Part shown: piece after piece, positions 1-64,000 of the stretch
Numbering within the stretch: position 1 is the first letter of the stretch
Layout: each line of letters begins with the position of its first letter
NCBI GenBank assembly: GCA_902579605.1
Contig: CACHHD010000004.1
Coordinates: 1-64,000, forward strand
Length of the DNA: 64,000 nucleotides
Direction: 5' to 3'
DNA from: an uncultured Pelagibacteraceae bacterium
Lineage (GTDB): Bacteria > Pseudomonadota > Alphaproteobacteria > Pelagibacterales > Pelagibacteraceae
Notes under the pieces: generated by a model
The model's input: the letters and a program-made list of their open reading frames with translations, nothing else
Told to the model about the DNA's origin: nothing
The model's database searches: none
Translations under genes and position numbers: made by a program

Positions 1-429
1 GTAATAATAGATTATGAAAAACAAAAAACTAAATTTTTTTTAAAAGGCATTATTTCATCAAAAAAAATAACAAAAAATTTTACTTTTACTGATAAGAGAG
101 TTGAAAAAATTGAATATCCAAACATTCTTAAATATTTAAAAAAAGAAATTCTTGAGATAGTAAAATCACAAAATATTATTGATATTGGTGCACCATCTTT
201 TTTAAATGTATATTTTTCAATCAGTAATCAAAGTGATCTATTCCTATTTCAAAATATTTTGAATGAAATTGACTTAATTGAAAATTTTTATGTTCGCGAG
301 TTTAATAATAAATTTGCTTATATTAATATAAAGTATTACGGTAAAACGAATAAGATCAAAGAAAAATTAATTGAAAAAGGATTAGATATAAAATTTAACA
401 ATAATCAATGGAGTGCGAGGTTAAGATAA
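1..429 (+). CDS. C-terminal part of a probable DUF2066-family protein (5' end outside window)
   Basis: An open frame runs from base 1 to TAA at 427-429, giving 142 residues without a start, so the gene is cut by the window edge. The end of the product reads as alternating strands and helices: a stretch around YFSISNQSDLF, then FYVREFNNKFAYINIKYYG, then a final IEKGLDIKFNNNQWSARLR. This resembles the C-terminus of DUF2066 proteins, which in alphaproteobacteria often lie just upstream of the DnaA-like regulator gene, as here: the next gene starts one base after this stop. Function is unknown for the family. The family call is from pattern and context only; the reading frame itself is secure. 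Confidence 0.6.
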   Translation, partial: VIIDYEKQKTKFFLKGIISSKKITKNFTFTDKRVEKIEYPNILKYLKKEILEIVKSQNIIDIGAPSFLNVYFSISNQSDLFLFQNILNEIDLIENFYVREFNNKFAYINIKYYGKTNKIKEKLIEKGLDIKFNNNQWSARLR

Positions 430-430
430 A

Positions 431-1087
431 TTGAATCAGCTAATTTTTAAATTTCCTTTTAAAACAACATACTTTGAAAAAGATTTTTTTGTTTCAACCA
501 ATAATTTTGAAGCTTACAAATTAGTAGAAAGCTTACCAGAATGGCCCGACAAAAAAATAAATATTTTTGGACCGAGCGGTTGTGGGAAAACTCATTTAAC
601 GAATATTCTTAGTAAAAAATTAAAATTATTAGTAGTGAATGCAAATAAATTTAATGAAAAAATCAATAATTTAGTTGAAAATTTTGATTGTGTTGTTATT
701 GAAAACTATGAAGAAAATATCAATGAAAACTTGCTTTACACATTTTTAAATCAAATCTCTCAATTAAATAAAATTTTGATAATAAACTCTTTAAAAAATA
801 TAAAAAATTATAATATTAATTTACTTGATTTAAAATCAAGACTTAATAGTTTCACGGAAATTCCAATAAGTTTACCTACTGATGATATCATTAGAGTTAT
901 AATTTCGAAAACTTTCTCTGATAAACAAATTAATTTGAGCAATAAAAATTTAGAATTCATCATCAAAAATATAGAGAGATCTTACGAAAAAATATTTAAA
1001 TTTACTAAAGATATCGATAATTTATCTTTATCTACTGGTAAATCGATAAATATTAATTTAATAAAAAAAGTACTATCAGATGAATAA
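431..1087 (+). CDS. hda: DnaA-related replication regulator, Hda/HdaA family
   Basis: A 218-residue protein with a single DnaA-like AAA+ domain. Walker A is GPSGCGKTH at residues 47-55. The Walker B region reads VVIEN at 88-92, so the usual Asp is Glu. Hda proteins bind ADP and the DNA sliding clamp and promote hydrolysis of ATP bound to DnaA, limiting re-initiation. The N-terminus (NQLIFKFPF) resembles the clamp-binding QLxLPL motif of Hda; that is inference. No DNA-binding domain IV of DnaA is present, which separates it from DnaA itself. The start is TTG, one base after the preceding stop; no ATG gives the conserved N-terminus. Its end overlaps aspS by 8 bases, so the two are probably co-transcribed. 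Confidence 0.85.
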   Translation: MNQLIFKFPFKTTYFEKDFFVSTNNFEAYKLVESLPEWPDKKINIFGPSGCGKTHLTNILSKKLKLLVVNANKFNEKINNLVENFDCVVIENYEENINENLLYTFLNQISQLNKILIINSLKNIKNYNINLLDLKSRLNSFTEIPISLPTDDIIRVIISKTFSDKQINLSNKNLEFIIKNIERSYEKIFKFTKDIDNLSLSTGKSININLIKKVLSDE

Positions 1088-2867
1088 ATATAGAACACAT
1101 ACCTGCTCGCAATTATCGGAAAATGATAATAATAAAATTGTAACTTTGTCTGGATGGGTACACAGAAAAAGAGATCATGGAAATTTACTATTTATAGATT
1201 TAAGAGATCATTTTGGATTAACACAATGTGTCGTAGAAAATAATAAAAATTTTTTTACAATTCTTGAAAAAATCAGGCCAGAGTCAGTAATAAGCGTTAC
1301 TGGCAAAGTTATAAAAAGAGAAAAGGGGACAGAAAATTTGGAACTCACTACAGGTAAAATTGAGGTTAATATTCAAAGTATAAAAGTTTTAGCAGAGGCA
1401 AATGACTTACCGATGCCTGTTTTTGGAGAACAAGACTATCCTGAAGATATAAGATTAAAATACAGATTTTTAGATTTAAGAAGAGAATCTATGCATAAAA
1501 ATATAATTTTAAGATCGAATGTTATATCTTTTATAAGATCTGAAATGTTAAGTTTAGGTTTTTTAGAATTTCAAACACCTATCCTAACCTCATCAAGCCC
1601 AGAGGGTGCAAGAGATTTTTTAGTACCTAGTCGACTAAATCCAGGAAAATTTTATGCATTACCTCAAGCGCCACAACAATTTAAACAATTAATTATGGTC
1701 TCAGGATTTGATAAATATTTTCAAATAGCCCCATGTTTCAGAGATGAAGATGCTAGAGCTGACAGAAGCCCCGGAGAGTTCTACCAATTAGACATGGAGA
1801 TGTCTTTTGTTGAGCAGGAGGATATATTTAAAGTAATTGAAACATTGATGGTTAATTTATTTAAAAGATTTTCAACAAAAAAAATTTTAAACACTAAATT
1901 TCCTAGAATTTCTTATGATGAGGCTATGCTTAATTACGGTACTGATAAACCTGACTTAAGAAACCCTTTGCTAATTAAGGATATAACAAACATATTTACT
2001 AGAGAGGATGTTAAATTTGATATTTTTAAAAAATTAGTATCAAAAGGCTCTAAAGTTAGATGCATTGTAACAAAAAACACCAAAGATAAACCGAGAAACT
2101 TTTTTGATAATATTGATAAGTGGGCGAAAGAACAAGGTGCTTCAGGATTAGCTTATTTTACATTAGAAAAAACGAGTAAAATTTCAGGAAAAGGCCCCGT
2201 TGGAAAATTTTTTGGTGAAGAGTCACTTAAAGAATTAATGAAAACTTGTAAAATGGATATAGGAGACAGTATCTTTATGTCTTGCGGCAAAATAAATGAG
2301 GTTGAAAAAATTCTATCAGTTTCGAGAGATAAAATTGCAGGAGAATTGAACTTAATTGATGAAAATCAGTTTGCTTTTTGTTGGATTGTTGATTATCCAA
2401 TGTTTGAATTAGATGAACAGACAAAAAAAATCAAATTTAGTCATAACCCTTTTTCAATGCCTCAAGGAGATATAGAAAAAATAGATTTAACAAATCCTTT
2501 GAATATTAAAGCCTACCAATATGATATCGTATGTAATGGAGTTGAATTATCCTCTGGGGCAATAAGAAATCATATACCAGAATTGATGTATAAACTTTTT
2601 TCTGTAGCCGGATATAAAAAAAAAGAAGTTGACGAAAAATTTAGCGGAATGATAAACGCTCTAAGTTATGGGGCACCACCTCACGGTGGAATTGCGCCTG
2701 GAGTGGATAGAATAGTTATGTTACTTGCTAATGAAAAAAACATCAGAGAAATAACATTATTTCCAATGAATCAAAATGCACAAGACCTTATGATGAAAGC
2801 TCCATCTAATGTGGAGGATAAACAACTTAAAGAATTAAATATAAAAAAAGATATAAAAAAAAATTAG
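1080..2867 (+). CDS. aspS: aspartyl-tRNA synthetase, probably non-discriminating
   Basis: A full-length 595-residue bacterial-type class II synthetase that charges tRNA-Asp in the cytoplasm. An N-terminal OB-fold anticodon domain (about 1-110) contains [19 protein letters not shown]. The catalytic domain has [11 protein letters not shown], motif 2 as [19 protein letters not shown], the GAD insertion, and motif 3 as [13 protein letters not shown]. His33 within RDHG matches the non-discriminating enzymes known from Pseudomonas, where discriminating enzymes carry Leu, so it may also charge tRNA-Asn for amidation by GatCAB. That is inference. ATG at 1080 overlaps hda by 8 bases. Its stop overlaps the convergent gene by 4 bases. 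Confidence 0.97.
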
Positions 2868-3712
2868 TTTTTAGTTTTTAAATTTAAACGAATATCGCTT
2901 AAATCAACCAATTTTTCTTCGTAGTTACTTCTTACAAAGCCTTTAGAAGTAATATTCTTAACTATTTTTAAGAATTTATCATCACTATTAACTTCATCTG
3001 AATTTTGAATTTTAGCAATTGAAGGTGTATGTGCTAGATCTTCTTTACCTAGATAAGAAATAGCAAGTTCTCTAAAAACATAATCTAATATTGATGTAGC
3101 ACTTAAAATTCTATCATTTCCATCAACTTTTCCAGAAGGTTCAAATTTAGTATCTATAAATGCATCAACAAACTCATCCAATGGTACTCCATACTGTAAA
3201 CCTAAAGAAATTGCGATCGCAAAATTATTCATTAAAGCTTTTACTAACTCACCTTCTTTATTAGTATCAATGAAAATTTCACCAATTTTTCCATCATCAT
3301 ATTCTCCAGTATGTAGATAAATTTTGTGTTCACCAATCGAAGCTTTTTGGATATATCCCTTTCTTCTATCAGGCATTTTAAATCTGCTACCAATTTTGGT
3401 TTTAATTTTGTTCTGAATTTCGTTGTTGTTTTGGACTAAATTTTTTGCTTTTTGCTCTATGTTTTTTTCAATTACTTTGATTTCTTCCTTATTTTTATTT
3501 GATCTATTGTTACTATCTCCAATTTTCTTTGTTTTACGATTATTCAATTTTACTTCAATAACCTCTACTTCTCCATCTTCTCTATTATCAATTTCTGACA
3601 TAGATTTTTCGTTTAATTCATTCAAACTATGAACAGTTTTAAAAGTACAGGTATAATAGGTTTCAACTAAATATTTTTTCATTTTTCTAGGATGAATCTG
3701 ATATTTGATCAT
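2864..3712 (-). CDS. stand-alone protein related to the C-terminal domain of B12-dependent ribonucleotide reductase (NrdJb-like)
   Basis: A 282-residue protein. Residues 113-222 closely resemble the C-terminal region of class II (adenosylcobalamin) ribonucleotide reductase Nrd[36 protein letters not shown], then [20 protein letters not shown] and [16 protein letters not shown]. The catalytic barrel is absent. An N-terminal segment (about 11-62, [22 protein letters not shown] onward, shown in part) and a Lys/Asn-rich linker (about 63-112) precede it. Pseudomonas has a split NrdJa/NrdJb reductase, so it could be a reductase subunit; alternatively it is a separate protein built on the same domain. 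No nrdJa-like gene is nearby. ATG at 3712 is the longest start; ATG at 3682 (MKKYLVET) is equally plausible. Confidence 0.7.
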
Positions 3713-3775
3713 ATATATAAATTGTAGTAAGTGTCTATAATATAATGATACAATTAGAAATTGTGTGGATTTAGT

Positions 3776-4132
3776 ATGATAGGATTAAAACAAATTTTTA
3801 CTTGGTGGAACAAGAATACATTCGGAACATTCTTAAAAACTTTATTTTTTGGAAAGTTGGTTGGAACGGATGAATATGGAAATAAATATTATAAAAATAA
3901 AAAAGATCAAAGATGGGTAATTTATGCTAAGGACATTGAGGCTACAAAAATTACCTCTGATTGGTTTCTTTGGATGCATCACACAGTAAATGAAATTCCG
4001 TCAAAATCAGTTAAAAAATATAATTGGCAGAAAAGTCACTCTCAAAACTTGTCTGGATCAAACAAAGCTTATAAACCGAATAAAATATCAAAAAATACTA
4101 AATTTAAAAATTATGAAACTTGGAAAAATTAA
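3776..4132 (+). CDS. NDUFA12-like complex I accessory/assembly protein
   Basis: A 118-residue small protein matching the NDUFA12 (17.2 kDa) family. The conserved core is visible: [28 protein letters not shown] in part, then [14 protein letters not shown] and a [13 protein letters not shown] block, followed by a W-containing tail. The family exists in mitochondria and alphaproteobacteria, where it accompanies NADH:ubiquinone oxidoreductase at the inner membrane; the main complex I genes are at 42101-55973 in this window. An in-frame TTG at 3761 would add five residues, but ATG at 3776 gives the normal N-terminus MIGLKQIF. It overlaps the next gene by 20 bases, and its divergent neighbour starts 63 bases away. 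Confidence 0.9.
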
Positions 4133-4628
4133 AATACTTTTGATATTTATTTCTTTAATTTCGTTTTCAAGTCTATATGCTGAAGATAAAATAATTTCAG
4201 CTCCGATTATAAATTTGGAAAATTTAGAACCAAGTTATGAAATTATTGAAAATGAAAAAGATAATATACCTAGTTCAAATACAATAATAAGAGAACGAAA
4301 GACTATAAATAAAGGTAAAAATAATTTTAAATTTGTAAATTTAATTGGTTTAGATAAAATTACGGCCAAAACAATTCCAATAAAAATAAAATTAGGAGAA
4401 ACTGCAAAATTCGGTATTTTAGAAATTAAAGCTTTAAAATGCGGTATTTCAAAAAGTTTAGAAACTAAAAATAATTCAGTAGCATATTTACAAGTAAGAG
4501 ATATTTCGGAAAACCAAAATGAAAAAGTTTTTATTTTTAATGGTTGGACTTTTTCTTCAAATCCCTCATTAGCTCCTATTGATCATGCTATATACGATTT
4601 GTGGTTGGTAGGCTGTGAGAATGCTTAA
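4113..4628 (+). CDS. exported DUF2155 domain protein
   Basis: A 171-residue protein starting [20 protein letters not shown] with a clear hydrophobic signal segment and a likely cleavage site after LYA, so it is probably periplasmic. The C-terminal half carries the DUF2155 pattern: GLDKITAKTIPIKIKLGET, a Cys in KALKCGIS, VFIFNGWTFSSNPSLAPI and the terminal YDLWLVGC. Function is unknown. In alphaproteobacteria the gene sits beside the NDUFA12-like gene, as here, overlapping it by 20 bases. A longer in-frame reading from 3990 exists but lies inside the upstream gene and lacks the signal peptide at its N-terminus. The stop overlaps that of accC by 4 bases. Confidence 0.85.
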   Translation: MKLGKIKILLIFISLISFSSLYAEDKIISAPIINLENLEPSYEIIENEKDNIPSSNTIIRERKTINKGKNNFKFVNLIGLDKITAKTIPIKIKLGETAKFGILEIKALKCGISKSLETKNNSVAYLQVRDISENQNEKVFIFNGWTFSSNPSLAPIDHAIYDLWLVGCENA

Positions 4629-5962
4629 AAAAACTTTTCTTTTCCTAGCCAATTAGTGTCGAACGAGGAGTCCAAAAACTTTTTGTGATTAAGAATTTTT
4701 TTGTGTAAATCAATTGTTGTAGTAACTCCCTCAAGCACAAATTCATCCAAAGATCTTAAAGTTCGTTGAATTGCTTCGGTCCTATTTCTTCCTTTACATA
4801 TTACTTTTGCTATTAAACTGTCATAATATGGGGTTATTTTACATCCTTGAAAAATAGATCCATCTACTCTAGTTCTAAAGCCTGATGGCTGATGACATAC
4901 TGAGATTGTACCTGGGCTAGGTTGAAAGTTTTTTGAAGGATCCTCTGCATTAATTCTGCATTCAATCGAATGACCTCTTGGATTTATATCATTTTGTTTT
5001 AATGCTGTATTTCCCGTAAAAGCTATCCAAAGTTGTTCCTTAACTATATCAATTCCTGTTTGTACTTCTGTTACAGGATGTTCGACTTGAACTCTTGTAT
5101 TCATTTCAAGAAAATAAAACTTTCCATTTTCAAAAATGAACTCTACAGTTCCAGCACCTTCATAACCAATATTCTCAACCATCCTCACTGTTTTATTTAA
5201 CAAGTCTGCTCGTTGTTCCTCAGTAAGAACTGGACTTGGAGTTTCCTCAATTAATTTTTGGTGTCTTCTTTGAACTGAGCAATCTCTCTCTCCTAGTTGT
5301 ACCGTTCTATTTTTTCCTGACATAATTTGTACTTCAATATGTCTAGGATTTTTAAAATATTTTTCTATGTATAAATCATCATTACCAAAATATTTTTTTG
5401 CCTCATTTTTTGCTAAAGAAAATAATTCTGAAAGACTATTTTCATTCTCAACAATTTTCATTCCCTTACCTCCACCACCTGCAGCAGCCTTAATAAGAAT
5501 TGGGTAACCGATTTTTTTACATAAACTTTTCGCCTCCTCATATGATTTTATTGATCCGTCAGAGCCTTCAATTATTGGTAATCCATTTTTTTTTGCAATA
5601 ATCTTAGCTTGAATTTTATCACCCATCTCCCCTATTACTTTTGAACTAGGTCCAATAAATTTAATACCATGTTTCGTTACTACATCTGCAAATTTTGCAT
5701 TTTCGGATAAAAAACCATATCCAGGATGTATTGCTTCAGCTCCAGTTAAATCAACCGCAGACATTAACGCTGAAATATTCAAATAACTATTTTGAGGTTG
5801 GTGAGATCCTATACAAACACTTTCATCTGCTAATCTGACATGCATAGACTCGGAGTCCACATCTGAATGGACAGCGACGGTATTTATTCCCCATTCTTTA
5901 CAAGCTCTTATAATTCTAACAGCTATTTCTCCTCTATTGGCTATTAAAACTTTTTTAAACAT
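4625..5962 (-). CDS. accC: biotin carboxylase subunit of acetyl-CoA carboxylase
   Basis: A full-length 445-residue ATP-grasp enzyme that carboxylates the biotin on AccB, the first step of fatty-acid synthesis. Visible landmarks are the N-terminal FKKVLIANRGEIAVRIIRA, HPGYGFLSENAKFA at 80-93, the glycine-rich ATP loop KAAAGGGGKGMKIV at 158-171, and EMNTRVQVEHPVTE at 286-299 with catalytic residues. The C-terminal domain carries INAEDPSKNFQPSPG. It is the last gene of aroQ-accB-accC, four bases after accB. In many alphaproteobacteria an aat gene lies between accC and DUF2155; here they overlap directly. Confidence 0.97.
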   Translation of the reverse strand: MFKKVLIANRGEIAVRIIRACKEWGINTVAVHSDVDSESMHVRLADESVCIGSHQPQNSYLNISALMSAVDLTGAEAIHPGYGFLSENAKFADVVTKHGIKFIGPSSKVIGEMGDKIQAKIIAKKNGLPIIEGSDGSIKSYEEAKSLCKKIGYPILIKAAAGGGGKGMKIVENENSLSELFSLAKNEAKKYFGNDDLYIEKYFKNPRHIEVQIMSGKNRTVQLGERDCSVQRRHQKLIEETPSPVLTEEQRADLLNKTVRMVENIGYEGAGTVEFIFENGKFYFLEMNTRVQVEHPVTEVQTGIDIVKEQLWIAFTGNTALKQNDINPRGHSIECRINAEDPSKNFQPSPGTISVCHQPSGFRTRVDGSIFQGCKITPYYDSLIAKVICKGRNRTEAIQRTLRSLDEFVLEGVTTTIDLHKKILNHKKFLDSSFDTNWLGKEKFF

Positions 5963-5966
5963 TGAT

Positions 5967-6395
5967 TTATTCTAAGATAATTAAGGTTTGACCGAACTCT
6001 ACAGGTTGACCATCATTAACCATAATCTTTTTCACAGTTCCATCTGCCGAAGAAGGTACATGGTTCATTGTTTTCATTGCTTCAACTATCATAACTGTTT
6101 GGCCTTTTTTTATTTTATCACCAACTTCAATAAATTTTTTCGCTCCTGGTTCTGGTGCCAAATAAGCTGTCCCTATAATTGGTGATTTAACTCTGAGTCC
6201 TTTTTGTTCGTTGTTATCTGTTAATACACTTTTGTTTGGGGACACTACTGCACCGGTTAAACTTTTTTCTGAGGAATTTTTTTGAGCTCTAGATACCTTT
6301 ATCTTTTTATCTCCATCCTGATACTCAATCTCACTAATATTAAATTCGCTTAGACAGTTTACAAGTTCTTTTATTAATTTTTTATCTATTTTCAT
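5967..6395 (-). CDS. accB: biotin carboxyl carrier protein of acetyl-CoA carboxylase
   Basis: A 142-residue carrier protein. The N-terminal part (1-35) is the helical/strand segment typical of AccB, followed by a flexible Ser/Asn-rich linker (about 36-66). The biotinyl domain (67-142) carries SPIIGTAYLAPEPGAKKF and the modification motif EAMKTMNHV, with Lys108 as the biotinylated residue. It shuttles carboxybiotin between AccC and the carboxyltransferase. It needs the biotin ligase encoded at 55973-56485. ATG at 6395 overlaps the end of aroQ by 4 bases, and accC follows after 4 bases, so the three genes form one operon. Confidence 0.96.
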   Translation of the reverse strand: MKIDKKLIKELVNCLSEFNISEIEYQDGDKKIKVSRAQKNSSEKSLTGAVVSPNKSVLTDNNEQKGLRVKSPIIGTAYLAPEPGAKKFIEVGDKIKKGQTVMIVEAMKTMNHVPSSADGTVKKIMVNDGQPVEFGQTLIILE

Positions 6396-6829
6396 TTTTT
6401 TACTAAATCTATAGAAGCTTTTAAGGCTAAAGTATAGCCTTCAGAACCTAATCCACAAATAATACCATCTACAACATTACTCATTAAAGATTTATGTCTA
6501 AAATCCTCCCTTTTATAAATATTTGTAATGTGCAACTCAATAGTAGGAATTTTTAATATTTTAAGAGCATCATGGATCGCCACAGAAGTATGAGTGTATC
6601 CCCCGGCATTAATAATCAAACAGTTTTGAGTATTCCTCGCTTTTTGAATTTCGTTAACAATTTCGCCCTCAACATTGGATTGAAAGAAGGTAAGATTGAT
6701 ATTATTTTTCTTAGAAAAGGATAAGCAGTCTTTTTTTATTTCTTCAAACGAAGTGTTACCATATTTATCTTTTTCCCTTTCACCTAATAGGTTAAGATTG
6801 GGACCATTAATTATTAAAATATTAGACAT
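6392..6829 (-). CDS. aroQ: type II 3-dehydroquinate dehydratase
   Basis: A 145-residue enzyme of the shikimate pathway that converts 3-dehydroquinate to 3-dehydroshikimate. It has the family N-terminus ILIINGPNLNLLGERE, the catalytic loop Tyr23 (DKYG), the NAGGYTHTSVAIHDAL substrate block and ELHITNIYKREDFRHKS containing a conserved His. Length is normal for the dodecameric type II family. It is the first gene of aroQ-accB-accC, an order common in alphaproteobacteria. Only 32 bases separate its start from divergent thiS, so both promoters must fit in or overlap that space. Confidence 0.96.
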   Translation of the reverse strand: MSNILIINGPNLNLLGEREKDKYGNTSFEEIKKDCLSFSKKNNINLTFFQSNVEGEIVNEIQKARNTQNCLIINAGGYTHTSVAIHDALKILKIPTIELHITNIYKREDFRHKSLMSNVVDGIICGLGSEGYTLALKASIDLVKK

Positions 6830-6861
6830 AACTTGATATAATTAAAATAGTTAACTAAATT

Positions 6862-7065
6862 ATGGCAAAAATTCAAATAAATGGAAGAAAAAAATTAATA
6901 AAGCAAAACTTTTCTGTGTTTGATTTATTAAAAAAATACAAAATTAATAGCACTAAAGTTGCAATAGAACTAAATGGTAAAATTTTGCCTAAAAACAAGT
7001 ACAATGCTACTAAACTTAAAGACCAAGACATAATAGAAATGGTTCAATTTATTGGAGGAGGATAA
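6862..7065 (+). CDS. thiS: thiamine biosynthesis sulfur carrier protein ThiS
   Basis: A 67-residue beta-grasp, ubiquitin-like protein: [41 protein letters not shown], ending VQFIGGG. The C-terminal Gly-Gly tail is adenylylated and turned into a thiocarboxylate that donates sulfur to ThiG for the thiazole ring. The tail here has three glycines, coded by GGAGGAGGA, which is also an ideal Shine-Dalgarno sequence for thiG immediately downstream. No thiC, thiE or TPP riboswitch is near; the 32-base leader is too short to hold one. Confidence 0.92.
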
Positions 7066-7066
7066 G

Positions 7067-7843
7067 CTGAAAAAAGATATTTTCAAAATAGATAAAAAAA
7101 TTATTAAATCAAGATTAATAGTAGGAACCGGAAAATACAAAAATTTAACTGAGACAGCACTTGCAATTAAATCATCCGGAGCAGACATGGTTACTGTAGC
7201 AGTAAGAAGAGTGAATATATCGGACAAAAAAAAACCATTGTTAATGGATTATGTTAGTCCAAAGAAATTTATTTATCTTCCAAACACAGCTGGTTGTTTT
7301 AACTCAAAGGATGCTCTGAGAACTCTCAGACTTGCAAGAGAAATTGGCGGATGGGAAATGGTAAAGTTAGAAATACTAGGTGATAAAAAAACCTTATACC
7401 CTGATATGATTGAAACTTTGAAAACTACAAAAGTTTTAGTAAAAGAAGGTTTCAAAGTTTTAGTTTACTGCACAGATGATCCTCTACACGCCAAAAAATT
7501 AGAAGATTTAGGAGCCTCTGCAATTATGCCTTTGGCTGCTCCAATAGGCTCAGGTCTTGGTATACATAATAAATTAAATATATCGATCATCATAAAACAA
7601 TCTAAAGTTCCAGTAATAATTGATGCTGGTATAGGTACAGCATCTGATGCGACTATAGCTATGGAACTTGGATGTGATGGAGTGTTAATAAACTCTGCTA
7701 TTGCACTTGCAAAAAAACCAATCTTAATGGCGGAAGCTTTTAAGTACGCAGTGATTTCTGGAAGAAAATCTTTTTTATCTGGAAGAATGCGTAAGAATTA
7801 TTTTGCTGAAGCAACCTCTCCTAAGAGAGGTTTAATTAGCTAG
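7067..7843 (+). CDS. thiG: thiazole synthase
   Basis: A TIM-barrel enzyme of about 258 residues that makes the thiazole moiety of thiamine from deoxyxylulose phosphate, dehydroglycine and ThiS thiocarboxylate. Landmarks: [10 protein letters not shown], the Schiff-base Lys in [43 protein letters not shown] and [12 protein letters not shown]. The start is unusual. No ATG or GTG precedes the conserved region. A CTG at 7067 lies five bases after GGAGGAGG (7054-7061) and gives a normal N-terminus; the alternative is TTG at 7052, inside thiS with no visible ribosome-binding site. The CTG choice is inference. The 3' end overlaps convergent rne by 8 bases. Confidence 0.9.
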
Positions 7844-9671
7844 CCTTTTTTTTTCTAACCCATAGAGTTCTTAGCTTCGTACTCTTTTTAAATTCATCTT
7901 TATTTTTAGATTTTTTTGATAAGACCTTATAGTTTTTTTTATCGATTTTTTGATTTTTTAATAAAGTTTTTTGAGCAACTAAATTTACACTTTTAACTTG
8001 ATTAATATTCTCAATTTTATCGATAATTTTTTTTGATTTATTAAGTAATTCTATTTTATACTCTGGCAACATTAATTGCGGAGTATCTATCAATTCTATT
8101 TTATAAAAATATTTTTTTTGAAAATAGCTCAATTCTTTGGATAAATTTGCATTTATATAAAGTTTTACTTTATCAGGAACATATGCTTTTATTATTTTAA
8201 TCTTATTATTAAATGCCAACATTTCAATTTTTTTTACTATTTTTTGTGAAAACGACTCAAGAGATAAATTAGTTTCCCATTTAATTGATCCCTCTCTTAA
8301 TCTTTGACGTGTCATCTCTAAGAGGCCAAAATTACTTATCCTTCCTATTTGAATTCTCGCTCTATCTTTTCTTACGCACTCACGCATTTTTTTTTCTACA
8401 GTTCTTTTATTGTAAAAATTAATCATATCAATAAAATCAATTACTATTAATCCTGAGAGATCTCGCAATTTAATTTGTCTGCAAATTTCTTCTGCTGCTT
8501 CAAGATTTGTATTTAAAGCAGTTTTTTCAATATTCATCTGTTTTGTTGATTGGCCTGAGTTAATATCTATTGCAACTAAAGCTTCAGTAGGGTTTATAAC
8601 TAAATAACCACCAGATTTTAATTTGACTGTTGGCTCAAAAATATTATTTAGCTCCTTTTCAATTTTAGCGTCATGAAACAAAGGTATCTTTCCTCTATAT
8701 TTTTTAACTAATTTTGCATTTTTAGGCATCAACTCTTTCATAAACTTTTTTGTTTTTTGGTACCCCTCATTTCCATCAACATATATATATTTCGTTTCGT
8801 TGTCGTATATATCTCTTAAAGCTCTTTTTATGATATCTCCTTCCTCATAAATTAGTGAAGGAGCATTTGAAACCACTGCTTTATCCTTAATTTCTTCCCA
8901 AGTTTTTAAGGTATTCTGAAAATCTTTTTCTACTTCATTTTTAGTTTTATTTGCACCAGCCGTTCTTACAATTACACCCATGCTTTTTGGAATTTCAATT
9001 TTATTTAATATGTCTCTAATTTTTTGCCTATCACTTGAATTAAAAATTTTTCTCGATATGCCTCCGCCTTTCGCTGTGTTCGGCATTAAAACCATATATT
9101 TACCTGCCAAAGATATAAAAGTCGTCAGTGCAGCACCCTTTGATCCTCTTTCTTCTTTTAAAACTTGAATTAAAATTACTTGCCCAGGTTTAATTACTTC
9201 TTGAATTCTATATTTTTTAAGACCGTAAGTATTTTTTAATTTTTCTCTATAATTAGTTTTATTTTCTAAAACATTATTATTATTTTTATTTTGATCTTCT
9301 GAATTTTCATTTTTATCACTATTATTAATAGACTCTTGATTATTATTGATTTCTTCGATGTTTGTATTTTTTAAATCTTCACGAATTTGCTCTTCTGCAC
9401 TTTTTAATTTTTCTTTATCTGCAGCTGGAATTTGATAATAGTCAGACTGGATGTCATTAAATGCTAAAAAACCATGTTTAACTCTTCCAAAATCGACGAA
9501 AGCAGCCTGAAGAGAAGGTTCTACTCTGCTTATTGTACCTAAATAAATATTATTCTTAAAATTTACTCTATTTTTATCTTCAAACTCGTATTCTTCGATT
9601 GCAGTTTTAGATTTAAGAACGATTCTAGTTTCATCTGGATGCGATGCATCAATGTATAAATTTTTATCCAT
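7836..9671 (-). CDS. rne: ribonuclease E/G family endoribonuclease without zinc-link cysteines
   Basis: A 611-residue RNase E/G catalytic core that cuts AU-rich single-stranded RNA and processes rRNA and tRNA. The S1 domain starts [18 protein letters not shown] and is interrupted by an Asn/Glu-rich insert at about 85-140. The DNase I-like catalytic part keeps VAIDINSG (Asp369) and LIVIDFIDM (Asp412), the two magnesium ligands. [11 protein letters not shown] at 449-459 normally precedes a CPxC zinc-link; here [11 protein letters not shown] follows and no Cys pair is present. The degradosome scaffold tail of gamma-proteobacterial RNase E is also absent; the protein ends in a short Lys-rich segment. 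It could equally be named rng. Confidence 0.9.
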
Positions 9672-9807
9672 TTAATTTGAATTCCTTTTGAGATATTTGT
9701 TGTTTTTGTGATCATAAATTTAATTAATAAAAAATATAATATCATTAAATACACATAATTTAAATGCCTTAAGATAGCCAAAATTAGTGATATAAATAAG
9801 TAATTAT

Positions 9808-12159
9808 ATGTTCAAATTTATTAATTTTTCTTTAAAAGCACTTATTATAATAATTATTTCAATATTATTAGTAATTTTTTCTGCTTTTTTTTATTTTTCT
9901 TCTGGTTTACCTGACTATAAAAAATTATCTAATTATCAACCTCCTATTTCAAGTAGAGTTTATTCAAAAGATGGAAAACTTATCGCAGAGTACGCCATAG
10001 AAAAAAGATTATTTGTTCCTTATGATTCTATCCCTAGCAAAGTCATAGACTCTTTTTTATCGGCAGAAGATAAAAATTTTTTTGATCACCCAGGCGTTGA
10101 CGCTAAAGGAATTTTAAGAGCATCAATAAATAACATAAAAAATATTTTAGGCAACAAAAGATTAGAAGGTGCGTCTACAATTACTCAACAGGTAGCAAAA
10201 AATTTTCTTTTAACAAATGAGGTGTCTTTAAAAAGAAAAATTAAAGAAGCGATATTAGCTTTTCGAATAGAAAAAGCTTATTCAAAAAAAAGGATACTTG
10301 AATTATATCTTAATCAAATATATCTCGGTCAAGGAACCTATGGAGTTGCTGCCGCTAGTTTGGAATATTTTGACAAATCAATAAAAAATTTAACATATGA
10401 TGAAGCAGCTTTGCTTGCAGCTCTACCAAAAGCTCCTAGCAGATATAATCCAGTCAAAGATCCAAAAGAAGCAAAATTTAGAAGAAATTTAGTTTTAAAA
10501 AATTTAAATGAAAATGGGTTTATTAATGAAGAAGAATATTTACAATTAAAAGAAAAAGAAATTATTATTAAGAAAAGAAAAATAGAAATTGTAAATGAAG
10601 CAAATTCTTACACAGAAGAAGTCAGAAGAATAATTAAAAATAAATATGGTTTTGAGAAACTATATACTCAGGGATTAAGTATAAAATCTCCTTTAAACAT
10701 AAGATATCAGATAGAAGCTATAAAAGCTCTTAGAGATGGAATCGAGTCATACGATAAACGTAGAGGATGGAGGGGACCAATAACTAATAAAAATCAAGAT
10801 ATTAATTGGAAAGATAAATTAGATACTCTGGTAATTGACCCAACTTTAAATTGGAAGAAAGCTGAAATAACTGAATTAAACGAGGGTTCTTTAATTTTAA
10901 CTACAAAAAAAAATAAAAAAATAAAAATTTTCAAATCCGATTTTACGTGGGCATTAAGAAAAAAACAAATTTCTGAAGTTTTTGAAATAGGTGATTTTGT
11001 TTTTATAAAAAAAAACAAAGACAAATGGACCCTAAAACAATACCCTAAAGTAAACGGGGGAATTGTTGCATTAAATCCTTTTACAGGTGAGGTGAAAGCT
11101 CTTGTCGGTGGTTTTAGTTATATCTCAAGTGAATTCAATAGAGTTACCCAGGCTAAAAGGCAACCTGGATCTGCCTTTAAACCTTTTGTTTACGCTGCAG
11201 CGTTAGAAAACGGATTATCTCCAAACTCAATAGTTTTAGATGCTCCATTTATTGCAGAACAAGGTATTGGATTAAAAGATTGGAAACCAGAAAATTATGG
11301 AAAAAAATTTTATGGCCCATCAACTTTAAGAAAAGGAATTGAATATTCAAGAAATTTAATGACAGTAAGAGTAGCAAAGAACCTTGGTATGGATAAAATT
11401 TTAGATTTATCTAAGGAATTAGAAATATACGATGAAATTCCTGAGCTACTATCAGTGTCTTTAGGTTCCGTTGAAACTTCACTTCTAAATATTACAACTG
11501 CTTATGCGACTTTCGTAAACGGTGGAAAAAAAATTAATCCCATATTGATAAATCGCATTCAAGATAGGAGAGGTAAAACTATATATTCACCAGACTTTGC
11601 AAGATGTAAAGGTTGTGACAGATATGATGAAAATATGAATGATAACAACTTTCCTATTATAGATTTAAATAATAAAAAAGTTATTAGTGAAGAAACCGCA
11701 TATCAGATGACTTCAATCTTGACAGGAGTAATTAAAAGAGGAACAGGAAAAAAATTAAAAAATTTAAAACTTCCTCTTGCAGGTAAAACAGGAACAACTA
11801 ATAATAATTATGATGCATGGTTTATAGGATATAATTCAAATTTGGTAGTCGGTGTTTATATTGGTTATGATAACCCAAAAACCCTAGGAAAATACGAAAC
11901 GGGATCAAAAGCGGCTTTGCCTATATTTAAAAAATTTATTGAGTCAGCTATGTTTCTAGATGATTTTAAAGAATTTGAGACACCAGACGGAATATATTTT
12001 GCTCCAATAAATTATAACACAGGTATTCAAACTGATTTTGACGATAAGAATTTTATAATTGAGGCTTTTAAAGAAAAAGATATTAACAATTTAAATAATA
12101 AGGAATTAATTTCAAATTATAATTATGATAAACTAATAAAGTTTAGGCAGTTTTATTAA
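9808..12159 (+). CDS. mrcA: penicillin-binding protein 1A, bifunctional peptidoglycan synthase
   Basis: A 783-residue class A penicillin-binding protein. A single N-terminal membrane helix (about 9-30) anchors it in the inner membrane. The GT51 transglycosylase domain has SAEDKNFFDHPGVD with catalytic Glu87 and EGASTITQQVAKNFLL. An OB-like insert lies between the domains. The transpeptidase has the active-site Ser455 in PGSAFKPFVYAA, the SRN motif in EYSRNLMTVR and the KTGT motif near residue 660 (AGKTGTTNNNYDAWF). It polymerises glycan chains and crosslinks stem peptides. The stop shares a base with the prfB start, so it is translationally coupled to it. A 136-base region separates it from divergent rne. 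Confidence 0.96.
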   Translation: MFKFINFSLKALIIIIISILLVIFSAFFYFSSGLPDYKKLSNYQPPISSRVYSKDGKLIAEYAIEKRLFVPYDSIPSKVIDSFLSAEDKNFFDHPGVDAKGILRASINNIKNILGNKRLEGASTITQQVAKNFLLTNEVSLKRKIKEAILAFRIEKAYSKKRILELYLNQIYLGQGTYGVAAASLEYFDKSIKNLTYDEAALLAALPKAPSRYNPVKDPKEAKFRRNLVLKNLNENGFINEEEYLQLKEKEIIIKKRKIEIVNEANSYTEEVRRIIKNKYGFEKLYTQGLSIKSPLNIRYQIEAIKALRDGIESYDKRRGWRGPITNKNQDINWKDKLDTLVIDPTLNWKKAEITELNEGSLILTTKKNKKIKIFKSDFTWALRKKQISEVFEIGDFVFIKKNKDKWTLKQYPKVNGGIVALNPFTGEVKALVGGFSYISSEFNRVTQAKRQPGSAFKPFVYAAALENGLSPNSIVLDAPFIAEQGIGLKDWKPENYGKKFYGPSTLRKGIEYSRNLMTVRVAKNLGMDKILDLSKELEIYDEIPELLSVSLGSVETSLLNITTAYATFVNGGKKINPILINRIQDRRGKTIYSPDFARCKGCDRYDENMNDNNFPIIDLNNKKVISEETAYQMTSILTGVIKRGTGKKLKNLKLPLAGKTGTTNNNYDAWFIGYNSNLVVGVYIGYDNPKTLGKYETGSKAALPIFKKFIESAMFLDDFKEFETPDGIYFAPINYNTGIQTDFDDKNFIIEAFKEKDINNLNNKELISNYNYDKLIKFRQFY

Positions 12160-13248
12160 TGCAATCTTTTGAAACAATTCTAATTCAAACCAGCAAGATA
12201 CTTGAAAATATTAGGGGGTATCTTTGAAAAAAATAATATTCAACAAAAGTTAGATAAAATTTCAAAAGAGATTAACAAAGAAAATTTTTGGAAAGACCAA
12301 AAAAAAGCTAAATCTTTAACAAAAGAAAAGAAGTTTTTTGAGGATTTAGTTTTGTCTTTTAACAATTTAAAAAAAGAAATAAATAATCTCAAGGATTTGC
12401 ACTCTTTAGGTGCTGATGAAAAAAATGACGAAATTACCAAAGATTGTGAATTAAAATTAAAAGATTTGGTTAAAGATTTAAAAAAAATAGAAGTCTCTTG
12501 TTTTTTGTCCGGGGAAAATGATCATCTAGATATATACTTAGAAATTCATGCTGGAGCAGGTGGCACAGAAAGTCAAGATTGGGCTGAAATGATCAGAAGA
12601 ATGTATTTAAAATGGTTTGATAAAAAAAATTTTACATATGAAATAATTAGTGAACATAGGGGAGAGGAAGCTGGAATAAAATCTTCAACTTTGAAAGTCT
12701 CGGGAATTAATCTATACGGTCTAATGAAAAACGAGTCTGGTGTTCATAGATTAGTGAGAATATCACCTTTTGATAGTGGGGCTAGAAGACATACTAGTTT
12801 TGCAAGTGTATGGGTTTATCCAGCTATTGAAGATGATATCAATATTAAAATTGAAGAAAATGATTTAAGAATTGACACCTATAGATCCAGCGGTGCAGGT
12901 GGACAACATGTAAATACAACAGATAGCGCGGTTAGAATTACTCATCTTCCAACAAAAATTGTAGTTCAGTGTCAAAATGAGAGATCACAGCATAAAAATA
13001 AAGAAACCTGTTTTAAAATGCTCAAAGCGAGATTATATGAATATGAACTACAAAAGAGAGAAGAGGAAAATTTAAAAGAATCAAACTTAAAAACAGATAT
13101 TGGATGGGGTCACCAAATACGTTCATATGTTTTACAACCCTATCAACTTGTTAAAGATTTAAGAAACAAAACTGAAAACTCAAATCCAGATGCCGTGCTC
13201 AATGGAGATTTAGATAATTTTATTGAAGCAGGTGTTTTAAATAAGTAA
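12159..13248 (+). CDS. prfB: peptide chain release factor 2, expressed by programmed +1 frameshift
   Basis: RF2 ends translation at UGA and UAA. The gene has two frames. ATG at 12159 opens a 22-codon reading that ends ...RGYL then TGA at 12225-12227. Skipping one base at CTT-T moves to GAA at 12226 and continues to 13248, giving about 362 residues. Domain landmarks are the stop-codon-reading SPF motif in RISPFDSGARRHTSF and the peptidyl-hydrolysis GGQ motif in SSGAGGQHVNTTDSAVR. The full-length N-terminus aligns with E. coli RF2 (RGYL then a charged helix). Calling only the second frame, from TTG at 12202, would miss the true start and regulation. The ATG overlaps the mrcA stop by one base. 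Confidence 0.96.
12210..12228 (+). promoter_or_regulatory. prfB programmed +1 frameshift (recoding) site
   Basis: The sequence AGGGGG (12213-12218), TAT, then CTTTGA (12222-12227) is the classical RF2 autoregulatory element: an internal Shine-Dalgarno-like stretch three bases before the slippery CTT and an in-frame TGA. When RF2 is scarce the ribosome pauses at TGA and slips forward by one base, making full-length RF2. The element is essentially the E. coli one, apart from the base after TGA, which is A here and C in E. coli. Confidence 0.95.
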
Positions 13249-15420
13249 ATGAGAAAAATAATCTTATCGTTAATTACTTTAATACTCATTTTAATTGTAA
13301 TTATTACTGTTTATTTAAGTATAATTGGTTATGAAACTGATAAATTTAACTCCATTTTAGAAAATAAAATCACTTCAAATTTATCTAACACCAAAATTGA
13401 TTTTAATAAGATAAAAATCAAAATTAATTTGAAAAATTTAAGTTTTTTCGTAACAACAGCCGAACCTAATATTCAATTTCACAACAATGAAATTAAATTT
13501 AAAAGAATAGACGCTTATGTAAATTTAAAATCTCTTGTCGTAGGGAGACCAAAAATAGATAAGGTTAATATACAATCTAACGAAATAGATATTAAAAAAG
13601 TAAAAAATATTACAAAATATTTTAAGCCATCGAATCTAAAAAGATTTATTTTAAATGAAGTGGAAGAAGGCAAAACAAATTTTAATTTGGACTTGGATTT
13701 AAAAAATAACAAAATAGAAAATTATGAAGTTAATGGTACAGTAAAAAATTTTGCTGCTAACTTACAAAAAATAAAAATCAGTAAATCAAGTTTTGTATTT
13801 CTAATAAAACAAGATAGTGGGGAAATTGATAATATAAGGGGTAATCTAAATGGTTTTCAGATAAATTCCGGAAAGGTTGAATTTAAAGATTTTGAGGCAC
13901 TTAAAATAAAAGGTTCTTTAAATTCAGATTTTAATTTAGTTAAAGAGGACTTAAATAACTTATTTAAAGGCAAATTTTTACAAAATTTACAAAATTTAAA
14001 ATTAACAGGTAAATCACAAAATTTATTTAAAATAAACTTTGATAAAACCCTGAAAATAATTGATTATCAAATCAAGTCTTCAGGAAATTTAAAAAAAACA
14101 ACTATTGAATTAAGAGACCCAAAAAATTATTTCTTTATAAAGAATAAAATTAAAAATTTAAGTTTAGAAAAAACTGCAATAGAATTAAATTTAAAAAAGG
14201 ATGAAAAAAAAACATTAGAAGTAACTGGATCTTACAAAATAAATGAAAACTTATTTCAAAAATTTAATTTAAAATATTTATTTGGATTTAATTTGCAGCA
14301 GATTTATTTCAGTGGAGACTTTGATAATGAAATAGATATACCTTTATTAAATTTCAATACAAAAAACAAAAAAATTAATATAAATACAAATATTAATTTT
14401 AATAAAAATACAACAAACATTAAAAAATTTGTTTTAAAAGATGAAAAAACCAAAATCGATATTGATGGCTTGGTTTTGAAAAAAAATAAACTTTCTAAAT
14501 ATAACTTAATTACAGTTAAAACTTTTAAAAATAATAAATTAAATAATGATTTCAAAATAAGTTTTAATGACTCAATCAAAATAATAGGTACCAAATACGA
14601 CGCAAGCAATCTTACAAAATTTATTGAGGGAAAAGGAAACACAAACTTTTTAAAAAATATTAGTAAAGAAATTTCCATTAATATTAAAAATGTTTCAAAT
14701 AACTTATCCGATGAAATTTCAAACTTTAATTTGATTGGCAATATCGACAAAGGTAAATTTAATAAAATAGTATCAAAAGGAGAATTTAAAAATGGGAAAT
14801 ATTTAGATATTTCTTTGAAGGTAGATAAAATATCAAAAAAAAAAATATTAGAAATATACTCAGATCTTCCAAAACCTTTGTTATCTAACTATCAGTTTTT
14901 TAATGGCATAATTGGAGGTCAACTTTTATTATTATCATCTTATGACTCAAAAAATAGCAATACAAATTTAATCATTGAGAATTTTAAAGTTAAAGATGCT
15001 CCAGGATTAGTAAAATTATTATCTTTAGCTGATTTTGGAGGGATGGTAGATGCGTTATCAGGAGATGGACTTTCATTTGAAAAACTAGAAATGATTATGG
15101 AAAAAAATGACAAAGTATTAAATTTAAAAGAGTTATACGCTATTGGACCTAGTATATCTATATTAATGGAAGGCTATGTAGAGACCAAAACTGGACTTGT
15201 AAGCCTTAGAGGAACAATGGTGCCAGCAAAAACGTTAAATAAGTTTTTATCTAAATTACCTATCGTAGGAGATATTTTGATTCCAAAAGAAATTGGAGAG
15301 GGTTTATTTGGCATAAGTTTTAAAATGAAAGGTTTGCCTGAAAATATCAAAACAACAGTCAATCCAATTAAAACACTAACTCCAAGATTTATTCAAAAAG
15401 CTTTAAAAAAAACTAAATAA
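13249..15420 (+). CDS. AsmA-like / YhdP-type large envelope protein
   Basis: A 723-residue protein with one N-terminal membrane helix (about 3-26) and a long, repetitive beta-strand-rich region with many Lys/Asn/Phe strands. The C-terminal 150 residues carry the recognisable AsmA-like/DUF3971 pattern: APGLVKLLSLADFGGMVDAL, GDGLSFEKLEMIMEK, GPSISILMEGYVETKTG, LRGTMVPAKTLNKFL, PIVGDILIPKEIGEGLFG. Such proteins are thought to bridge the periplasm and carry phospholipid to the outer membrane. That role is from related families, not shown here. ATG follows the prfB stop with no gap. The 3' end overlaps tyrS by 8 bases. Confidence 0.8.
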   Translation: MRKIILSLITLILILIVIITVYLSIIGYETDKFNSILENKITSNLSNTKIDFNKIKIKINLKNLSFFVTTAEPNIQFHNNEIKFKRIDAYVNLKSLVVGRPKIDKVNIQSNEIDIKKVKNITKYFKPSNLKRFILNEVEEGKTNFNLDLDLKNNKIENYEVNGTVKNFAANLQKIKISKSSFVFLIKQDSGEIDNIRGNLNGFQINSGKVEFKDFEALKIKGSLNSDFNLVKEDLNNLFKGKFLQNLQNLKLTGKSQNLFKINFDKTLKIIDYQIKSSGNLKKTTIELRDPKNYFFIKNKIKNLSLEKTAIELNLKKDEKKTLEVTGSYKINENLFQKFNLKYLFGFNLQQIYFSGDFDNEIDIPLLNFNTKNKKININTNINFNKNTTNIKKFVLKDEKTKIDIDGLVLKKNKLSKYNLITVKTFKNNKLNNDFKISFNDSIKIIGTKYDASNLTKFIEGKGNTNFLKNISKEISINIKNVSNNLSDEISNFNLIGNIDKGKFNKIVSKGEFKNGKYLDISLKVDKISKKKILEIYSDLPKPLLSNYQFFNGIIGGQLLLLSSYDSKNSNTNLIIENFKVKDAPGLVKLLSLADFGGMVDALSGDGLSFEKLEMIMEKNDKVLNLKELYAIGPSISILMEGYVETKTGLVSLRGTMVPAKTLNKFLSKLPIVGDILIPKEIGEGLFGISFKMKGLPENIKTTVNPIKTLTPRFIQKALKKTK

Positions 15421-16648
15421 TTTTCAACAGATAATGTTTTTTTTTACCAAATGAAATTTTCATATTTTCATCCTTAAAATCAGAAAGATCTAATATTTTT
15501 TTTTCGTTTTCGACAAGTAAATCATTTATTTTAATTCCATTATTATTTATTGCTCTTCTTGCCTCGCTTTTTGAACTCATAATCTTAGTATTTACGAGTA
15601 ATTCTAAAAGTTTAATACCTGATTCAAGATCTTTTTTTAAAATATTTTTTGTAGGTAAATTTAGATTAACCTTTCCAAGTTTAAAGGTATCTTTTGCGGT
15701 TTTCTCTGCTTTAAACGATTTTGTTTTTCCGTGAAGTATTTTGGTAGTTTCATTTGCAAGTATTATCTTTAAATCGTTTATATCCATTTTTTCCTGTAAC
15801 TTTTTAATCTCTACAACTTCAATATCAGAAAAAAATTTTAAAAATTTAACGACATCTTTATCATCCGAATTTCTCCAAAATTGCCAATAATCATAGGAAG
15901 AAAATAATTTTTCATCTAACCATATAGCTCCTTTTTCAGTTTTTCCCATTTTTGCTCCAGAAGAAAGTGTGATCAAAGGACTTGTTAAACCAAAGGCATC
16001 TTTTTTGAGAACTCGTCTAATTAAATCGACCCCATTTACAATGTTTCCCCATTGGTCAGAACCTCCAAGCTGTAATAGACACTTTTCTTTTTCATATAAT
16101 TTATAAAAATCAAAAGCTTGAAGTATCATATAATTAAATTCCATATAACTTAAAGACTGCTCTCTCTCTAACCTTAATTTTACACTATCGTATGTCAGCA
16201 TCTTGTTTAATGTAAATTGAGATCCAATTGTTCTTAAAAAATCGATATAATTTAATTTGCCTAACCAAGAATAATTATCAATAAATAGAGGCTTGGTTTT
16301 TTTACTTTTAAAATCTAATAAACTTTCAAATAATTTTTTTATTCTAGAGATATTTTTTTTTATATTTTTTTGATTTAAAATTTTTCTAGTAGAATCTTTT
16401 CCTGAAGGATCTCCAATCAAAGTAGTTCCTCCACCTAAAAGGACAATGGGTCTATGCCCATGTTTTTGGAGCAATCTCAAAATCATAATTTGAAGTAAGC
16501 TTCCCACATGCAAACTACTAGCTGTGCAATCAAAACCAATATAAGCGGAAATAGATTTCTTAGAAATAATCTCATCTAACTTCTCTAAATCAGTGCACTG
16601 ATTTAGATAACCCCTTTCTTGCATTTCTCTCAAAAAAGTGCTTTTCAT
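15413..16648 (-). CDS. tyrS: tyrosyl-tRNA synthetase
   Basis: A 411-residue class I synthetase that charges tRNA-Tyr. The Rossmann domain starts with AYIGFDCTASSLHVGSLLQ (the HIGH-type motif is LHVG) and GGGTTLIGDPSGKDSTR. QLGGSDQWGNIVNG binds tyrosine, and the KMSKS-type loop is KMGKTEKGAIWL. The C-terminal S4 RNA-binding domain has SKSEARRAINNNGIKIND. A longer frame extends to 16717, but MKSTFLREMQERGYL from ATG 16648 is the normal alphaproteobacterial N-terminus, and the 23 extra residues show no homology I recognise. Divergent anmK starts 57 bases away. Confidence 0.95.
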   Translation of the reverse strand: MKSTFLREMQERGYLNQCTDLEKLDEIISKKSISAYIGFDCTASSLHVGSLLQIMILRLLQKHGHRPIVLLGGGTTLIGDPSGKDSTRKILNQKNIKKNISRIKKLFESLLDFKSKKTKPLFIDNYSWLGKLNYIDFLRTIGSQFTLNKMLTYDSVKLRLEREQSLSYMEFNYMILQAFDFYKLYEKEKCLLQLGGSDQWGNIVNGVDLIRRVLKKDAFGLTSPLITLSSGAKMGKTEKGAIWLDEKLFSSYDYWQFWRNSDDKDVVKFLKFFSDIEVVEIKKLQEKMDINDLKIILANETTKILHGKTKSFKAEKTAKDTFKLGKVNLNLPTKNILKKDLESGIKLLELLVNTKIMSSKSEARRAINNNGIKINDLLVENEKKILDLSDFKDENMKISFGKKKHYLLKII

Positions 16649-16705
16649 ATTTCTATTAGTTATATGAACACTATTATACAATATTTGGTATAAATAAATA
16701 GAATT

Positions 16706-17821
16706 ATGAATAAACAATACACATGCTTAGGAATGATGAGCGGAACATCGGGCGATGGAGTAGACGCATCAATTATTAATTCTAACGGGTTAGAAAGCTT
16801 GAAGATTATTAAAGAAAAGTATTATGAATATGACACAAATATATTCAAGGAATTTCGTAATTTAAAAAAAAAGATAAATACAATAGCTGACTTAAAAAAT
16901 AATTCATCTTCAATAAATGAATTGGAAAATAAAATTACAATTTTTCATGCTAAAGTCATTAAAGACATAAGTTTTAAAATTAATTTAGATCTGATAGGTT
17001 TTCATGGGCAGACACTTTTTCATAGTCCTCAAGACAAAATTTCACTTCAGCTAGGTAATGGTAATTTATTATCCCAGCTGTCAAATAAAAAAATAGTTTA
17101 TAATTTTAGAAAAAACGATATTTTGAACGGTGGCGAAGGAGCTCCGTTGTCACCTATTTTCCATAAGCACCTTATTAAATCAAAAAAAATAGATTTACCA
17201 GCTTGTGTTTTGAATATCGGTGGAATATCTAATCTAACTTTTTTAAAAGATTTTAATGATTTAAATATTATAAGCAGAGATATTGGCCCAGGAAACTGTC
17301 TTATTGATAATTGGGTGCAAACTCATACAAATAAAAAATATGATGTGAATGGAGAAATTTCAAGTAGAGGAGAAATAAATAAGATAATACTTGAACAGGC
17401 TTTAGAAATTCATGAAAATAATTTTAAAAAAAAAGATAATATATCTTTTGACACAAATGATTTTGATATTTCATTTATCAGAGGGCTAAGCTTAGAGGAT
17501 GGTGCTGCCACACTGATTGCCTTTACCGCAAAATTAGTATCATCAAAAATTGATGAAATTCTTAAAGAGTATAATAATGAAAAGATAAAAATTTTGATTT
17601 GTGGAGGCGGAAGAAAAAATTTAAATTTAGTAAAACAAATAAAATTGAATACAAAAAAAAATCTTTTTTTTCACATTGCAGAAGATTTCAATTTAAATGG
17701 AGATTTTATCGAGTCAAGAGCTTTTGCTTACTTAGCTATTAGGTCAGTTTTATCTCTACCAATATCATTTCCGTTAACAACTGGATGCAATGCTCCTTGT
17801 ACTGGCGGTGAGATAATTTAA
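16706..17821 (+). CDS. anmK: anhydro-N-acetylmuramic acid kinase
   Basis: A 371-residue ASKHA-fold kinase that opens the 1,6-anhydro ring of anhydroMurNAc and phosphorylates it, recycling cell-wall muropeptides. Family marks are LGMMSGTSGDGVDASII at the N-terminus, IGFHGQTLFHSP, LNIGGISNLTFL, a DIGPGNCLIDNWV block and the ATP-site ICGGGRKN. The C-terminus ends LTTGCNAPCTGGEII. No other muropeptide-recycling gene is adjacent. Divergence from tyrS is a common alphaproteobacterial arrangement. It ends 2 bases from the convergent hydrolase gene. Confidence 0.94.
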   Translation: MNKQYTCLGMMSGTSGDGVDASIINSNGLESLKIIKEKYYEYDTNIFKEFRNLKKKINTIADLKNNSSSINELENKITIFHAKVIKDISFKINLDLIGFHGQTLFHSPQDKISLQLGNGNLLSQLSNKKIVYNFRKNDILNGGEGAPLSPIFHKHLIKSKKIDLPACVLNIGGISNLTFLKDFNDLNIISRDIGPGNCLIDNWVQTHTNKKYDVNGEISSRGEINKIILEQALEIHENNFKKKDNISFDTNDFDISFIRGLSLEDGAATLIAFTAKLVSSKIDEILKEYNNEKIKILICGGGRKNLNLVKQIKLNTKKNLFFHIAEDFNLNGDFIESRAFAYLAIRSVLSLPISFPLTTGCNAPCTGGEII

Positions 17822-17823
17822 AT

Positions 17824-18480
17824 TTATATTAAAGCTGTTTTTACTTTAATGTATTTTTCCACTTCAGATTTAAGTTCTTTTTCTTTATCTTTAAAAAAAT
17901 GATTTGCATTTTTAATTTTCGAAAAAATTACTTCTACTCCTTTTTGACTTTTAATTCTTTTATCTAATTCATCTATACTTTCTTTTGTGACAAGTTCATC
18001 ATTATCACTATATACTACCTGACCTGATGTAGGGCAAGGAGCTAAAAAAGAAAAGTCATATACATTTGGTTGTGGTGAAATTGCTATAAAATTATTTACT
18101 TCAGGACGTCTCATAATTAGTTGCATACAAATTAGAGCACCAAAAGAAAATCCAGAAACCCAACATTGACTATAATCCATGTTCTCTCTTTCAATCCAAT
18201 CTAAAGCAGCTGCAGCATCTGAGAGTTCTCCTTGCCCATTATCAAAAACACCATCGCTTTTTCCTACACCCCGAAAATTTATTTTAATTACAGAAAATCC
18301 ATTCTCTAAAAAAATATTATACATAAGTTGTACAATTCTATTATTCATTGTGCCTCCATATTGTGGATGAGGTTGAAGAACAATTGCAACTGGAGATCCA
18401 AATTTTGGATTTTTATAATATTTGCCTTCCAATCTACCTGCTGGACCTGGGATAAAAACTTCTACGCTTTTCTGTTTCAT
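17824..18480 (-). CDS. alpha/beta hydrolase of the COG2945 type
   Basis: A 218-residue small serine hydrolase. The nucleophile elbow is WVSGFSFGALI (Gly-Phe-Ser-Phe-Gly), preceded by the NFRGVGKSDG loop. An Asp in YSDNDELV and a His in NANHFF complete a plausible triad. The N-terminus FIPGPAGRLEGKYY and VLQPHPQYGGTMNN are typical of this group. The natural substrate is unknown. The gene precedes iscR on the opposite strand, as in many alphaproteobacteria. A perfect 15-base inverted repeat resembling a Fur box lies 4 bases before its start codon. Confidence 0.85.
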   Translation of the reverse strand: MKQKSVEVFIPGPAGRLEGKYYKNPKFGSPVAIVLQPHPQYGGTMNNRIVQLMYNIFLENGFSVIKINFRGVGKSDGVFDNGQGELSDAAAALDWIERENMDYSQCWVSGFSFGALICMQLIMRRPEVNNFIAISPQPNVYDFSFLAPCPTSGQVVYSDNDELVTKESIDELDKRIKSQKGVEVIFSKIKNANHFFKDKEKELKSEVEKYIKVKTALI

Positions 18481-18483
18481 ATT

Positions 18484-18498
18484 TAATAATGATTATTA
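18484..18498. promoter_or_regulatory. perfect 7-1-7 inverted repeat, Fur-box-like, between hydrolase and iscR
   Basis: The sequence TAATAAT-G-ATTATTA is a perfect palindrome with one central base. It matches the 7-1-7 Fur consensus TGATAATnATTATCA at 13 of 15 positions counting the free centre. It lies just upstream of the hydrolase start and 113 bases before iscR. An all-A/T palindrome can arise by chance in such an AT-rich genome, so the assignment is tentative. Confidence 0.35.
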
Positions 18499-18515
18499 GT
18501 TTCAGTAAAAGATTA

Positions 18516-18540
18516 GACTTATAACATGTTTTTATGCGTC
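18516..18540. promoter_or_regulatory. imperfect dyad upstream of iscR, possible operator
   Basis: A 25-base imperfect inverted repeat: GAC, two free bases, ATAA, then a short centre around AACATGTT, then TTAT, two free bases, GTC. Eight of 11 outer positions pair. It lies 72 bases before the iscR start. It does not match the E. coli IscR type 1 site closely, so the binding protein is unknown. Confidence 0.25.
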
Positions 18541-18611
18541 AAATATTTTTTTTTAAATCTTAGTAAAATAGTAGGAATTAACTTAAAACTGTTGTAAAAC
18601 ATGACAATTTT

Positions 18612-19019
18612 ATGAAATTAACTACAAAAGGAAGATATGCAGTGATGGCAATGGCAGATCTTGCATCTTATTCTAAGAATAAACCTGTAAGTTTGTCAGA
18701 AATTTCTAAAAGGCAAAATATTTCATTACCTTATCTTGAACAATTGTTCATTCATTTAAAAAATAATAAATTAGTGAAAAGTGTAAGAGGTGTTAAAGGG
18801 GGATACGCTTTAGAAAGGTCAGCATCTGAAATCAAACTTTCCAATATTTTTCATGCGGTAAATGAAGAAGTAAAAACTCTTAATTGTAAAAAAGATTCAA
18901 AAAAAAGTTGTAATAATAAATCTGTCAAATGTATTACACATAATCTTTGGGATAAATTAGATACTCATATAAATAGTTTTTTTGAAAATGTAAAATTAGA
19001 GGAATTAATAAAAAGATAA
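18612..19019 (+). CDS. iscR: Rrf2-family iron-sulfur cluster regulator IscR
   Basis: A 135-residue winged-helix regulator: [18 protein letters not shown], the recognition region [20 protein letters not shown] and the [12 protein letters not shown] wing. Three cluster-binding cysteines, Cys92, Cys100 and Cys107, plus His110 (KCITH) match the E. coli Cys92/98/104/His107 set, with slightly longer spacing. It therefore probably carries a [2Fe-2S] cluster and senses iron-sulfur status. It is the first gene of the suf operon, and its stop shares a base with the sufB start. Autoregulation is likely from family knowledge. Confidence 0.93.
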
Positions 19020-20455
19020 TGAGTAGCAAAGTTATAGATACAAGCAAAGAATACAAATATGGTTTTACAACTGAGATTGAAAGTTTTAAAGCTCCAAAAG
19101 GATTAAACGAAGAAACGATTAAATTTATTTCTAATGAGAAAAAAGAACCTAAATGGCTTTTAGATTGGAGACTTAGAGCATATAAAAGGCTTAAGTCATT
19201 AAAAGAACCTGATTGGCAAAAACCAAAATATCCAAAAATAGATTATCAAGATCTTTATTATTACTCTGCACCTAAAAGCGCTAAAGATAAGCCTAAAAGT
19301 TTGGAAGATGTTGATCCAAAACTTATTGAGACTTATAAAAAACTTGGCATTCCTTTAGATGAGCAAAAAAGACTTAGCGGAGTAGCAGTGGATGCTGTTT
19401 TTGACTCTGTTTCTGTTGCTACAACTTTTAAAGGCGAACTTACTAAAAAGGGTATAATTTTTTGTTCAATCTCGGAAGCCATACAAAAACATCCTGAACT
19501 GGTGAAGAAATATTTAGGATCTGTAATTCCTATAACTGATCATTATTTCGCAACATTAAATTCTGCAGTCTTTACCGATGGATCTTTCGTATACATACCA
19601 CCAAATGTAAGATGTCCAATGGAGTTATCTACTTACTTTAGAATTAATGCCTCTCAAACTGGACAGTTTGAAAGAACACTAATTATTGCTGATAAAGGAA
19701 GTTATGTAAGTTATCTTGAAGGTTGTACCGCGCCAATGAGAGATGAAAATCAACTTCACGCAGCTAACGTAGAACTTGTAGCTCTTGACGATGCTGAAAT
19801 TAAATACTCAACGGTACAAAATTGGTATCCAGGAGACGAGCAAGGAAAAGGAGGTATTTATAACTTTGTTACTAAAAGAGGAGCTTGTAGAGGAAAGAAT
19901 TCAAAAATTTCATGGACTCAGGTTGAAACCGGTTCAGCAATTACTTGGAAATATCCAAGCTGTATTTTGCAAGGAGATAACTCCGTTGGTGAGTTTTATT
20001 CAATAGCGATTACCAACAATCATCAAAAAGCCGATACTGGCACAAAAATGATTCACTTAGGTAAAAATACTAAAAGTAAAATTATTTCTAAGGGAATTTC
20101 AGCCGGTAAAGCAGATAATACTTATAGAGGATTAGTTGACATAAACAAAAGAGCAATAAATTCCAGAAATTATACTCAATGTGACTCTTTATTAATGGGA
20201 AACAAATGTGGAGCTCATACTGTTCCCTATATAAGAAATAAAAACTCATCCTCAACAATTGAGCATGAAGCTACAACTTCAAAAATAAATGAGGAACAAC
20301 TTTTTTATTGTAATCAGAGAGGTTTAAACCAAGAAGAGGCAGTAAGTTTAATTGTAAATGGCTTTTGCAAAGAGGTTTTACAACAGTTGCCTATGGAATT
20401 CGCAGTGGAAGCTCAAAAGTTAGTTTCAATAAGTTTAGAAGGAAGCGTTGGATAA
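19019..20455 (+). CDS. sufB: Fe-S cluster assembly scaffold protein SufB
   Basis: A 478-residue SufB. It forms the SufBC2D scaffold on which Fe-S clusters are built from sulfur supplied by SufS. Visible features are the [18 protein letters not shown] segment, [38 protein letters not shown] with the conserved Cys, and the C-terminal beta-helix with [35 protein letters not shown] and [17 protein letters not shown]. All 15 Arg codons are AGA or AGG, a useful local codon-use reference. Start and stop are coupled to iscR and sufC by one-base overlaps. Confidence 0.97.
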
Positions 20456-21189
20456 TGTTAGAAATTAAAAATTTAAAAGCAGAAATTAACAACAAAAAAA
20501 TTATCAAAGGTCTCAACCTTAAAATAAATCAAGGTGAAGTTCATGCTATTATGGGCCCGAATGGATCGGGTAAAAGTACATTAGCCAATATTTTATCTGG
20601 TAAACCTGGATATGATATTTCAGGGGATTTAAAATATGAAGGGGAAGATTTAACTCAAATTTCAATAGAAGAGCGGGCTCAAAAAGGTATGTTCTTAGCT
20701 TTTCAATATCCTACAGAAATACCAGGTGTTAACACTAACAATTTTTTAAGAACATCGCTAAATTCAATTAGAAAAGCAAAAGGTCATAAAGATATAGATG
20801 CCATAAGTTTTATAAAAATCGTAAAAGAAAAAGCCAAAGAACTAAGTATTGACGAAAAATTTTTATCAAGACATTTAAATGTTGGATTTTCAGGTGGAGA
20901 AAAGAAGAAGAACGAAATTCTTCAATTAAAAATATTAGAACCAAAACTTGCAATTTTAGACGAAACTGACTCGGGTCTAGATATTGATGCATTAAAAATT
21001 GTTGCAGATGGCGTCAATTCCTACAAAAATAAAAATAATTCTTTTTTAATTATTACACATTATCAAAGACTTTTGAATTTTATAAAACCTGATTTTATAC
21101 ACGTGTTATCAGCAGGAAAAATTATAAAAACTGGTTCTAAAGAACTTGGGGAAGAACTGGAAAAAACTGGGTACACTAATCTAATCTAA
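20455..21189 (+). CDS. sufC: Fe-S cluster assembly ATPase SufC
   Basis: A 244-residue ABC-type ATPase of the SufBC2D complex. Walker A is GPNGSGKST at residues 34-42, the signature is FSGGEKKKNEILQ, Walker B is LAILDETDSGLDIDAL and the switch His is in LIITHYQRLL. ATP binding reshapes SufB-SufD during cluster assembly; there is no membrane domain. ATG at 20455 overlaps the sufB stop. A longer frame from 20365 would lie inside sufB and adds no family sequence. Confidence 0.97.
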   Translation: MLEIKNLKAEINNKKIIKGLNLKINQGEVHAIMGPNGSGKSTLANILSGKPGYDISGDLKYEGEDLTQISIEERAQKGMFLAFQYPTEIPGVNTNNFLRTSLNSIRKAKGHKDIDAISFIKIVKEKAKELSIDEKFLSRHLNVGFSGGEKKKNEILQLKILEPKLAILDETDSGLDIDALKIVADGVNSYKNKNNSFLIITHYQRLLNFIKPDFIHVLSAGKIIKTGSKELGEELEKTGYTNLI

Positions 21190-21196
21190 TTTAATT

Positions 21197-22453
21197 ATGG
21201 AATTAAATTTTAAAATTAAAGATAAATCGGATAAAAGTCTAAAACTAAGAGAGGCAAACTTGTCTACTTTTAAAAAAAAAGGTTTTCCTAATAAAAGAGA
21301 AGAGGATTGGAAGTTTACCGATTTAGAAAAAGTTTTAAGCGAAAATTTTAAAGAACTGCATAATAATCAACTAGATAATAAAAAACCAAATGTTCAAGAT
21401 TTAAAATTTAGTCATAATTCAATAATACTAATTAACGGAAAATTAGAGTCTTTTGATTTTAAATCTGAAAATTTACAATATGAAAATTTTTTTAAAATAA
21501 ATGAATTTCATCTTGATCAGCACTTAAATTTTGCAAATGAATTAAAAGATAACCAAATGCAAAATCTTAATACCGCATTACACGAAGGTGGATTTTACTT
21601 AAATATTAAATCAGATTATAAATTTAAATACCCTATAGTAATTTATAACTATTTTACCGGTGTTTTAAAAAATAAAATAATTAATAACTCTGAGACTATT
21701 ACTATGTCAAAGAACTCCGATGCTACAATTATAGAATATTTAATAGATGAGTCTGAAGGTAATTTTTTTAACAACACATTTAAATATATTAATCTAGAAG
21801 AAAATGCTTCTCTTAACTATTATTTCATAAATAAAAAAGAAAGTAATAATTTTTTTTATGAATTTTCAAAAGTTGAGTTATTGAAAAATTCAAATTTTAA
21901 AAAATATTTATTCTCATCCGGTATGAAATTCGGAAAATTTGAAAGTAATATCAAACTAAATGGAATGAATTCTTGTGGCGAGGTCTATTCAGGATTATTT
22001 TTAGGAATTAACAACCATCAAGAAATTAAAACAAATATTCAACATTTAAAACCAAATTGCCAAAGTCATCAAGATATCAAAAACGTTCTTGCTTCAGGTA
22101 GCAAAGGAGTATTTCAAGGCAAAGTCTTTGTAGACAGCATAGCACAAAAAACTAATGCTTATCAATTAAGCAAGGGTCTCTTGCTTGATAAAGATTCCGA
22201 ATTTAACACGAAGCCTGAACTTGAAATTTATGCTGACGATGTAAAATGTTCTCATGGATCAACTTCAGGAAATATCGATAAAGAGTCTTTATTTTATTTA
22301 AAAGCAAGAGGAATAAAGGAAAAAGAAGCTATAAAAATGATTATAAAAGGATTTTTAGAGAGTGTTCTAGAAAAAATTAAAGATAAAGACATTACAGATA
22401 TTTTATTAAACCATTTTAATAAGCATATAAAATATGAAAATAGATCAAATTAA
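21197..22453 (+). CDS. sufD: Fe-S cluster assembly protein SufD
   Basis: A 418-residue partner of SufB in the SufBC2D scaffold. The N-terminus has KREEDWKFTDLEKVL, typical of SufD. The C-terminal beta-helix carries AQKTNAYQLSKGLLL and KPELEIYADDVKCSHGSTSG, with the conserved His in CSHG, then KESLFYLKARGIKEKEA. It is more diverged and richer in Asn/Lys than SufB, as is common. The start is 7 bases after sufC; the 3' end overlaps sufS by 20 bases, indicating coupling. Confidence 0.94.
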   Translation: MELNFKIKDKSDKSLKLREANLSTFKKKGFPNKREEDWKFTDLEKVLSENFKELHNNQLDNKKPNVQDLKFSHNSIILINGKLESFDFKSENLQYENFFKINEFHLDQHLNFANELKDNQMQNLNTALHEGGFYLNIKSDYKFKYPIVIYNYFTGVLKNKIINNSETITMSKNSDATIIEYLIDESEGNFFNNTFKYINLEENASLNYYFINKKESNNFFYEFSKVELLKNSNFKKYLFSSGMKFGKFESNIKLNGMNSCGEVYSGLFLGINNHQEIKTNIQHLKPNCQSHQDIKNVLASGSKGVFQGKVFVDSIAQKTNAYQLSKGLLLDKDSEFNTKPELEIYADDVKCSHGSTSGNIDKESLFYLKARGIKEKEAIKMIIKGFLESVLEKIKDKDITDILLNHFNKHIKYENRSN

Positions 22454-23651
22454 AAATAATTTTCCAATATTCAAAAAAAAGATAAATAATAAACCTTTAG
22501 TTTATTTAGATAGCGCTAATTCTTCTCAAAAACCTAAATCTGTTATTGATAGAATGTCATACTTCTATGAGAACGAATTTTCAAATGTTGGTAGAAGTGT
22601 TCATTCATTAGCTGTTACTGCAACAAATAGATTTGAGGAAACTAGAGATCTTGTCAAAAAATTTATAAATGCAAAGCATAGAGAAGAGATAATATTCACT
22701 AAAGGTGCTACAGAAGGTATAAATTTAGTAGCAAATTCCTTCGGAGAAAAATATATAAATGAGGGAGACGAGATTATTCTTACAGAATTAGAGCATCACT
22801 CGAATTATGTTCCTTGGCATTATTTAAGAAATAAAAAAAAGGCAGTAATAAAATTCGCAAAAATTAATGAAAACCTTGAAATACAAATAGATGAAATAAA
22901 GAAATTAATTACGAATAAAACTAAGATAATAGCTATTACTCACATATCGAATGTAACAGGTGGAATAACTCCTTTAAAAGATATTATTGATCTTGCTTCA
23001 TCAAAAAAAATTCCTGTTTTGGTAGATGGAACTCAAGGCGCCCCCCACTTAAAATTAGATATGCAAAAATTAGGATGTGATTTTTACGTAATATCTTGCC
23101 ATAAGTTATACGGACCTAATGGACTAGGAATTCTTTACGGAAAGAAAAAATGGTTAGATGAAATGCCTCCTTATCAAGGTGGTGGAGGAATGATAGATGA
23201 GGTAAAAAAAGAAAATATAACGTTTGCTGAAAGTCCAACAAAATTTGAAGCTGGTACAATGCAAACTGCTGAAGTAGTTGCGTTCAGTGAGTCAATTAAA
23301 CTTATTGAAAAAATTGGTTTAGATAAAATCTCTGAAAATGAAAATGATGTCCTTAGATATGGTATAGATAAAATAAGAAAAAATAATTCAATAAATTTAG
23401 TTGGTGATCCAAAAAATAAAGCTTCTGTGATATCATTTACTTTAAAAGGAATTCACCCGCATGACATTGCAACAATTCTTGATGATGATGGAGTTGCTAT
23501 AAGAGCTGGGCATCATTGTTGTCAAATATTACATGAAAAAATTGGCATGTCTGCTACTGCTAGAGCCTCTATAGGACTATATAATACTAAAGAAGATATT
23601 GATATCTTAATTAATGCAATAGAAAAATGTAAAAAGGTTTTTAAAATATAA
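22434..23651 (+). CDS. sufS: cysteine desulfurase SufS
   Basis: A 405-residue type II, PLP-dependent cysteine desulfurase that removes sulfur from cysteine as a persulfide. The PLP Lys is Lys224 in SCHKLYGPNGLG. The persulfide-forming Cys362 lies in RAGHHCCQ. Other marks are LDSANSSQKP, VGRSVHSLA and LEHHSNYVPWH. No sufE gene is in the operon, so the SufU-type protein next to it is the likely sulfur acceptor. That is inference from Gram-positive SufS-SufU. It overlaps sufD by 20 bases and shares its last base with the next gene. Confidence 0.97.
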   Translation: MKIDQIKNNFPIFKKKINNKPLVYLDSANSSQKPKSVIDRMSYFYENEFSNVGRSVHSLAVTATNRFEETRDLVKKFINAKHREEIIFTKGATEGINLVANSFGEKYINEGDEIILTELEHHSNYVPWHYLRNKKKAVIKFAKINENLEIQIDEIKKLITNKTKIIAITHISNVTGGITPLKDIIDLASSKKIPVLVDGTQGAPHLKLDMQKLGCDFYVISCHKLYGPNGLGILYGKKKWLDEMPPYQGGGGMIDEVKKENITFAESPTKFEAGTMQTAEVVAFSESIKLIEKIGLDKISENENDVLRYGIDKIRKNNSINLVGDPKNKASVISFTLKGIHPHDIATILDDDGVAIRAGHHCCQILHEKIGMSATARASIGLYNTKEDIDILINAIEKCKKVFKI

Positions 23652-24091
23652 TGGAATTAAAAGAATTATATCAAGAAATAATTTTGGACCATGGAAAAAA
23701 TCCAAGAAATTTTGGCAAATGTAAAGATTTCACCAGTGATGCAAAGGGCCACAATCCTCTTTGTGGTGACAAGGTTCATATTTACGCCCAATTGGATAAA
23801 AACAAAAAAATTTTAGATCTTAGTTTTGAAGGTGAAGGTTGTGCAATTTCTTTAGCTTCAGCTTCTATTTTAACGGATATTTTGAAAGGCAAAGATTTTA
23901 ATTTAGCTAAAGCTATTACTGATAATTTTTTGAACTTAATTAAAGAAAATAAATCAATAACATTAAATAGTTTAAACGAAGATCAAAAGACAACTTTGAT
24001 GTCACTATCAGGAGTGAAAGATTTCCCAATGAGAGTTAAGTGCGCAACAATGGCTTGGCACACATTGTCTTCGGTTTTGGAGAAAAAATAA
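23651..24091 (+). CDS. sufU: SufU-type sulfur-transfer / scaffold protein
   Basis: A 146-residue IscU/SufU-family protein. The four ligands typical of SufU are present: Cys38 and Asp40 in NPLCGD, Cys64 in GEGCAISLAS and Cys131 in MRVKCATMAWHTL. The N-terminus is ELYQEIILDHGKNPRNFG. Gram-positive SufU is zinc-bound and takes sulfur from SufS; this protein sits where that job is needed. A scaffold role like IscU is the alternative. It shares a base with sufS and with the next gene. Confidence 0.92.
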   Translation: MELKELYQEIILDHGKNPRNFGKCKDFTSDAKGHNPLCGDKVHIYAQLDKNKKILDLSFEGEGCAISLASASILTDILKGKDFNLAKAITDNFLNLIKENKSITLNSLNEDQKTTLMSLSGVKDFPMRVKCATMAWHTLSSVLEKK

Positions 24092-24390
24092 TGAAAATTA
24101 AAGAAAAAATAATTGCTGAAATTAAAAAAGTTTATGACCCTGAAATACCAGTAAATATTTATGATTTAGGATTAATTTATAATATTGAGGTCAGAAATGA
24201 GAATGAAGCTTACATTGAAATGACATTGACCAGTCCTAATTGCCCAGTAGCTGACAGTTTACCTAAAATGGTAAAAGAAAATATCAATTCCATAGAGGAA
24301 ATAAAGAAAGTAGATTTAAAATTAGTCTGGAGTCCTCCTTGGACTAAAGATATGATGAGTGAAGAGGCAAAATTAGAATTAAATTTATGA
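24091..24390 (+). CDS. sufT: SufT, DUF59/MIP18-family Fe-S maturation protein
   Basis: A 99-residue DUF59 protein. It contains VYDPEIPVNIYDLGLIYNIEV, MTLTSPNCPVADSLP with a conserved Cys, and VWSPPWTKDMMSEEAKLEL at the end. SufT is an auxiliary factor for Fe-S protein maturation, and homologues participate in cluster carriage. ATG at 24091 overlaps the sufU stop; the longer frame from 24040 lies within sufU. It overlaps sufA by 4 bases. Confidence 0.93.
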   Translation: MKIKEKIIAEIKKVYDPEIPVNIYDLGLIYNIEVRNENEAYIEMTLTSPNCPVADSLPKMVKENINSIEEIKKVDLKLVWSPPWTKDMMSEEAKLELNL

Positions 24391-24725
24391 GCGAGCACAT
24401 AATTAAATTATCTGATACTGCAGCAGCTAGAATCAAGGAAATTATGTCTAATGCAGATAATAAAACCATTGGTGTCAGAATTGGAGTAAAATCTGGAGGT
24501 TGCGCTGGCATGAGCTACTCTATGGAATATGCTAAAGATAAAAAAGCAAACGACGAAATCATTGAAGATAAAGGAGTAAAAGTATTTATTGATCCAGCTG
24601 CTATAATTTATCTATTAGGTACAGAAATGGACTATAAAAAAGAAAAATTTTCCTCTCAATTTGTTTTTAAAAATCCTAATGAAACAGAACGCTGTGGGTG
24701 CGGAGAGTCCTTTAAAATAAGTTAA
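24387..24725 (+). CDS. sufA: A-type Fe-S carrier protein SufA/IscA
   Basis: A 112-residue HesB/IscA-family carrier with three conserved cysteines: Cys39 in GGCAGMSY and Cys103/Cys105 in ERCGCGESF. It receives clusters from the Suf scaffold and passes them to targets. It is the last gene of iscR-sufBCDS-sufU-sufT-sufA. A candidate terminator overlaps its stop codon. It could be named erpA or iscA; the operon favours SufA. Confidence 0.93.
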   Translation: MSEHIIKLSDTAAARIKEIMSNADNKTIGVRIGVKSGGCAGMSYSMEYAKDKKANDEIIEDKGVKVFIDPAAIIYLLGTEMDYKKEKFSSQFVFKNPNETERCGCGESFKIS

Positions 24726-24756
24726 CACTTCAAAAAGATTAAGGGTTGTTTTTTTT
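24724..24756 (+). terminator. candidate rho-independent terminator of the suf operon
   Basis: AACACTT (24724-24730) and AAGGGTT (24741-24747) form a 7-position stem with one A-G mismatch and a 10-base loop. A G and a run of eight T follow (24749-24756). It overlaps the sufA stop. The stem is weak and AT-rich, so confidence is modest. Confidence 0.4.
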
Positions 24757-24782
24757 AAATAAAATTATTAACTTAATTTTTA

Positions 24783-26798
24783 ATGAAAAAAAACTCTTAT
24801 AAAAACAAATCTACCCTTTTAGAGAAATTAAGATCTAAATCGAAACGTGAAGCAAATTTATTTTTCTCTCTATGTGAAGATGATAATGAAACAATCAAAA
24901 CAAAAAGATTTAAAGATGTTTTGTTAAATTCTGGTTTAAAAGCAAACGATAAAAGACTATTTAGCCTTTTTCAAAATTTAGATGCCCATGGTGATAAAAT
25001 TGTATTCGAAGACTTTATTGAAATTATCCGAAGTTCAGAATTAATTGTTGAAAAAGCCTTACGAGGTGAACTATCAATACCAGACTTCACCTACTTTGCA
25101 AAAAATTTAAATGATATGTTTGATGAAGTCAAAAAAGTTAAATCAGGAGAATTAGCTTCGTATATTCCTCCTCTAGCTAATGTTGATCCAGACCAATTTG
25201 GCGTCGCAATTGTTACAACAGATGGTCAGATATATCAAAAAGGTGACAGTGAGGTTGATTTTTCAATTCAATCTATGTGCAAACCTTTTAATTACTGCTT
25301 TGCGATGGAAAAATTAGGATTAGAAAAAGTTCACCAACATGTTGGTCAAGAACCCTCTGGTAGACAATTTGATGATCTTACTCTGTTAGCTAAAACTGCA
25401 GTTGGTCAACTTAACCGCATACCTTTCAATCCAATGGTCAACGCTGGCGCTATAATGACAGCAGGTCTTATAGGTCCAGAAGAATCACATAGTCAAAGAT
25501 TAAGATACATAAGACAACAGTTTGGAAGATTAATAGGTTGGTCTCCAAAAGATAATTTTAGTGCAGAGTTACCAAGATTCAATAAAGATATGGCACGGCA
25601 AGAAAATTTTACAGGATATAATAATATTGCCATGGGATATCTTTTAATGGCTACAGGAAATTTACCTCACACTAAAACTAAGCTACATAATGATATCCAT
25701 CCTGATGAAGATGAATTTGACTTTTATTCTGAACCTGCAGTCACAGAAGCTCTTAAACTTTATTTTAGCATATGTTCACTAGAGATGACCTCAGTAAATT
25801 TTGCAACAGCTGCCGCTACACTTGCAAATAGTGGTGTTTGTCCTATTTCTCAAGATCGTGTGTTAAGTCAGAAAACAGTAAGAAACTGTTTACCCGTTTT
25901 ACAAACTAGTGGAATGTACAATGCTAGCGGTACATTCTTTCAACAAGTTGGGTTACCAGCAAAAAGTGGAGTAGGAGGAGGAGTTATATTGGTAGTACCT
26001 AGATTAATGGGAATATGTATTTTTTCTCCACGCTTAGACAAACAAGGCAATAGTGTTCGAGGAATTGAAATGGCGAAGCGAATAACGTCAAAATATTTAG
26101 TTCATACTTTTGATGGTACGATGACAGACACAGATCGTCTTGATCCAAAAATACCAATTTCAAAATGGCGTGCAAATAGTTGTGGAGAAGCTATTTGGGC
26201 TGCGAGTAATGGAAATATTAGAACATTAGAACGTCTTGTTAGTGAACAAAGAGATCTTCAAATTGGAGACTATGATATGAGAACTCCATTGCATCTGGCC
26301 TCAGCTGAAGGAAAACTAGAAGCAGTTCAATTTTTACTTAAACAAGGTGTGAAACCAATACCTGATCGTTGGGGAGGATATGGTTACTTTGATGCAAAAA
26401 ATAATAACCATAAAGATATTGTAAAAGAATATGAAAAACTAGATATTAACTATACTCAAGCATCGCATTTAGTTGAAGATCCAAATGGAAAGACGGATAA
26501 GATGGCAATTTACGATGACGAACTGGCAGTAATTGAACTATTATTCGCAGCTTTTGAAAATAACGTTGAGGGTATTCGAAGCTTGATCGCTAAAGGAGTG
26601 CCTGTACACGCGGGCGACTATGATTCTAGAACTGCTTTACATCTTGCAGCAGCAGAGGGTTGCTTGGAGGTAGTCGAATATTTAGTTTCGCATGGACATC
26701 CAGTATTTGTCCGTGATAGGTGGGGAGCTACACCTTTAGATGAGGCTAAAAGAGAAAAAAGAAAATCCGTAATAAATTATCTTAAAGATTTTAAATAA
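24783..26798 (+). CDS. glsA: glutaminase of animal kidney-type architecture with two ankyrin modules
   Basis: A 671-residue enzyme that hydrolyses glutamine to glutamate and ammonia. Residues about 15-120 match the helical, EF-hand-like N-terminal domain of animal GLS (for example LSIPDFTYFAKNLNDMFDE). The beta-lactamase-like catalytic domain (about 125-440) has Ser164 and Lys167 in IQSMCKPFNY, GQEPSGRQF, PMVNAGAIM, FTGYNNIAMGYLL and LPAKSGVGGGVILVVP. Two ankyrin modules follow, DYDMRTPLHLASAEGKLEAV and DYDSRTALHLAAAEGCLEVV; human GLS has one. Arg codons are 15 CGN and 18 AGR, against 0 and 15 in sufB, suggesting acquisition from elsewhere. No signal peptide is seen. It is convergent with glnA, 5 bases apart. 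Confidence 0.92.
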   Translation: MKKNSYKNKSTLLEKLRSKSKREANLFFSLCEDDNETIKTKRFKDVLLNSGLKANDKRLFSLFQNLDAHGDKIVFEDFIEIIRSSELIVEKALRGELSIPDFTYFAKNLNDMFDEVKKVKSGELASYIPPLANVDPDQFGVAIVTTDGQIYQKGDSEVDFSIQSMCKPFNYCFAMEKLGLEKVHQHVGQEPSGRQFDDLTLLAKTAVGQLNRIPFNPMVNAGAIMTAGLIGPEESHSQRLRYIRQQFGRLIGWSPKDNFSAELPRFNKDMARQENFTGYNNIAMGYLLMATGNLPHTKTKLHNDIHPDEDEFDFYSEPAVTEALKLYFSICSLEMTSVNFATAAATLANSGVCPISQDRVLSQKTVRNCLPVLQTSGMYNASGTFFQQVGLPAKSGVGGGVILVVPRLMGICIFSPRLDKQGNSVRGIEMAKRITSKYLVHTFDGTMTDTDRLDPKIPISKWRANSCGEAIWAASNGNIRTLERLVSEQRDLQIGDYDMRTPLHLASAEGKLEAVQFLLKQGVKPIPDRWGGYGYFDAKNNNHKDIVKEYEKLDINYTQASHLVEDPNGKTDKMAIYDDELAVIELLFAAFENNVEGIRSLIAKGVPVHAGDYDSRTALHLAAAEGCLEVVEYLVSHGHPVFVRDRWGATPLDEAKREKRKSVINYLKDFK

Positions 26799-26803
26799 GC
26801 CGC

Positions 26804-28210
26804 TTAACAGCTATAATACATTTCGTACTCAATAGGATGCGGAGTATCTTGAAAGTTGTTTACTTCTTGCATTTTTAAATCAATGTAAGCGTCTATTTGA
26901 TCATCGGTAAACACCCCGCCTTGAGTTAAAAATTTTCTATCTTCATCTAAAGCAACACAAGCTTGTCGTAAAGATGAACAAACAGTTGGAATACCTTTGA
27001 CTTCTTCGGGGCCTAATGCGTACAAATCTTGATCCATTGGCTTACCAGGTTTAATTTTATTTTTGATACCGTCTAACCCAGCCATTAACATTGATGCAAA
27101 AGTTAAGTATGGATTTCCAGCCGCATCACCAAATCTTACTTCTACTCTTTTACCTTTTTTACTTGTACTAAATGGTATTCTACAACTTGCAGATCTATTT
27201 CTAGAAGAGTATGCTAATAATACAGGAGCCTCAAATCCAGGTATTAATCGTTTGTAACTATTTGTTGAGGCGTTCGAAAAAGCATTAAGTGCTCTAGCGT
27301 GTTTGATAATACCACCGATGTAATGCAAACAATCATCTGATAAACCTGCGTATTTATCTCCTGCAAACAAGGGTTTCTCACCTTTAAAAATTGATTGATG
27401 AACATGCATACCTGAACCATTGTCGTTTTTTACAGGTTTTGGCATAAATGTAGCTGTTTTACCAAAAGAGTTGGCTACGTTATGAACTGCATATTTATAA
27501 ATTTGCATAGCATCACCTTGATTGACTAAAGTATTAAATAATGTCCCAAGCTCATGTTGGCTAGGCGCAACTTCGTGGTGATGTTTTTCAACTTTTACAC
27601 CCATATCTTTCATTGCTTTTAAACATTCAGATCTTAAATCTTGGGCGCTATCAACCGGAGGAACTGGGAAGTATCCTCCTTTGACTTTTGGTCTGTGTCC
27701 TAAATTTCCATTCTCATATTCTTTTCCGGTGTTATACGGGCCTTCCGAGCTATCGACTTCATAACTTACTTTATTCATAAGGTTTGTGAACCTTACATCA
27801 TCAAATACAAAAAATTCTGGTTCTGGACCAAAATAAGCTTTATCACCTATATTAGTTTTTTTTAAGTATGCTTCAGCTTTTTTTGCAGTCGATCGAGGAT
27901 CTCTCTCATAATAAGTTTTTGTAATTGGATCCATTACATCACAAAAAAGAACTAATGTTGTGTGCGAAAAAAATGGATCTATGAAATTACTAGATAAATC
28001 AGGCTTGAGAATCATATCTGATTCATTAATTGCTTTCCAACCAGCTATTGAGGAGCCATCAAAAAAAATTCCATCGTTGAGCATGTCCTCATCAACTGTC
28101 TGTAAATCTTGAGTAACATGTTGTAACTTACCTCTTGGATCTGTAAATCTAAGATCTACATACTCAACTTCTTTATCTTTTATTAATTTTAAAATTTTAC
28201 TAGCGCTCAT
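26804..28210 (-). CDS. glnA: type I glutamine synthetase
   Basis: A 468-residue GSI that makes glutamine from glutamate, ammonia and ATP, forming a cytoplasmic dodecamer. Landmarks: [30 protein letters not shown], the metal/ATP block [24 protein letters not shown], the [11 protein letters not shown] loop and [13 protein letters not shown]. Tyr397 in [12 protein letters not shown] matches the E. coli adenylylation site, so activity is probably controlled by adenylylation. The usual alphaproteobacterial upstream partner glnB is absent. A glutaminase gene ends 5 bases from its stop. The 102-base region to the divergent eamA holds its promoter. Confidence 0.97.
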
Positions 28211-28291
28211 AATTTGAAGTTATTTATCAGAATAAAGTTATAGAATAACCTCTAATAAGATGATATCAGCTATGCGTTTAAAGCATCAATA

Positions 28292-28304
28292 CACTTATTA
28301 AGTG
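28292..28304. promoter_or_regulatory. perfect 6-1-6 inverted repeat before the EamA gene
   Basis: CACTTA-T-TAAGTG ends 8 bases before the ATG at 28313, in the region shared with divergent glnA (start 28210). It could be a repressor site or a small 5'-UTR hairpin. No known regulator site is matched confidently. Confidence 0.3.
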
Positions 28305-28312
28305 CAAATTTT

Positions 28313-29197
28313 ATGAGAGAAGCAAATTCATTTGATATATTTTTACTTGTTTTATTAGGTATAATTTGGGGTTCCTCATTTTTTAACATAAAAATTGCAA
28401 CTTATTCTTATGAGCCAATTACTCTAGCTCTTGTTAGAGTAATTTTTGCTAGCGCACCGCTAATTTTGCTATGTAAATTTAAAAAAATTAAAATAGAAGC
28501 TTTTTCAAACGAATGGAAACATTATGCTCTTATAGGGCTTTGCAACATAGCCATTCCATTTATTTTAATAGCTATAGGCACAAGTAAAATAAATAGTTAT
28601 TTAGCTGCAATGTTGATGAGCACAACACCATTAAGCGGAACAATATTAGCTCACTTTTTTACAAAAAATGAAAAGATTAATATATTTAAGGTTATAGGAG
28701 TTCTTATAGGTTTTTCAGGAATTTTATTTTTATTTTTAGATAAAATTATTATTAATGAAAGTAATTATATTTTCGCTTTAATAACTATTTTAGGCTCAAC
28801 ATTTTACTCTATTGGTGGCATATTAACTATAAGAATAAAGAATAAGGGAAATGAAAACGTTACCACGTCTACGACCATATGGTCTTTAATTTTCCTTTTT
28901 CCGATGGCGATAATTTTAGAAAAACCTTGGCTCGCCGACCCATCTTTAGAGTCTACATTGTCTTTACTTTATTTAGGTATTGTTGCGACAGGACTGGCTT
29001 GGCTAATAAGATTTAGAATTTTATCTGTGAATGGACTAGTTTTTCAAACACAAGTAGCTTATTTAATTCCAATTTTTGGAGTATTCTTTGGATATTTTCT
29101 CATGGACGAAGTTATTACTTGGCGTGTTTTAATTTCATTGAGTATAATAATATTTGGAATTTATATTGTAAAAAAAAACAATAAAGGATTAAATTAA
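28313..29197 (+). CDS. EamA-family (drug/metabolite) transporter
   Basis: A 294-residue inner-membrane protein with about ten hydrophobic helices in two EamA repeats. The first starts LLVLLGIIWGSSFFNIKIA, the typical GxxWGSxF pattern, and continues with EPITLALVRVIFASAPL. The second covers about 150-290 with FYSIGGILTIR and the GYFLMDEVITWRVL motif. Such carriers export or import amino acids, amines or nucleosides; the substrate cannot be read from sequence. Divergence from glnA is suggestive but not evidence for glutamine transport. The next gene begins 5 bases downstream. Confidence 0.88.
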   Translation: MREANSFDIFLLVLLGIIWGSSFFNIKIATYSYEPITLALVRVIFASAPLILLCKFKKIKIEAFSNEWKHYALIGLCNIAIPFILIAIGTSKINSYLAAMLMSTTPLSGTILAHFFTKNEKINIFKVIGVLIGFSGILFLFLDKIIINESNYIFALITILGSTFYSIGGILTIRIKNKGNENVTTSTTIWSLIFLFPMAIILEKPWLADPSLESTLSLLYLGIVATGLAWLIRFRILSVNGLVFQTQVAYLIPIFGVFFGYFLMDEVITWRVLISLSIIIFGIYIVKKNNKGLN

Positions 29198-29202
29198 TAA
29201 CA

Positions 29203-30276
29203 ATGCAAAGCGAGTCCCTTGAATTTAGTTTCTTATCTATATTCTCATTTCTCAGTTTTTTCTCTTTTTTCATTATACAAAAATTTTCCCACAAAATAAT
29301 GGGAGGTTTATTATTAGATAATGATTTTGACAAACCTCAAGCTTTTCATAAAAGTGATATACCCAGAAGCGGTGGTTTAGCATGCTTAATATCTTTTTAT
29401 ATATTTGCCTTGTTGAACAATCTTTTGTTCACCAAATTTTATATTGATTATTTAGTTCTTGGAACAGGATTGTTTTTAATTGGCTTTTTAGATGATATTA
29501 AATTTAGATTAAGTCCCAAAGTAAGATTAGCTTCAATGACTGCTATTCTATTAGTTTCTATAAAAGCTTTTTCAATTCAAATATATGGCATTGATTTCAT
29601 TTTCTTAAATCAAATTTTAAGTATAAAAATAGTTTATCTCTTTTTTATAATTCTATGCTTTTTATTTATAATTAACGGATCTAATTTAATTGATGGTTTT
29701 AATGGATTGTTAGCATTTCAATTAATAATTATAAATTCAATATTATTATTTGTAAACATTGAAAATGAACTTCAATCTCTGTCAATATTAATTACAGCCC
29801 AAATAATAATTCTTTTAATATTTTTATTATTTAATTTCCCCTCAGCAAAAATTTTTATGGGAGATGGTGGCGCTTATCTTTTCGGCACTTTTACCGCATT
29901 AAATGTTATTGAAACGAATAATTTAAATCCAAATGTTTCCTCATTCTTTTTCACTATTTTATTATTTTATTTGTTTTTTGAAGTATTTTTTTCTTTTTTA
30001 AGAAAATTGGCTCAAAAAAAATCACCTATTAAACCTGATAGTGAACATCTTCATATGTTGTCCTATAAAATTTTAAATATAAAAAATCCAGATAGAGACT
30101 GTAACTACTTAAATACCTTATATCTCAATTTAATGTATTGTCTTTTAGTTTTACCAAGTATTTTGGTGAGAGAAAACGGTATGATATGTAAGTATTGGTT
30201 TTTTTCCTTAATTATTATTTATTTATTGGCTTATTTTAGACTAAATAGTTTTGTTAAAAAAAAAATTGATATATAA
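29203..30276 (+). CDS. WecA/MraY-family glycosyl-1-phosphate transferase
   Basis: A 357-residue polytopic membrane enzyme of glycosyltransferase family 4. It would move a sugar-1-phosphate from a UDP-sugar to undecaprenyl phosphate, starting O-antigen or another surface glycan. Catalytic-loop motifs are visible: FHKSDIPRSGGLACL (about 48-62), FLIGFLDDIKFRL with the Asp pair, GSNLIDGFNGLLAF, KIFMGDGGAYLFG and EHLHML near the C-terminal loop. Peptidoglycan MraY is less likely because the gene is outside the dcw cluster. A ten-A run lies near its 3' end. tRNA-Leu follows 18 bases later. Confidence 0.88.
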   Translation: MQSESLEFSFLSIFSFLSFFSFFIIQKFSHKIMGGLLLDNDFDKPQAFHKSDIPRSGGLACLISFYIFALLNNLLFTKFYIDYLVLGTGLFLIGFLDDIKFRLSPKVRLASMTAILLVSIKAFSIQIYGIDFIFLNQILSIKIVYLFFIILCFLFIINGSNLIDGFNGLLAFQLIIINSILLFVNIENELQSLSILITAQIIILLIFLLFNFPSAKIFMGDGGAYLFGTFTALNVIETNNLNPNVSSFFFTILLFYLFFEVFFSFLRKLAQKKSPIKPDSEHLHMLSYKILNIKNPDRDCNYLNTLYLNLMYCLLVLPSILVRENGMICKYWFFSLIIIYLLAYFRLNSFVKKKIDI

Positions 30277-30294
30277 AACTAATTAAATTAACAA

Positions 30295-30379
30295 GGGCAA
30301 GTGGCGGAATTGGTATACGCGCTAGTCTTAGGAACTAGTGCCGCAAGGCTTAAGAGTTCGAGTCTCTTCTTGCCCACCA
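30295..30379 (+). tRNA. tRNA-Leu (anticodon UAG)
   Basis: An 85-base cloverleaf with a 7-bp acceptor stem (GGGCAAG with CTTGCCC), a long variable arm typical of leucine tRNAs, a T-arm with GTTCGAG, and an encoded CCA end (30377-30379). The anticodon stem CTAGT/ACTAG closes the loop CTTAGGA, giving UAG for CUA/CUG codons. A possible promoter is TTGTTA at 30251-30256 with TATAAA/TAAAAC near 30272-30279. The ATG of tig follows 7 bases after CCA, so both are probably on one transcript. Confidence 0.97.
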
Positions 30380-30386
30380 AATATTT

Positions 30387-31745
30387 ATGAAAGTACAAGT
30401 ACAGTCAAAAAAAGGCTTAAAAACAACTTTATCAATTATTGTAGATAAAGCTGAAATTAAAAAGAAGTTAGAAAACAGATTATTAGAATTACAAAACCAA
30501 ATAGATCTTAAGGGTTTTCGAAAAGGTAAAGTTCCCCCGTTAGTAATAAAAAATCAATTTGGAAAAGCTATCTATGGTGAGGTAATTGATAAAGTTTTAA
30601 AAGAAAGTACAACAAAAGCTATTCAAGATCAAAAATTAAAGGTAGCTAGCCAACCTAAAATTGACCTTAAAACATTTGGTGAAGGAAAAGATTTAAATTT
30701 TGAATTACAACTAGATTTATTGCCGGAGATAAAACTGCAAAACATTCAAAATTATAAAGCTTCAGATTATTCAGTTAAAGTTGGCAAAGACGTTTTAGAT
30801 GAGAGATTAGAAAATTTGTCTAAAGAGTACAAAACATTTGAAGATAAAAAAAATGATACTAAGTCAGAAATTGGTGACCAAGTTATATTTAATTATCAGG
30901 CCACTGTAGATAATAAAGAATTTGAGGGCGGGAAAGGAGAAGGTGTTGCAATAGAACTTGGTAAAGATTTATTCTTACAAGGTTTTGACAAACAATTAAT
31001 AGGCGTGAAGAAAAATGAGAAAAAAACAGTAACTTCCACTTTACCTCAAAATCATCCAAAAAAAGAACTCGCTAATAAAAAAGCAATTTTTAAATGTGAA
31101 ATTTCAAATGTTAAAAGTCCAAAAAAAAATAAGCTTGATGATGATTTTGCCAAAAAATTAGGAGCCAAAGATTTAGCAGATTTAAGTGAAAAAATAAAAA
31201 AACAAATCTCTGAGCAATATAATATAGCTTTAAGTTCAATAACAAAAAAAGAAATATTAGATCAATTAGAAAAAAATCATACAGTTGAAGTGCCGCAAAA
31301 TTTGATTGATAATGAACTGAAATCAATTCCAAATAACCCTAATTCTAACAATGATGAAAATACTGTTAAATCTGCAAAAAAAAGAATAAAGCTAGGTTTA
31401 ATTTTGAATGAATATGGCGAAACCAATAAGATAAAAGTTACTGAAGATGAGATAAAAACTGAAATTCAAAAACAAGTTAAAAGTATGCCAGGTCAAGAAA
31501 AATTTGTTTTTGAGTATTATCAAAAAAATCCATCAGCAACTCAACATCTACAAAGCTCAATTTATGAAGAAAAAATTCTTAAATTTTTTAAATCAAAAAT
31601 TAATTTAGTAAAAAGGGAATTAACGATAAAAGAAGCAGAAAAGTTAATTAAAAGCTTTAATGAAAATAATAAAGCAAAAGCAACTCCCTCAGTAAAAAAG
31701 AGAGAGACTAAACCGGCTAAATTAAAAAAAATTAGCAAAAAGTAA
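30387..31745 (+). CDS. tig: trigger factor, ribosome-bound chaperone and prolyl isomerase
   Basis: A 452-residue chaperone that greets nascent chains at the ribosome exit. The ribosome-binding domain contains the signature GFRKGKVPPLVIKNQFG at about 43-59. An FKBP-like isomerase domain (about 150-245) includes IGDQVIFNYQATVD and LGKDLFLQGFDKQLIG. A helical C-terminal substrate-binding region (about 246-430) follows, with a Lys-rich tail. Trigger factor often sits before clpP and clpX, as here. The gene starts only 7 bases after tRNA-Leu, leaving no room for a normal leader. Confidence 0.95.
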   Translation: MKVQVQSKKGLKTTLSIIVDKAEIKKKLENRLLELQNQIDLKGFRKGKVPPLVIKNQFGKAIYGEVIDKVLKESTTKAIQDQKLKVASQPKIDLKTFGEGKDLNFELQLDLLPEIKLQNIQNYKASDYSVKVGKDVLDERLENLSKEYKTFEDKKNDTKSEIGDQVIFNYQATVDNKEFEGGKGEGVAIELGKDLFLQGFDKQLIGVKKNEKKTVTSTLPQNHPKKELANKKAIFKCEISNVKSPKKNKLDDDFAKKLGAKDLADLSEKIKKQISEQYNIALSSITKKEILDQLEKNHTVEVPQNLIDNELKSIPNNPNSNNDENTVKSAKKRIKLGLILNEYGETNKIKVTEDEIKTEIQKQVKSMPGQEKFVFEYYQKNPSATQHLQSSIYEEKILKFFKSKINLVKRELTIKEAEKLIKSFNENNKAKATPSVKKRETKPAKLKKISKK

Positions 31746-31769
31746 CCAATAGTTGTATAAGACAAAGTT

Positions 31770-32381
31770 ATGAGTCGCGATTTTGAAGAAAAAATGAACA
31801 CTCTAATTCCTATGGTTGTTGAGCAATCGAGTAAGGGAGAGAGGGCTTACGACATATATTCTCGTCTTTTAAAAGAGAGGATAGTTTTTCTTGTTGGACC
31901 CGTTAATGACAATGTTGCCTCGTTAGTAACGGCACAATTATTATTTTTAGAGTCTGAAAATCCAAATAAAGAAATAAGTTTTTATATTAACAGCCCAGGA
32001 GGACTTGTTACCTCTGGCTTAGGTATTTACGACACTATGCAATATATTAATTCTCCAGTTTCTACCCTATGTATAGGTCAAGCTTCATCTATGGGATCTT
32101 TTTTATTATCTGCGGGTGAAAAAGGTAAAAGATATTCACTACCGAATTCTAGAATTATGGTTCATCAACCTTCAGCAGGTTTTCAGGGTCAAGCTACAGA
32201 TATTCAAATTCACGCTAAAGAAATACAGTCTTTAAAGACTAGGCTTAATACGATCTACTCAAAGCACACAGGAAAGTCAGTTGAAGAAATTTCCAAAGCT
32301 TTAGAGAGAGATAATTTCATGACACCAGAAGAAGCAAAAAAATTTGGATTAGTCGACTCTGTTGTGGAAAAAAGGAAATAA
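31770..32381 (+). CDS. clpP: ATP-dependent Clp protease proteolytic subunit
   Basis: A 203-residue serine protease that forms the tetradecameric ClpP barrel. The triad is visible: Ser107 in GQASSMGSF, His132 in [11 protein letters not shown] and a downstream Asp near [17 protein letters not shown]. The N-terminus has [22 protein letters not shown], with processing likely in front of the mature barrel. It degrades substrates delivered by ClpX, which is encoded 79 bases downstream. ATG at 31770 follows tig by 24 bases. Confidence 0.97.
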
Positions 32382-32460
32382 AACACAATATATAGCTTAA
32401 TATTCAACTTGAGCTTGATAAGACTTTATTTCAACTTTATTATTAAATAATTGATTCGTT

Positions 32461-33714
32461 ATGAGTGATAAAAATAATAAAAATATTCTATATTGTTCTT
32501 TTTGTGGGAAAAGTCAGCATGAAGTAAGGAAGTTAATTGCTGGACCAACCGTATTTATCTGTGATGAATGTGTTGAGCTTTGTATGGATATTATCAAGGA
32601 AGAAAATAAAAGCTCGTTAGTGAAACACCAAGATGGTGTTCCCACACCGAAAGAAATTTGTAATGTATTGGATGATTACGTAATTGGACAAAAAAAAGCT
32701 AAAGAAGTTTTATCTGTAGCAGTGCACAACCACTACAAAAGATTAAATCATGAAGTAAAATCTAACAAAGATATAGAATTATCAAAGTCAAATATTTTAT
32801 TAGTTGGACCTACTGGTTGTGGTAAAACTTTATTAGCACAAACTTTAGCAAAAATATTAGATGTTCCATTTACAATGGCCGATGCTACAACTTTAACAGA
32901 AGCTGGTTATGTTGGTGAGGACGTTGAAAATATAATTTTAAAATTATTACAAGCAGCTGATTACAATGTTGAAAAAGCCCAGCGTGGGATTGTATATATC
33001 GATGAAGTAGATAAAATTAGTAGAAAGTCAGAAAACCCTTCAATCACCAGAGATGTTTCTGGAGAAGGTGTACAGCAAGCTTTACTTAAAATTATGGAAG
33101 GGACTATCGCCAGCGTGCCCCCTCAAGGCGGACGAAAGCATCCCCAACAAGAATTTCTACAAGTTGATACTACGAATATATTATTTATATGTGGAGGTGC
33201 CTTTGCAGGCTTAGATAAGATAATTGATAGCAGAGGAAAGGGAAGCTCAATCGGATTTGGTGCAAAAGTGAAAAGTTACAAAGAACAACCACTATCAGAA
33301 TTGATGAAATCTTTAGAACCAGAAGATTTAATCAAATATGGATTAATACCAGAGTTTATTGGAAGGATGCCAATAATAGCAACACTTGACGAACTTAATG
33401 AAAAATCTTTAATTAAAATTTTAAAAGAGCCAAAAAATTCACTTATTAAACAATATAAAAGGCTTTTTGAATTTGAAAATGTAGAATTAGAGTTCCAGGA
33501 GGACGCAATACTTGAAATAGCAAAGAAAGCAATAAAGAAAAAAACTGGTGCCAGAGGATTGAGGTCAATTTTGGAGAATATTTTATTAAAAACAATGTTC
33601 GAGTTACCAGATAAAGAAGACGTTTTAAAAGTAACTATTGATAAGGCTTCTGCAAAAGGTGATAGTGACCCAATTATCACTTACGGTAAAAAACAATCAA
33701 CATCAGTAGCCTAA
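32461..33714 (+). CDS. clpX: Clp protease ATPase subunit ClpX
   Basis: A 417-residue AAA+ unfoldase. The N-terminal zinc-binding domain has paired cysteines in [14 protein letters not shown] and CDECVELC. Walker A is [12 protein letters not shown], Walker B is [12 protein letters not shown], and pore and ClpP-contact regions ([18 protein letters not shown]) are in place. It recognises tagged or regulatory proteins and feeds them to ClpP. The 79-base gap from clpP contains two overlapping CTTGA-type elements (32408-32420) that may be a weak heat-shock promoter. Confidence 0.97.
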
Positions 33715-33727
33715 AGTCAAATTGTTC

Positions 33728-33755
33728 CTTGAAATATCGATCTAAATCAACATAT
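33728..33755 (+). promoter_or_regulatory. possible heat-shock (RpoH) promoter for lon
   Basis: CTTGAAA (33728-33734) is followed after 13 bases by CAACATAT (33748-33755). The -35 half matches the sigma-32 consensus exactly. The second half only partly resembles CCCATnT. Its place in the 49-base clpX-lon gap, upstream of a classic heat-shock gene, supports it. Confidence 0.4.
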
Positions 33756-33763
33756 ATATAGTA

Positions 33764-36145
33764 ATGAATGTAACTTATACAAAACCTTTATTACCACTCA
33801 GAGATATAGTTATTTTTCCTTCAATTGTAGTCCCACTATTTGTTGGTAGAGAAAAATCAATTAAAGCTCTGCAAGAGGCTATGAAAACAGATAAATCAAT
33901 AATTTTAGTAGCTCAAAAAAATTCTGAGACTGATGACCCAGTAGAAAAAGATTTGTTTTCTTTTGGATGTATGAGCAAAATACTTCAACTCCTTAAATTA
34001 CCTGACGGTACGGTAAAAGTTTTAGTGGAGGGTCAAAAAAGAGTAAAAATCTTGAAAATAAAAAATGAAACAAATTATCTTAATTGCGATATAGAAATTG
34101 CAGGCGATATTAATACTTCCAAAGATTTAGATATTTACGCCCAAGGTTTAGTTAAAAAATTTGAAAAATTAATAGTTTTGAATAAAAAAGATTTTAATGA
34201 AAATTTAAATGTTATTAAAAATTCAAAAGATGCACAAATAATTGCTGATAATATTGCAGCCAATCTAAACATTAATATTTTACAAAAACAAGAAATTCTA
34301 GAAATCAGAGATTTGAGAAAAAGATTAGAAAAAATATATGAAATAGTAAATAAAGAAACTAGTGTTATTTCAGTTGAGAAAAAGATTAGAGGAAGAGTTA
34401 AGACTCAAATGGAAAAAACTCAAAGAGAGTACTATTTGAATGAACAACTAAAGGCAATTCAAAAAGAATTAGGAGAAATTGATGAGGGAAAAGACGAAAT
34501 AGCAAATATTTCAAAAGCAATTACTAAAGCAAAGATGCCTAAAGTTGCTCAAGATAAATGTTTTTCAGAACTTAAAAAATTAAAATCTATGAGCCCTATG
34601 TCTGCTGAAGCAACTGTTGTAAGAAATTATCTAGATTGGATGACTGATCTTCCATGGTCTGAAAAGACTAAAATAAATAATGATTTAAATTCAGCTCAAA
34701 AAATTCTTGATGAAGATCATTATGGTTTAGACAAAGTAAAAGAGAGAATTATAGAATTTTTAGCTGTTCAGAAAAGAATTCAAAAAATGAAAGGCCCAAT
34801 TCTCTGCTTAGTCGGTCCACCAGGTGTTGGCAAAACTTCTCTTGGTAAATCTATTGCAAAAGCGACTAATAGAAAGTTTATAAGAATTTCTTTAGGAGGA
34901 ATAAGAGATGAAGCTGAGATTAGAGGTCATAGAAGAACTTACATCGGATCTTTACCTGGAAAGATAATTCAGATGATGAAAAAGGCTGGAACTAGAAACC
35001 CATTATTTTTGTTAGATGAAATTGATAAGGTTGGTAACGACTATAGAGGAGATCCTTCGTCAGCTTTATTAGAAGCTTTAGATCCAGAACAAAATAAAGA
35101 ATTTAACGACCATTATTTGGAGGTTGACTACGATTTATCAGATGTAATGTTTGTCACTACCGCTAATACTCTTAATATCCTACCACCTCTTTTAGACAGA
35201 ATGGAAGTTATTAGAATCTCGGGTTATACAGAAGATGAAAAAGTAAATATTTCTCAAAAATATCTAATTCCAAAACAAAGCAAGAACAATGGTTTAAAAA
35301 AAGATGAGTGGAATTTAAACGAAGAAGTAAACAGAAAAATAATAAGAAATTATACAAGAGAGTCTGGGGTAAGAAATTTAGAGAGAGAGATAGCAAAAAT
35401 AGCTAGAAAACTTGTTAAGAAAATAGATGCTAAAGAAAAAGTTAATTCAACTTTGCAAGAAAAAGATCTAAGTAATTTGTTAGGAGTTCAAAAATTTAAA
35501 TACGGAGAAATAGAGGAAGATAATAGAGTTGGGGTAGTAACCGGTTTAGCCTGGACAGAGGTAGGAGGAGAGATATTGAAAATAGAGTCTGCTGTAATGC
35601 CAGGAAAAGGAAAAATGCAAATAACTGGTAAATTAGGTGAAGTAATGCAAGAATCTGTAAAAGCAGCCAAATCATATATAAGATCTAAAAGTCTTGAATT
35701 TGGTATAATACCTCCAATTTTTGATAAAAAAGATTTTCATATACATGTTCCTGAAGGTGCTACACCAAAAGATGGACCTTCAGCCGGAATTGCAATGGTG
35801 ACCTCTATTGTTTCTGCGATAACAGAGATTCCAGTCGATAAGAAAGTTGCCATGACAGGTGAAATAACATTAAGAGGTTTAGTGTTACCAATAGGTGGTT
35901 TGAAAGAAAAACTTTTAGCAGCTCACAGAGCAGGTATTAAAAAAGTTTTAATCCCTATCGAAAATAAAAAAGATCTTACAGAAGTACCCGACTCTATAAA
36001 AAAGAATATGGAAATTATACCTGTTAAAAATGTCGATGAAGTTTTAAAGATAGCTCTAACAAAAAACCTTAAAAGAGTAGAATGGGTAGAAGTAGAACAG
36101 ATTTCTAAAAACAAAACAAAAGAAGAGTCTAAAAGCACCCATTAA
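33764..36145 (+). CDS. lon: ATP-dependent Lon protease
   Basis: A 793-residue homohexameric protease for misfolded and short-lived regulatory proteins. The N-terminal LON domain begins [22 protein letters not shown] coiled helical segment precedes the AAA+ domain with Walker [14 protein letters not shown], then [20 protein letters not shown] and [11 protein letters not shown]. The protease domain carries the Ser673-Lys716 dyad in [11 protein letters not shown] and [11 protein letters not shown]. It follows clpX by 49 bases and completes the tig-clpP-clpX-lon block. Confidence 0.97.
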
Positions 36146-36207
36146 TTACTAATTTAGTTTATCAAGGTTATTGTTTCCAAATTATATTTAGAGTAGATTT
36201 ACTTTTC

Positions 36208-38754
36208 ATGGGAAAGAAAATAGTAATTACTGGTGGCTTAGGATACATAGGTACCGAGTTATGTAAAATTTACTCTGGTTATAGCTGGAATGATAATATT
36301 ATAGTCATAGACAATAGATTTGTTTCTGAGAGAGTAAATCAATTAAGAAATTGGAATATAAATTTTATACAAGGTGATATTTTAGATAAAGATTTAATAA
36401 ATCATCACTGTAAAGATGCAGATATTATTCATCATCTTGCAGGTATTACAAAAGTACCTAGAGTCAAAAGTGAAATGGACGATCAATCTAGTAAAGAAAT
36501 TAAACTTATTGCAGAACAAGGAACACAAAATATTTTAGACGCTATGCCAAATAAGTGTAAAATAATTATGCCATCTACTCACGTAGTTTATGAGGGTATA
36601 AACCAAATTAAAAAAGATATCTCAGAGGAAGAAACTACTTGTCCTACTTTATCTTATGCAAAATCAAAAGATTACAATGAAAAACAACTAAAAAATTCAG
36701 GAAAAAATTATGTAATTTTAAGATTAGGATCAGTGTATGGATACTCTACTGATACTATGAGAATAGATATTATGCCCAATCTATTTTCTAAAATATCCTC
36801 CCAAAATGGAGTTTTAAAATTATTTTCAGGAGGAAAACAAGTTAAAAGCTTAGTTCCCTTAATTGATGTGGCTAGATGTTTTAAATTTATGGAGGAAAGA
36901 AATGATATAAATAAGGATTTGTTCAATTTGACTAAAGATACTGTCACAGTAAAAGAAGTAGCAGAAATATGTAAGAAATATAATCCTAAAATTGTTTTAA
37001 GGGAAACAAATGATGAAATTCCAAATTTAGGCTTTTCACTTTCTAATAAAAAAATAAAACAAAAAGGTTTTAAATTTCTATATAAACTTGATGAAAGTAT
37101 CAAGGAGATGATTTCTAAATGGTCAAGTCAAAATTTAAAAAAAGATTTAGAATATGTTAAAAGTGGCCAAAATGAATTTATTGATAAACGTGGAAAAATA
37201 AGTAATCACGAACTAACTGAACCAATTAATTTAATTGGATTAATTAGCTCTAAAAAAGGAACTATAAGAGCCAATCATTACCATCCTCAGCAAGAACAAA
37301 AGTGTCTTTTTACAAAAGGACAAATTATAGAAGTTTTCCAAGATATAATTAACCCAGGATCTCCAAAAATTACACAAGTTGTTAATGAGGGTGAACTGTC
37401 AATAATTAAACCAAATGTTGCACATACAATGGTTTTTACTAAAGACACAACTTTTTTAAATTTAGTAAGAGGGGAAAGAGAACATGATAATTATGGAATT
37501 ACTCACACAATTAAACATGTATTTGTTAATGAAAAAGAAAAAAAACTTTTAATGAGTTGTTATAAATTTGAGTGTAGATCGTGTGGAAATACAAACTTAA
37601 AGAGAGTTGTGTCACTAGGATATCAGCCTTTAGCTAATAATTTGATTAAAAATAAAAATGATAAGAGTGAACTTTATCCACTAGAGATGAATTATTGCAA
37701 AAAATGTCATAACTGCCAATTATCGGTTTCAGTGGACCCTAAAAAGATGTTCTCAAACTATTTGTATACATCGTCTACTTCAAAAATTTTTAGAGATCAT
37801 TTTGTAAAAGCGGCAAAAAGCTACATAAAAAATTTCAAATTAAATCCTAAAAAATCTTACATTATTGATATTGGTAGCAATGATGGTGTAGCACTTAAAC
37901 CTTTTAAAGATTTAAATTTTAAGAATATCTTGGGAGTAGAACCTGCTAAAAATTTAGCTAAAACTGCTAACAAAAACAAGATTAAAACATTTAATGGTTT
38001 TTTAAATAAAAAAAACATAAAAAAAATGAAAAAAGGTGCAGATTTAATTCTAGCTTCGAATGTATTCGCTCATTCAGACAACCTTCAAGAAATGGCAGAA
38101 TGTATGTTTAATTTGTTAGATAAAAAAGGGACCATAATTATTGAAGTGCAATATTTGCTTAATACATTAAAAGATCTTACCTTTGATAATATATACCATG
38201 AACACTACAATTATTGGTCTTTAACATCATTAAATAATTTTTTTAATAGATTAAACGCAAAGATATACCGCTCAGAAAGAATTGAAACTCATGGTGGATC
38301 TATAAGAGTATACATTTCAAAAGATAAAAATAAAAAAGTTGAAAAAAGTGTTTCAAAATTAATTGCAGATGAAAACAAATTTGGAATAAAAAAATTTGAA
38401 ACATATAAAAAATTTGGAGAAAAAGTTTACAAAATAAGAGAAAATATTCTTAAGAATTTCAACAAACTTAAGAAGGATCATAAAAAAATAATAGGATATG
38501 GTGCCCCAGCAAAAGCTACAACAGCACTTAATTTTTATGGTATTTCAGATCAAATTGATTTTATAGTAGAGGATAATTCTTTAAAACATAATAAATTCAT
38601 TCCTGGAGTAAAAATACCTATCAAGAGTAAAAAAATAGTAAAAAACAATAATAACACCATGGTTGTTTTAGCCTGGAATTTTTTTAAAGATATTAAGAAG
38701 AATAATTCAAATTTGTCTAAAAATTTTATTAATATTAAAGAATTAGAAAATTAA
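36208..38754 (+). CDS. three-domain sugar-modifying fusion: NAD-dependent epimerase/dehydratase + cupin + C-methyltransferase
   Basis: An 848-residue fusion. Residues 1-310 are an extended SDR with GGLGYIG at 9-15 and the YxxxK pair Tyr150/Lys154 (SYAKSK). Residues about 335-450 are a WxcM/FdtA-like sugar cupin (ANHYHPQQEQKCLFTKGQ, KPNVAHTMVF). From 456 a zinc-binding motif (CRSCGNTN, then CKKCHNC) opens a NovU/TylC3-type sugar C-methyltransferase, with the SAM motif IIDIGSNDGVA near 552, EVQYLL, YHEHYNYW, ETHGGSIRVY and the C-terminal GYGAPAKATTALNF near 763. Together they suggest stepwise making of a branched deoxysugar on an NDP-sugar. The frame is continuous with no break at the joints. 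No other NDP-sugar gene is adjacent. Substrate is unknown. Confidence 0.88.
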   Translation: MGKKIVITGGLGYIGTELCKIYSGYSWNDNIIVIDNRFVSERVNQLRNWNINFIQGDILDKDLINHHCKDADIIHHLAGITKVPRVKSEMDDQSSKEIKLIAEQGTQNILDAMPNKCKIIMPSTHVVYEGINQIKKDISEEETTCPTLSYAKSKDYNEKQLKNSGKNYVILRLGSVYGYSTDTMRIDIMPNLFSKISSQNGVLKLFSGGKQVKSLVPLIDVARCFKFMEERNDINKDLFNLTKDTVTVKEVAEICKKYNPKIVLRETNDEIPNLGFSLSNKKIKQKGFKFLYKLDESIKEMISKWSSQNLKKDLEYVKSGQNEFIDKRGKISNHELTEPINLIGLISSKKGTIRANHYHPQQEQKCLFTKGQIIEVFQDIINPGSPKITQVVNEGELSIIKPNVAHTMVFTKDTTFLNLVRGEREHDNYGITHTIKHVFVNEKEKKLLMSCYKFECRSCGNTNLKRVVSLGYQPLANNLIKNKNDKSELYPLEMNYCKKCHNCQLSVSVDPKKMFSNYLYTSSTSKIFRDHFVKAAKSYIKNFKLNPKKSYIIDIGSNDGVALKPFKDLNFKNILGVEPAKNLAKTANKNKIKTFNGFLNKKNIKKMKKGADLILASNVFAHSDNLQEMAECMFNLLDKKGTIIIEVQYLLNTLKDLTFDNIYHEHYNYWSLTSLNNFFNRLNAKIYRSERIETHGGSIRVYISKDKNKKVEKSVSKLIADENKFGIKKFETYKKFGEKVYKIRENILKNFNKLKKDHKKIIGYGAPAKATTALNFYGISDQIDFIVEDNSLKHNKFIPGVKIPIKSKKIVKNNNNTMVVLAWNFFKDIKKNNSNLSKNFINIKELEN

Positions 38755-39311
38755 TATAAATTAAAAGCATCTCTAAAAAGTATCCCAAAATTATTCAAAT
38801 TTTCAAACAAATACTCTATGTAGACCTGTGTAAAAGGAAAATTGAATATAATAATTTCTTTCGTAAGATTTAAAATCCCAATTATCGACGTAACTGTAAA
38901 TAAGAATACAATTAAATAGCTGTAAAAACCAAAATAGGATTGGGGTACTTTTTTATTTGATTTATTTATTGATGTATTCTTTTTGCTTTCGTCAATACTA
39001 ATGCCATGTTTTTTTTCTAGGTACTCTTTTGAATATATTGAAGGCCCAGATCTTTTTTTGACTATTTTCTTTTTTTTTATTGGCGTGCTAAAATTTCTTT
39101 CTTTTTGTATTATAGGTAAAACTTTTGCAGGTTTTTTTATTACCTCTTTTTTAGCCGAGAAATTCATTGGCTCTTTCGTTACTTTTTTTGTAATTGGAAA
39201 TTGTGTCCATTTATTTCCACAAAAGCTACACTGAACTAATCGACCAGCTGCTGGTATAGCATTATCAGGAACTACAAATTTTTTTTCACCACATTGACAA
39301 TCAAGAATCAT
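38751..39311 (-). CDS. zinc-ribbon membrane protein (MJ0042-type)
   Basis: A 186-residue protein. The N-terminus MILDCQCGEKKFVVPDNAI with Cys5/Cys7 and LVQCSFCGNKWTQFP with Cys28/Cys31 forms a zinc ribbon of the kind annotated as MJ0042/zinc_ribbon_5. A basic, Lys-rich linker (about 42-120) is followed by one membrane helix near YLIVFLFTVTSIIGIL and a short C-terminal tail. Function is unknown; homologues are common in alphaproteobacteria. It is convergent with the sugar fusion gene, overlapping by 4 bases, and reads away from the tRNA genes. Confidence 0.75.
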   Translation of the reverse strand: MILDCQCGEKKFVVPDNAIPAAGRLVQCSFCGNKWTQFPITKKVTKEPMNFSAKKEVIKKPAKVLPIIQKERNFSTPIKKKKIVKKRSGPSIYSKEYLEKKHGISIDESKKNTSINKSNKKVPQSYFGFYSYLIVFLFTVTSIIGILNLTKEIIIFNFPFTQVYIEYLFENLNNFGILFRDAFNLY

Positions 39312-39353
39312 AACATTAATAATACAGCTTATTTATAGCTCTATAAATACATT

Positions 39354-39382
39354 TTTACTTTACGGGAATTATATTGTATATG
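39354..39382 (+). promoter_or_regulatory. candidate sigma-70 promoter of the tRNA-Val/tRNA-Asp pair
   Basis: TTTACT (39354-39359) and TATATG (39377-39382) are separated by 17 bases. The predicted start is about 7 bases further on, just before tRNA-Val at 39397. It is the only good promoter-like pair in the 85 bases upstream. Confidence 0.4.
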
Positions 39383-39396
39383 TCGAACAAATTTAA

Positions 39397-39472
39397 GGGT
39401 GGTTAGCTCAGTTGGTAGAGCATCTCGTTTACACCGAGAGGGTCATAGGTTCGAGTCCTTTACCACCCACCA
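39397..39472 (+). tRNA. tRNA-Val (anticodon UAC)
   Basis: A 76-base cloverleaf: acceptor GGGTGGT pairs with ACCACCC, the D-arm reads AGCTCAGTTGGTAGAGC, the anticodon stem TCTCG/CGAGA closes the loop TTTACAC with anticodon UAC, the T-arm contains GGTTCGAGTCC, and CCA is encoded at 39470-39472. tRNA-Asp starts 3 bases later. Confidence 0.97.
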
Positions 39473-39475
39473 TTT

Positions 39476-39553
39476 GGGGGTGTAGCTCAGTTTGGTTAGA
39501 GCGCCTGCCTGTCACGCAGGAGGCCGCGGGTTCGAGTCCCGTCACTCCCGCCA
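39476..39553 (+). tRNA. tRNA-Asp (anticodon GUC)
   Basis: A 78-base cloverleaf: acceptor GGGGGTG pairs with CACTCCC (one G-T pair), the D-arm reads AGCTCAGTTTGGTTAGAGC, the anticodon stem CCTGC/GCAGG closes loop CTGTCAC with anticodon GUC, and the T-arm reads GGGTTCGAGTCCC. Discriminator G and CCA end at 39553. It is the substrate of the AspRS encoded at 1080-2867. Confidence 0.97.
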
Positions 39554-39559
39554 TGTTTT

Positions 39560-41113
39560 TTAACAATTTTTGAGAATTAGTTTATAAAAAGTTTCTGAAA
39601 ATTTTTCTTTTTTAAAACAACCTTTTAAAACATTTTCCAAGGGTTTTGTTTCACCATGTAAAGGCATTAAAACATAAATTTTGTTAATGTTATTTTTATC
39701 AATTTTTTTTAAAACGAAGTCATTCCAATAATCAAAAAGCTCATTTTCTTCATTTGGATAACCGTGATAATCGTACCAAAACCTTGTAGGGGAATAGTCG
39801 TATTCATTTAGGAAAACTGAAATAAATTGATAATCAGTTATGAGCATTTTCTTTTCTTTGTCTTCTCTCAAGATTTTTAATGCCAATTTAATGCTAGTTA
39901 CTTCTTCTTGTGGATTCTCTGGGTAAAACATAGTTATCCATTTTATCTTTGACAATTTAGGATGTATCAACCCACCATCTATCGAATTTTCTAAATTTAC
40001 ACCTCTAAGATCCATAAAAGTTCTATTTTTTATGTAGGTAAAGTAATAATAGACGGTAGAACAAAGTGTAAGTGAAATTAAAAAAATACTTATTAGTCTT
40101 TGTTTTTCTAAATATTTTTTTGCATACACATTTGAGAAACCTGCAAATACTGGAATTAAGCAATAAATAAAAATTGCGTTAATAGTCATTAATTGATGCA
40201 CTATTGATACAAAACAAAATAAAATTAATCCTAAAATTATAAGATTATCTAAAAAAAAATTGTTTTTTTTTAATAAATTATATTTGATTGATAAATAAAC
40301 TAATACTACAATAGATAAATACTGTAGTTTAAAACGCCAAATTACTCTTTTAAACTCTAATGGAAATAGCCAATCTAATCTACCACTACCTAATGTTTTT
40401 GGATATAAGAAGTATTGAGTAAAAAAATCATCAAAATTAATACCAGCCATAAAAAGTAAAGTAAAAAATATAATCAGAGTAACTAAAATCCCAGATAAAG
40501 CAGAAAAAAAATTAGATATACTTTTAATCTTAAAAAAATACGCAAGAGATATAAATGATATTATTAAAATAACATAAGCAGTCGGAGCCTGCTTAGACAT
40601 AAAAGAAAATCCCAACAAAATAGGAATTGAAAACCAATAAATATTTTTTTTTTCTTTTATAGCCAAAACAAAAAAATAAAAAGATATTACGCATAATATT
40701 AAAGTGTGGTGATCACTAAAAGGAGTGCCAACAGTGGGGTAAGTCAAAATTGCTACGCATAAAGAATAAAAAAAACTTAGGTTATTATTTAGTTCAAATT
40801 TTTTTAAAATAAAAAAAGTAAAAATAGTAATAAGACAATTAAAAACTGATGCGTGGAAAACATACGAGAACCAAGAAACACCAAATAATTTGAAAAAGAT
40901 TGCTTGTATTAGGTCGATAAAAGGTTCTTTTATCGTCCAATAATCTTTGAATGGATAATTTCCATTCATAAGATCATAACCAGAGTTAAATATTAAGAAA
41001 CTGTCTATCGGTAATATACCTATGTATCCATAGTATTGATTAAATAACACAGAAAATAATACTAAGGAAATTATTAAATATAGATTTTTAAAATTATTAC
41101 TTTTTAATTTCAT
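39560..41113 (-). CDS. polytopic membrane protein, probable GT-C/ArnT-like glycosyltransferase
   Basis: A 517-residue protein with about ten or more hydrophobic helices in the first 370 residues and a soluble C-terminal tail. An early loop carries PIDSFLIFNSGYDLMNGNYP followed by KDYWTIKEPF, with acidic residues where GT-C enzymes of the PMT/ArnT type have their catalytic Asp. A second loop has TVGTPFSDHHTLI. Such enzymes move sugars from polyprenyl phosphates on the periplasmic face. I cannot name donor or acceptor. It overlaps the upstream methyltransferase gene by 17 bases and ends 6 bases from tRNA-Asp on the other strand. Confidence 0.65.
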   Translation of the reverse strand: MKLKSNNFKNLYLIISLVLFSVLFNQYYGYIGILPIDSFLIFNSGYDLMNGNYPFKDYWTIKEPFIDLIQAIFFKLFGVSWFSYVFHASVFNCLITIFTFFILKKFELNNNLSFFYSLCVAILTYPTVGTPFSDHHTLILCVISFYFFVLAIKEKKNIYWFSIPILLGFSFMSKQAPTAYVILIISFISLAYFFKIKSISNFFSALSGILVTLIIFFTLLFMAGINFDDFFTQYFLYPKTLGSGRLDWLFPLEFKRVIWRFKLQYLSIVVLVYLSIKYNLLKKNNFFLDNLIILGLILFCFVSIVHQLMTINAIFIYCLIPVFAGFSNVYAKKYLEKQRLISIFLISLTLCSTVYYYFTYIKNRTFMDLRGVNLENSIDGGLIHPKLSKIKWITMFYPENPQEEVTSIKLALKILREDKEKKMLITDYQFISVFLNEYDYSPTRFWYDYHGYPNEENELFDYWNDFVLKKIDKNNINKIYVLMPLHGETKPLENVLKGCFKKEKFSETFYKLILKNC

Positions 41114-41900
41114 TTATTTTTTTTAGTACAACTGTTCTATTTAAAGCAAAAATACTTGGCAGAAAAAAGATCAAAATTTTATCAACCATATTTATTATTT
41201 TGAGGAAAAACGGACTACATTTTACATGAAAAAAACTGGAATTTACTCCTCCTGAATTTAAAAAAATTAAAAATTCCGATAATCTGTTTTCCACTATTTT
41301 ATACTGGGGAAAATATTTTTGAAATTTACCTTTATTTTTAAATAGCAGTTGTGCGACGGCAGTATTTGAAATCCAAGGACTTTTAGGATTAAAAATACTC
41401 TTTTTATTAAATACTTTAGCCTTTAAAGACCAACTTTCATCATCTAATAATATTTGTATTAGCTTTAAAAAAAAAGACGTTTCAGGTTCATTAATTAATA
41501 TATATCCATTTTTTTTTAAATAAATAGACATTTTTTTTAGAGTTAATCCAGGGTTTGAGCAGTGATGAAGTGAATGATTAATAATAAATATATCAATTTT
41601 TTTTTGATATTTTTTTCCTAAGTTCACTTTTAACATATCTACTTTCTTATCAATCCATGGATATTTTATAATATCAGTTAAGATTATTTTCTTATCATTT
41701 ATTATTTTTTTTATGCATCCATTTCCAGAACCTAATTCAATGATAAGTTTTTTTCCTTTCATGTATTTTTTCATCCATGAAAATCTCTTGTTCAGAAGAT
41801 AAATTAAATTTTTATTTTCACTCGATAAGATTCTATCTCTATTTACGAAATTATCAGGAGCTTTAATTTTCTTTGCTTTATATTCCTTTAAAAAAAACAT
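41097..41900 (-). CDS. class I SAM-dependent methyltransferase
   Basis: A 267-residue protein with the Rossmann SAM fold: motif I as LIIELGSGNGCIKKII, then ILTDIIKYPWID, FIINHSLHHCSNPGLTL as the post-II region and LKKNGYILINEPE. The C-terminal third is less conserved and has a hydrophobic stretch (ILIFFLPSIFALNRTVVL) that may rest on the membrane. The substrate is unknown. Overlap with the GT-C-like gene suggests a joint role in surface glycan or lipid modification. Its start lies 200 bases from nuoA, with a Fur-like box between. Confidence 0.8.
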   Translation of the reverse strand: MFFLKEYKAKKIKAPDNFVNRDRILSSENKNLIYLLNKRFSWMKKYMKGKKLIIELGSGNGCIKKIINDKKIILTDIIKYPWIDKKVDMLKVNLGKKYQKKIDIFIINHSLHHCSNPGLTLKKMSIYLKKNGYILINEPETSFFLKLIQILLDDESWSLKAKVFNKKSIFNPKSPWISNTAVAQLLFKNKGKFQKYFPQYKIVENRLSEFLIFLNSGGVNSSFFHVKCSPFFLKIINMVDKILIFFLPSIFALNRTVVLKKINEIKK

Positions 41901-41975
41901 ACCTATTTTTAAGTTAGAAATTGATCAAGAAAAACTGTAATTTTTATAGTTTTTATAAAGACTTAATAAGTGATT

Positions 41976-41990
41976 TGAGAATCATTATCA
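41976..41990. promoter_or_regulatory. Fur/RirA-box-like inverted repeat between methyltransferase and nuoA
   Basis: TGAGAAT-C-ATTATCA matches the 7-1-7 Fur consensus TGATAATnATTATCA at all but one position. It also fits the rhizobial RirA spacing TGA-N9-TCA. It lies 110 bases before nuoA and 75 bases before the divergent methyltransferase. Iron control of complex I would make sense, since it is rich in Fe-S clusters, but the regulator is inferred. Confidence 0.45.
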
Positions 41991-42064
41991 ACAAATTGCT
42001 ACATTACAGTCCTAGACTCACTAAGAGATATAATATAAATCAAGACTAAGATTAATATAATAAT

Positions 42065-42086
42065 CCTCAAGCTATGTGTATTGAGG
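42065..42086 (+). promoter_or_regulatory. small hairpin in the nuoA leader
   Basis: CCTCAA (42065-42070) and TTGAGG (42081-42086) form a perfect 6-bp stem with a 10-base loop, ending 14 bases before the nuoA ATG. It may be an operator half-site pair or a leader hairpin. There is no T-run after it, so it is not a terminator. Confidence 0.3.
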
Positions 42087-42100
42087 CAAATATTGATTAA

Positions 42101-42469
42101 ATGATATATAACTTTTTAACAGATTACTTATCAATAATAATTTTCTTATTTATAGCTCTTATAGTAAGTTCAGGGTTTATATTAATTAATTTTATATCTT
42201 CTCCCAACAATCCTGATCCAGAAAAACTTTCAGCTTATGAATGTGGATTTGATGCATTCGATGACTCCAGGATGGAGTTTGATGTTCGTTTTTATTTGGT
42301 AGCAATCTTATTTATTATATTTGATTTAGAAATAGCCTTTCTATTTCCTTGGGCAATTACTTTAGGAAAAATTGGAATATTTGGTTTTTGGTCGATGATG
42401 ATTTTTTTAGCAGTTTTAACAATTGGTTTTATTTATGAATGGAAAAAAGGAGCATTAGAATGGGAATGA
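42101..42469 (+). CDS. nuoA: NADH-quinone oxidoreductase subunit A
   Basis: A 122-residue membrane subunit of respiratory complex I with three hydrophobic helices. The diagnostic loop [21 protein letters not shown] in part (Cys in YECGF) and [20 protein letters not shown]-type sequence identify it (here [20 protein letters not shown]). It helps form the quinone channel at the junction of the arms. It is the first gene of a nuoA-N set in the canonical order, after a 200-base leader region with a Fur-like box. Confidence 0.96.
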
Positions 42470-42996
42470 AAATATTAAATTCCGATGAAAGATTGAAAAA
42501 AGTACCTGATGAATTTAAGCAAATAGCTAAAGATTTTGCCGAGAAGGGATTTATAACTACATCTACAAATAATTTAATAAACTGGGCTAGAACAGGATCT
42601 TTACACTGGATGACTTTTGGTCTTGCTTGTTGTGCAGTTGAAATGATGCATACGTCAATGCCTAGATATGATCTAGAAAGATTTGGTGCAGCACCTCGAG
42701 CATCACCTAGACAGTCAGACGTAATGATAGTAGCTGGTACACTTACTAATAAAATGGCACCAGCCTTAAGAAAAGTTTATGATCAAATGCCAGAACCCAG
42801 ATATGTTATATCAATGGGAAGCTGTGCTAATGGAGGTGGTTATTATCACTATTCATATTCTGTCGTAAGAGGATGTGATAAAATTGTTCCTGTTGATATT
42901 TATGTTCCAGGATGCCCTCCATCAGCGGAGGCACTATTATATGGAATTCTTCAACTTCAAAAAAAGATAAGAAGAGAGGGTGACCTTCAGAGATAA
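42460..42996 (+). CDS. nuoB: NADH-quinone oxidoreductase subunit B
   Basis: A 178-residue peripheral subunit carrying cluster N2, the last Fe-S cluster before quinone. Cysteines lie in [24 protein letters not shown] and [14 protein letters not shown]. Start choice: ATG at 42460 is 7 bases after AGGAG (42448-42452); ATG at 42466 would overlap the nuoA TGA. A longer reading from 42439 lies within nuoA. I prefer 42460. Confidence 0.96.
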
Positions 42997-42999
42997 TTT

Positions 43000-43614
43000 A
43001 TGATTGAAAAAAAACTAAATAAATTGGAAAAATTAATTAATGCTGAGCTCTCTAGCAAAATATCTAACTCAATAATAAGTTTCGAAGAATTATTATTACA
43101 AACATCTGTAAATAATATAATTGACGTTATAAAATTTTTAAAATTAGATGATAAATTTAAATTCAAACAATTAATTGATATTGCTGCAATTGATTATCCA
43201 AATGAAGAAAAAAGATTTGAATTGGTATATTTACTGCTTTCAATAGAGAATAATCTTAGAGTAAAAATATCTATAAAATTTGAAACTAATGAAAAAATAC
43301 CATCAATTGTAAAAATATTTCCATCAGCAAATTGGATGGAAAGAGAAATATTCGATATGTATGGTATCAAATTTATTAATCACCCTGATCTAAGAAGAAT
43401 ACTTACTGATTATAATTTTAAAGGTCATCCTCTTAGAAAAGATTTCCCACTGACTGGATTTAATGAAGTTCGATACAGTGAAAAAGAAAAAAAAGTAATT
43501 TATGAGCCTGTTAAATTAGAGCAAAATTACAGGAATTTTGATTTTAGCAGTCCTTGGGAGGGAACAAATTATTTAAAAGAAGTTAAGGAAAGTGAAAAAA
43601 ATGAAAAAAACTAA
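43000..43614 (+). CDS. nuoC: NADH-quinone oxidoreductase subunit C
   Basis: A 204-residue subunit (30 kDa family) of the connecting module. Its signature is in [25 protein letters not shown] (key part EREIFDMYG) and [20 protein letters not shown]. The N-terminal half is poorly conserved, as usual. It is separate from nuoD, unlike the fused nuoCD of enterobacteria. The 3' end overlaps nuoD by 14 bases. Confidence 0.95.
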
Positions 43615-44773
43615 ATCAATGACCTTAAATTTTGGTCCTCAACATCCAGCTGCCCACGGAGTTTTAAGACTTATATTGGAATTAGAAGGCGAAATTGTTG
43701 AAAAAGCTGATCCACATATAGGGTTACTCCATCGAGGGACTGAAAAACTAATAGAGAATAAAACTTACACTCAAGCATTGCCGTACTTTGACCGATTAGA
43801 TTATGTTGCTCCTATGAACCAGGAGCATGCATTTGCACTAGCAACAGAAAAATTATTAAAAATAGAAGTTCCAGTCAGGGCTAAGTATATAAGAGTTATT
43901 TTTTGTGAAATTGGGAGAATACTAAGTCACATTTTAAACGTTACCACTCAAGCATTGGATGTGGGGGCTTTAACACCCTCTTTGTGGGGTTTTGAGGAAA
44001 GAGAAACGCTAATGACTTTTTACGAAAGAGCTTCAGGTTCTAGACTCCATGCAAATTACTTTAGAACTGGAGGGGTTCATAAAGACTTACCGACTAAACT
44101 TATAGAAGATGTAGGGAAATTCTGTGAAACATTCCCAAAAATTATAGATGACTTAGAAGATTTATTAACTGAAAATAGAATATTTAAACAGAGGAACGTA
44201 GATATCGGTTTAGTATCAAAAAAAGATGCACTAGATCATAGCTTCACTGGGGTAATGCTTAGAGGTTCTGGCATTCCGTGGGATTTAAGAAAATCTCAAC
44301 CATATGAATGTTACCAAGATTTAAGCTTTAAAATTCCCGTTGGAAAGAATGGAGATTGTTACGATAGATATCTTTGCAGAATTGAGGAAATGAGAGAAAG
44401 TATAAAAATAATTAAACAATGTATTAAAAATTTACCAAAAGGCCCTGTAAAAACTGTTGATGGAAAAATATCACCTCCAAATAGAGACGACTTAAAACAA
44501 TCTATGGAGGCATTGATACATCATTTTAAATTATTTACTGAAGGCTTTAGAGTGCCGGCGGGTAATGTTTATTCTGCTGTCGAAGCTCCTAAAGGAGAAT
44601 TTGGAGTGTACTTAATATCTGATGGAAGTAATAGGCCTTACAGATGTAAAATAAGAGCCCCAGGTTTTTCACATCTTCAGGCAATGGACTTCTTAATTAA
44701 AGGGCATATGTTAGCAGACGTCCCGGCTGTTCTAGGTTCCTTAGATATTGTATTTGGGGAGGTAGATAGATGA
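43601..44773 (+). CDS. nuoD: NADH-quinone oxidoreductase subunit D
   Basis: A 390-residue 49-kDa-type subunit that lines the quinone site with NuoB. It begins near [18 protein letters not shown] and includes [43 protein letters not shown] and the C-terminal FGEVDR. An in-frame GTG at 43592 would add three residues; ATG 43601 is preferred. It ends 4 bases into nuoE. Confidence 0.96.
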
Positions 44774-45375
44774 GTTTAAAAAGAGTAAATCCAGAGCAAC
44801 CCAAAACGTTTGAATTTTCTGAAAAGTTTAAGAATATTGCTGAAGAAATATTAAAGAAATATCCAAAAAAAAATAAAAAAAGCGCTGTAATGCCTTTTTT
44901 ATATTTAGCTCAAAAACAAAATAATAATTGGATACCTTTAGCAGCTATAAAGTATATTTCAAAATATTTAACAATGCCATATATAAGCGTATACGAAATT
45001 GCAACTTTTTATAGTATGTTTAATTTATCTCCCGTAGGAAAGTATTTCGTTCAAGTTTGTACAACTACTCCATGCCTGATAAGAGGCGCTGATAAGATTA
45101 TAAAAGTATGTAAACAAAAAATTTCTGAAAAAGAAAATCAAGTTTCTAAAAAAGGGGAGTGTTCTTGGACTGAGGTAGAGTGTTTAGGAGCTTGTGTTAA
45201 CGCCCCTATGATGCAAATTAATAATGATTATTACGAAGATTTAGATGAGAAAAGCACCGCTAAGATAATAGATTCCATTTTTAAAAATAAAATACTGGAA
45301 CCAGGTTCATATAGGGGTAGAAAAAATACCTCTCCCGAAAATATAAAAACAATCAATGGAACAGATCATGCTTAA
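44770..45375 (+). CDS. nuoE: NADH-quinone oxidoreductase subunit E
   Basis: A 201-residue thioredoxin-fold subunit with the [2Fe-2S] cluster N1a. Cluster cysteines lie in [15 protein letters not shown] and [15 protein letters not shown]. The helical N-terminal domain has [19 protein letters not shown] and [16 protein letters not shown]. It partners NuoF and NuoG in the NADH-dehydrogenase module. It overlaps nuoF by about 8 bases. Confidence 0.95.
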
Positions 45376-46699
45376 AGAAGAAAATAAGGTATTTAAAAAT
45401 TTATATAATAATCTTGGATGGGAAATTGAAAAGGCGATTAAACGCGATGATTGGAAAGACACAAAAGAAATTATTTCAAAAGGAAAAGATTGGATTATCA
45501 ACGAAATCAAAACCTCTGAGTTAAGAGGAAGAGGCGGCGCTGGTTTCTCAACGGGGATGAAATGGTCATTTGCACCAAAAAAAATTGGTTCTAGACCACA
45601 TTATTTAGTTATAAACGCTGATGAGTCCGAACCAGGCACTTGCAAAGATCGTGATATTTTAAGGTTTGAACCTCAAAAGTTAATCGAAGGATGTTTATTA
45701 GCGGCATATGCTACTGGAGCGCATATTTGTTATATCTATATAAGAGGTGAGTATTTATTTGAGGGTCAAAGACTTCAAAAAGCTATAGATCAGGCTTACA
45801 AAAAAAACTTCATAGGGAAAAATGCTTGTGGTTCTGGATGGGATTTTGATATTCATATTCATTACGGTGCAGGAGCTTATATCTGCGGTGAGGAAACCGC
45901 ACTGTTAGAAAGTATTGAGGGAAATAAAGGCCAACCTAGACTTAAACCACCATTCCCAGCACTTGTCGGCTTATACGGTTGTCCAACAATAGTTAATAAT
46001 GTGGAAACAATAGCTGTAGTTCCAACTATTTTAAGGCGCGGAGGTAAATGGTTTGCATCTTTAGGTAGACCAAAAAATACTGGTACAAAAATTTTTTGTA
46101 TTTCTGGAAATGTTAATTCACCTTGTAATGTTGAAGAGGAAATGGGTATTCCCCTAAAGGAATTAATTAATACTTATGCTGGAGGTGTTATTGGAGGATG
46201 GGATAATTTACAGGCAGTTATACCTGGAGGATCTTCTATGCCTTTGCTACCTAAAAAAATCTGTGAGACTATTAAGATGGATTTTGACTCATTAATTGAA
46301 AATCAAAGTGGTTTAGGAACCGCTGGAATAATAGTGATTAATAAAGATCAAGATATTGTTTCTTGTATGGCGAGAATTGCAAGGTTTTATAAACATGAAA
46401 GTTGCGGCCAATGTACCCCATGCAGAGAAGGCTCAGGTTGGATGTGGAGAATATTAAATAGAGCAACCAAAGGAGAAACTACATTAAGTGATATTGATCT
46501 ACTAGAAGATGTAACAAAACAAATCGAAGGTCACACTATTTGTGCGTTTGGCGAAGGTTCAGCTTGGCCTGTGCAAGGCTTGTTAAGGCATTTTAGAAAA
46601 GAAATTGACAAAAAATGCAGCAACGACCCTCTAATTAAAAAGAAAAAAGATGTTCCTTATTTAGTTGATCAACACTTATTAGAAAAAAAGAATGCCTAA
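45368..46699 (+). CDS. nuoF: NADH-quinone oxidoreductase subunit F
   Basis: A 443-residue flavoprotein that oxidises NADH. It has the nucleotide/FMN block [48 protein letters not shown] and the [4Fe-4S] N3 ligands in [12 protein letters not shown] and [12 protein letters not shown] at 45368 gives [15 protein letters not shown], the usual alphaproteobacterial N-terminus; ATG at 45356 is the alternative. It overlaps nuoG by 8 bases. Confidence 0.96.
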
Positions 46700-48740
46700 A
46701 ATTTTAATAAATGGAAAAGAAATAGAATTTGAGCCGGGCATGACCATTCTTCAGGCGTGTGAGTTAGCAGGTGTAGAGATACCCAGGTTTTGTTATCATG
46801 AAAGATTATCGATTGCTGGTAACTGCAGAATGTGTTTGGTAGAAATGGATAAATCTCGCAAACCCATTGCCTCATGTGCTATGCCAGCAACGGAAGGGAT
46901 GAATATCAAAACTAACACCGAAATGGTTGAAAAAGCAAGAAAAGGCGTTATGGAATTTCTTTTAGCAAATCATCCATTAGATTGCCCAGTGTGTGATCAA
47001 GGGGGTGAATGCGATCTTCAAGATCAATCACTCTATTATGGTGTAGATAAATCTAGATTTTCAGAAAATAAAAGATTTGTGAGTGAAAAATATATGGGGC
47101 CATTAATCAAAACACAAATGACTAGATGTATACATTGTACAAGATGTGTAAGATTTGCAACTGAGGTAGCAGGTGTGCCTGAAATTGGAGCTATAGGTAG
47201 AGGTGAGGATATGGAAATAACAACTTACTTAGAAAAATCAATGGAGTCAGAGTTATCTGGTAATGTTATCGACCTTTGTCCAGTGGGTGCGTTAACCTCA
47301 AAACCATACGCATTTTCTGCTAGACCTTGGGAACTAAAAAAAACAGAAAGTATTGACGTATTAGATGCGGTTGGTTCTAACATAAGAGTGGATACTTATG
47401 GATGGGAAGTAAAAAGAATCCTTCCCAGGTTAAATGAGAATATCAATGAAGAGTGGATATCAGATAAGACAAGATATTCTTGTGACGGTTTATTAAAGCA
47501 ACGATTAGACACTCCATATATTAAAAAAGATAATAAATTGGTAAAATCTAGCTGGGACGAAGCTATAGATGTAATTATTAAAAAGATTAAAGAGACCGAG
47601 AGCTCTCAAATAGCAGGTCATTTAGGAGACCTTGTAAGTTTAGAGGGAACGTTAGCATTTATAAAATTTTTTGAGCTATTAGGGAGTAAAAATTTAGAAT
47701 TTAGAGAAAAAAAATTTTATATTAATCCAGAAAACAAAATGAATTACTTATTCAATTCATCGATTAATGGAATTGAAAAGTCAGATTTGATACTTTTAGT
47801 AGGGTGTAATCCAAGGCACGAGGCCACAATTTTAAACGCTAGAATTAGAAAAACCTACAGGCAAAATAAAACCCAAATTTTTTCAGTAGGAGATCCTGGT
47901 GATCAAACTTATGAGTACAAAATTATTGGCGATAATACTCAAACTATTAAAGATATTATTGAAGAAAAACATGAATTTAATAGTATTTTAGATAAATCGA
48001 AAAGACCTTTAATAATTATAGGAGAGTCAGCTCTAGAATTAGATACCGGTGGATATATATTTGAGGAATTAAAAAACTTTTTATTAAAAAAAAAATTAAT
48101 TACTGATAAATGGAATGCACTAAATATTTTAATTCAGAACGCCTCAACTGTCGGAGCTTTAGATTTAAATATATTAAATAACAAACAAAATAGCTTTGAA
48201 TTTTTTGATAATATCAAAAGTAAGAAATTTAAAATCTTATACTTGTTAAATTCTGACAATTTTAAATTTGAAAAGAATGATGAGTTTATTATTTATCAAG
48301 GTAGTCATGGTGATCGGGGAGCTGAAATTGCTGACGTTATTTTGCCAAGTGCTGCTTATACTGAAGAAAATGGATTATATCAAAATTTAGAGGGACGAGT
48401 TCAAGAATGTAGAAAAGCCTCATACCCAGCAGGCGAAGCCATAGAAAGTTGGAAAGTGTTTAATAAAATAACTTATGCTTATAAAAATAAAAATTTATTT
48501 GATAGTTTTAATACATTAAGGGATGAGTTATTCAAAAAAATAATAAATTTTAAAGATATCAATCAGTTACCTAATTTTAAAGAGCCTTCAAAAAAAATTA
48601 ATTGTAACTTCAAGCATGAGAAAATTTTTATTAACCCAATTGATTATTATTTTTCAAATAGTATATCTAGATCTTCTAAAGTTATGAGCGATTGTCGAGA
48701 TATCAAATTAAAAATACTTAAATCAGGAACAGATAATTAA
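46692..48740 (+). CDS. nuoG: NADH-quinone oxidoreductase subunit G
   Basis: A 682-residue 75-kDa-type subunit that carries electrons between NuoE/F and the connecting module. The N-terminal ferredoxin domain has [20 protein letters not shown] in part, then [19 protein letters not shown] and [16 protein letters not shown], followed by [15 protein letters not shown]. The molybdopterin-reductase-like C-terminal part (about 230-680) is degenerate, as in all complex I. Length is normal for alphaproteobacteria. Confidence 0.96.
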
Positions 48741-48741
48741 A

Positions 48742-49746
48742 ATGGACTATTTAACAACATTAATAAATGAAGTTTATAAAGTTTTGTTTTTGATCATTCC
48801 AATATTGGTTTCTGTTGCTATGATTGTTTGGTTAGATCGAAGAGTTTGGGGTTTAGTGCAAAAAAGACGAGGACCAAACGTTGTTGGTCCATTTGGTTTA
48901 TTTCAGACTTTAGCCGATGCTCTTAAATATATTTTTAAAGAGATAATTATTCCTGCAAGTGCAAATAAAACTATTTTTATTCTTGCTCCTATAATTACAA
49001 TGACTTTAGCTTTAGTTGCTTGGGCAGTCATACCCTTAAGTGAATCACTTGTACTTTCAAATATTAACGTAGGAATACTTTATTTGTTTGCAGTTTCTTC
49101 TTTAGGTGTTTACGGGATTATAATGGGAGGCTGGGCTTCTAATTCAAAATATCCATTTCTTGGAGCAATCAGATCTGCAGCACAAATGGTTTCATACGAA
49201 GTTTCTATTGGAATAATTATTATAAATGTACTTTTATGCGTCGGCTCTCTAAATTTAAATGACATAGTACTAGCTCAAAAAAATCTTTGGTATGTAGTCC
49301 CGCTTTTTCCAATGTTTGTAATATTTTTTATATCTGCCTTGGCGGAAACTAATAGACCGCCTTTTGATTTGCCTGAAGCTGAAGCAGAATTAGTTGCAGG
49401 ATATCAAACTGAGTATTCAGGAATGATGTATGCAATGTTTTGGTTAGGAGAATATGCAAATATTCTTTTGATGTGTGCGATGGGATCTATTCTATTTTTA
49501 GGAGGATGGTTGCCCCCACTAGATATTTATCCATTAAATACAATCCCAGCCCCGGTATGGATGATTTTAAAAATTTTGTTTTTATTTTTTTTATTTGCAA
49601 TAATTAAAGCAATTGTTCCAAGATATCGTTACGACCAATTAATGAGATTAGGATGGAAAGTTTTCTTACCTTTTTCACTAATCTATGTAATTTTAACAGC
49701 CAGTTTTTTACTTTATTTTGATAAATTACCGAAAGGTTCCTTTTAA
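48742..49746 (+). CDS. nuoH: NADH-quinone oxidoreductase subunit H
   Basis: A 334-residue membrane subunit with eight helices that forms much of the quinone chamber. Landmarks are [20 protein letters not shown], the acidic loop [39 protein letters not shown] and [17 protein letters not shown]. It starts one base after nuoG and its last base is the first base of nuoI. Confidence 0.97.
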
Positions 49747-50231
49747 TGAATTTTAATAGATTTTTAAAAACTATATTTTTAACTGAGTTTTTTTTAGCAA
49801 TAATTAAAGCAATAAGAGAAATTTTTAGGCCAAAAAAAACAATTAATTATCCATTTGAAAAAGGTCAAATCAGCCCAAGATACAGGGGAGAGCATGCTTT
49901 ACGAAGATATCCAAATGGAGAAGAGAGATGCATAGCCTGTAAGCTTTGTGAAGCTGTTTGTCCTGCTCAAGCGATTACTATTGAGTCAGAGGAAAGAAAA
50001 GATGGAAGTAGAAAAACAACAAGGTATGACATCGACATGCTTAAGTGTATTTATTGCGGACTTTGTCAAGAGTCATGCCCGGTAGATGCAATAGTTCAGG
50101 GCCCAAATTTTGAATTTGCTACCGAGACAAGAGAGGAGCTTTATTACAACAAAGAAAAATTATTGGATAATGGAGATAGATGGGAGTCTGTGATAGCAAA
50201 AAATTTAAAGACAGACAAAATTTATAAATAA
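49746..50231 (+). CDS. nuoI: NADH-quinone oxidoreductase subunit I
   Basis: A 161-residue ferredoxin-like subunit carrying clusters N6a and N6b. Both CxxCxxCxxxCP motifs are intact: [16 protein letters not shown] and [17 protein letters not shown]. The amphipathic N-terminal helices and [16 protein letters not shown] are typical. It links the peripheral chain to NuoB. Confidence 0.97.
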
Positions 50232-50861
50232 ATGTTAGCTCACGCAATTTTTTTTTATTTTTTTTCTATTTTAGCTATTTTTTCAGCTTTAATGGTAATT
50301 ACATCAAGAAGCACAGTTAATTCAGTTTTCTTTTTAATTTTAGATTTCATATCTGTTGGATGTCTTTTTATAATGGTTGGAGCAGAGTTTTTAGGAATGA
50401 TACTTCTAATAGTATATGTTGGAGCAGTAGCTGTTTTATTTTTATTTGTAGTAATGATGTTGAACGTAGCGCAACAAAAACAATCCTGGTTTATAGGTCA
50501 AAAATCTAATCATATACCATCTGGGTTAATAGTTTCTGTATTAATTCTTCTTGAGCTTTTAGTCGTAGTAGGTGGTTGGAAATATAAAGAAAATATTATG
50601 TCTAGTTCTAATTTAGTTATCGATACAACTATATCTAATACTCACTCTATTGGTAGTGTAATGTATACAGATTATATTTTGTATTTTCAGTTATCAGGAA
50701 TAATTCTTCTTCTTTCAATGGTGGGTGCAATAATATTAACCTATAGAAAAAGAGAAAATGTAAAAACTCAAAGTTATTTAAAACAAATTTCTAGGGAAAA
50801 GTCTTCAGCTGTTATGTTGAAAGATGTTGATTTCAACAAAGGAGTAAATATAGATGATTGA
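50232..50861 (+). CDS. nuoJ: NADH-quinone oxidoreductase subunit J
   Basis: A 209-residue membrane subunit with five helices. The conserved third-helix region [21 protein letters not shown] (key [10 protein letters not shown]) carries the pi-bulge seen in complex I. A charged C-terminal tail ends NKGVNIDD. It overlaps nuoK by 8 bases. Confidence 0.95.
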
Positions 50862-51165
50862 AATAGGCTTAGGTCATTATTTAACTTTAGGAGCTATCAT
50901 ATTTTTTCTTGGAGTAATTGGAATTTTTTTAAATAGAAAAAATGTTATAGTTATATTAATGTCAGTTGAATTAATATTATTATCTGTAAACATTAATTTA
51001 ATTTCTTTTTCAATTTTTTCTGGTGATTTACTTGGGCAAATTTTTACAATGTTAATATTAACAGTAGCTGCGGCTGAAGCAGCAATCGGTTTAGCAATTA
51101 TTGTAATTTTTTATAGAAATAAAGGATCAATTAGAGTTGAAGATATTCACGAGATGAAAGGTTAA
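50854..51165 (+). CDS. nuoK: NADH-quinone oxidoreductase subunit K
   Basis: A 103-residue three-helix membrane subunit. [14 protein letters not shown] holds the proton-path Glu of helix 2, and [17 protein letters not shown] holds the second conserved Glu in helix 3. Length is exactly as expected. It overlaps nuoJ and abuts nuoL. Confidence 0.96.
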
Positions 51166-53070
51166 ATGGAATACGCAGTAATATTTCTACCCTTATTAGG
51201 GTCAGTAGTTACCTATTTTGGAAAAAAATTAGGTACTTTGTTTTCTCAAATTTTTTCATGTTTAATGGTTTCTATAGCTGCAATAATGTCTTTTATTATT
51301 TTTTATAATGGCCTTATCTATGACAATTATGGAAATTATTTAATTTTTGAATGGATACAATCTGGAAATCTAAAAGTTAATTGGTCAATTAAAATTGATC
51401 CTTTAAGTTCAATTATGATAATGGTAGTTACCTCTGTGTCTGCATTAGTTCACATATATTCAATTGGATATATGAGTCACGATCCTCACAAACCTAGGTT
51501 CATGTCGTACTTATCATTATTTACATTTTCAATGCTGTGTTTAGTGGTCTCGGATAATTTTTTACAATTATTTTTTGGTTGGGAGGGAGTTGGATTATGT
51601 TCTTATCTTTTAATTGGTTTTTGGTTTAAACGAGAAACAGCTAATAATGCAGCAATTAAAGCCTTTATAGTTAATAGAGTAGGTGATTTTGGTCTAGCTA
51701 TAGGTATATTTATAATTTTTTTAATTTTTGGGACATTAAATTTTGAAGAAATTTTCGCAGAAGTTTCAAATTTTACAAAAACAAATCTAAGTTTTTTCGG
51801 AGGGGAATACAACGCTATTACATTAATTTGTGTCTTTTTGTTTATAGGAGCTATGGGAAAATCTGCACAATTTTTTTTGCATACCTGGTTACCAGACGCT
51901 ATGGAAGGCCCTACCCCTGTCTCTGCTTTAATACATGCTGCAACAATGGTTACAGCTGGAGTATTTTTAGTAGTTAGATGTTCACCAATTTTTGAGTATT
52001 CACAAGTTGCGATGAATCTTGTTGCTATAATAGGTATGATTACTGCTTTATTTGCAGCTTCAGTAGCTTTAGTGCAAAATGATATTAAAAAAATTATTGC
52101 ATATTCAACTTGTAGTCAGCTTGGTTACATGTTTTTTGCTGCTGGTGTTGGTGCATATCATATAGCAATGTTTCATTTATTCACTCATGCGTTTTTTAAA
52201 GCACTATTATTTTTGGGTGCTGGATCTGTTATTCACTCGTTTAAAGAAGAACAAGATATAACGAAAATGGGAGGGGTTTGGAAAAAAATTCCATATACGA
52301 TGGTGCTTATGCTTATTGGTACATTGGCTCTTACCGGATTTCCTTTTTTATCTGGCTTTTATTCGAAAGATGCTATAATCGAATTTGCTTATTTGAAAGG
52401 CACATCAGTTGGTTATTACGCGAGTGCTTTAGGTATCTTTACAGCATTCTTAACAGCCATTTATTCTTGGAGATTGTTTTTTAAAACATTCTTCGGATCA
52501 TATAACAACAAATCTATCTCAATAGAAAAAACTCATGAGTCTCCTTTAGTGATGATTGCTCCATTAATTGTTTTAGCTATCGGAGCTATTTTTGCAGGGT
52601 ACTTTTTTAAGGATTTATTTTTAGGAAATGACACAACTTATTGGGGGGACTCCATATTATTTTTGAATTATATTAAATTAGAAAATATCCCGCTTTGGTT
52701 AATTTTAATAACTCCGATAATTATAACAATAGCTATCCCAATTTCTTACTATTTATTTATTAAAGACAAAACAATTTTAAATGGAGTTAAAAATTCAAAT
52801 ATTCCATTATATAACTTTTTAGTAAATAAGTGGTACATAGATGAAATTTATGACTTTATTTTTATAAATCCCCTTAAAAGAATTGGAATATTTTTTTGGA
52901 AAAAGGGAGATCAAGACACGATAGACAGGTTTGGTCCCGATGGAATATCTAAAGTAATAAAATATGTGTCTAACAAAGCTATTAAGTTTCAGAGTGGCTA
53001 TATTTATGATTATGCCTTTGTAATGTTAATTGGTCTTTCTGCGTTAATAACCTTTTTAATTTTGAACTAA
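51166..53070 (+). CDS. nuoL: NADH-quinone oxidoreductase subunit L
   Basis: A 634-residue antiporter-like, proton-pumping subunit with about 16 helices. Landmarks: SVSALVHIYSIGYMSHDP, FFGWEGVGLCSYLLIGFWF, HTWLPDAMEGPTPVSALIHA, KIIAYSTCSQLGYMFFA and a C-terminal lateral-helix region ending in a final anchor helix. It follows nuoK without a gap. Confidence 0.97.
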   Translation: MEYAVIFLPLLGSVVTYFGKKLGTLFSQIFSCLMVSIAAIMSFIIFYNGLIYDNYGNYLIFEWIQSGNLKVNWSIKIDPLSSIMIMVVTSVSALVHIYSIGYMSHDPHKPRFMSYLSLFTFSMLCLVVSDNFLQLFFGWEGVGLCSYLLIGFWFKRETANNAAIKAFIVNRVGDFGLAIGIFIIFLIFGTLNFEEIFAEVSNFTKTNLSFFGGEYNAITLICVFLFIGAMGKSAQFFLHTWLPDAMEGPTPVSALIHAATMVTAGVFLVVRCSPIFEYSQVAMNLVAIIGMITALFAASVALVQNDIKKIIAYSTCSQLGYMFFAAGVGAYHIAMFHLFTHAFFKALLFLGAGSVIHSFKEEQDITKMGGVWKKIPYTMVLMLIGTLALTGFPFLSGFYSKDAIIEFAYLKGTSVGYYASALGIFTAFLTAIYSWRLFFKTFFGSYNNKSISIEKTHESPLVMIAPLIVLAIGAIFAGYFFKDLFLGNDTTYWGDSILFLNYIKLENIPLWLILITPIIITIAIPISYYLFIKDKTILNGVKNSNIPLYNFLVNKWYIDEIYDFIFINPLKRIGIFFWKKGDQDTIDRFGPDGISKVIKYVSNKAIKFQSGYIYDYAFVMLIGLSALITFLILN

Positions 53071-54564
53071 ATGAACTTTCCTATTTTATCTACGATAATT
53101 TTTCTCCCATTTCTTGGAGCCGCTTTTATATTTTTATCAAATCAAAAAAATGAAAATAAAAGTGCAATTTATATTTCATTATTTACGTCTTTTGCAAATT
53201 TATTTTTAACTTTTTTCTTATGGTATTCATTTGATAAAAGTTTGACCGGCTTTCAGTTTATAGAGGAAAAAAATTGGATCAGTGGACTAATAAAATTTAA
53301 ACTTGGTATTGATGGAATTTCAATATTATTTATAATTTTGACAGCGTTTATAACTCCAATCTGTATAATTTCTTGCATTAATAGTGTAAAAAAAAGACTC
53401 GATGAATTTTTAATTGCTATCCTTATTTTGGAGACATTTATTTTAGGTGTCTTCTGTTCATTAGATTTAATAATTTTTTATCTTTTTTTTGAAGCCGGGT
53501 TGATACCTATGTTTTTGATTATCGGCATTTGGGGAGGCCCTAGAAAGATTTATTCGGCATACAAATTTTTCTTATTTACTCTTTTGGGGTCAGTGTTAAT
53601 GCTTGCAGCAATAATTTTTATTTACTGGTCAATGGGAACTACAGATTATACAGAAATTTATAAATTGAAAATACCACAAAACTACCAATACCTTTTATGG
53701 CTTGCATTTTTCAGCTCTTTTGCGGTCAAAACTCCTATGTGGCCTGTACACACCTGGTTACCTGATGCTCATGTCGAGGCACCAACTGCAGGCTCTGTAA
53801 TACTTGCGGCCATTCTTTTAAAGATGGCAGGATATGGTTTTTTGAGATTTTCTCTAGGAATGTTTCCTATCGCTTCAGAATACTTTACTCCATTAATTTT
53901 TACGCTAAGTATTATCGCGATTATATACACTTCATTGGTAGCTTTAATGCAAGAAGATATGAAAAAGTTAATAGCATATTCCTCAGTAGCACACATGGGA
54001 TTTGTTACACTTGGTATATTTACTTTCAACAAACAAGGTATAGAGGGTAGTATTTTTCAAATGATTAGTCATGGAATAATTTCTGCTGCCTTATTTTTGT
54101 GTGTAGGTGTGTTATATGACAGAACGAGCTCAAGAATGATCAAAACATTTGGTGGAATAGTTAATTACTTACCAAATTTTTCATTAATATTTATTATATT
54201 TGTGCTTGGCGCATTGGGTTTACCTGGAACAACAGGATTTATAGGTGAGTTTCTAGTTTTGTTAGGTGCTTTTAAAATAAATTACTTGGTTGCAATTTTG
54301 GCTAGCACTGGTGTTGTTCTTTGTGCGGCATATATGCTTTGGATGGCCAAAAGAGTTGTTTTCGGAAAAACAAATAATTCTATAATTTCAAAATTAAAAG
54401 ACATAAATTATTTAGAAGGGTCAGTTTTAATCTTACTATGTTTAGTAAGTTTGGTTTTTGGTTTTTATCCTGAGCCATTGCTTAATACAATGGATGTTTC
54501 TGTAAACGGGATAATAGAAAATCATCAAAATGAATCAGTTGTAAATTTAATATATAAAAATTAA
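53071..54564 (+). CDS. nuoM: NADH-quinone oxidoreductase subunit M
   Basis: A 497-residue antiporter-like proton-pumping subunit. It has LFFEAGLIPMFLIIGIWGG, HTWLPDAHVEAPTAGSVILA, KKLIAYSSVAHMGFVTLG and GTTGFIGEFLVLLGAF. Length and order are canonical. Its stop overlaps the nuoN ATG by one base. Confidence 0.97.
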   Translation: MNFPILSTIIFLPFLGAAFIFLSNQKNENKSAIYISLFTSFANLFLTFFLWYSFDKSLTGFQFIEEKNWISGLIKFKLGIDGISILFIILTAFITPICIISCINSVKKRLDEFLIAILILETFILGVFCSLDLIIFYLFFEAGLIPMFLIIGIWGGPRKIYSAYKFFLFTLLGSVLMLAAIIFIYWSMGTTDYTEIYKLKIPQNYQYLLWLAFFSSFAVKTPMWPVHTWLPDAHVEAPTAGSVILAAILLKMAGYGFLRFSLGMFPIASEYFTPLIFTLSIIAIIYTSLVALMQEDMKKLIAYSSVAHMGFVTLGIFTFNKQGIEGSIFQMISHGIISAALFLCVGVLYDRTSSRMIKTFGGIVNYLPNFSLIFIIFVLGALGLPGTTGFIGEFLVLLGAFKINYLVAILASTGVVLCAAYMLWMAKRVVFGKTNNSIISKLKDINYLEGSVLILLCLVSLVFGFYPEPLLNTMDVSVNGIIENHQNESVVNLIYKN

Positions 54565-55973
54565 TGGAAAATCTAAATTTAATATTGCCTGAAATTTCAC
54601 TTTTTCTTGGAATTTGTCTAGCTCTTATGGTTGGAGTTTTTTTTAAAAATAGTTTTTCTATTGTTATGAAATTATCAATTATAATATTATTAGGCGTAAT
54701 TTATTTAATTTTAACAGATTGGGGAGGGCAAGAAAAATTATTTTTAGAATCTTTTAAAAATGATAAATTTTCAGATTATTTTAAAGTTTTAATTTTGATA
54801 TCAAGTATATTCATCTTTTTTTCATCAGATCAATTTATAAAAGATAAAAAATTAAGTAAATTTGAATATCCAATAATAATAATGTTCTCAATTTTAGGAA
54901 TGTTTTTTATGTTAAGCGCCAATGACTTGATTTTATTTTACCTTGGTTTAGAACTTCAGTCACTTGCCCTATATGTTCTGGCAGCCTTCGATAGAGACAA
55001 TGTTATTTCGTCTGAAGCAGGAATAAAATATTTTGTTTTGAGCGCTTTATCTTCAGGCCTTCTTTTGTATGGATGCTCATTGTTGTATGGATTTACAGGA
55101 TCAACTAATTTTGATGAAATAAGTATAAGTTTAGTCGCCCAAAATACAGGAGCCATTTTCGCGATGGTTTTTATATTAGTAGGCCTTGCTTTTAAGGTTT
55201 CAGCGGTTCCATTTCATATGTGGACGCCAGATGTCTATGAAGGAGCACCAACATCTATAACAAATTTTTTTGCAATAGTCCCAAAAGCAGTAGGTTTAGG
55301 GGTTATTATAAGATTTATGGATCTTCCTTTTAAAAATATTTTAGAAGAATGGCAAACTATCATAATTTTTATTTCTATTGCTTCAATGATATTGGGTAGT
55401 GTTGCTGCTATTGGACAAAAAAATATTAAACGACTTTTAGCTTACAGCTCTATAAGCCACATGGGCTACGCTTTAGCCGGGGTGGCAACTGGAACAGCAT
55501 CGGGATACTCATCAACAATTGTTTATATAACAATATATATAATTATGAATATGGGTGCTTTTGCTTGTTTATATTTAATGAAAGTAGAAGAAAGGTATAC
55601 AGAGGAAATTGCAGATCTATCAGGACTTTCTAAAGAGAAACCGATATTAGCTCTATCTTTTTTAATATTATTTTTCTCATTAGCTGGTATTCCTCCATTA
55701 GGTGGTTTTTTTGCTAAATTTTTTGTTTTTATGTCAGTTATAGAGAGCGAATTGTATGCTCTTGCAATAATTGGTTTGTTAACCACTGTTATTTCAGCAT
55801 TTTATTATTTAAAAGTTATAAAAATTATTTATTTTGATGATAACAAAATTAAATTTGATGATGTAAGAAACGTACGTGTAAAAGCTACAATTTTGATAAG
55901 CTGTCTTATCCTAAGTTTATTTTTTATATCACCATCGATTATAAATTCTTTATTAGATGGATTATTTATTTAA
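54564..55973 (+). CDS. nuoN: NADH-quinone oxidoreductase subunit N
   Basis: A 469-residue antiporter-like subunit, the third proton pump of the membrane arm. It contains LFYLGLELQSLALYVLAAF, SEAGIKYFVLSALSSGLLL, PFHMWTPDVYEGAPTSITNF, KRLLAYSSISHMGYALAG and GIPPLGGFFAKFFVF. Its stop overlaps the birA ATG by one base, so non-respiratory genes continue in the same operon. Confidence 0.96.
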   Translation: MENLNLILPEISLFLGICLALMVGVFFKNSFSIVMKLSIIILLGVIYLILTDWGGQEKLFLESFKNDKFSDYFKVLILISSIFIFFSSDQFIKDKKLSKFEYPIIIMFSILGMFFMLSANDLILFYLGLELQSLALYVLAAFDRDNVISSEAGIKYFVLSALSSGLLLYGCSLLYGFTGSTNFDEISISLVAQNTGAIFAMVFILVGLAFKVSAVPFHMWTPDVYEGAPTSITNFFAIVPKAVGLGVIIRFMDLPFKNILEEWQTIIIFISIASMILGSVAAIGQKNIKRLLAYSSISHMGYALAGVATGTASGYSSTIVYITIYIIMNMGAFACLYLMKVEERYTEEIADLSGLSKEKPILALSFLILFFSLAGIPPLGGFFAKFFVFMSVIESELYALAIIGLLTTVISAFYYLKVIKIIYFDDNKIKFDDVRNVRVKATILISCLILSLFFISPSIINSLLDGLFI

Positions 55974-56485
55974 TGAAAATACAAATAATTAAATACGATA
56001 ATGTTGATAGCACTAACAATGTAGCAATAAGAAGGATTAAAAATGGAAAAATTAAACCAACTTTAATCATTGCTAACTCTCAAAAGAGGGGAAGAGGGCA
56101 ATATGGAAGAAAATGGGTTTCGTATAAGGGTAATATATTTATGTCTTTTTATTTTCATTTAAGAAAAAATATTACCATTAAAGTTTTATCAAAAAAGATC
56201 TACATTATAATTAAAAAAAGCCTTGAAAAGTTTGTTAATGAAAAGATTTCAATTAAGTTGCCTAATGACCTGCTTATTAATGGCTCAAAAGTATGTGGTA
56301 TATTACAAGAAACTATTACGTACAATAAAGATAAATATTTTATAGTTGGGATCGGTATAAATCTTGTTAAAAGCCCAAAAATAGAAAATAAACAGGTTTC
56401 TTTTTTACAAAAATATAATAACAATAAAATTAATAAAGGTAAAATTTATAAAAAGATAAAAAATAACTTTGAAAAATTAATTTAA
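55973..56485 (+). CDS. birA: minimal biotin-protein ligase
   Basis: A 170-residue ligase that attaches biotin to AccB. It covers only the catalytic domain: no N-terminal DNA-binding domain and no C-terminal SH3-like domain, against about 320 residues in E. coli. VDSTNNVA opens the biotin site. The nucleotide-binding loop reads KRGRGQYGRKW at 38-48, with Gln43 where E. coli has Arg118. The KWPND motif is KLPND at 95-99, and Lys106 in NGSKVCGILQE matches catalytic Lys183. It lies between nuoN and coaX, a typical alphaproteobacterial place. Confidence 0.9.
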   Translation: MKIQIIKYDNVDSTNNVAIRRIKNGKIKPTLIIANSQKRGRGQYGRKWVSYKGNIFMSFYFHLRKNITIKVLSKKIYIIIKKSLEKFVNEKISIKLPNDLLINGSKVCGILQETITYNKDKYFIVGIGINLVKSPKIENKQVSFLQKYNNNKINKGKIYKKIKNNFEKLI

Positions 56486-56492
56486 GTAAAAT

Positions 56493-57236
56493 ATGTATTT
56501 AATTGGTGACATTGGTAACACAGAAACTAAAATTTGTTTATTTAATAATAAAAAAAAACTTTTGAAAAAAAAGGTACTAAACACAGCTTATATAAAAAAA
56601 AATTACTTGAATAGTAAATTAAAATTTATGAATTCTTATAGTAAAAAAATTGAAAAATTGATTTTCAGTAGCGTGGTACCAGAAGTGTTTACAAACATAA
56701 AGAGATCAATAAAAAGAAATTTTGGTTTGGAAGTAAAGGAGTTAAAGCAACATGATTTAAATAAGATATTAAAAATTGATGTTAACAAAAAACAGGTAGG
56801 GTCCGATAGATTAGCTAATGCTATAAGTGTAATTAATAACAAAGATAATTTTATTATTTTAGATTTTGGAACAGCCACGACTTTTGATGTAGTACTTAAA
56901 AATAGATATAAAGGTGGAATTATAGCGCCAGGTGTAAATCTTTCTTTAAAAACTCTCGTAGAGAAAGCAAGATTAATTCCAAATACCAAACTAACAAAAA
57001 TAAAAAATCTTATTGGTAAAAACACACAAAATGCAGTTAAGTCAGGATTTTATTGGGGTTATCAAGGACTTATAGAAAATATTATAAATTTAATAGAAAA
57101 AAATAACAAAAAGAAATTTAAAATTATATTTACAGGGGGACTTTCGCACTTGTATAAAAAATCAATAAAAAAAAAAATTAAAGTTGACAAAGATCTGACA
57201 ATTAAAGGATTATTAAGATTAGTTAAATCTATATGA
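56493..57236 (+). CDS. coaX: type III pantothenate kinase
   Basis: A 247-residue ASKHA-fold kinase for the first step of coenzyme A synthesis. Motifs are YLIGDIGNTETKICLF at the N-terminus, QVGSDRLANAISV, ILDFGTATTFDVV and GGIIAPGVNLSLKTLVEKA. Catalytic Asp residues are in place. A run of 11 A at 57167-57177 lies close to its 3' end in a Lys-rich stretch. It overlaps rnj by 4 bases. Confidence 0.94.
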   Translation: MYLIGDIGNTETKICLFNNKKKLLKKKVLNTAYIKKNYLNSKLKFMNSYSKKIEKLIFSSVVPEVFTNIKRSIKRNFGLEVKELKQHDLNKILKIDVNKKQVGSDRLANAISVINNKDNFIILDFGTATTFDVVLKNRYKGGIIAPGVNLSLKTLVEKARLIPNTKLTKIKNLIGKNTQNAVKSGFYWGYQGLIENIINLIEKNNKKKFKIIFTGGLSHLYKKSIKKKIKVDKDLTIKGLLRLVKSI

Positions 57237-58891
57237 GAGAAAACTTATTATTTTGTCCTCTAGGGGGTTCAGGTGAAATTGGCATGAACATGAATCTTTA
57301 TGCATATGGTACAGAAGAAAATCAAAAATGGATAATTGTTGATATGGGCGTAACCTTTGCAGATGACTCGGTGCCTGGAGTTGATCTCATATTTCCTGAC
57401 GCAGGTTTTATCATAGAAAAAAAAGACGAACTCCTTGGAATAGTGTTAACACACGCCCATGAAGATCACATAGGATCAATCTCACACATTTGGCCAAAAC
57501 TAAAGTGTAAAATATACGCAACACCCTTTACTGCTGTTTTAATACAAGAAAAATTTAAAGAAAAAAAAATTGATATTACAAATTATTTAAAAATAGTAGA
57601 GCTAAATAGCCAAATAAAGTTAGGGCCTTTTGAAATAGATTTTGTAACATTAACTCACTCAATTTTAGAACCTAACGGATTAAGTATCACAACCCCTGAA
57701 GGAGTCATTTTACACACCGGTGATTGGAAAGTTGATCCAAATCCTCTTATTGGAAATAAAGTTGATGAAACTAAACTTAGGTCAATCGGTAAAAAAGGTG
57801 TAATAGCCATGATATGTGATTCAACAAATGTATTTAGTCCTGGTAGAGCTGGTTCAGAAAAAGACGTACGAGAAAGTTTACTTAAAATTATATCAACCCA
57901 AAAAAAAAGAGTTTTAGTTACATCCTTCGCTTCAAATGTAGCTAGAATGGAAAGCATTTTTTATATCGCAAAACAAACTAAAAGAAACATATCTCTAGTT
58001 GGAAGATCAATGAACAGAATTTATAAAGCAGCAAAGCAATGTGGTTATTTGAAAGATGTGGTTAACCCAGTAGACCCCAGGGATGCAAATAAAATATCTA
58101 AAGAGCGAATAATATTCTTGTGCACTGGAAGTCAAGGCGAACCTATGGGTGCTCTTAACAGAATAGCTCACGATATTCATCCGGATGTGAATATTGAAAG
58201 TGGAGATACAGTAATTTTTTCTTCAAAAATAATTCCAGGTAATGAGAAAAAACTTTATGCATTACAAAATTTAATTGTAAAAAGAGACATAGAGGTCATT
58301 ACAGAGGAAAATGCTTTTGTACATGTTTCAGGTCACGCCAACAGAGAGGATTTAAAAGATATGTATCAATGGGTAAAACCTAAATGTGTAATACCAGTTC
58401 ATGGTGAACACAGACATATGAAAGAACATATTAGTTTTGCACAAGAGATGCAAATTCCATTCAATTTAAAAGTTGAAAATGGAAATATTATAAAAATTTC
58501 AAAAGATAAAAAACCAGAAATTATTGATCAAGCACCAACAGGAAAAATTTATTTAGACGGAAATATAGCTGTTAGCCTTGACTCAGCATCCATAAAAGAA
58601 AGAAAGAATATATCACTTAATGGATTTTTAGAGATTACATTAATAATTTCAAATAATGGAAAAGTTAAAAAATCAATTGTTTCTTTTCGTGGTATTCCTG
58701 AAGATGAAGTAAACGAGACTTTTAAATTTGATTTAGAGGACGAGATTACAAAAACATGTAAAAGTTTTGCTTTAAACAACTTCAGACAAGAAAAAAATTT
58801 AATTGATGCTATTAAGCAAAACTGTAGAAAAATAGTAAGAGAAAAAACTGGCAAAAAACCTTTCACAAACGTAAATATAGCTAGAATTTAA
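57233..58891 (+). CDS. rnj: ribonuclease J
   Basis: A 552-residue metallo-beta-lactamase/beta-CASP nuclease with endo- and 5'-3' exonuclease activity in RNA decay and maturation. Zinc ligands are in LTHAHEDHIGSI (His74, His76, Asp78, His79), ILHTGDWKVDPNP and VHVSGHANRED. The beta-CASP region has VTSFASNVARMES and CTGSQGEPMGALNRIA. The organism therefore has both RNase E/G and RNase J, as many alphaproteobacteria do. Its stop overlaps the next ATG by one base. Confidence 0.95.
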   Translation: MRENLLFCPLGGSGEIGMNMNLYAYGTEENQKWIIVDMGVTFADDSVPGVDLIFPDAGFIIEKKDELLGIVLTHAHEDHIGSISHIWPKLKCKIYATPFTAVLIQEKFKEKKIDITNYLKIVELNSQIKLGPFEIDFVTLTHSILEPNGLSITTPEGVILHTGDWKVDPNPLIGNKVDETKLRSIGKKGVIAMICDSTNVFSPGRAGSEKDVRESLLKIISTQKKRVLVTSFASNVARMESIFYIAKQTKRNISLVGRSMNRIYKAAKQCGYLKDVVNPVDPRDANKISKERIIFLCTGSQGEPMGALNRIAHDIHPDVNIESGDTVIFSSKIIPGNEKKLYALQNLIVKRDIEVITEENAFVHVSGHANREDLKDMYQWVKPKCVIPVHGEHRHMKEHISFAQEMQIPFNLKVENGNIIKISKDKKPEIIDQAPTGKIYLDGNIAVSLDSASIKERKNISLNGFLEITLIISNNGKVKKSIVSFRGIPEDEVNETFKFDLEDEITKTCKSFALNNFRQEKNLIDAIKQNCRKIVREKTGKKPFTNVNIARI

Positions 58892-59145
58892 TGAGTATTA
58901 CTGGTTCAATTGTAATGTATGTAATTATTTGGTGGATAGTTTTTTTTTCAGCTTTACCTGTAGGCATTAAACATAATGATAAGCCATTTAATAATAATTT
59001 AGAAGGTATCGATCCAGGGGCCCCTAAAAACCCAAATATCTTTAAAAAATTTTTATACACAACCCTAATTACTTCAGTAGTTTTTGCAGGAATATATTAT
59101 ATTGTTGAAAATGGTCATTTTAATTTAAGAGAATTTATTAAATAA
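58891..59145 (+). CDS. DUF1467 small membrane protein
   Basis: An 84-residue protein with two hydrophobic helices (about 4-25 and 53-70). The linking segment has LPVGIKHNDKPFNNNLEGID and GAPKNPNIFKKFL, typical of DUF1467. Function is unknown. The family is found almost only in alphaproteobacteria between rnj and proS, exactly as here, with one-base overlaps on both sides. Confidence 0.88.
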   Translation: MSITGSIVMYVIIWWIVFFSALPVGIKHNDKPFNNNLEGIDPGAPKNPNIFKKFLYTTLITSVVFAGIYYIVENGHFNLREFIK

Positions 59146-60458
59146 TGTTTTTAACAAAATTATTTTTACCTATTACAAAAAATCTTCCATCTGATGCTAA
59201 AATTAAGTCACATCAATTAATGCTGAGAGCAGGCATGATTAAGCAATCATCAGCTGGAATTTATTCTTGGTTACCTCTGGGCCTTAAAGTTATGAAAAAA
59301 ATTGAACAAATAGTCAGAGAGGAACAAAATAAAATTGGCGCTCAAGAATTACTTATGCCCACAATTCAATCAGCTGAGATATGGAAAGAAAGTGGAAGAT
59401 ATAATGATTATGGAGAAGAAATGCTTAGAATAAAAGACAGGCAAGGAAGAGAAATGTTGTATGGACCAACTAATGAAGAGTTAGTTACTGAGATATTTAG
59501 ATCATCCATTAAGTCTTACAAATCCTTACCGCAAATGCTGTATCACATACAATGGAAATTTAGAGATGAAATAAGACCGAGGTTTGGAGTAATGAGATGC
59601 AGAGAATTTTTTATGAAAGATGCTTATTCTTTTGACCTAGATGATGCTAGTGCCAAAATTTCTTACAATAAAATGTTTTTTTCATATTTAAAAACTTTTA
59701 AAAGATTAGGTCTTGAAGCTATACCTATGGCTGCTGATACCGGACCAATTGGAGGTGATCTCTCACATGAATTTATTATTTTAGCTGAAACAGGAGAAAG
59801 TAAAATTTATACTGACAAAAGTATTTTCGAAATAGACTTAAATAACTATAGTTTTAATAATTCAACATTAGAAAAAATGGTGAAAGACTATTCGTCAGTA
59901 TACGCAGTTACTGATGAAAAATTTAAAAAAACCGAATTCGATAAAAAGGTAAAAAAACAAAATCAACTGATTACAAAAGGTATAGAAGTCGGACATATTT
60001 TTTATTTTGGTGATAAATATTCAAAACCATTAAATTGTTATGTCGATAGTCAAGATGGTAAAAAAAATGCTGTAAAAATGGGTTCCTACGGAATAGGAGT
60101 TTCAAGATTAGTCGGAGCTATAATTGAAGCAAAGTATAACAAAGAAATAATGAAGTGGCCAAAATCTGTTTCACCATATGACGTAGTAATAATTCCAAGT
60201 TTTAGTAAAAACAATAAAGAAAACCTCTCAAAATCAATAAAAATATATGATGATTTAAAAAAACAAAATGTTGACGTATTGTTAGACGATGTTGATGAGA
60301 ATATGTCACAAAAATTTAAAAAACATGATTTAATTGGTATACCGTATCAAATTATTGTTGGATCAAAATCAACAGAAAATAAGTTTGAATTTAAAGAGGT
60401 AAATTCTGAAAGTTCATTTCTTGATTTGAAAGATATTAAATCTAAACTGACAAAGTAA
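59145..60458 (+). CDS. proS: prolyl-tRNA synthetase, short alphaproteobacterial type
   Basis: A 437-residue class II synthetase that charges tRNA-Pro. Motif 1 lies in LMLRAGMIKQSSAGIYSWLP and MPTIQSAEIWKESGRY. Motif 2 is WKFRDEIRPRFGVMRCREF, and motif 3 is GSYGIGVSRLVGAIIE. The C-terminal anticodon domain has YDVVIIPSF and DVLLDDVDENMSQKFK. The large editing insertion of E. coli-type enzymes is absent, which is normal for alphaproteobacteria. The lolC start follows after one base. Confidence 0.95.
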   Translation: MFLTKLFLPITKNLPSDAKIKSHQLMLRAGMIKQSSAGIYSWLPLGLKVMKKIEQIVREEQNKIGAQELLMPTIQSAEIWKESGRYNDYGEEMLRIKDRQGREMLYGPTNEELVTEIFRSSIKSYKSLPQMLYHIQWKFRDEIRPRFGVMRCREFFMKDAYSFDLDDASAKISYNKMFFSYLKTFKRLGLEAIPMAADTGPIGGDLSHEFIILAETGESKIYTDKSIFEIDLNNYSFNNSTLEKMVKDYSSVYAVTDEKFKKTEFDKKVKKQNQLITKGIEVGHIFYFGDKYSKPLNCYVDSQDGKKNAVKMGSYGIGVSRLVGAIIEAKYNKEIMKWPKSVSPYDVVIIPSFSKNNKENLSKSIKIYDDLKKQNVDVLLDDVDENMSQKFKKHDLIGIPYQIIVGSKSTENKFEFKEVNSESSFLDLKDIKSKLTK

Positions 60459-60459
60459 A

Positions 60460-61689
60460 TTGTTTACTCAGACTGAAAGACTAATTGCAACTAGAAACTT
60501 GAGACCTAAAAGGAAACAAGGTTTTTTAAAAATAATATCACTATTTTCTTTTTTAGGAATAATGTTAGGTGTTGCTATTTTAATAATAGTAATGTCAGTT
60601 ATGAATGGATTTCGTACCGATTTAACAGATAAAATAATTGGTTTAAACCCACACTTAATTCTTCAGTTTAATAACGAAAATGATATTGAAAAGTTAGAAA
60701 GTCAGTTATCAAAAAAATATAAAGAAATTAGTGTAACAAGGTCAATTACTGGAGAAGGAATTTTACTTTCTAATAAAAAGGCCAAAGGTGTTATTATCAA
60801 AGGAATAGACGAGAAGGAAAAATTTCAATTCTTTTTGAATAAAGAAATTACAAAAGGAAATTTAAATAATTTTTCTGCAGGCAAAGTAATGATCGGAGGG
60901 GAACTTGCTTATAACTTAAATTTAGAATTAGGTGATAAAATAAATATTCTCTCATCTTCTTTTACAGATACACCTTTTGGTAGCATCCCAAAACAAGATA
61001 GTTTTGTAATCGCAGGTTTTTTTAACAGTGGTTTTTATGAATTTGACCAAAATTTAATTTATATTGAATTGAATGATAGCAGGTCTATTTTCGATAAAGA
61101 GGGCAGTATCGTAGATTTAGAATTATTCTTAAAAGATCCTTTTTTAGCAGAAAAATATAAAAAAAATATCGAAATTTTAAATCCAAATATTTTTGTTACT
61201 ACCTGGTCAGACACAAATAAATCATTTTTTAATGCTTTAAAGGTTGAGAGAAATGTAATGTTTATTATACTTACTTTAATTATAATTGTGGCCGCATTTA
61301 ATATCATTTCAGGCTTAACAATCTTAATTAAAAATAAAACAAAAGAAATTGCCATAATTAAAACGTTAGGACTCTCAGAAAGTTCAATCATAAAATCATT
61401 TTTCCTAACTGGATTTACAATTGGTTTTTTAGCAACTATCACTGGAGTATTTTTAGGTGTTTTATTCTCTATATATATTGATGAAATTAGAAATATATTA
61501 TCAATGTTTTTGGGAATAAATATTTTCCCTTCAGATGTTTATTATTTAGAAAAAATGCCAAGTGAAATTAATCCTGTATCTGTGGTCGTAATATTGGCTT
61601 TATCTTTAGTAATTACGTCTATAGCTTCATATTTTCCTGCAAAAACTATATCAAAGATGAAAACAACCGAAGCACTTAAATATGAGTAA
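60460..61689 (+). CDS. lolC: lipoprotein-releasing system membrane protein LolC/LolE
   Basis: A 409-residue ABC permease of the MacB/FtsX type. Four membrane helices are visible, one near residues 25-50 and three in the C-terminal 150 residues. The N-terminus FTQTERLIATRNLRPKRKQG and SVMNGFRTDLTDKIIGLNPH are characteristic. With LolD it pulls outer-membrane lipoproteins from the inner membrane to LolA. Only one such permease gene is present, as is usual in alphaproteobacteria. The start is TTG at 60460; no ATG gives the conserved N-terminus. It overlaps lolD by 8 bases. Confidence 0.93.
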   Translation: MFTQTERLIATRNLRPKRKQGFLKIISLFSFLGIMLGVAILIIVMSVMNGFRTDLTDKIIGLNPHLILQFNNENDIEKLESQLSKKYKEISVTRSITGEGILLSNKKAKGVIIKGIDEKEKFQFFLNKEITKGNLNNFSAGKVMIGGELAYNLNLELGDKINILSSSFTDTPFGSIPKQDSFVIAGFFNSGFYEFDQNLIYIELNDSRSIFDKEGSIVDLELFLKDPFLAEKYKKNIEILNPNIFVTTWSDTNKSFFNALKVERNVMFIILTLIIIVAAFNIISGLTILIKNKTKEIAIIKTLGLSESSIIKSFFLTGFTIGFLATITGVFLGVLFSIYIDEIRNILSMFLGINIFPSDVYYLEKMPSEINPVSVVVILALSLVITSIASYFPAKTISKMKTTEALKYE

Positions 61690-62371
61690 AATTATATTAA
61701 ATATAAAAAATTTAAAAAAAAATTTTATTCATCAAAATAAAAAGGTAGCGGTACTTAAAAATTTAAACTTTTCAATAAAAAAAGGAGATCTTATTGCTCT
61801 AACAGGACCATCAGGTTCTGGAAAATCGACATTGTTACATCTAATAGCCCTTTTGGATAAACCGTCTTCAGGTAGTATATTTTTTTTAGAAAAAAATATT
61901 AATAATTTTAGTAAAAAAGAAATAAATAAAGTTAGAAAACATAATATTTCTATAATATTTCAAAATAATAACCTGATTTCTGATTTAAATGTTATTGAAA
62001 ATGTAATGCTCCCACTTTTAATTAGAAATGAAAATCGACAAAAATGTCATGAAAAATCAAAAAAAATTCTTTCTTTAGTGAATCTTTCCGACAGATGGGA
62101 TTTTTTTCCAAGAGATTTATCTGGAGGTGAACAACAAAGAGTTGCAATCGCTAGATCTTTAATAGCAGAAACAGACTTAATCTTAGCTGATGAACCTACT
62201 GGAAATTTAGATTTTAAAACCTCTGGGGAAATATTTAACTATTTTTTGAAATTAAAAAAAATGAAAAAAACAATTTTATTTGCAACCCATAATAGAGAAC
62301 TTGCTAACAAAGCTGATTATAAGTTGAGTATTTTTAATGGTAATATAAAAAGATTTAATGGAAAAAAATGA
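61682..62371 (+). CDS. lolD: lipoprotein-releasing system ATPase LolD
   Basis: A 229-residue ABC ATPase. Walker A is GPSGSGKST (42-50), the signature is LSGGEQQRVAIARSL, Walker B is LILADEPTGNLD and the switch His is in LFATHNREL. It powers lipoprotein release together with LolC. It overlaps dnaE by 14 bases. Confidence 0.95.
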   Translation: MSKIILNIKNLKKNFIHQNKKVAVLKNLNFSIKKGDLIALTGPSGSGKSTLLHLIALLDKPSSGSIFFLEKNINNFSKKEINKVRKHNISIIFQNNNLISDLNVIENVMLPLLIRNENRQKCHEKSKKILSLVNLSDRWDFFPRDLSGGEQQRVAIARSLIAETDLILADEPTGNLDFKTSGEIFNYFLKLKKMKKTILFATHNRELANKADYKLSIFNGNIKRFNGKK

Positions 62372-64000
62372 TCTTCAATTTACAAATTTTAAAATACATT
62401 CTCAATATTCAATTTGTGAAGGTGCTGTTAAAGTTGATGAGCTAGTACAATATTGCAAAAACAATAAGGTAAAAGCTATAGGTTTATGTGATAGTTTAAA
62501 TTTATGTGGAGCATTGGAGTTCTCAGAAAAAATCAGTAAAGTAGGTACTCAGCCAATTATAGGATCTCAGATAAACTTTAAAGTCGAAGATATCGTAGGA
62601 AAAATACCGATTTTTGCAAAAACTAAAGAAGGTTATAAAAATTTAACTAAACTATCCTCTATTAGCTATTTAGAGAGTGAGGCAACCTCAGAACCATATT
62701 GTAAATTAGATAATTTATTAAATAACTCAAAAGGATTAGTTGTTCTTTCAGGAACAATATACGATCTAATAGGGAAGTTATTTAAATTAAATAAAATAAA
62801 TGTTATTAAAAATTTAATTATTAAACTAAATAAAACTTTTGATAATAATTTTTTTATTGAAATTCAAAGGCATTTAGAAAACGACGAAAAGAATTTTGAA
62901 GATTTTCTTATTTCTATATCTTCTGAACTGGGCACCCCTTTAATCTCTTCACGAGAGGTATTTTACATTAAAGAAGAAATGGCAGAGGCTCATGACGCCC
63001 TAATTTGTGTTGGAGAAAAAACTTTTGTCGATGACAAAAATAGAAAAAAATTTAAAAATAACCATTATTTGAAAAATTTAAATGACCTAAAAGATTTATT
63101 TAAAGATATTCCAGAAGCTTTAGAAAATAATTATAATTTTCCAAAAAAATTTAGTTTTAAACCTAAAAATACAAAACCAATTTTACCCAGTCTTACTTTA
63201 GAAAAAAACAAAACAGCTGAAGAAGAGCTATTAGCACAAGCTCAATTAGGTTTAGATAACAGATTTAAAAATTTTATTTTATTAAAAAATAATGATAAAA
63301 ACCCTGAAAAACTTAGAAGATTATATAACGATAGATTATACCATGAAATTAATATTATTAATTCTATGAATTATCCTAGTTATTTTTTAATAGTTTCTGA
63401 TTATATTAGATGGGCTAAAAAAAACTCAATCCCTGTAGGTCCAGGTAGAGGCTCCGGAGCAGGATCATTAGTAGCTTACAGTCTTGATATAACCGATTTA
63501 GATCCAATTGAATTTGATTTAATTTTCGAAAGATTTTTAAATCCTGACCGTATATCAATGCCGGATTTTGATATCGATTTTTGTGAGGAAAAAAGGGACA
63601 AAGTTTTTGAATATCTTAAGCAAAAATACGGTAAAGGAGTTGCTCACATTGTTACTTTTGGGAAACTAAAAGCTAGAATGGCTCTAAGAGATATAGGACG
63701 TGTATTGGGATTACCTTATGGTCATGTTGACAAAATTTGTAAAATGATTCCCTTCGATCCATCTCGCCCATTAACGTTACAAGAGTCTATAAACAGAGAA
63801 CCTCGCTTTCAAAATGAAATAAATCAGAATTCGAAAGTAAAAAAATTAATTGAACTATCTTTGCAATTAGAAGGCCTGAATAGAAATATGGCTACTCATG
63901 CTGCAGGTGTAGTAATTGCAGGAAAAGAACTTTCAGATCAAATACCACTTTATATTGATCATTCTTCTAAATTGCCTTTACCTTCTACACAATACGACAT
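62358..64000 (+). CDS. dnaE: DNA polymerase III alpha subunit, N-terminal part (3' end outside window)
   Basis: An open frame from ATG 62358 to the window end gives 547 residues. The N-terminal PHP domain begins FKIHSQYSICEGAVKVDEL; the first His of the usual HxH is Lys, so the PHP phosphoesterase is probably inactive, as in most proteobacteria. The catalytic palm starts GPGRGSGAGSLVAYSL, and PDFDIDFCEEKRDKVFEYL holds two catalytic aspartates. HAAGVVIAGKELSD follows near the edge. It is the replicative polymerase. Translation is coupled to lolD through a 14-base overlap. Confidence 0.96.
   Translation, partial: MEKNDLQFTNFKIHSQYSICEGAVKVDELVQYCKNNKVKAIGLCDSLNLCGALEFSEKISKVGTQPIIGSQINFKVEDIVGKIPIFAKTKEGYKNLTKLSSISYLESEATSEPYCKLDNLLNNSKGLVVLSGTIYDLIGKLFKLNKINVIKNLIIKLNKTFDNNFFIEIQRHLENDEKNFEDFLISISSELGTPLISSREVFYIKEEMAEAHDALICVGEKTFVDDKNRKKFKNNHYLKNLNDLKDLFKDIPEALENNYNFPKKFSFKPKNTKPILPSLTLEKNKTAEEELLAQAQLGLDNRFKNFILLKNNDKNPEKLRRLYNDRLYHEINIINSMNYPSYFLIVSDYIRWAKKNSIPVGPGRGSGAGSLVAYSLDITDLDPIEFDLIFERFLNPDRISMPDFDIDFCEEKRDKVFEYLKQKYGKGVAHIVTFGKLKARMALRDIGRVLGLPYGHVDKICKMIPFDPSRPLTLQESINREPRFQNEINQNSKVKKLIELSLQLEGLNRNMATHAAGVVIAGKELSDQIPLYIDHSSKLPLPSTQYD

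Follow-up and report, generated by a model that had tools for sequence, protein, structure and literature searches.

The window analyzed here is a 64,000-nucleotide stretch of DNA from an uncultured Pelagibacteraceae bacterium (contig CACHHD010000004.1, positions 1 to 64,000). It encodes a multidomain glutaminase flanked on one side by erpA, which closes the suf cluster, and on the other by a convergent glnA, with the following features:

24387–24725, + strand: erpA-like gene for an iron-sulfur carrier, closing the suf cluster and bordering the slot on the left
24783–26798, + strand: glutaminase gene, 671 aa, ATG start, encoding EF-hand_14, glutaminase and two ankyrin modules
24855–25082, + strand: EF-hand-like N-terminal domain (aa 25–100; PF17959), loops degenerate
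25146–26111, + strand: catalytic glutaminase domain (aa 122–443; PF04960, E 2.9e-93)
25362–25421, + strand: activation loop (aa 194–213)
25539–25571, + strand: insert region of ~8 residues absent from human GLS (near aa 253–263)
25668–25739, + strand: second insert region, of ~20 residues, absent from human GLS (near aa 296–319)
26172–26453, + strand: ankyrin module 1 (aa 464–557), placed by overlay at the human GLS ankyrin domain
26520–26795, + strand: ankyrin module 2 (aa 580–671), absent from human GLS
26804–28210, − strand: glnA, encoding glutamine synthetase and facing the glutaminase gene tail to tail, with 5 bases between the ORFs

The protein belongs to the glutaminase A family. Its catalytic domain (PF04960) scores 312.6 bits against a Pfam cut-off of 27, TIGR03814 scores 283.2 against 255.4, and the serine-lysine active site is kept, with S164 and K167 provided by the SMCK motif at aa 164 and Y127 by the YIPP lid; a NAGAI motif follows at aa 220. 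The N-terminal EF-hand_14 domain (aa 25–100) reaches 31.8 bits in the whole protein and 37.4 bits when scanned alone (cut-off 23.7), and ankyrin repeats occupy two stretches (Ank_2, E 9.9e-21), containing DYDMRTPLHLA at aa 496 (DNA 26268) and DYDSRTALHLA at aa 612 (DNA 26616). The order EF-hand_14, glutaminase and C-terminal ankyrin is that of a GLS/KGA-type protein.

The closest sequence matches in the PDB are human GLS (5uqe, E 1.3e-94) followed by GLS2 (8szl, E 1.2e-89), whose alignments span about aa 25–560 of the window protein, through the human ankyrin domain. An AlphaFold model built from a 20-row alignment (mean pLDDT 84.6, pTM 0.85) has near-full-length KGA as its best-ranked Foldseek match (8gwr_B, E 1.3e-34, TM 0.90 by target length). 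VIA-align superimposes the model (res. 21–556) on this KGA chain over 493 residues (Z 46.3, 2.7 Å) and on mouse GAC over 387 residues (Z 47.9, 1.8 Å). An earlier note on this DNA had read the gene as a glutaminase with animal kidney-type architecture and a doubled ankyrin module, and had proposed the overlay on human GLS as a check. That description holds: Pfam, the PDB sequence matches and the overlay agree on the domain order of human GLS/GLS2; the EF-hand-like domain, the SMCK and NAGAI motifs and both DYDxRTxLHLA module starts were located; the single ankyrin module of human GLS is followed by a second in the window protein; and the N-terminal domain matches the Pfam family of other GLS-type proteins instead of an unrelated family.

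Both EF-hand loops of the window protein deviate from the canonical calcium-binding loop (12 residues, DxDxDG...E/D), loop 1 lacking D1, G6 and E12, and the loops are degenerate also in other SAR11 proteins and in human. Canonical or near-canonical calcium loops occur in relatives encoded at L042 (DNDGDGLVPEAD), L043 (DDDNDGKVPVED), L044 (DDDGDGRVPEQD), L096 (DEDNDGLVSSNE) and L055 (DLNNDNHVLRTE). Because these relatives carry such loops and those of SAR11 and human are degenerate, the sequences suggest that the EF-hand-like domain of glutaminases derives from a calcium-binding EF-hand; a literature search of openly licensed papers found none on calcium or an EF-hand in glutaminase. Two of the relatives, on short metagenome contigs (L042:3025-5457 and L043:5596-8013), carry an additional N-terminal truncated-hemoglobin domain ahead of the EF-hand, glutaminase and two ankyrin modules. 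Scanned alone, the hemoglobin region exceeds the Pfam Bac_globin cut-off in both, that of L042 matches cyanoglobin (E 1.7e-15), and the aligned histidine of EIHENL/EAHKEL is kept. The same kind of search, again among openly licensed papers, returned none on a hemoglobin–glutaminase fusion.

The two ankyrin modules are identical at 31 of 88 positions, and the duplication is therefore old. The single human module is slightly closer to module 2, sharing 39/91 residues with it, than to module 1 (34/94). In module trees, the first modules of SAR11-type proteins group together and so do the second modules, which places the duplication before the SAR11-type subfamily; an independent duplication in L055 is not rejected (p 0.17 and 0.09), the split between first and second modules being weak. 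KGA and GLS2 are made less active by their ankyrin domain, which is believed to impede the dimer's scissor motion (PMC10912226). Module 1 occupies a similar place in the model and may restrain the window enzyme in an analogous way, which would leave module 2 free for a partner.

Close homologues occur in single-cell genomes of Pelagibacteraceae (SAR11) and in a few other marine bacteria. The glutaminase domain is present in 4 of the 61 genomes of the close-relatives set, and a glutaminase above the family cut-off in 3 of 147 SAR11 family genomes and in none of the 53 with a completeness of 90% or more, counts that genome incompleteness makes lower bounds. The multidomain enzyme is the only glutaminase found in the carriers. 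Divergent homologues that share the double ankyrin layout (L034–L036, L040, L042–L044) bear labels outside SAR11, taxon labels of short metagenome contigs being uncertain. A close homologue (69%; L034:6001-8019) comes from a single-cell genome that bears the label Coxiella sp., outside Alphaproteobacteria, and hints at wider transfer or mislabelling. Searches of plasmids and viral contigs gave no full-length match, only matches at places over the glutaminase domain and its near edge; three IMG/VR contigs labelled viral (L105, L106, L107) encode a glutaminase domain. No openly licensed paper on a SAR11 glutaminase was found in the literature search.

A catalytic-domain tree of 56 rows unites all the proteins with EF-hand, glutaminase and ankyrin domains, including human GLS/GLS2, in one clade (100/98) that excludes the short glutaminases as well as a group whose frames run to 620–670 aa. 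The window protein joins human GLS/GLS2 in this clade and does not group with short bacterial glutaminases, the opposing placement that the earlier note had considered. In a shared-core alignment of about 500 columns, a 100/100 split separates human GLS, GLS2 and five bacterial proteins (L055, L056, L057, L058 and L096, hereafter GLS-like) from the 14 SAR11-type rows, and the window protein lies outside the branch that holds the human enzymes. It is a member of a second bacterial multidomain subfamily, new here. The GLS-like proteins have a human-length activation loop and share R387 and E397 with human. The idea that the window protein is the closest bacterial cousin of animal GLS was rejected, since the GLS-like proteins side with human at 100/100; a simple "animal gene in a bacterium" was likewise rejected, human grouping with other bacterial proteins.

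All nine catalytic or active-site positions tested are kept in the window protein (Y249, S286, K289, N335, E381, N388, Y414, Y466 and V484, human numbering), and loop F318 is kept along with lid Y249. A different set of residues has roles in phosphate activation and filament assembly in GAC and GLS2, both of which form filaments: R317–E325 and R387–E397 are salt bridges, K320 is a phosphate contact and N375 a filament contact (PMC10912226). In the alignment, the window protein carries R317→Q, K320→D, E325→A, N375→K, D386→Y, R387→N and E397→A, so that both salt bridges, K320 and N375 are replaced. The same regulatory positions are substituted throughout the 14 SAR11-type rows; the one exception is L044, with K at 317 and E at 325. 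Outside the SAR11 type, nearly every other glutaminase examined has R387, and E397 is confined to human and the GLS-like group. A longer activation loop, whose length varies among relatives, and two further inserts are a SAR11-type trait; in the window protein the loop exceeds that of human by seven residues, and the inserts have ~8 and ~20. Two GLS-like proteins (L056 and L096) keep N375, D386, R387 and E397 and lack K320, in contrast to a review that describes bacterial glutaminases as being without the interface (PMC13142944). Part of the human filament and phosphate network may, on the evidence of L056 and L096, predate animals. The residue pattern suggests that phosphate gating via K320 and the R317–E325 bridge is absent from the sampled bacteria and that R387 and E397 are older.

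Pasquali 2017 (JBC) reportedly proposed that the multidomain glutaminase architecture came from bacteria, so the broad idea of a bacterial multidomain glutaminase is already published. Both PMC13142944 and PMC10912226 cite it. The reverse direction, in which the gene reached bacteria from a eukaryote, is very unlikely in our estimate. AU tests do not reject a single clade of the bacterial multidomain proteins that leaves human outside (p 0.35 and 0.27), in trees where two human paralogues are the only eukaryotes, but the best trees place human among the GLS-like bacterial proteins, a bacterial source is what Pasquali 2017 favors, and bacteria hold two deep subfamilies spread over several lineages, with uninterrupted frames among bacterial genes. 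As to mechanism, we consider it quite unlikely that the window protein works fully like human KGA/GAC, with phosphate on the activation loop, stacked tetramers, and gating by the N-terminal and ankyrin domains. The identical domain order and fold, the conserved Y249 and F318, and the known filaments of GLS2 and GAC (PMC10912226) speak for such a mechanism; against it stand the seven replacements, D386 among them, the longer activation loop, and the description of bacterial glutaminases in general as needing no phosphate and lacking the interface (PMC13142944). With substitutions at the phosphate and salt-bridge positions and a lengthened activation loop, the enzyme is expected to be active without phosphate and not to form GAC-type stacks. 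Phosphate activation and GAC-like filaments, which the earlier note had singled out for testing, are thus not anticipated for a protein with other residues at R317, K320, E325, N375, R387 and E397.

The chromosomal setting suggests that the two genes moved together. erpA abuts glnA in 22 of 25 same-genus non-carriers, and in the other three an acyltransferase-like gene of 350–360 codons lies in the erpA–glnA slot. Since the slot is occupied in these genomes, insertions seem to favor this junction. The inserted gene (L114:2905-3988, L115:2902-4002 and L133:400-1500; 352–361 codon frames) is a membrane gene whose family was assigned by eye only. Nine carriers have diverged flanks; in these, the glutaminase (93%) and glnA (94%) are far closer to the window than sufS (74%), erpA (79%), DMT (76%), mraY-like (54%) and tig (59%), all values being median identities over 7–9 loci. 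The linked GlnA (26804-28210) itself differs from unlinked SAR11 GlnA at six nearly fixed positions, among them D455, which is H in every one of the 44 non-carrier rows. A scan at Rfam gathering thresholds turned up no riboswitch near glnA.

Slow evolution of GlnA and the glutaminase, both conserved enzymes, would offer a way to account for the link between carriers and glnA without transfer, and we regard it as extremely improbable. The window glnA is only 73–79% identical to that of same-genus non-carriers versus 94–100% for same-genus carriers, and a close relative that has no glutaminase (G016, L112) reaches 95% in erpA and 94% in DMT, yet 79% in glnA. The GlnA tree (68 proteins) is hard to reconcile with slow change: 23 of 24 carrier sequences fall in one clade (100/99), which adjoins genus g462 and then g5, g460 and g466, and the alleles native to the window genus lie elsewhere; no adjacent glutaminase was seen in the available loci of those four genera. 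Given that the carriers' glnA is foreign and that all but one fall in a single clade near other genera, the glutaminase and glnA appear to have moved as one cassette. The chief supports of this argument are the protein identities and the glnA tree, because synonymous divergence of the flanking genes is near saturation. The simplest account is that the unit was transferred by replacement at the erpA–glnA junction, with at least one separate arrival. Linkage is not obligatory, since one carrier (L037) pairs a divergent glutaminase with a glnA of native type, and no convergent neighboring glnA was seen in L033–L036, L040 and L042–L044, some of these contigs being short. A physical complex, in which the ankyrin modules dock the neighboring GlnA and hold the opposing enzymes under joint regulation, would fit the adjacent genes, the alleles co-inherited in 23 of 24 carriers and the six positions, such as D455, that set the linked GlnA apart. 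We nevertheless think it unlikely, given the L037 glutaminase paired with a native-type GlnA, the more distant relatives in which no convergent glnA was seen, and a double ankyrin module older than the SAR11 linkage. Improbable to a like degree is the related idea that glutaminase and linked GlnA variant form a mobile functional pair, a swappable glutamine-cycling cassette coupled by ankyrin module 2; if true, carriers would gain a nitrogen control missing from other SAR11.

Taking transfer of the glutaminase–glnA unit together with the structural and residue data, we favor, as the probable joint reading, a cytosolic multidomain GLS-type L-glutaminase that is phosphate-independent and non-stacking and that usually arrived with the adjoining glnA. 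As its family and the kept residues indicate, the enzyme would use a serine-lysine mechanism to hydrolyze glutamine into glutamate and ammonium. It presumably forms the tetramer typical of glutaminases, in which the N-terminal domain and ankyrin module 1 would sit where they do in KGA. It would probably be active without phosphate and would not stack through the GAC interface, and the ankyrin modules may tune activity or bind a partner. The gene probably came, in most cases, with the adjoining glnA, replacing the native erpA–glnA junction. A likely benefit would be that glutamine, whether imported or recycled, could supply glutamate and ammonium; because the glutaminase is paired with a glutamine synthetase, which would run the reverse reaction, adjustable glutamine/glutamate cycling is suggested. 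For ocean microbiology, this points to an accessory glutamine-cycling cassette that SAR11 lineages exchange at one fixed site in the chromosome, and the human cancer-related glutaminases gain a diverse set of bacterial relatives. The hemoglobin-fused relatives and the linked glnA are the most interesting parts and go beyond what the earlier note had claimed.

Compared with known systems, the window protein shares its catalytic domain and fold with short bacterial glutaminases such as E. coli YbaS (1u60) and B. subtilis YbgJ (1mki), but these are about 310–330 aa long, have neither EF-hand nor ankyrin domains, and occupy separate branches of the catalytic-domain tree. The bacterial GLS-like multidomain glutaminases (L055–L058 and L096) have the same N-terminal domain and belong to the same catalytic clade, and L055 also has two ankyrin modules; they differ in grouping with human, lacking the inserts, and keeping R387 and E397. 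Human GLS (KGA) and GLS2 resemble the window protein in the order of EF-hand-like domain, glutaminase and ankyrin, in the active-site residues, and in the fold over 493 residues, whereas the window protein has a second ankyrin module, a longer activation loop and two inserts, and carries other residues at R317, K320, E325, N375, R387 and E397.

Follow-up and report, generated by a model that had tools for sequence, protein, structure and literature searches.

The locus described here raises the question of what a single protein carrying three sugar-modifying domains does in a SAR11 cell. It lies in the window, the 64,000 nucleotide stretch of DNA that was analysed, where positions 36208..38754 on the plus strand form a single ATG-to-stop frame of 848 codons. 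An earlier note on this DNA had read the frame as one continuous polypeptide, and this was confirmed: the fusion is also one full ORF, with no stop or frameshift between the domains, in every one of 80 SAR11 loci (a contig scan gave 342 relatives, of which these are the best 80, all labelled SAR11). Together with the selection on the gene, this rules out an assembly artefact or a chance frame. The dN/dS ratio per domain is 0.02–0.06 where computable (against three relatives), and these ratios are only rough because dS is mostly >1; one methyltransferase (MT) comparison was saturated. The SDR comprises residues 1–311 (36208..37140), the cupin residues 312–453 (37141..37566) and the sugar C-methyltransferase residues 454–848 (37567..38751), all on the plus strand. 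An AlphaFold2 model of the whole fusion, built with an alignment of 39 sequences, has a mean pLDDT of 86.3 and a pTM of 0.67. The enzyme families are known; word searches of the literature found no report of the three-domain SDR-cupin-MT fusion, and its distribution was unexpected. The statement that the three activities normally occur as separate enzymes needs to be qualified, since CapF (Cap5F) of the UDP-FucNAc pathway is a known chain with an SDR followed by a cupin, which is reported to epimerise a UDP-sugar at C3 and then to reduce it at C4 (PMC3699295).

The first domain is an SDR. Pfam Epimerase matches residues 5–238 (E 7.5e-21), and the hallmarks of extended SDRs are found: the glycine-rich motif TGGLGYIG, the acidic residue that ends beta-2 (D35), which suggests the NAD type, and the Ser/Thr-Tyr-Lys set, with S123-T124-H125 in STHVV at 123–127, Y150 and K154. 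In an alignment of 41 fusions G9, G12, G15, D35, H125, Y150 and K154 are present in 41/41 rows, S123 in 40 (Thr in one) and T124 in 39. The earlier description as epimerase or dehydratase stands only in part. In NDP-sugar 4,6-dehydratases the active site of the SDR contains Asp-Glu or a comparable acidic pair; the fusion SDR lacks this pair and has H125-V126 instead (H125 in 41/41 rows), making a function as 4,6-dehydratase unlikely. With the RmlB model the domain scores 54 bits versus a cut-off of 365. The nearest solved SDR, both by profile (E 7.7e-31) and by fold, is Cj1427, the GDP-heptose C4-dehydrogenase of Campylobacter jejuni (6vo6_D against residues 2–313 of the AlphaFold2 model in VIA-align: Z 35.0, rmsd 3.5, 300 aligned, 28% identity). 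Altogether, the domain matches best to a dehydrogenase and to 4-epimerases. It is not closely related to the SDR part of CapF, and none of its 31 matches at E 0.001 is Cap5F. Cj1427 oxidises C4 of a GDP-heptose with a tightly bound NADH that is recycled by alpha-ketoglutarate; unlike the fusion it is a stand-alone protein, its partners are separate epimerases and reductases that act after it, and C-methylation is not part of its reported pathway (PMC10680097).

The C-terminal domain is well supported as a member of the TylC3/TcaB9 family. Methyltransf_13 (456–515, E 1e-16), Methyltransf_23 (534–686) and Methyltransf_14 (694–837, E 7.3e-42) follow each other in the family's order of Methyltransf_13, SAM core and Methyltransf_14. 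Y518, H622, Y663, E665 and H666 align with Y76, H181, Y222, E224 and H225 of TcaB9 (numbers mapped by hand from the alignment, chain index minus 2), which are the residues mutated in TcaB9 structures according to the structure titles, and all five are invariant in 41/41 rows. Four cysteines in the Methyltransf_13 zinc domain, C456, C459, C497 and C500 (37573..37707, plus strand), form a putative zinc site and are kept in 37, 36, 39 and 36 of the 41 rows. TcaB9 (4e2y) superimposes on residues 453–848 of the AlphaFold2 model with Z 51.8, rmsd 1.8, 393 aligned residues and 27% identity (VIA-align); for the solved TylC3-type C-3′ methyltransferases as a whole the values are 26–32% identity and Z 48–52. 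The zinc domain, SAM core, C-terminal domain and the five TcaB9 residues are thus common to TylC3, TcaB9, MtmC, KijD1 and the fusion, but each solved enzyme is a protein of its own with about 400 residues, whereas in the fusion the MT forms the C-terminal end of a longer chain. Of the earlier label NovU/TylC3-type, the TylC3 half was borne out; NovU is not among the matches shown, which are C-3′ enzymes by their entry names. By analogy with TcaB9, KijD1 and MtmC, which we take to be the TylCIII homologue of S. argillaceus, the methyl group would be added at C3. In 4-keto sugars, C3 is the position methylated by TylC3-type enzymes, and the S. argillaceus homologue is reported to have 4-ketoreductase activity as well (PMC3539893). 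The same source describes the virenose and mycarose pathways, in which C3-methylation of a 4-keto sugar is likewise combined with C4-reduction, but by separate enzymes and on 6-deoxy sugars made by a dehydratase (PMC3539893).

The middle domain, folded alone with a pLDDT of 82.4, is a sugar cupin by its fold. In the model it fits the RmlC and FdtA types equally well, with Z 13.3, rmsd 2.8 and 136 aligned residues for the dTDP-sugar isomerase/RmlC-like 3ejk and Z 13.2, rmsd 2.3 and 119 aligned residues for the 3,4-ketoisomerase 7n67; CapF is absent among the fold matches listed. By sequence CapF is nearest, Cap5F being the best profile match, a weak one (E 0.018). In Pfam, Cupin_2, PF14667 and dTDP_sugar_isom match the cupin with E 0.002–0.003, all below cut-off. 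Among 29 cupins, PF14667 (best 0.00025) and Cupin_2 (best 0.00031) each match 29 at E up to 0.1, and the NCBIfam models for CapF-like WbcJ, WbuC and FnlA match 20 (best 0.003), 10 (best 0.0089) and 8 (best 0.00049), respectively; all these matches are weak. Metal-binding cupins carry the ligand set HxHx(3,4)E ... H. In the fusion H357, H359 and H406 are found in 41/41 rows and E363 in 37, with Gln in the other four, which suggests a putative metal site of the HxHx3E...H type. The domain had been called WxcM/FdtA-like; it is a sugar cupin, and FdtA is one of several fits. If it were a 3,4-ketoisomerase of the FdtA type, it would move the keto group between C4 and C3, the MT would methylate another position and the SDR would be a 4-epimerase or a reductase. 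We regard this as improbable: 3,4-ketoisomerases do as well as the epimerases in the fold comparison, but RmlC-like proteins tie with them, C3 is where the MT's solved relatives act, and no FdtA-family model is among the profile models listed for the cupins.

How could the three domains work together? The fusion probably builds an unusual methyl-branched sugar for the surface of the cell or of a virus, and the idea of the earlier note that it carries out several steps on one NDP-sugar is supported as its likely role. From the domains, their residues and the gene linkages we tentatively propose, at somewhat less than even odds, that it is a self-sufficient trifunctional C-branching enzyme with a redox-neutral cycle. 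Here, the SDR with a tightly held NAD+ would oxidise C4 of a common NDP-sugar, as judged from Cj1427, the cupin would enolise or epimerise the resulting 4-keto sugar at C3, and the MT would add a SAM-derived methyl group at C3. The SDR would then re-reduce C4, yielding a 3-C-methyl sugar with no net redox change, which a neighbouring glycosyltransferase may move onto a surface glycan. Counting for self-sufficiency are the invariance of the five TcaB9 residues and of D35, H125, Y150 and K154 in the SDR, and the combination of a C4-dehydrogenase as nearest solved SDR with a missing dehydratase pair. The trifunctional reading is further favoured by gene linkage: in nine of nine other genomes of the phylum the unfused cupin has an MT gene at most 160 nt away on the same strand, in either order, so that the fusion joins partners already travelling together. 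Against self-sufficiency count the identity to Cj1427 of only 28%, a common fold being no proof of function, the Gln at E363 in four rows, the additional ketoreductase activity of the S. argillaceus enzyme, and the fact that phages can use host enzymes. On the Brachyspira plasmid NZ_CP046927 (L164:5920-9605), rfbF, a radical SAM gene, a gene of the dTDP-4-dehydrorhamnose 3,5-epimerase family and a class I methyltransferase gene stand in a row.

Alternatively, the fusion could act at the end of a pathway, where a separate 4,6-dehydratase (RfbG, RmlB, GMD or another) supplies an NDP-4-keto-6-deoxy sugar that the cupin epimerises and the MT methylates at C3, leaving to the SDR only the reduction at C4. 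This possibility has a substantial chance of being correct, though short of one half, and the odds are nearly even between an SDR that generates the ketone and one that merely reduces a ketone supplied by a dehydratase. CapF offers a precedent with its SDR-cupin order and its two successive reactions, and it is the nearest relative of the cupin by sequence; the weakness of that match and an SDR closest to a dehydrogenase and to 4-epimerases speak against it. CapF differs from the fusion in having no methyltransferase.

The supply of dehydratases in the genomes bears on both readings. The genome of the window has an NDP-sugar island away from the fusion (G000:C1, about 56–64 kb) with a CDP-glucose 4,6-dehydratase (RfbG) over cut-off at 421 bits, which fits an end-of-pathway role. 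The island also holds genes resembling those for glucose-1-phosphate cytidylyltransferase (276 bits against a cut-off of 300) and LegB (404 bits against 475). In 121 genomes of the genus the cut-off is passed by RfbG in 61, by GMD in 27 and by RmlB in 79. Among the 70 fusion-bearing genomes RfbG is found in 38 and RmlB in 48 (both over cut-off) and a GMD-like gene in 32 (at least 272 bits); 63 of the 70 have at least one of the three, as the end-of-pathway reading would expect, and seven have none. Each of the three is present in only part of these genomes, and a constant partner dehydratase was therefore rejected, which counts against a pathway end. A core enzyme whose accompanying dehydratases vary speaks for a core substrate and hence for the self-sufficient reading. 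This argument is weak because the seven genomes are incomplete (55–84%) and because most of the genomes and viruses that were searched again have PF16363 genes. In five of the seven, this search gave other family members at 99–199 bits in G027, G039, G054 and G061 (one of them a fragment) and none besides the fusion in G088. Five of six large viral records also have such a gene, at 67–206 bits; the sixth, the 194-kb record G622, has none beyond the fusion and a 23-bit fragment, and this record counts for self-sufficiency. GMD-like genes are found in 23 of 49 viral records (at least 223 bits, four over cut-off) and RfbH-like genes occur beside the viral fusion, which suggests pre-made 4-keto-6-deoxy sugars and fits an end-of-pathway role.

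The fusion is nearly universal in one SAR11 genus and is found on dozens of viral contigs, which answers the earlier question of how widespread it is. In a search of 150 relatives an orthologue, full or partial and with 69–92% identity, was present in 70 of the 91 genomes of the window's genus, its own genome included. From the summed completeness 68.7 positives would be expected if the gene were universal, an estimate that is rough because partial genes count as positive; all 24 genus genomes that are at least 85% complete carry the fusion. Fourteen of the 21 negative genomes also have no clear lon, and the region is therefore often just missing, and in two loci (L185 and L187) the lon-nuo junction is empty of the fusion. 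One of the 70 copies, G042:C2:21973-24514, is broken by stop codons. In the other family of the order no row covering all three domains is among those listed, the widest match there being adjoining cupin and MT genes in G104. The cupin was found in 10 of 398 genomes drawn from the phylum and is fused only in the genome of the window; repeating the search from a different centre recovered the nine unfused loci again and added none. G538, a 100% complete genome from another genus of the same family, has no cupin match.

Upstream of the fusion lies lon (33764..36145, plus strand), the usual SAR11 site, as it is the upstream neighbour in 58 of the best 80 of 342 relatives. The fusion had been described as standing apart from other NDP-sugar genes. 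Indeed no such gene was recognised in its vicinity within the window, but the island lies elsewhere in the genome, and a PMT_2-type glycosyltransferase is near: a membrane protein of 517 aa (39560..41113, minus strand; PMT_2 E 2.4e-8) that may use the product. Among the same best 80 relatives a GT17 gene is near the fusion in 47 (one distance rule) or 49 (a looser one), a PMT_2 homologue in 11 and an adjacent GT2 in 5, never two of them together; 15 have none of the three, some of these lacking flanking DNA. The lon-nuo junction (window 36146-42100; L023-L102) appears as a small variable islet in which an exchangeable GT17 or PMT_2 gene stands beside the fusion. GT17 is also found at most 1.2 kb from the fusion in 9 of 49 viral loci, and the GT17 genes of L021 and L040 belong to PF04724. 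SAR11 and phage GT17 are only about 27–34% identical in the pairs printed, which argues against a recent movement of GT17 and fusion as one unit.

In a tblastn search of 50,697 phage records the whole fusion was found in one, the 642 kb metagenomic LR756502 (56% identity to the fusion of the window, 64% when a viral sequence was the query). In IMG/VR a first scan found one locus, and later scanning found 48, this one included. Together with LR756502 these make 49 viral loci, of which 36 are one full ORF, seven are cut by contig ends and two have broken frames. Since several rows do not differ at all in their SDR-cupin part, there are fewer independent viruses than loci. The Gp23 major capsid family was matched in 15 of the 49 records (14 over cut-off), and the viral label of the others is that of IMG/VR. 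Besides GT11 and GT17 genes, the viral flanks hold GMD-like, GDP-fucose-synthase-like, RfbH-like and NeuB-like genes, mostly below the equivalog cut-offs. Matches in PHROGs are confined to the SDR and to one portion of the MT. One viral fusion of 1124 aa (L131:7992-11366) has, as judged by eye, an additional methyltransferase-like C-terminal stretch. The remaining four loci show other arrangements: in L137 SDR-cupin and MT are two genes with a 4 nt overlap, and L136:7992-10651, L139:1409-4765 and L144:7992-10620 have an SDR-cupin gene alone, with a distant MT of another type downstream. Such separations would be expected if the fusion merely brought together enzymes for different substrates or if one domain were inactive. 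We consider this very improbable, since the active-site residues, whose loss the earlier note had asked about, are kept in all three domains over the 41 rows and dN/dS is low where computable.

The SAR11 fusions form one clade with support 100 in the SDR-cupin tree and in both rooted cupin+MT trees. The SDR-cupin tree has no outgroup and is hence uninformative on the direction of transfer. When rooted on unfused cupin-MT pairs, SAR11 nests inside the viral rows in both cupin+MT trees, the first of which carries a long-branch warning, and in the reduced tree it is placed beside nine viral rows with support 92/91. Viruses stand on one side in 0% of 200 bootstrap trees of the reduced tree; a tree with one viral clade is, however, not rejected by the AU test (p 0.397). 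A transfer from phage to SAR11 is favoured by the best tree and is not established. The SDR-cupin and the first cupin+MT trees included 20 of the 80 SAR11 loci and the window. For the reduced tree and the AU test the SAR11 rows were cut by about half to 11, the window included, and seven viral copies or near-copies and the long unfused rows L153, L155, L158 and L221 were dropped; both cupin+MT trees and the AU test also exclude six viral rows that have just the N-terminal half. The full combination, in which a self-sufficient, redox-neutral synthase uses a housekeeping NDP-sugar, the SDR-cupin/C-MT fusion arose in phages and one phage copy became a core gene of the SAR11 genus beside exchangeable glycosyltransferases, is doubtful when taken as a whole.

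Few cells on Earth are as numerous as those of SAR11, and to our knowledge little is known about the sugars on their surface. A gene for a probable methyl-branched sugar that nearly all members of one SAR11 genus carry, and that phages share, speaks for a specific chemistry of the surface, which could bear on phage attachment or exclusion. Since a single gene combines the three predicted activities, this unusual sugar pathway can be tested from one protein. Elsewhere in the window (24783-26798, plus strand) this SAR11 genome encodes a glutaminase of 671 aa that carries an EF-hand-like domain at its N-terminus and ankyrin repeats at its C-terminus, a layout that is also that of the animal kidney-type glutaminase.
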